This document shows positions 1-6,891 of a stretch of 6,891 nucleotides of DNA, piece after piece (the first letter of the stretch is position 1; the number at the start of each line of letters is the position of its first letter). The notes beneath the pieces are model-generated. The model was not told the origin of the DNA and did not search any database. It saw only the letters and a list, made by a program, of their open reading frames with translations. This DNA is from Burkholderiaceae bacterium (GTDB lineage: Bacteria; Pseudomonadota; Gammaproteobacteria; Burkholderiales; Burkholderiaceae), in the NCBI GenBank assembly GCA_030151165.1, contig JASLEM010000445.1, forward strand, positions 1 through 6,891. The letters run 5' to 3'. The position numbers and the translations under genes are program-made.

Positions 1-1
1 G

Positions 2-361
<360 letters not shown>

Positions 362-444
362 GCGGCGCCTTCGACGCCCGGGCGGCGTTGCCGTGCTCGC
401 CGTACCTCCAGTACGGCTGTGCGCGGCGCCTTGCCCGGACGCCG
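362..444. repeat. Palindromic REP-like element between atpD and atpC
   Basis: The atpD-atpC gap contains a perfect 7-bp inverted repeat, GCCGTAC at 399-405 and GTACGGC at 411-417, around the 5-nt loop CTCCA. GC-rich flanks could extend it imperfectly (381-398 against 418-435). The 10-mer GCGGCGCCTT occurs on both sides, at 362-371 and 423-432, so the hairpin is bracketed by short direct repeats. No T-tract follows, so this does not look like an intrinsic terminator. The arrangement resembles the dispersed extragenic palindromes of Burkholderiales genomes, but that is inference, because the window holds only one copy. Inside an operon such a hairpin could stabilise the upstream mRNA or reduce readthrough. 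Confidence 0.5.
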
Positions 445-491
445 AACGCTTGCTTCCTGCAATCTTCGCTTCCTAGAGAACGGACACCTTT

Positions 492-917
492 ATGGCAACC
501 ATCCACGTCGACGTCGTCTCCGCCGAAGAGCAGATCTTCTCGGGTGAGGCGAGCTTCGTCGCGCTGCCGGGCGAGAGCGGCGAGCTCGGCATCATGCCGC
601 GCCACACGCCGCTGATCACGCGCATCAAGCCGGGCGCCGTGCGCATCAAGCGCGCGGACAACGGCCAGGAAGAATTCGTCTTCGTCGCCGGCGGCATCCT
701 CGAGGTGCAGCCGGATCGCGTGACCGTGCTGGCCGACACCGCGATCCGCGGCAAGGACCTGGACGAGGCCAAGGCCGAAGCCGCCAAGAAGGCCGCCGAA
801 GCCGCGCTCTCGAACGCCAAGGGCGACTTCGACGTCGCCAAGGCGCAGAGCGAGCTGGCCGTGTTCGCGGCGCAGCTGTCGGCCATCCGCCGCTTCCGCG
901 GCCAGGCCGGCCACTGA
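492..917 (+). CDS. atpC: ATP synthase F1 subunit epsilon
   Basis: This 141-residue protein has the usual length and fold order of the epsilon subunit, which is part of the central stalk, couples gamma rotation to the c-ring and can inhibit ATP hydrolysis. The N-terminal beta-sandwich (about residues 1-87) has the family signatures [28 protein letters not shown] and [18 protein letters not shown]. The C-terminal part (about 88-141) is the Ala/Lys/Glu-rich helical hairpin, starting with the conserved DLDEAKAEA. The ATG at 492 is chosen because [12 protein letters not shown] aligns with the start of known epsilon subunits. The Shine-Dalgarno sequence is weak: AGAGAA at 475-480, 11 bases from the ATG. 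It is the last gene of the atp operon, followed by a terminator at 958-988. Identification is secure. Confidence 0.97.
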
Positions 918-930
918 TCGACGCCTGATC

Positions 931-949
931 CGGGCAGCATCGCTGCCCG
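931..949. other. Perfect hairpin downstream of atpC
   Basis: An 8-bp perfect stem (931-938 with 942-949) closes on the 3-nt loop ATC. It lies 13 bp after the atpC stop codon and 9 bp before the terminator stem, and it has no T-tract of its own. It may protect the 3' end of the atp transcript or assist termination. Confidence 0.5.
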
Positions 950-957
950 CACCGAAC

Positions 958-988
958 GCCCGCCCACGGCAACGTGCGCGGGCTTTTT
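958..988 (+). terminator. Intrinsic terminator of the atp operon
   Basis: An 11-bp GC-rich stem with one mismatch (958-968 with 973-983) closes on the tetraloop GCAA, a stable GNRA loop, and is followed by TTTTT at 984-988. This is the textbook form of a Rho-independent terminator for transcripts leaving atpC. There is no matching T-tract for minus-strand transcription, so it should not terminate the converging flagellin transcript. Confidence 0.88.
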
Positions 989-1038
989 CACGCCCGCGTC
1001 GCGCGCGGGGGCGTCACCTGCGCGCCCGCGTCGGTGCC

Positions 1039-2823
1039 TCAGGACTTCAGCAGCTGCAGCACCTGGCTCGGCTGCGCGTTCGCCTGCGCCAGCAGCGCCA
1101 CGCCCGCCTGCTGCAGCACCTGGGCGCGGGCGAGCGTCGAGCTCTCGGTGGCGAAATCGGCGTCGACGATCCGGCTGCGCGAGCCCTGCACGACCGCCTG
1201 CTGGCGCTGCAGCGAGGACGCGACCGCATCGAAGCGCGACAGCAGCGAGCCGAACGTGCTGCGCTGGCTGGTGAGCGCGTCGATCGCCGAGTCGATGCGC
1301 AGCACGGTGTCGCTCGCGTCGTCCTGGGTCGAGACGCCCGCGTCGTCGAGGCTGCCGCTGGCCGGGTTGGAGAGCTGCGCGAACGCGAGCACGCCGCCGG
1401 GGTCGGCCTGCGCGCCGGCGAGCGTGATCGTCTGCGTCGCGTTGATCTTGAGCTGGCCGGTCTGCTCGTCGACGTGCACCGAGCTCAGCGCCGGCACCTT
1501 GGCCTGGATCGCCGCGGCGAGCGACTCGGCGCTGGTGAAGTTGCCGGTGATGTCGATCGCGTGGCCGGTGCCGACCTGCACGCTGAGGTCGCCCGCCGAG
1601 AGCGTCAGGTGCGCGCCGGCGTTGCGGGCGAAGACGGCGGCGCCGGTGTCGGTGAACCCGCCGATCGCCGGCAGCCCGCCCGAGTGCACGTGCTGGATGC
1701 TGATGCCCGACGCGCCGCCCGAGACGCTGTAGACGCCCGGCGCGCCCGCGTCGAGCTGCTGCTGGATCGCGCCGATCAGGCCGCCGGCGTCGCCCACGTT
1801 CGAGGTCAGCGACACGCGGTGCCCGTCGACGGTGAAGCCAGCGTGCGTGTTGCTGGCGGCGGCGTTGCCGTTGGTCGGCGTGTTCGACGCGAACGCCGAC
1901 GCGTTGGCGCCCGAGACGGCGGCGATCACCGGCGCGCCGGGCGCGTTCGACGCCGACGCCGTCTTCGCGATCTTGAGCTGCCCGCCGCTCTGGCTGACCG
2001 TGTAGCTGCCGGGCGCGGCCCCATCGAGCTGCGACTGGATCGCGCCCGCCACGCCGCCGAGGCTGCCGTAGTTGGACGAGAGCGTCACGTTGCGGCCGTC
2101 GACCGAGATCACCGCGGCGTTGCCCGCGCCGGCGTAGTTGGTCGCGACGCCCGCGCCGACCAGCGTCGAGCCGGGCCGCAGCGGGATGTCGGGCCGCGAG
2201 AAGTCGAAGTTCGTGATCGGCACCGTCGTATAGGTGCCCGCGAACACGAAGCCGCCGCCGCCGTTGCCGTTCGACGTGCGCAGGTCGGCCGAGGTCGCCG
2301 TGGCGATCGCGCCGAGCTGCCCGGTGCGCACGCTGGTGGAGAGGTCGACGGCCAGCGTGTCGCCGCTGTGCGCGCCGATCTGGAAGTCGCCGCTGCCGAA
2401 CGAGCCGTCCAGCAGCTTCTTGCCGTTGAAGCTGGTCGCGCTGGCGACGCGGTCGGCCTCCTTCAGCGCGGCCTGGACGTCGCGGTCGAGCGCGCCGCGA
2501 TCGGTGTCGGCGAGCGTGCCGTTGAGCGCCTGCACGGCGACCTCGCGCACGTGCTGCAGCCGGTCGGTCATCGAGGCGAGCGCCTGGTCGCCGGTCTGCA
2601 GCAGGGAGATGCCGTCGTTGGCGTTGCGCAGCGCCACGGCGTCGCCGCGCGCCTCGCTGGTCATCCGCGCGGCGATGCCCAGCCCGGCGGCGTCGTCGCG
2701 CGCGCTGTTCACGCGCAACCCGGTCGACAGCCGCTGCAACGCGACCTGCAGCGTGGCCTGGTTGCGATCCAGGGCGCGGCGGGTCGCGATGGACGCGAGG
2801 TTGCTGTTAACGACAAGCGGCAT
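1039..2823 (-). CDS. fliC: Flagellin, filament subunit with an enlarged variable domain
   Basis: This 594-residue protein is a flagellin, the exported subunit that polymerises into the flagellar filament. Residues 1 to about 175 are the conserved N-terminal D0/D1 helices: MPLVVNSNLASI, RLSTGLRVNSARDDAAGLGIA, NDGISLLQTGDQAL, and ATSFNGKKLLDG. Residues of about 505-594 are the C-terminal D1/D0 helices, with RIVDADFATESS, ARAQVLQQAG and ALLAQANAQPSQVLQLL. The surface-exposed middle (about 180-500) is rich in Gly, Ala, Ser and Thr and holds three related segments at 239-287, 330-378 and 406-462, resembling flagellin hook-IN-type motifs. At 594 residues it is longer than E. coli or Salmonella FliC (about 500). 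The ATG at 2823 is chosen because MPLVVN is the usual flagellin start; the frame stays open upstream to 2961, but that extension looks non-coding. No Shine-Dalgarno sequence lies just upstream, which is odd for a highly expressed gene, and I found no convincing sigma-28 or sigma-54 promoter. It faces the atp operon and diverges from 3108. The symbol follows family usage; I cannot tell which paralogue it is. Confidence 0.95.
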   Translation of the reverse strand: MPLVVNSNLASIATRRALDRNQATLQVALQRLSTGLRVNSARDDAAGLGIAARMTSEARGDAVALRNANDGISLLQTGDQALASMTDRLQHVREVAVQALNGTLADTDRGALDRDVQAALKEADRVASATSFNGKKLLDGSFGSGDFQIGAHSGDTLAVDLSTSVRTGQLGAIATATSADLRTSNGNGGGGFVFAGTYTTVPITNFDFSRPDIPLRPGSTLVGAGVATNYAGAGNAAVISVDGRNVTLSSNYGSLGGVAGAIQSQLDGAAPGSYTVSQSGGQLKIAKTASASNAPGAPVIAAVSGANASAFASNTPTNGNAAASNTHAGFTVDGHRVSLTSNVGDAGGLIGAIQQQLDAGAPGVYSVSGGASGISIQHVHSGGLPAIGGFTDTGAAVFARNAGAHLTLSAGDLSVQVGTGHAIDITGNFTSAESLAAAIQAKVPALSSVHVDEQTGQLKINATQTITLAGAQADPGGVLAFAQLSNPASGSLDDAGVSTQDDASDTVLRIDSAIDALTSQRSTFGSLLSRFDAVASSLQRQQAVVQGSRSRIVDADFATESSTLARAQVLQQAGVALLAQANAQPSQVLQLLKS

Positions 2824-2937
2824 GACGAGACGGCGCCGGTGCTTTCGCTGCAGGGTGGAGGGGCGTCCTTCGGGCCGGGCGGACGGCGTCGACGGAGCGT
2901 GTTCGGGCACGGCGCTGCGCACGGGCGCACCGCGATT

Positions 2938-2997
2938 CGTTTTCGACGCCTCCCGCGGCAACTTGAAAACGGCCGCGATCGGGCGCCAGTTGCCGCG
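2938..2997. promoter_or_regulatory. Interleaved inverted repeats in the divergent intergenic region
   Basis: The 284-bp gap between the flagellin start (2823) and the start at 3108 contains two perfect inverted repeats that interlock. Arm A is CGTTTTC at 2938-2944, with partner GAAAACG at 2965-2971. Arm B is CGCGGCAACT at 2954-2963, with partner AGTTGCCGCG at 2988-2997. The order A-B-A'-B' is that of an H-type pseudoknot, with loops of 9, 1 and 16 nt. As DNA, the 10-bp repeat with 24-bp spacing could instead be a paired operator. The site lies about 115-175 bp upstream of the flagellin ATG and 110-170 bp upstream of 3108, so it could serve either gene. A further small palindrome, CCCTATTTAGGG, lies at 3028-3039. 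I recognise no standard promoter consensus in the gap on either strand. Confidence 0.45.
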
Positions 2998-3107
2998 TTC
3001 ACCCGGGCTTCTCCCAGGCGGACGGCCCCCTATTTAGGGAGAGCATTCGCCCATCGCCGTCGCGACAATCGCGGCTGGCGGGAGCACTCCGCCGTGCTGG
3101 AGGCCGC

Positions 3108-3485
3108 ATGGTCACAATCTCCCAAGCCCAGTGGGACAAGCTGGGTCAGGACTCGTTCGACGCCCGCCTGATCGCCATCCTGCGCGAGAACCACCCCGAG
3201 CAGGTCGCCCGCATGCCGTTCGCGGAACTCGTCGCCGCGATCCACCGCCAGACGGCCCAGGCCGCGCGCTACGGGCTGCACGACGAGCAGTCCGTCGCGA
3301 CCTACGTCTACACCGCTTTCCTGATGGGCGAGGAGTTCGACCGCCGCATCCCGGCGATCAGCCAGATCCTGCGCGAGCGCCGGATGCCGTCGCCGACGAA
3401 GGCGCAGGCGCTGAAGGACTTCTCCCAGCTCGTCTTCCACACGCTCGAGGGCGGCGCCGCCCCGGCGGCGAGGGGCGCGGCATGA
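3108..3485 (+). CDS. Conserved-looking 125-aa protein of unknown function, first gene of a two-gene operon
   Basis: This small, soluble-looking protein has no signal peptide, membrane segment or cysteine. The ATG at 3108 is supported by GGAGG at 3099-3103, only 4 bases away. The sequence starts with ISQAQWDKLGQDSF, has a mixed helical body (ARLIAILRENHPEQ, AELVAAIHRQTAQAARYGL, SVATYVYTAFLMGEEFD, ISQILRERRMPSPTKAQALKDF) and ends in a low-complexity Gly/Ala tail. The plan of an opening I-x-x-x-Q-W/F-D segment, a central A-x-x-Y-G-L and a following -D-V/A-x-Y-x-F-x-x-G-x-x-F-D resembles small proteins I remember beside type VI secretion spike (VgrG/PAAR) genes. I give that from memory of the pattern with low confidence. 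The last four bases overlap the next ATG (ATGA), so the two genes are probably translationally coupled, and this protein may be a partner or chaperone of the large downstream product. No function can be assigned from the sequence alone. Confidence 0.85.
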   Translation: MVTISQAQWDKLGQDSFDARLIAILRENHPEQVARMPFAELVAAIHRQTAQAARYGLHDEQSVATYVYTAFLMGEEFDRRIPAISQILRERRMPSPTKAQALKDFSQLVFHTLEGGAAPAARGAA

Positions 3486-5449
3486 GCGGCCTGCCGGGCA
3501 TGGGCGGCCCGCTGGGCGACGCCGTGTCGCAGGCCGGGCCGGCCGCGTCGCAGGGTCTGCAGCAACTCGCCGCGCCAGCGCAGGATGCCGCGAGCAAGGC
3601 CGCAGACCTGGCCGCGCAGGCGGGGCAGGTCGCCCAGGCCGCGCAGGACAAGGCGCAGGCGGCCGAGCAGGCCGCGCAGGCGCAGGCGCAGCAGGCCGTC
3701 CAGCAGGCCCAACAGGCGGCGCAACAGGCGCAGCAGGCCGCCACGGACGCCGCCGCCAAGGCGCAGCAGGCCGCGGCCGACGCCGAGGCCAAGGCGCAGC
3801 AGATCGCCGCCGACGCGCAGGCCAAGGCCGAGGAAGCCGAGCAGCAGGCCCAGCAGGCCGTGCAGGACGCCGAGGCCAAGGCGCAGCAGATGGCGGCCGA
3901 CGCCCAGGCGAAGGCCGAGCAGGCCGTGCAGGACGCGGAGAACAAGGCCAACGAGCTGGAGCAGCAGGGCCAGCAGGCGGTGCAGGACGTCGAGGGCAAG
4001 GCCCAGGCGCTGGCCGACCAGGGCGAGCAGGCCGCCAAGGACGCCGAGGCCAAGGGCGAGCAGATGCTCGACGACGCCAAGGGCGCCGCGACCCAGGCCG
4101 AGCAGCAGGCCGAACAGGCGGCGCAGCAGGCCCAGCAGGAGGCCGAGCAGGCCGCCCAGCAGGCGCAGCAGATGGCCCAGCAGGCCGCGCAACAGGCCCA
4201 GCAGGCACTCCAGGCCGCGCAGGACAAGGCCGCGCAGCTCGCCCAGCAGGCCGAGGCCGCCGCCCAGCAGGCGCAGCAGATGGCCCAGCAGGCCGTGCAG
4301 GCCGCCAAGGCCCAGGCGCAGGCGGCCGCCGCCGCGGCCGAAGGCGCGTTGGGCGACGCCTCGAGTGCCGCGTCCGGCGCGGTCGGCAGCGCGATGGCCG
4401 CCGCCACCGGGGCGATCGGCAACGCGTTCTCGTCGCTGCAGAACGTCGCGACGCCCGCCGTCCCGTGCGGCTGCGGCGCCCACGTGCCGCCCGCGTTCGA
4501 TGCCGGCTCCGCGCTGAGCGGCATCACCGACGGCATGCAGAACGCGCTGCAGAACAACCCGGCCATCTCGGCCTACCAGGACAAGGTCGGCGAGCTGACC
4601 AACGCCTTGAACAACGCGGTGCCGAACGTCCCCGACCTGCCCGACCTGTCGGCGCTCGCGCAGCAGGCTGCCGACGCGCGCGACGCGCTCGAGAAGCAGC
4701 TGCAGAACGCGCTCCCGCCCGCGATGCAGCAATACCTCGCCGACGCCGAGCAGGGCAAGCTGCCCGACGAGGTGACCAACGCGATCAACCAGGCCAAGCA
4801 GCAGGCGCAGGGCTACGAGGACCAGGGCAAGGCCATGGCCGACCAGGCGATGGCGCAGGCCCAGTCGTACGAGGACCAGGGCAAGTCGATGGCGGACTCG
4901 GCGATCGCGCAGGGCCAGGGTTATGTCGACCAGGGCAAGCAGGCGGTCGACTCGGCCGTCGCGCAGGGCCAGCAGGCCGTCGACGACGCGAAGTCCGAGG
5001 CGCAGGCCGCCGTCGCCCAGGCCCAGGCCGCGGCCGCGCAGGCGCAGCAACAGGCGCAGGCGGCCGTGGCGCAGGCGCAGCAGCAGGCCCAGTCGGCGGT
5101 CGGTGCGGCGCAGCAGCAAGCGCAGGCCGCGCTCGCCGCCGCTCAGCAGCAGGCGCAAGCGGCGCAGCAGCAGGGCCAGGCGGCGGTCGCCGCCGCGCAG
5201 CAACAGGCCCAGCAGGCCGTCGCGCAGGCCCAGCAGCAGGCCCAGCAGGCGGCCCAGCAGATCCAGGACGCCGCGAAGCCGCCGACCGACGTCAACCAGC
5301 TCGCGCAGCAGACGCAGCAGTGGCTGCAGAACGCGCCGGACGACGTGCTGAAGAACCTCGCGCCGCCGTCGATGCCTTCGCTCCCGTCCGTGCCCAGCAT
5401 GCCGTCGATGCCGAGCCTGCCGACGATGCCCTCGATGCCCGGCTTCTGA
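3482..5449 (+). CDS. 655-aa Ala/Gln-rich helical repeat protein with a central CxCxxH motif
   Basis: I do not recognise this protein as a named family. The ATG at 3482 sits in the ATGA overlap with the preceding gene and has GAGGGG at 3470-3475 as ribosome binding site. Layout: residues 1-26 are Gly/Pro-rich (MSGLPGMGGP); about 27-287 are a long Ala/Gln helix-forming block; 288-326 are a Gly/Ala/Ser segment; 329-334 are CGCGAH; about 335-440 are mixed, with NVPDLPDLS and a helical QYLADAEQGKLPDE; 443-593 are a second helical repeat block of 18- and 11-residue units; 602-628 contain the only Trp (W614); and 629-655 are a Pro-Ser-Met/Leu tripeptide tail. It has only two Cys (329, 331), one His (334) and one Arg (400), against about 24 Lys, which is striking in GC-rich DNA. 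There is no signal peptide or clear membrane span. Possible roles are a long helical rod, a phasin- or LEA-like surface-coating protein, or a structural part of an injection or secretion device. The strong two-block design, RBS and coupling make it a real gene, but its role is unknown. Confidence 0.85.
   Translation: MSGLPGMGGPLGDAVSQAGPAASQGLQQLAAPAQDAASKAADLAAQAGQVAQAAQDKAQAAEQAAQAQAQQAVQQAQQAAQQAQQAATDAAAKAQQAAADAEAKAQQIAADAQAKAEEAEQQAQQAVQDAEAKAQQMAADAQAKAEQAVQDAENKANELEQQGQQAVQDVEGKAQALADQGEQAAKDAEAKGEQMLDDAKGAATQAEQQAEQAAQQAQQEAEQAAQQAQQMAQQAAQQAQQALQAAQDKAAQLAQQAEAAAQQAQQMAQQAVQAAKAQAQAAAAAAEGALGDASSAASGAVGSAMAAATGAIGNAFSSLQNVATPAVPCGCGAHVPPAFDAGSALSGITDGMQNALQNNPAISAYQDKVGELTNALNNAVPNVPDLPDLSALAQQAADARDALEKQLQNALPPAMQQYLADAEQGKLPDEVTNAINQAKQQAQGYEDQGKAMADQAMAQAQSYEDQGKSMADSAIAQGQGYVDQGKQAVDSAVAQGQQAVDDAKSEAQAAVAQAQAAAAQAQQQAQAAVAQAQQQAQSAVGAAQQQAQAALAAAQQQAQAAQQQGQAAVAAAQQQAQQAVAQAQQQAQQAAQQIQDAAKPPTDVNQLAQQTQQWLQNAPDDVLKNLAPPSMPSLPSVPSMPSMPSLPTMPSMPGF
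3779..4295 (+). repeat. First helical repeat block: 11/18-residue spacing and a 37-bp exact direct repeat
   Basis: Within the Ala/Gln gene, the motif D-[AV]-E-x-K-[AG] recurs at residues 100, 129, 151, 169 and 187, with spacings of 29, 22, 18 and 18 residues. All are sums of 11 and 18, so the motif returns to the same helix face each time. Further on, a 37-bp sequence is repeated exactly at 4151-4187 and 4259-4295 (encoding an AAQQAQQMAQQA segment). The two copies are 108 bp, or 36 residues, apart, which is twice 18. The repeats point to growth of the gene by in-frame duplication of helical units. Confidence 0.8.
4808..5260 (+). repeat. Second helical repeat block: five tandem 18-residue units, then 11-residue units
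   Basis: Five tandem 54-bp units run from 4808 to 5077, each encoding 18 residues. The first three share the pattern Q-[GS]-Y-[EV]-D-Q-G-K-x-[MA]-[AV]-D-x-A-x-A-Q-[AG]; the fourth and fifth decay towards plain Ala/Gln. The fifth overlaps the start of a second series of units beginning AQQQAQ, whose codons start at 5042, 5075, 5108, 5141, 5195 and 5228. Their lengths are 11, 11, 11, 18, 11 and 11 residues. The 11- and 18-residue lengths correspond to 3 and 5 helical turns, so one face of a continuous alpha-helix is kept throughout. Confidence 0.85.
5366..5446 (+). repeat. Pro-Ser/Thr-hydrophobic tripeptide tail
   Basis: The last 27 residues of the Ala/Gln protein are eight tripeptides of the form P-[ST]-[MLV] followed by PGF at the stop codon. 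Six contain Met or Val and two contain Leu. Such a tail cannot be helical and probably adopts an extended, polyproline-like form, in contrast to the helical rod before it. It may act as a terminal docking or recognition element; this is inference. Confidence 0.8.
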
Positions 5450-5473
5450 CCGGCCGGCGCGCCGAATGCCCAG

Positions 5474-5503
5474 CGGGATGATCGGAAACACCGCATCATC
5501 CCG
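5474..5503 (+). promoter_or_regulatory. Hairpin covering the ppk2 ribosome-binding region
   Basis: CGGGATGAT (5474-5482) pairs with ATCATCCCG (5495-5503), and CGG (5483-5485) pairs with CCG (5491-5493), with one bulged C at 5494 and the loop AAACA. The resulting 12-bp stem ends only 3 bases before the ppk2 ATG at 5507 and covers the whole region where a Shine-Dalgarno sequence should lie; no good one is visible. No T-tract follows, so it is not a standard terminator. It could restrict translation of ppk2, end or stabilise the upstream Ala/Gln transcript, or be a DNA operator. Confidence 0.6.
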
Positions 5504-5506
5504 TCC

Positions 5507-6328
5507 ATGAGCAAGAAGAAATCGCACTCGAACAAGCAGAAGCACGACGACCCGGCCATCGACGCGCTCGCCCACGGCGGCGGCAAATACGAGGATCGGC
5601 TGCGCCCGATGCAGGTGCGCCTCAACGGCGTGATGCGGGCGCTGCAGAAGCGCGGCGAGCGTGTCGTCGTGATCTTCGAGGGGCGCGACACCGCGGGCAA
5701 GGGCGGCGCCATCAAGGCCATCTCCGAGAAGCTGAACACGCGCCAGTGCCACATCGCGGCGCTCGGCGTGCCGAGCGAGCGCGAGCAGCGCGAGTGGTAC
5801 TTCCAGCGCTACGTGCCGTACCTGCCGGCCGCGGGCGAGATGACGCTGTTCGACCGCAGCTGGTACAACCGTGCCGGCGTCGAGCTCGTGATGGGCTACT
5901 GCACGCCCGAGCAGACCAAGGCCTTCCTCGAGCAGGCGCCGGTGTTCGAGAAGCTGCTCGTCGACGACGGCATCCGGCTCTTCAAGTACTGGCTCACCGT
6001 CGACCAGGCCGAGCAGGAGCAGCGCTTCGCCGAGCGGCTCGACGACCCGCTCAAGCAATGGAAGCTCTCGCCGGTCGACCTGCAGGCGCGCACCCGCTAC
6101 GCCGACTACGGCCGCGCGCGCGACCGCATGCTGAAGGCGACGCACACGAAGACGGCGCCGTGGACGCTGGTCGACTTCAACGACCAGAAGGAAGGCCGCC
6201 TGAGGCTGATTGCCGACCTGCTGTCGCGCCTGCCCGAGCCGGAGGATCCTGCGCCGGACTTCGAGATCCCGCCGCTCGCGGGCAAGCCGCAACGCGAGAA
6301 GTTCACCGGGCCGCTGAAGCCGATCTAG
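5507..6328 (+). CDS. ppk2: Polyphosphate kinase 2 family protein (polyphosphate:nucleotide phosphotransferase)
   Basis: This 273-residue cytosolic protein belongs to the PPK2 family, which transfers phosphate between inorganic polyphosphate and nucleotides, mostly making ADP/ATP or GDP/GTP from polyphosphate. The Walker A segment is [13 protein letters not shown] (residues 57-69, with K65), and the Walker B segment is [13 protein letters not shown] (114-126, with D116). The lid region with conserved basic residues is [14 protein letters not shown] (185-198) and continues to [16 protein letters not shown] (97-107) and FKYWLTVD (159-166) are further family signatures. The length and single-domain form fit the one-domain enzymes (class I-like); nucleotide preference cannot be read safely from sequence. 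The Lys/Ser-rich N-terminus ([12 protein letters not shown]) is not conserved in the family, but 5507 is the first usable start after the stop of the preceding gene, which is in the same frame. It follows the Ala/Gln gene by 57 bp and precedes hemE by 46 bp. Confidence 0.95.
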
Positions 6329-6333
6329 GCCTT

Positions 6334-6358
6334 GCGCGGCGAGGCGGCCGCCCCGCGC
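6334..6358. other. GC-rich imperfect inverted repeat between ppk2 and hemE
   Basis: GCGCGG at 6334-6339 can pair with CCGCGC at 6353-6358 around a GC-rich centre. No T-tract follows, so termination is doubtful. It is followed by the AT-rich patch GGATAATCC (6361-6369), the only -10-like sequence near the hemE start, but no good -35 element lies 16-18 bp before it. Confidence 0.3.
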
Positions 6359-6374
6359 GCGGATAATCCGCCGC

Positions 6375-6891
6375 ATGTGGCCCCTCCTGAAAAACGACAG
6401 CTTCCTGCGCGCCTGCCTGCGCCAGCCGACCGACACCACGCCGCTGTGGCTGATGCGCCAGGCGGGGCGCTACCTGCCGGAGTACAAGGCCACGCGCGCG
6501 CGCGCCGGCAGCTTCATGGGGCTGGCGACGAACGTCGACTACGCCACCGAGGTCACGCTGCAGCCGCTGGAGCGCTTTCCGCTCGACGCCGCGATCCTGT
6601 TCTCCGACATCCTGACCGTCCCCGACGCGATGGGCCTGGGCCTGTCGTTCGCGGAAGGCGAGGGCCCGCGCTTCGCGAGGACCGTGCGCGACGAAGCCGC
6701 CGTCGACGCGCTCGCCGTGCCGGACATGGACAAGCTGCGCTACGTCTTCGACGCCGTCACCTCCATCCGCAAGGCCCTGGACGGCCGCGTGCCGCTGATC
6801 GGCTTCTCGGGCAGCCCGTGGACGCTGGCCTGCTACATGGTCGAGGGCGCCGGCTCCGACGACTACCGGCGGGTCAAGACGCTGATGTACG
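6375..6891 (+). CDS. hemE: Uroporphyrinogen decarboxylase, N-terminal part (3' end outside window)
   Basis: The window holds the first 172 codons, about half of a family usually 350-370 residues long. The enzyme removes four carboxyl groups from uroporphyrinogen III to give coproporphyrinogen III, a cytosolic step of haem and chlorophyll synthesis. Visible signatures are [16 protein letters not shown] (5-20), the substrate-binding [10 protein letters not shown] (28-37, with R28 matching human Arg37), the [20 protein letters not shown] stretch (61-80, with D78 matching the catalytic human Asp86), PDAMGLGL (83-90), and [16 protein letters not shown] (143-158, with Y154 matching human Tyr164). 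All checked catalytic residues are present. The ATG at 6375 fits the start of known HemE proteins; no clear Shine-Dalgarno sequence precedes it. Identification is secure. Confidence 0.98.

Follow-up and report, generated by a model that had tools for sequence, protein, structure and literature searches.

A predicted stand-alone C-terminal lobe of a DUF4123 adaptor encoded with a long Ala/Gln-rich helical protein in Burkholderiaceae

The 6,891-nucleotide stretch of Burkholderiaceae DNA analyzed here (the window) carries a short and a long open reading frame that overlap one another. A preliminary description, made from the sequence, could not place the large product in a known family and suggested that the small protein might be an adaptor or chaperone for a large, rod-like partner. 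We asked what the small protein is and what it might do for the large one.

The gene pair and its recurrence in relatives

The pair consists of ORFs at 3108..3485 (125 aa) and 3482..5449 (655 aa, reckoned from the ATG at 3482), which share a 4-nt ATGA overlap. The features of the two reading frames and their ribosome-binding-like sites are as follows.

3099..3103, plus strand: GGAGG, ribosome-binding-like (Shine-Dalgarno-like) sequence of the small gene, spacing 4, read off the sequence
3108..3485, plus strand: small gene, 125 aa, putative stand-alone C-terminal (effector-side) lobe of a DUF4123/Tap-type type VI secretion system (T6SS) adaptor, from hhalign, HMM, fold match and homologue neighborhoods
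3470..3475, plus strand: GAGGGG, ribosome-binding-like (Shine-Dalgarno-like) sequence of the large gene, spacing 6, read off the sequence
3482..5449, plus strand: large gene, 655 aa, Ala/Gln-rich and predicted helical, in the cargo position, without a known domain, from the ORF, family searches, repeat analysis and a model

Both ORFs are real genes. Their GC contents by codon position (0.70/0.46/0.95 for the small gene and 0.82/0.47/0.96 for the large gene) fit those of the window's known genes; a 1043-aa antisense frame, at 0.92/0.47/0.79, is unlike them. On the 5′ side lie atpC (492-917) and, on the minus strand, a flagellin gene (start near 2823, stop 1039). On the 3′ side, ppk2 (Pfam E 1.4e-86) begins 57 nt past the stop codon of the large gene and is followed by hemE; no immunity gene is adjacent. 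The ORFs, motifs, codon GC and Pfam assignments all agree with the earlier account of an overlapping pair with ribosome-binding-like sites, flanked by flagellin and ppk2.

Single-sequence searches of Pfam, PHROGs and NCBIfam gave neither protein a family above the cut-off, and to that extent the statement that no known family could be assigned stands; it does not hold for the small protein once profile, fold and context are considered (see below). Weak matches to HTH_AsnC, HSP70, IFT57, Wag31, SMC and Scy fell below the cut-off and were put down to composition or chance. Sequence searches of the PDB returned mostly DnaK/Hsp70 fragments, pterin dehydratase and others, all with E values of 0.02 or worse, and Tap3 was absent from them. 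Since none of 3 pattern matches in viral contigs was confirmed and tblastn of plasmid and phage collections found no relative, nothing here points to an origin from a phage or plasmid.

Relatives of the small protein were found in several searches: of 137 candidates, 42 matched at E <= 1e-3 (the window's own entry counted), a profile search gave 200 matches among 7994 scored candidates (120 of them listed), and genome contigs yielded 8 confirmed loci from 71 pattern matches. At L001 to L004, in Betaproteobacteria/Burkholderiales including Scleromatobacter humisilvae, the small protein is 63-65% identical to that of the window, and the gene order is atpC, small gene, large gene, followed at L001, L002 and L004 by ppk2 and hemE. 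L003 has two pairs in tandem, and its contig stops behind the second. No flagellin gene lies between atpC and the small gene at these four loci, and a flagellar link was dropped.

The preliminary description had counted a large gene occurring alone in relatives as evidence against its reading, and this was not borne out. Using a profile built from the N termini of the window's and relatives' large proteins, and scoring at most the 22 best candidates per genome, we detected the N terminus in 4 of the 299 family genomes searched (G001 to G004), as five copies, all five directly behind a small gene; no large protein without a small gene upstream was found in these 299 genomes. The counts from genome searches are lower bounds, because scoring was limited to the best candidates in each genome. 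With the window included, the small gene is directly upstream of the large gene in 6/6 copies. The ATGA overlap is present in four of the six pairs (the window, L001, L002 and L004), whereas in each of the two L003 pairs the genes are some tens of bases apart. The recurrence of the pair, five times in four genomes, together with the 42 small-protein matches, makes it more than a chance arrangement. In a relative without a small-gene match (G417), the gap between atpC and ppk2 is about 90 to 110 bases, depending on the ppk2 start codon chosen, and in another (G423) they are separated by one other gene. The pair therefore looks like a gained module, although these two relatives may instead have lost it.

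Identity of the small protein and setting of its homologues

The N-terminal domain of DUF4123 proteins (PF13503) gave no Pfam match in the 125-aa protein. The small protein instead resembles the C-terminal lobe that follows this domain in bilobed DUF4123 proteins. Comparison by hhalign of a C-lobe alignment of seven bilobed DUF4123 proteins with the small family gave a probability of 96.8, an E value of 2.9e-10 and a score of 63.7, whereas 100 column-shuffled alignments scored at most 24.1; with the window's close family alone, the probability was 96.1. An HMM of the small proteins, built without DUF4123-fused members, matched the C-lobes of four bilobed DUF4123 proteins (E 5e-11, 3e-6, 0.0035 and 0.013). 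The best fold match of the small protein was to residues 207-302 of Tap3 from Pseudomonas putida (PDB 9R8G), its helical C-lobe. In G101, the small-family match is itself the C-terminal end of a single DUF4123 protein. Profile, fold and context together identify the small protein as a free-standing C-lobe of the kind found in DUF4123/Tap T6SS adaptors, a homology that supports the adaptor or chaperone role proposed at the outset. In Tla1, and in the published Tap6 and Tap14, the DUF4123 part contacts VgrG, and the contacts of the C-terminal part are mostly with the effector, according to the available text of PMC13133936; by analogy, a separated C-lobe would therefore be the cargo-side half.

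We looked at the neighborhoods of 19 more distant small-gene loci, a set that leaves out the pair loci L001 to L004, the fused G101 gene, the borderline L049 to L051 (E 1e-4 to 3.5e-4) and class-level loci. By our reading, 15 of the 19 either adjoin T6SS genes or are immediately followed by an effector-like gene, with Pfam support in 8 of those 15 (L005, L007, L008, L028, L029, L056, L031 and L060). T6SS genes adjoin the small homologue at seven loci, and the neighbors named by Pfam are T6SS genes. Four of the seven (L005 to L008) came from the genome-contig search and encode proteins with 36-41% identity. In L008, from a deltaproteobacterium, the genes immediately before the small gene encode VgrG, PAAR and a DUF4123 protein that also has a forkhead-associated-like domain (Pfam). 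The small gene follows tssM/IcmF in L005 and L007 (Pfam), and L006 has a like order, by resemblance alone. The order is tssM-tagF-small in L056, and VgrG is near the small gene in L028 and L029 (all by Pfam). The likeness to small proteins encoded beside type VI spike genes, only loosely drawn before, is supported by the distant homologues that sit in vgrG-PAAR-DUF4123 clusters and beside tssM.

At eight loci, an effector-like gene is directly downstream. The small gene is followed by a 1304-aa Rhs protein in L060 (RHS E 6.7e-85), by a lipase-like protein in L031 (Lipase_3 E 2.3e-5) and by another in L057, where Lipase_3 fell below the cut-off; in both L031 and L057, an ankyrin protein is encoded downstream of the lipase-like gene. 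We take the downstream proteins of L027, L033 and L061 to be lipase-like from a GHSLGGG motif only, L033 being outside the Pfam scan, and those of L034 and L058 are presumed effectors from motifs, L058 being below the Pfam cut-off. The scan of neighborhoods returned no Pfam family for L027, L030, L034 or L061. A 4-bp start/stop overlap (ATGA or GTGA), as in the window, is present in L027, L031, L034, L057 and L058. The four loci outside both groups are L030, L032, L059 (with a lipase-like remnant) and L062. A downstream ORF was detected by script in 13 of the 19.

Small homologues were present in 4/399 genomes of the order, 13/299 of the family and 9/369 of the class, in samples that overlap and contain already known genomes, and in 24 genomes overall. 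DUF4123 was searched for directly in 13 of the 24, and all 13 were positive, at 15 places. Fourteen of these 15 proteins end no more than 51 residues from the Pfam domain and so are without a C-lobe, the exception being the bilobed protein of G101. The family search found DUF4123 in G457, G554 and G643 and none in G630; seven new class-sample genomes are left out of these counts. Among 36 loci with the better-scoring DUF4123 matches, 28 are N-lobe-only, 7 are bilobed and one (L104) is unclassed, the script's frame disagreeing with the family search. In other genomes, the C-lobe begins a longer protein encoded directly behind the N-lobe gene. Within the family, 12 of the 13 genomes that have a small homologue also have DUF4123, against 39 of the 286 that have none (Fisher p 2e-9, not corrected for relatedness, both searches being taken to cover the same 299 genomes, and with the two genes fused or adjacent in three of the 12, G101, G554 and G643).

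The four relatives that carry the pair have T6SS genes. In G002, which has a window-type pair, VgrG and DUF4280 genes precede the N-lobe gene, within a T6SS core cluster that also encodes the sheath, TssK, TssL, TssM and TagF (Pfam). In G001, G003 and G004, the N-lobe gene is on the TssC contig, within about 14 kb, in an order that is alike by resemblance. TssC was found in 9 of 10 genomes tested, including all four pair carriers, and not in G137; TssC and an N-lobe DUF4123 occur together in 4/4 pair-carrier genomes. Several genomes have a single DUF4123 match and more than one small homologue (two each in G002, G003 and G455, and four each in G075 and G530); G008, a deltaproteobacterium, has three of each.

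These observations bear on the idea that the pair descended from a T6SS adaptor and its cargo but has left the system, the small protein now acting as chaperone for an intracellular or otherwise exported rod. The location of the pair between the housekeeping genes atpC and ppk2, with no T6SS gene in the fetched flanks, is consistent with such a departure, as is the fact that neither a toxin family nor an immunity gene is seen. However, all four carriers retain a T6SS sheath gene and an N-lobe-only DUF4123 gene, and the lipase-like and Rhs proteins paired with other C-lobes are also encoded away from the DUF4123 gene (G002 and G530). We consider that the pair is unlikely to have left the system.

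The large protein as presumed cargo

The position of the large gene behind the adaptor-lobe gene suggests that its product is a T6SS cargo. Its features are as follows.

3482..3610, plus strand: conserved N-terminal segment (GGPLGDA...QQLQQLAAP...DAASKAA), 60-68% identical to the other 5 copies, with 24 columns invariant
3536..4411, plus strand: helical block 1, residues about 19-310, period 3.60-3.65, low-confidence helix in the model
4466..4483, plus strand: Cys329/Cys331/His334 motif in the hinge; the relatives' 5 copies have CxCxxC
4766..5272, plus strand: helical block 2, residues about 429-597, period 3.60-3.65, also from the model
5360..5446, plus strand: Pro-Ser-Met tail; the relatives' four longer copies have a long PxMPxMP tail

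The two helical blocks, Cys/His hinge and Pro-Ser-Met tail of the preliminary description were thus all recovered. Both blocks are Ala/Gln rich, with a period of 3.60-3.65 residues. The conserved N-terminal segment is proposed as the adaptor-recognition region. Residues 1-60 used as a homologue query gave 0 matches among 960 candidates, probably because of composition. Elsewhere the copies vary widely, with lengths from 111 to 655 aa. The Cys motif is CxCxxC in 5/5 relatives' copies and CxC plus His in the window protein. The middle is an Ala/Gln coil whose length differs between copies, and the protein ends with the PxMPxMP tail in the relatives' four longer copies, with a second coil and short Pro-Ser-Met tail in the window, and with no tail in the 111-aa copy. 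An AlphaFold model of the large protein (six sequences) has long helices at low confidence (pLDDT 62.9, pTM 0.26), with which a rod shape is plausible.

Could this rod be part of the T6SS spike or tube? The low-confidence prediction of a rod-like helical protein is the feature in favor. A spike protein, however, is a core part, whereas the large protein was found in only 4/299 family genomes, and its gene lies outside the T6SS cluster in L001 to L004. The earlier suggestion that the large protein itself might be a spike thus found no support, its position being that of a cargo, and we regard a structural part in spike or tube as very improbable.

No marker or toxin domain (MIX, PAAR, Rhs, lipase or nuclease) scored above the cut-off in the large protein in Pfam, PHROGs or NCBIfam. 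An ordinary T6SS toxin of unrecognized activity (for example, membrane disruption by helices), with its immunity gene elsewhere or needless, would fit the cargo position, and the effector-like proteins of the sibling modules L057 and L031 also have helical, Ala-rich N-terminal parts. Yet ppk2 is directly behind the large gene in the window, L001, L002 and L004 (in L003, a second pair and then the contig end), while the same sibling lipase-like modules do have downstream ankyrin proteins. Moreover, the C-terminal part, where present, is coil or PxMPxMP repeats, and it is absent from the 111-aa L003 copy. A toxin of this kind therefore seems quite improbable. The freely varying rod and tail, with no recognized toxin domain and no immunity gene behind, suggest a nonenzymatic role, and our first guess is therefore a nontoxic structural or surface role for the exported rod.

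CxCxxC and MxxM motifs are associated with copper. A secreted metal-binding cargo that could bind Cu(I) through CxCxxC and 16-27 MxxM units would suit the relatives, four of whose copies have 21, 16, 27 and 19 MxxM units and all five of whose copies have CxCxxC. The window protein, however, has only 2 MxxM and no third Cys, and the 111-aa copy has no MxxM, so that we give a copper-binding cargo very little credence.

A proposed loading module and its place among known systems

We consider it likely that the pair is a T6SS loading module, made up of a detached Tap C-lobe and a 655-aa cargo that would dock through an N-lobe DUF4123 protein. The small protein would be a Tap (DUF4123) C-lobe now encoded by a gene of its own, and would bind the 655-aa protein to which it is translationally coupled, probably via the latter's conserved N-terminal segment and/or Cys motif. 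Docking would follow on an N-lobe-only DUF4123 protein from the main T6SS cluster, encoded beside VgrG and a DUF4280 protein. The long helical protein would thereby be loaded on the spike and exported. This binding, export and division of labor are what we infer from homology and gene order.

A broader proposal, which we hold only tentatively and believe somewhat less readily than its opposite, is that the adaptor is split and distributed, with one N-lobe DUF4123 dock in the core cluster serving several detached C-lobes, each encoded next to a different cargo at another place in the genome, G530 and G075 (each with one DUF4123 match and four C-lobe matches) being example genomes. In the window's branch, the toxin would have been replaced by a nontoxic Ala/Gln or Pro-Met rod. 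If so, separate genes for the docking and recognition lobes would explain how one machine takes orphan effectors from dispersed sites in the genome, and searches with a free C-lobe profile would detect such effectors where vgrG is not nearby. A toxin-less rod would be an unusual T6SS cargo.

In the open-licence literature, we found no account of a stand-alone DUF4123 C-lobe or of a rod cargo. The available text of PMC10673891 names six domain families in vgrG loci, the DUF4123 C-lobe not among them, and that of PMC13373197 describes DUF2169-based accessory complexes, a different set. Within that literature, DUF4123 adaptors and a chaperone/co-chaperone case are known, and the stand-alone C-lobe and rod cargo are apparently undescribed. 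The known case is that of TecT and co-TecT, chaperone and co-chaperone of Pseudomonas aeruginosa TseT, as related in the available text of citing papers (PMC11925235 and PMC6560169). There, as in our proposal, a DUF4123 protein and a second accessory protein serve one effector, whereas the C-lobe genes described here are found at various places in the genome, next to different cargoes.

The presumed T6SS cargo effectors of L027, L031, L057 and L060 (lipase-like or Rhs) resemble the large protein in being encoded behind a C-lobe gene and in having a helical N-terminal part. They differ from it in carrying a toxin-like domain and, in L031 and L057, a downstream ankyrin gene, the window's large protein having neither. 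A CxxC in the effector-like proteins of L027, L031, L033 and L061 is similar to the large proteins' Cys motif; the comparison is a weak one, and the likeness of the Cys regions is suggestive. TolA domain II is an Ala-rich single-helix rod, and the large protein is like it and other Ala-rich rods in its Ala-rich single-helix composition but shares no family that we found.

Among the closest known systems are the DUF4123/Tap (Tec) adaptors such as Tap3, whose helical C-lobe the small protein matches by profile and fold and which, like it, are encoded upstream of a presumed cargo. DUF4123 adaptors are single two-domain proteins in the available descriptions, whereas the small gene has no N-lobe and its relatives encode the N-lobe separately, in the T6SS cluster. 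The distant homologues fit the siting of such adaptors by vgrG and effector genes, whereas the window pair adjoins its presumed cargo only.

Neighborhood of the pair and the site without it

Two minus-strand features of the window lie next to or across the pair formed by the small C-lobe gene and the large gene.

1039-2823, minus strand: flagellin gene, between atpC and the pair
3308-6439, minus strand: 1043-aa antisense open frame

Because atpC is followed directly by the small gene, with no intervening flagellin, in all four relatives' loci that carry the pair (L001 to L004), the flagellin gene looks like a separate insertion in the window's lineage. The antisense frame was rejected as an artefact of high GC content and Ala/Gln codons.

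One of these loci, L003, carries the pair twice.

1363-4040 of L003: duplicated pair, in tandem

The large protein of the second copy has a length of just 111 aa and stops shortly past the Cys motif. At the pair-less sites (loci L129, 967-2334, and L128), atpC and ppk2 are separated by about 90 to 110 bases in relative G417, while relative G423 has atpC, one other gene and ppk2.

C-lobes within longer or apparently double proteins

Elsewhere, the C-lobe forms the N-terminal start of a longer conserved protein (L049, L050, L051, L103, L105, L106 and L107), the second part of which carries CDID/CDLD and CGLRD-like motifs. This longer protein lay behind an N-lobe-only DUF4123 gene in all four loci checked (L103, L105, L106 and L107). 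Two tandem C-lobe domains seem to lie within one protein at L099, L115/L122 and L116/L123; L060 and L082 are weaker cases, the second domain being significant in neither.

Candidate toxin and immunity genes

A VgrG-DUF4123-C-lobe cluster of a deltaproteobacterium (L029) includes the following protein.

9393-10565 of L029: PAAR protein with a Zeta-toxin domain (Pfam)

In L031 (at 1932-3426) and L057 (at 3716-5259), the lipase-like effector is followed by two similar proteins in tandem, which are likely to be products of duplicated immunity genes; the one scanned per locus was an ankyrin protein in both.
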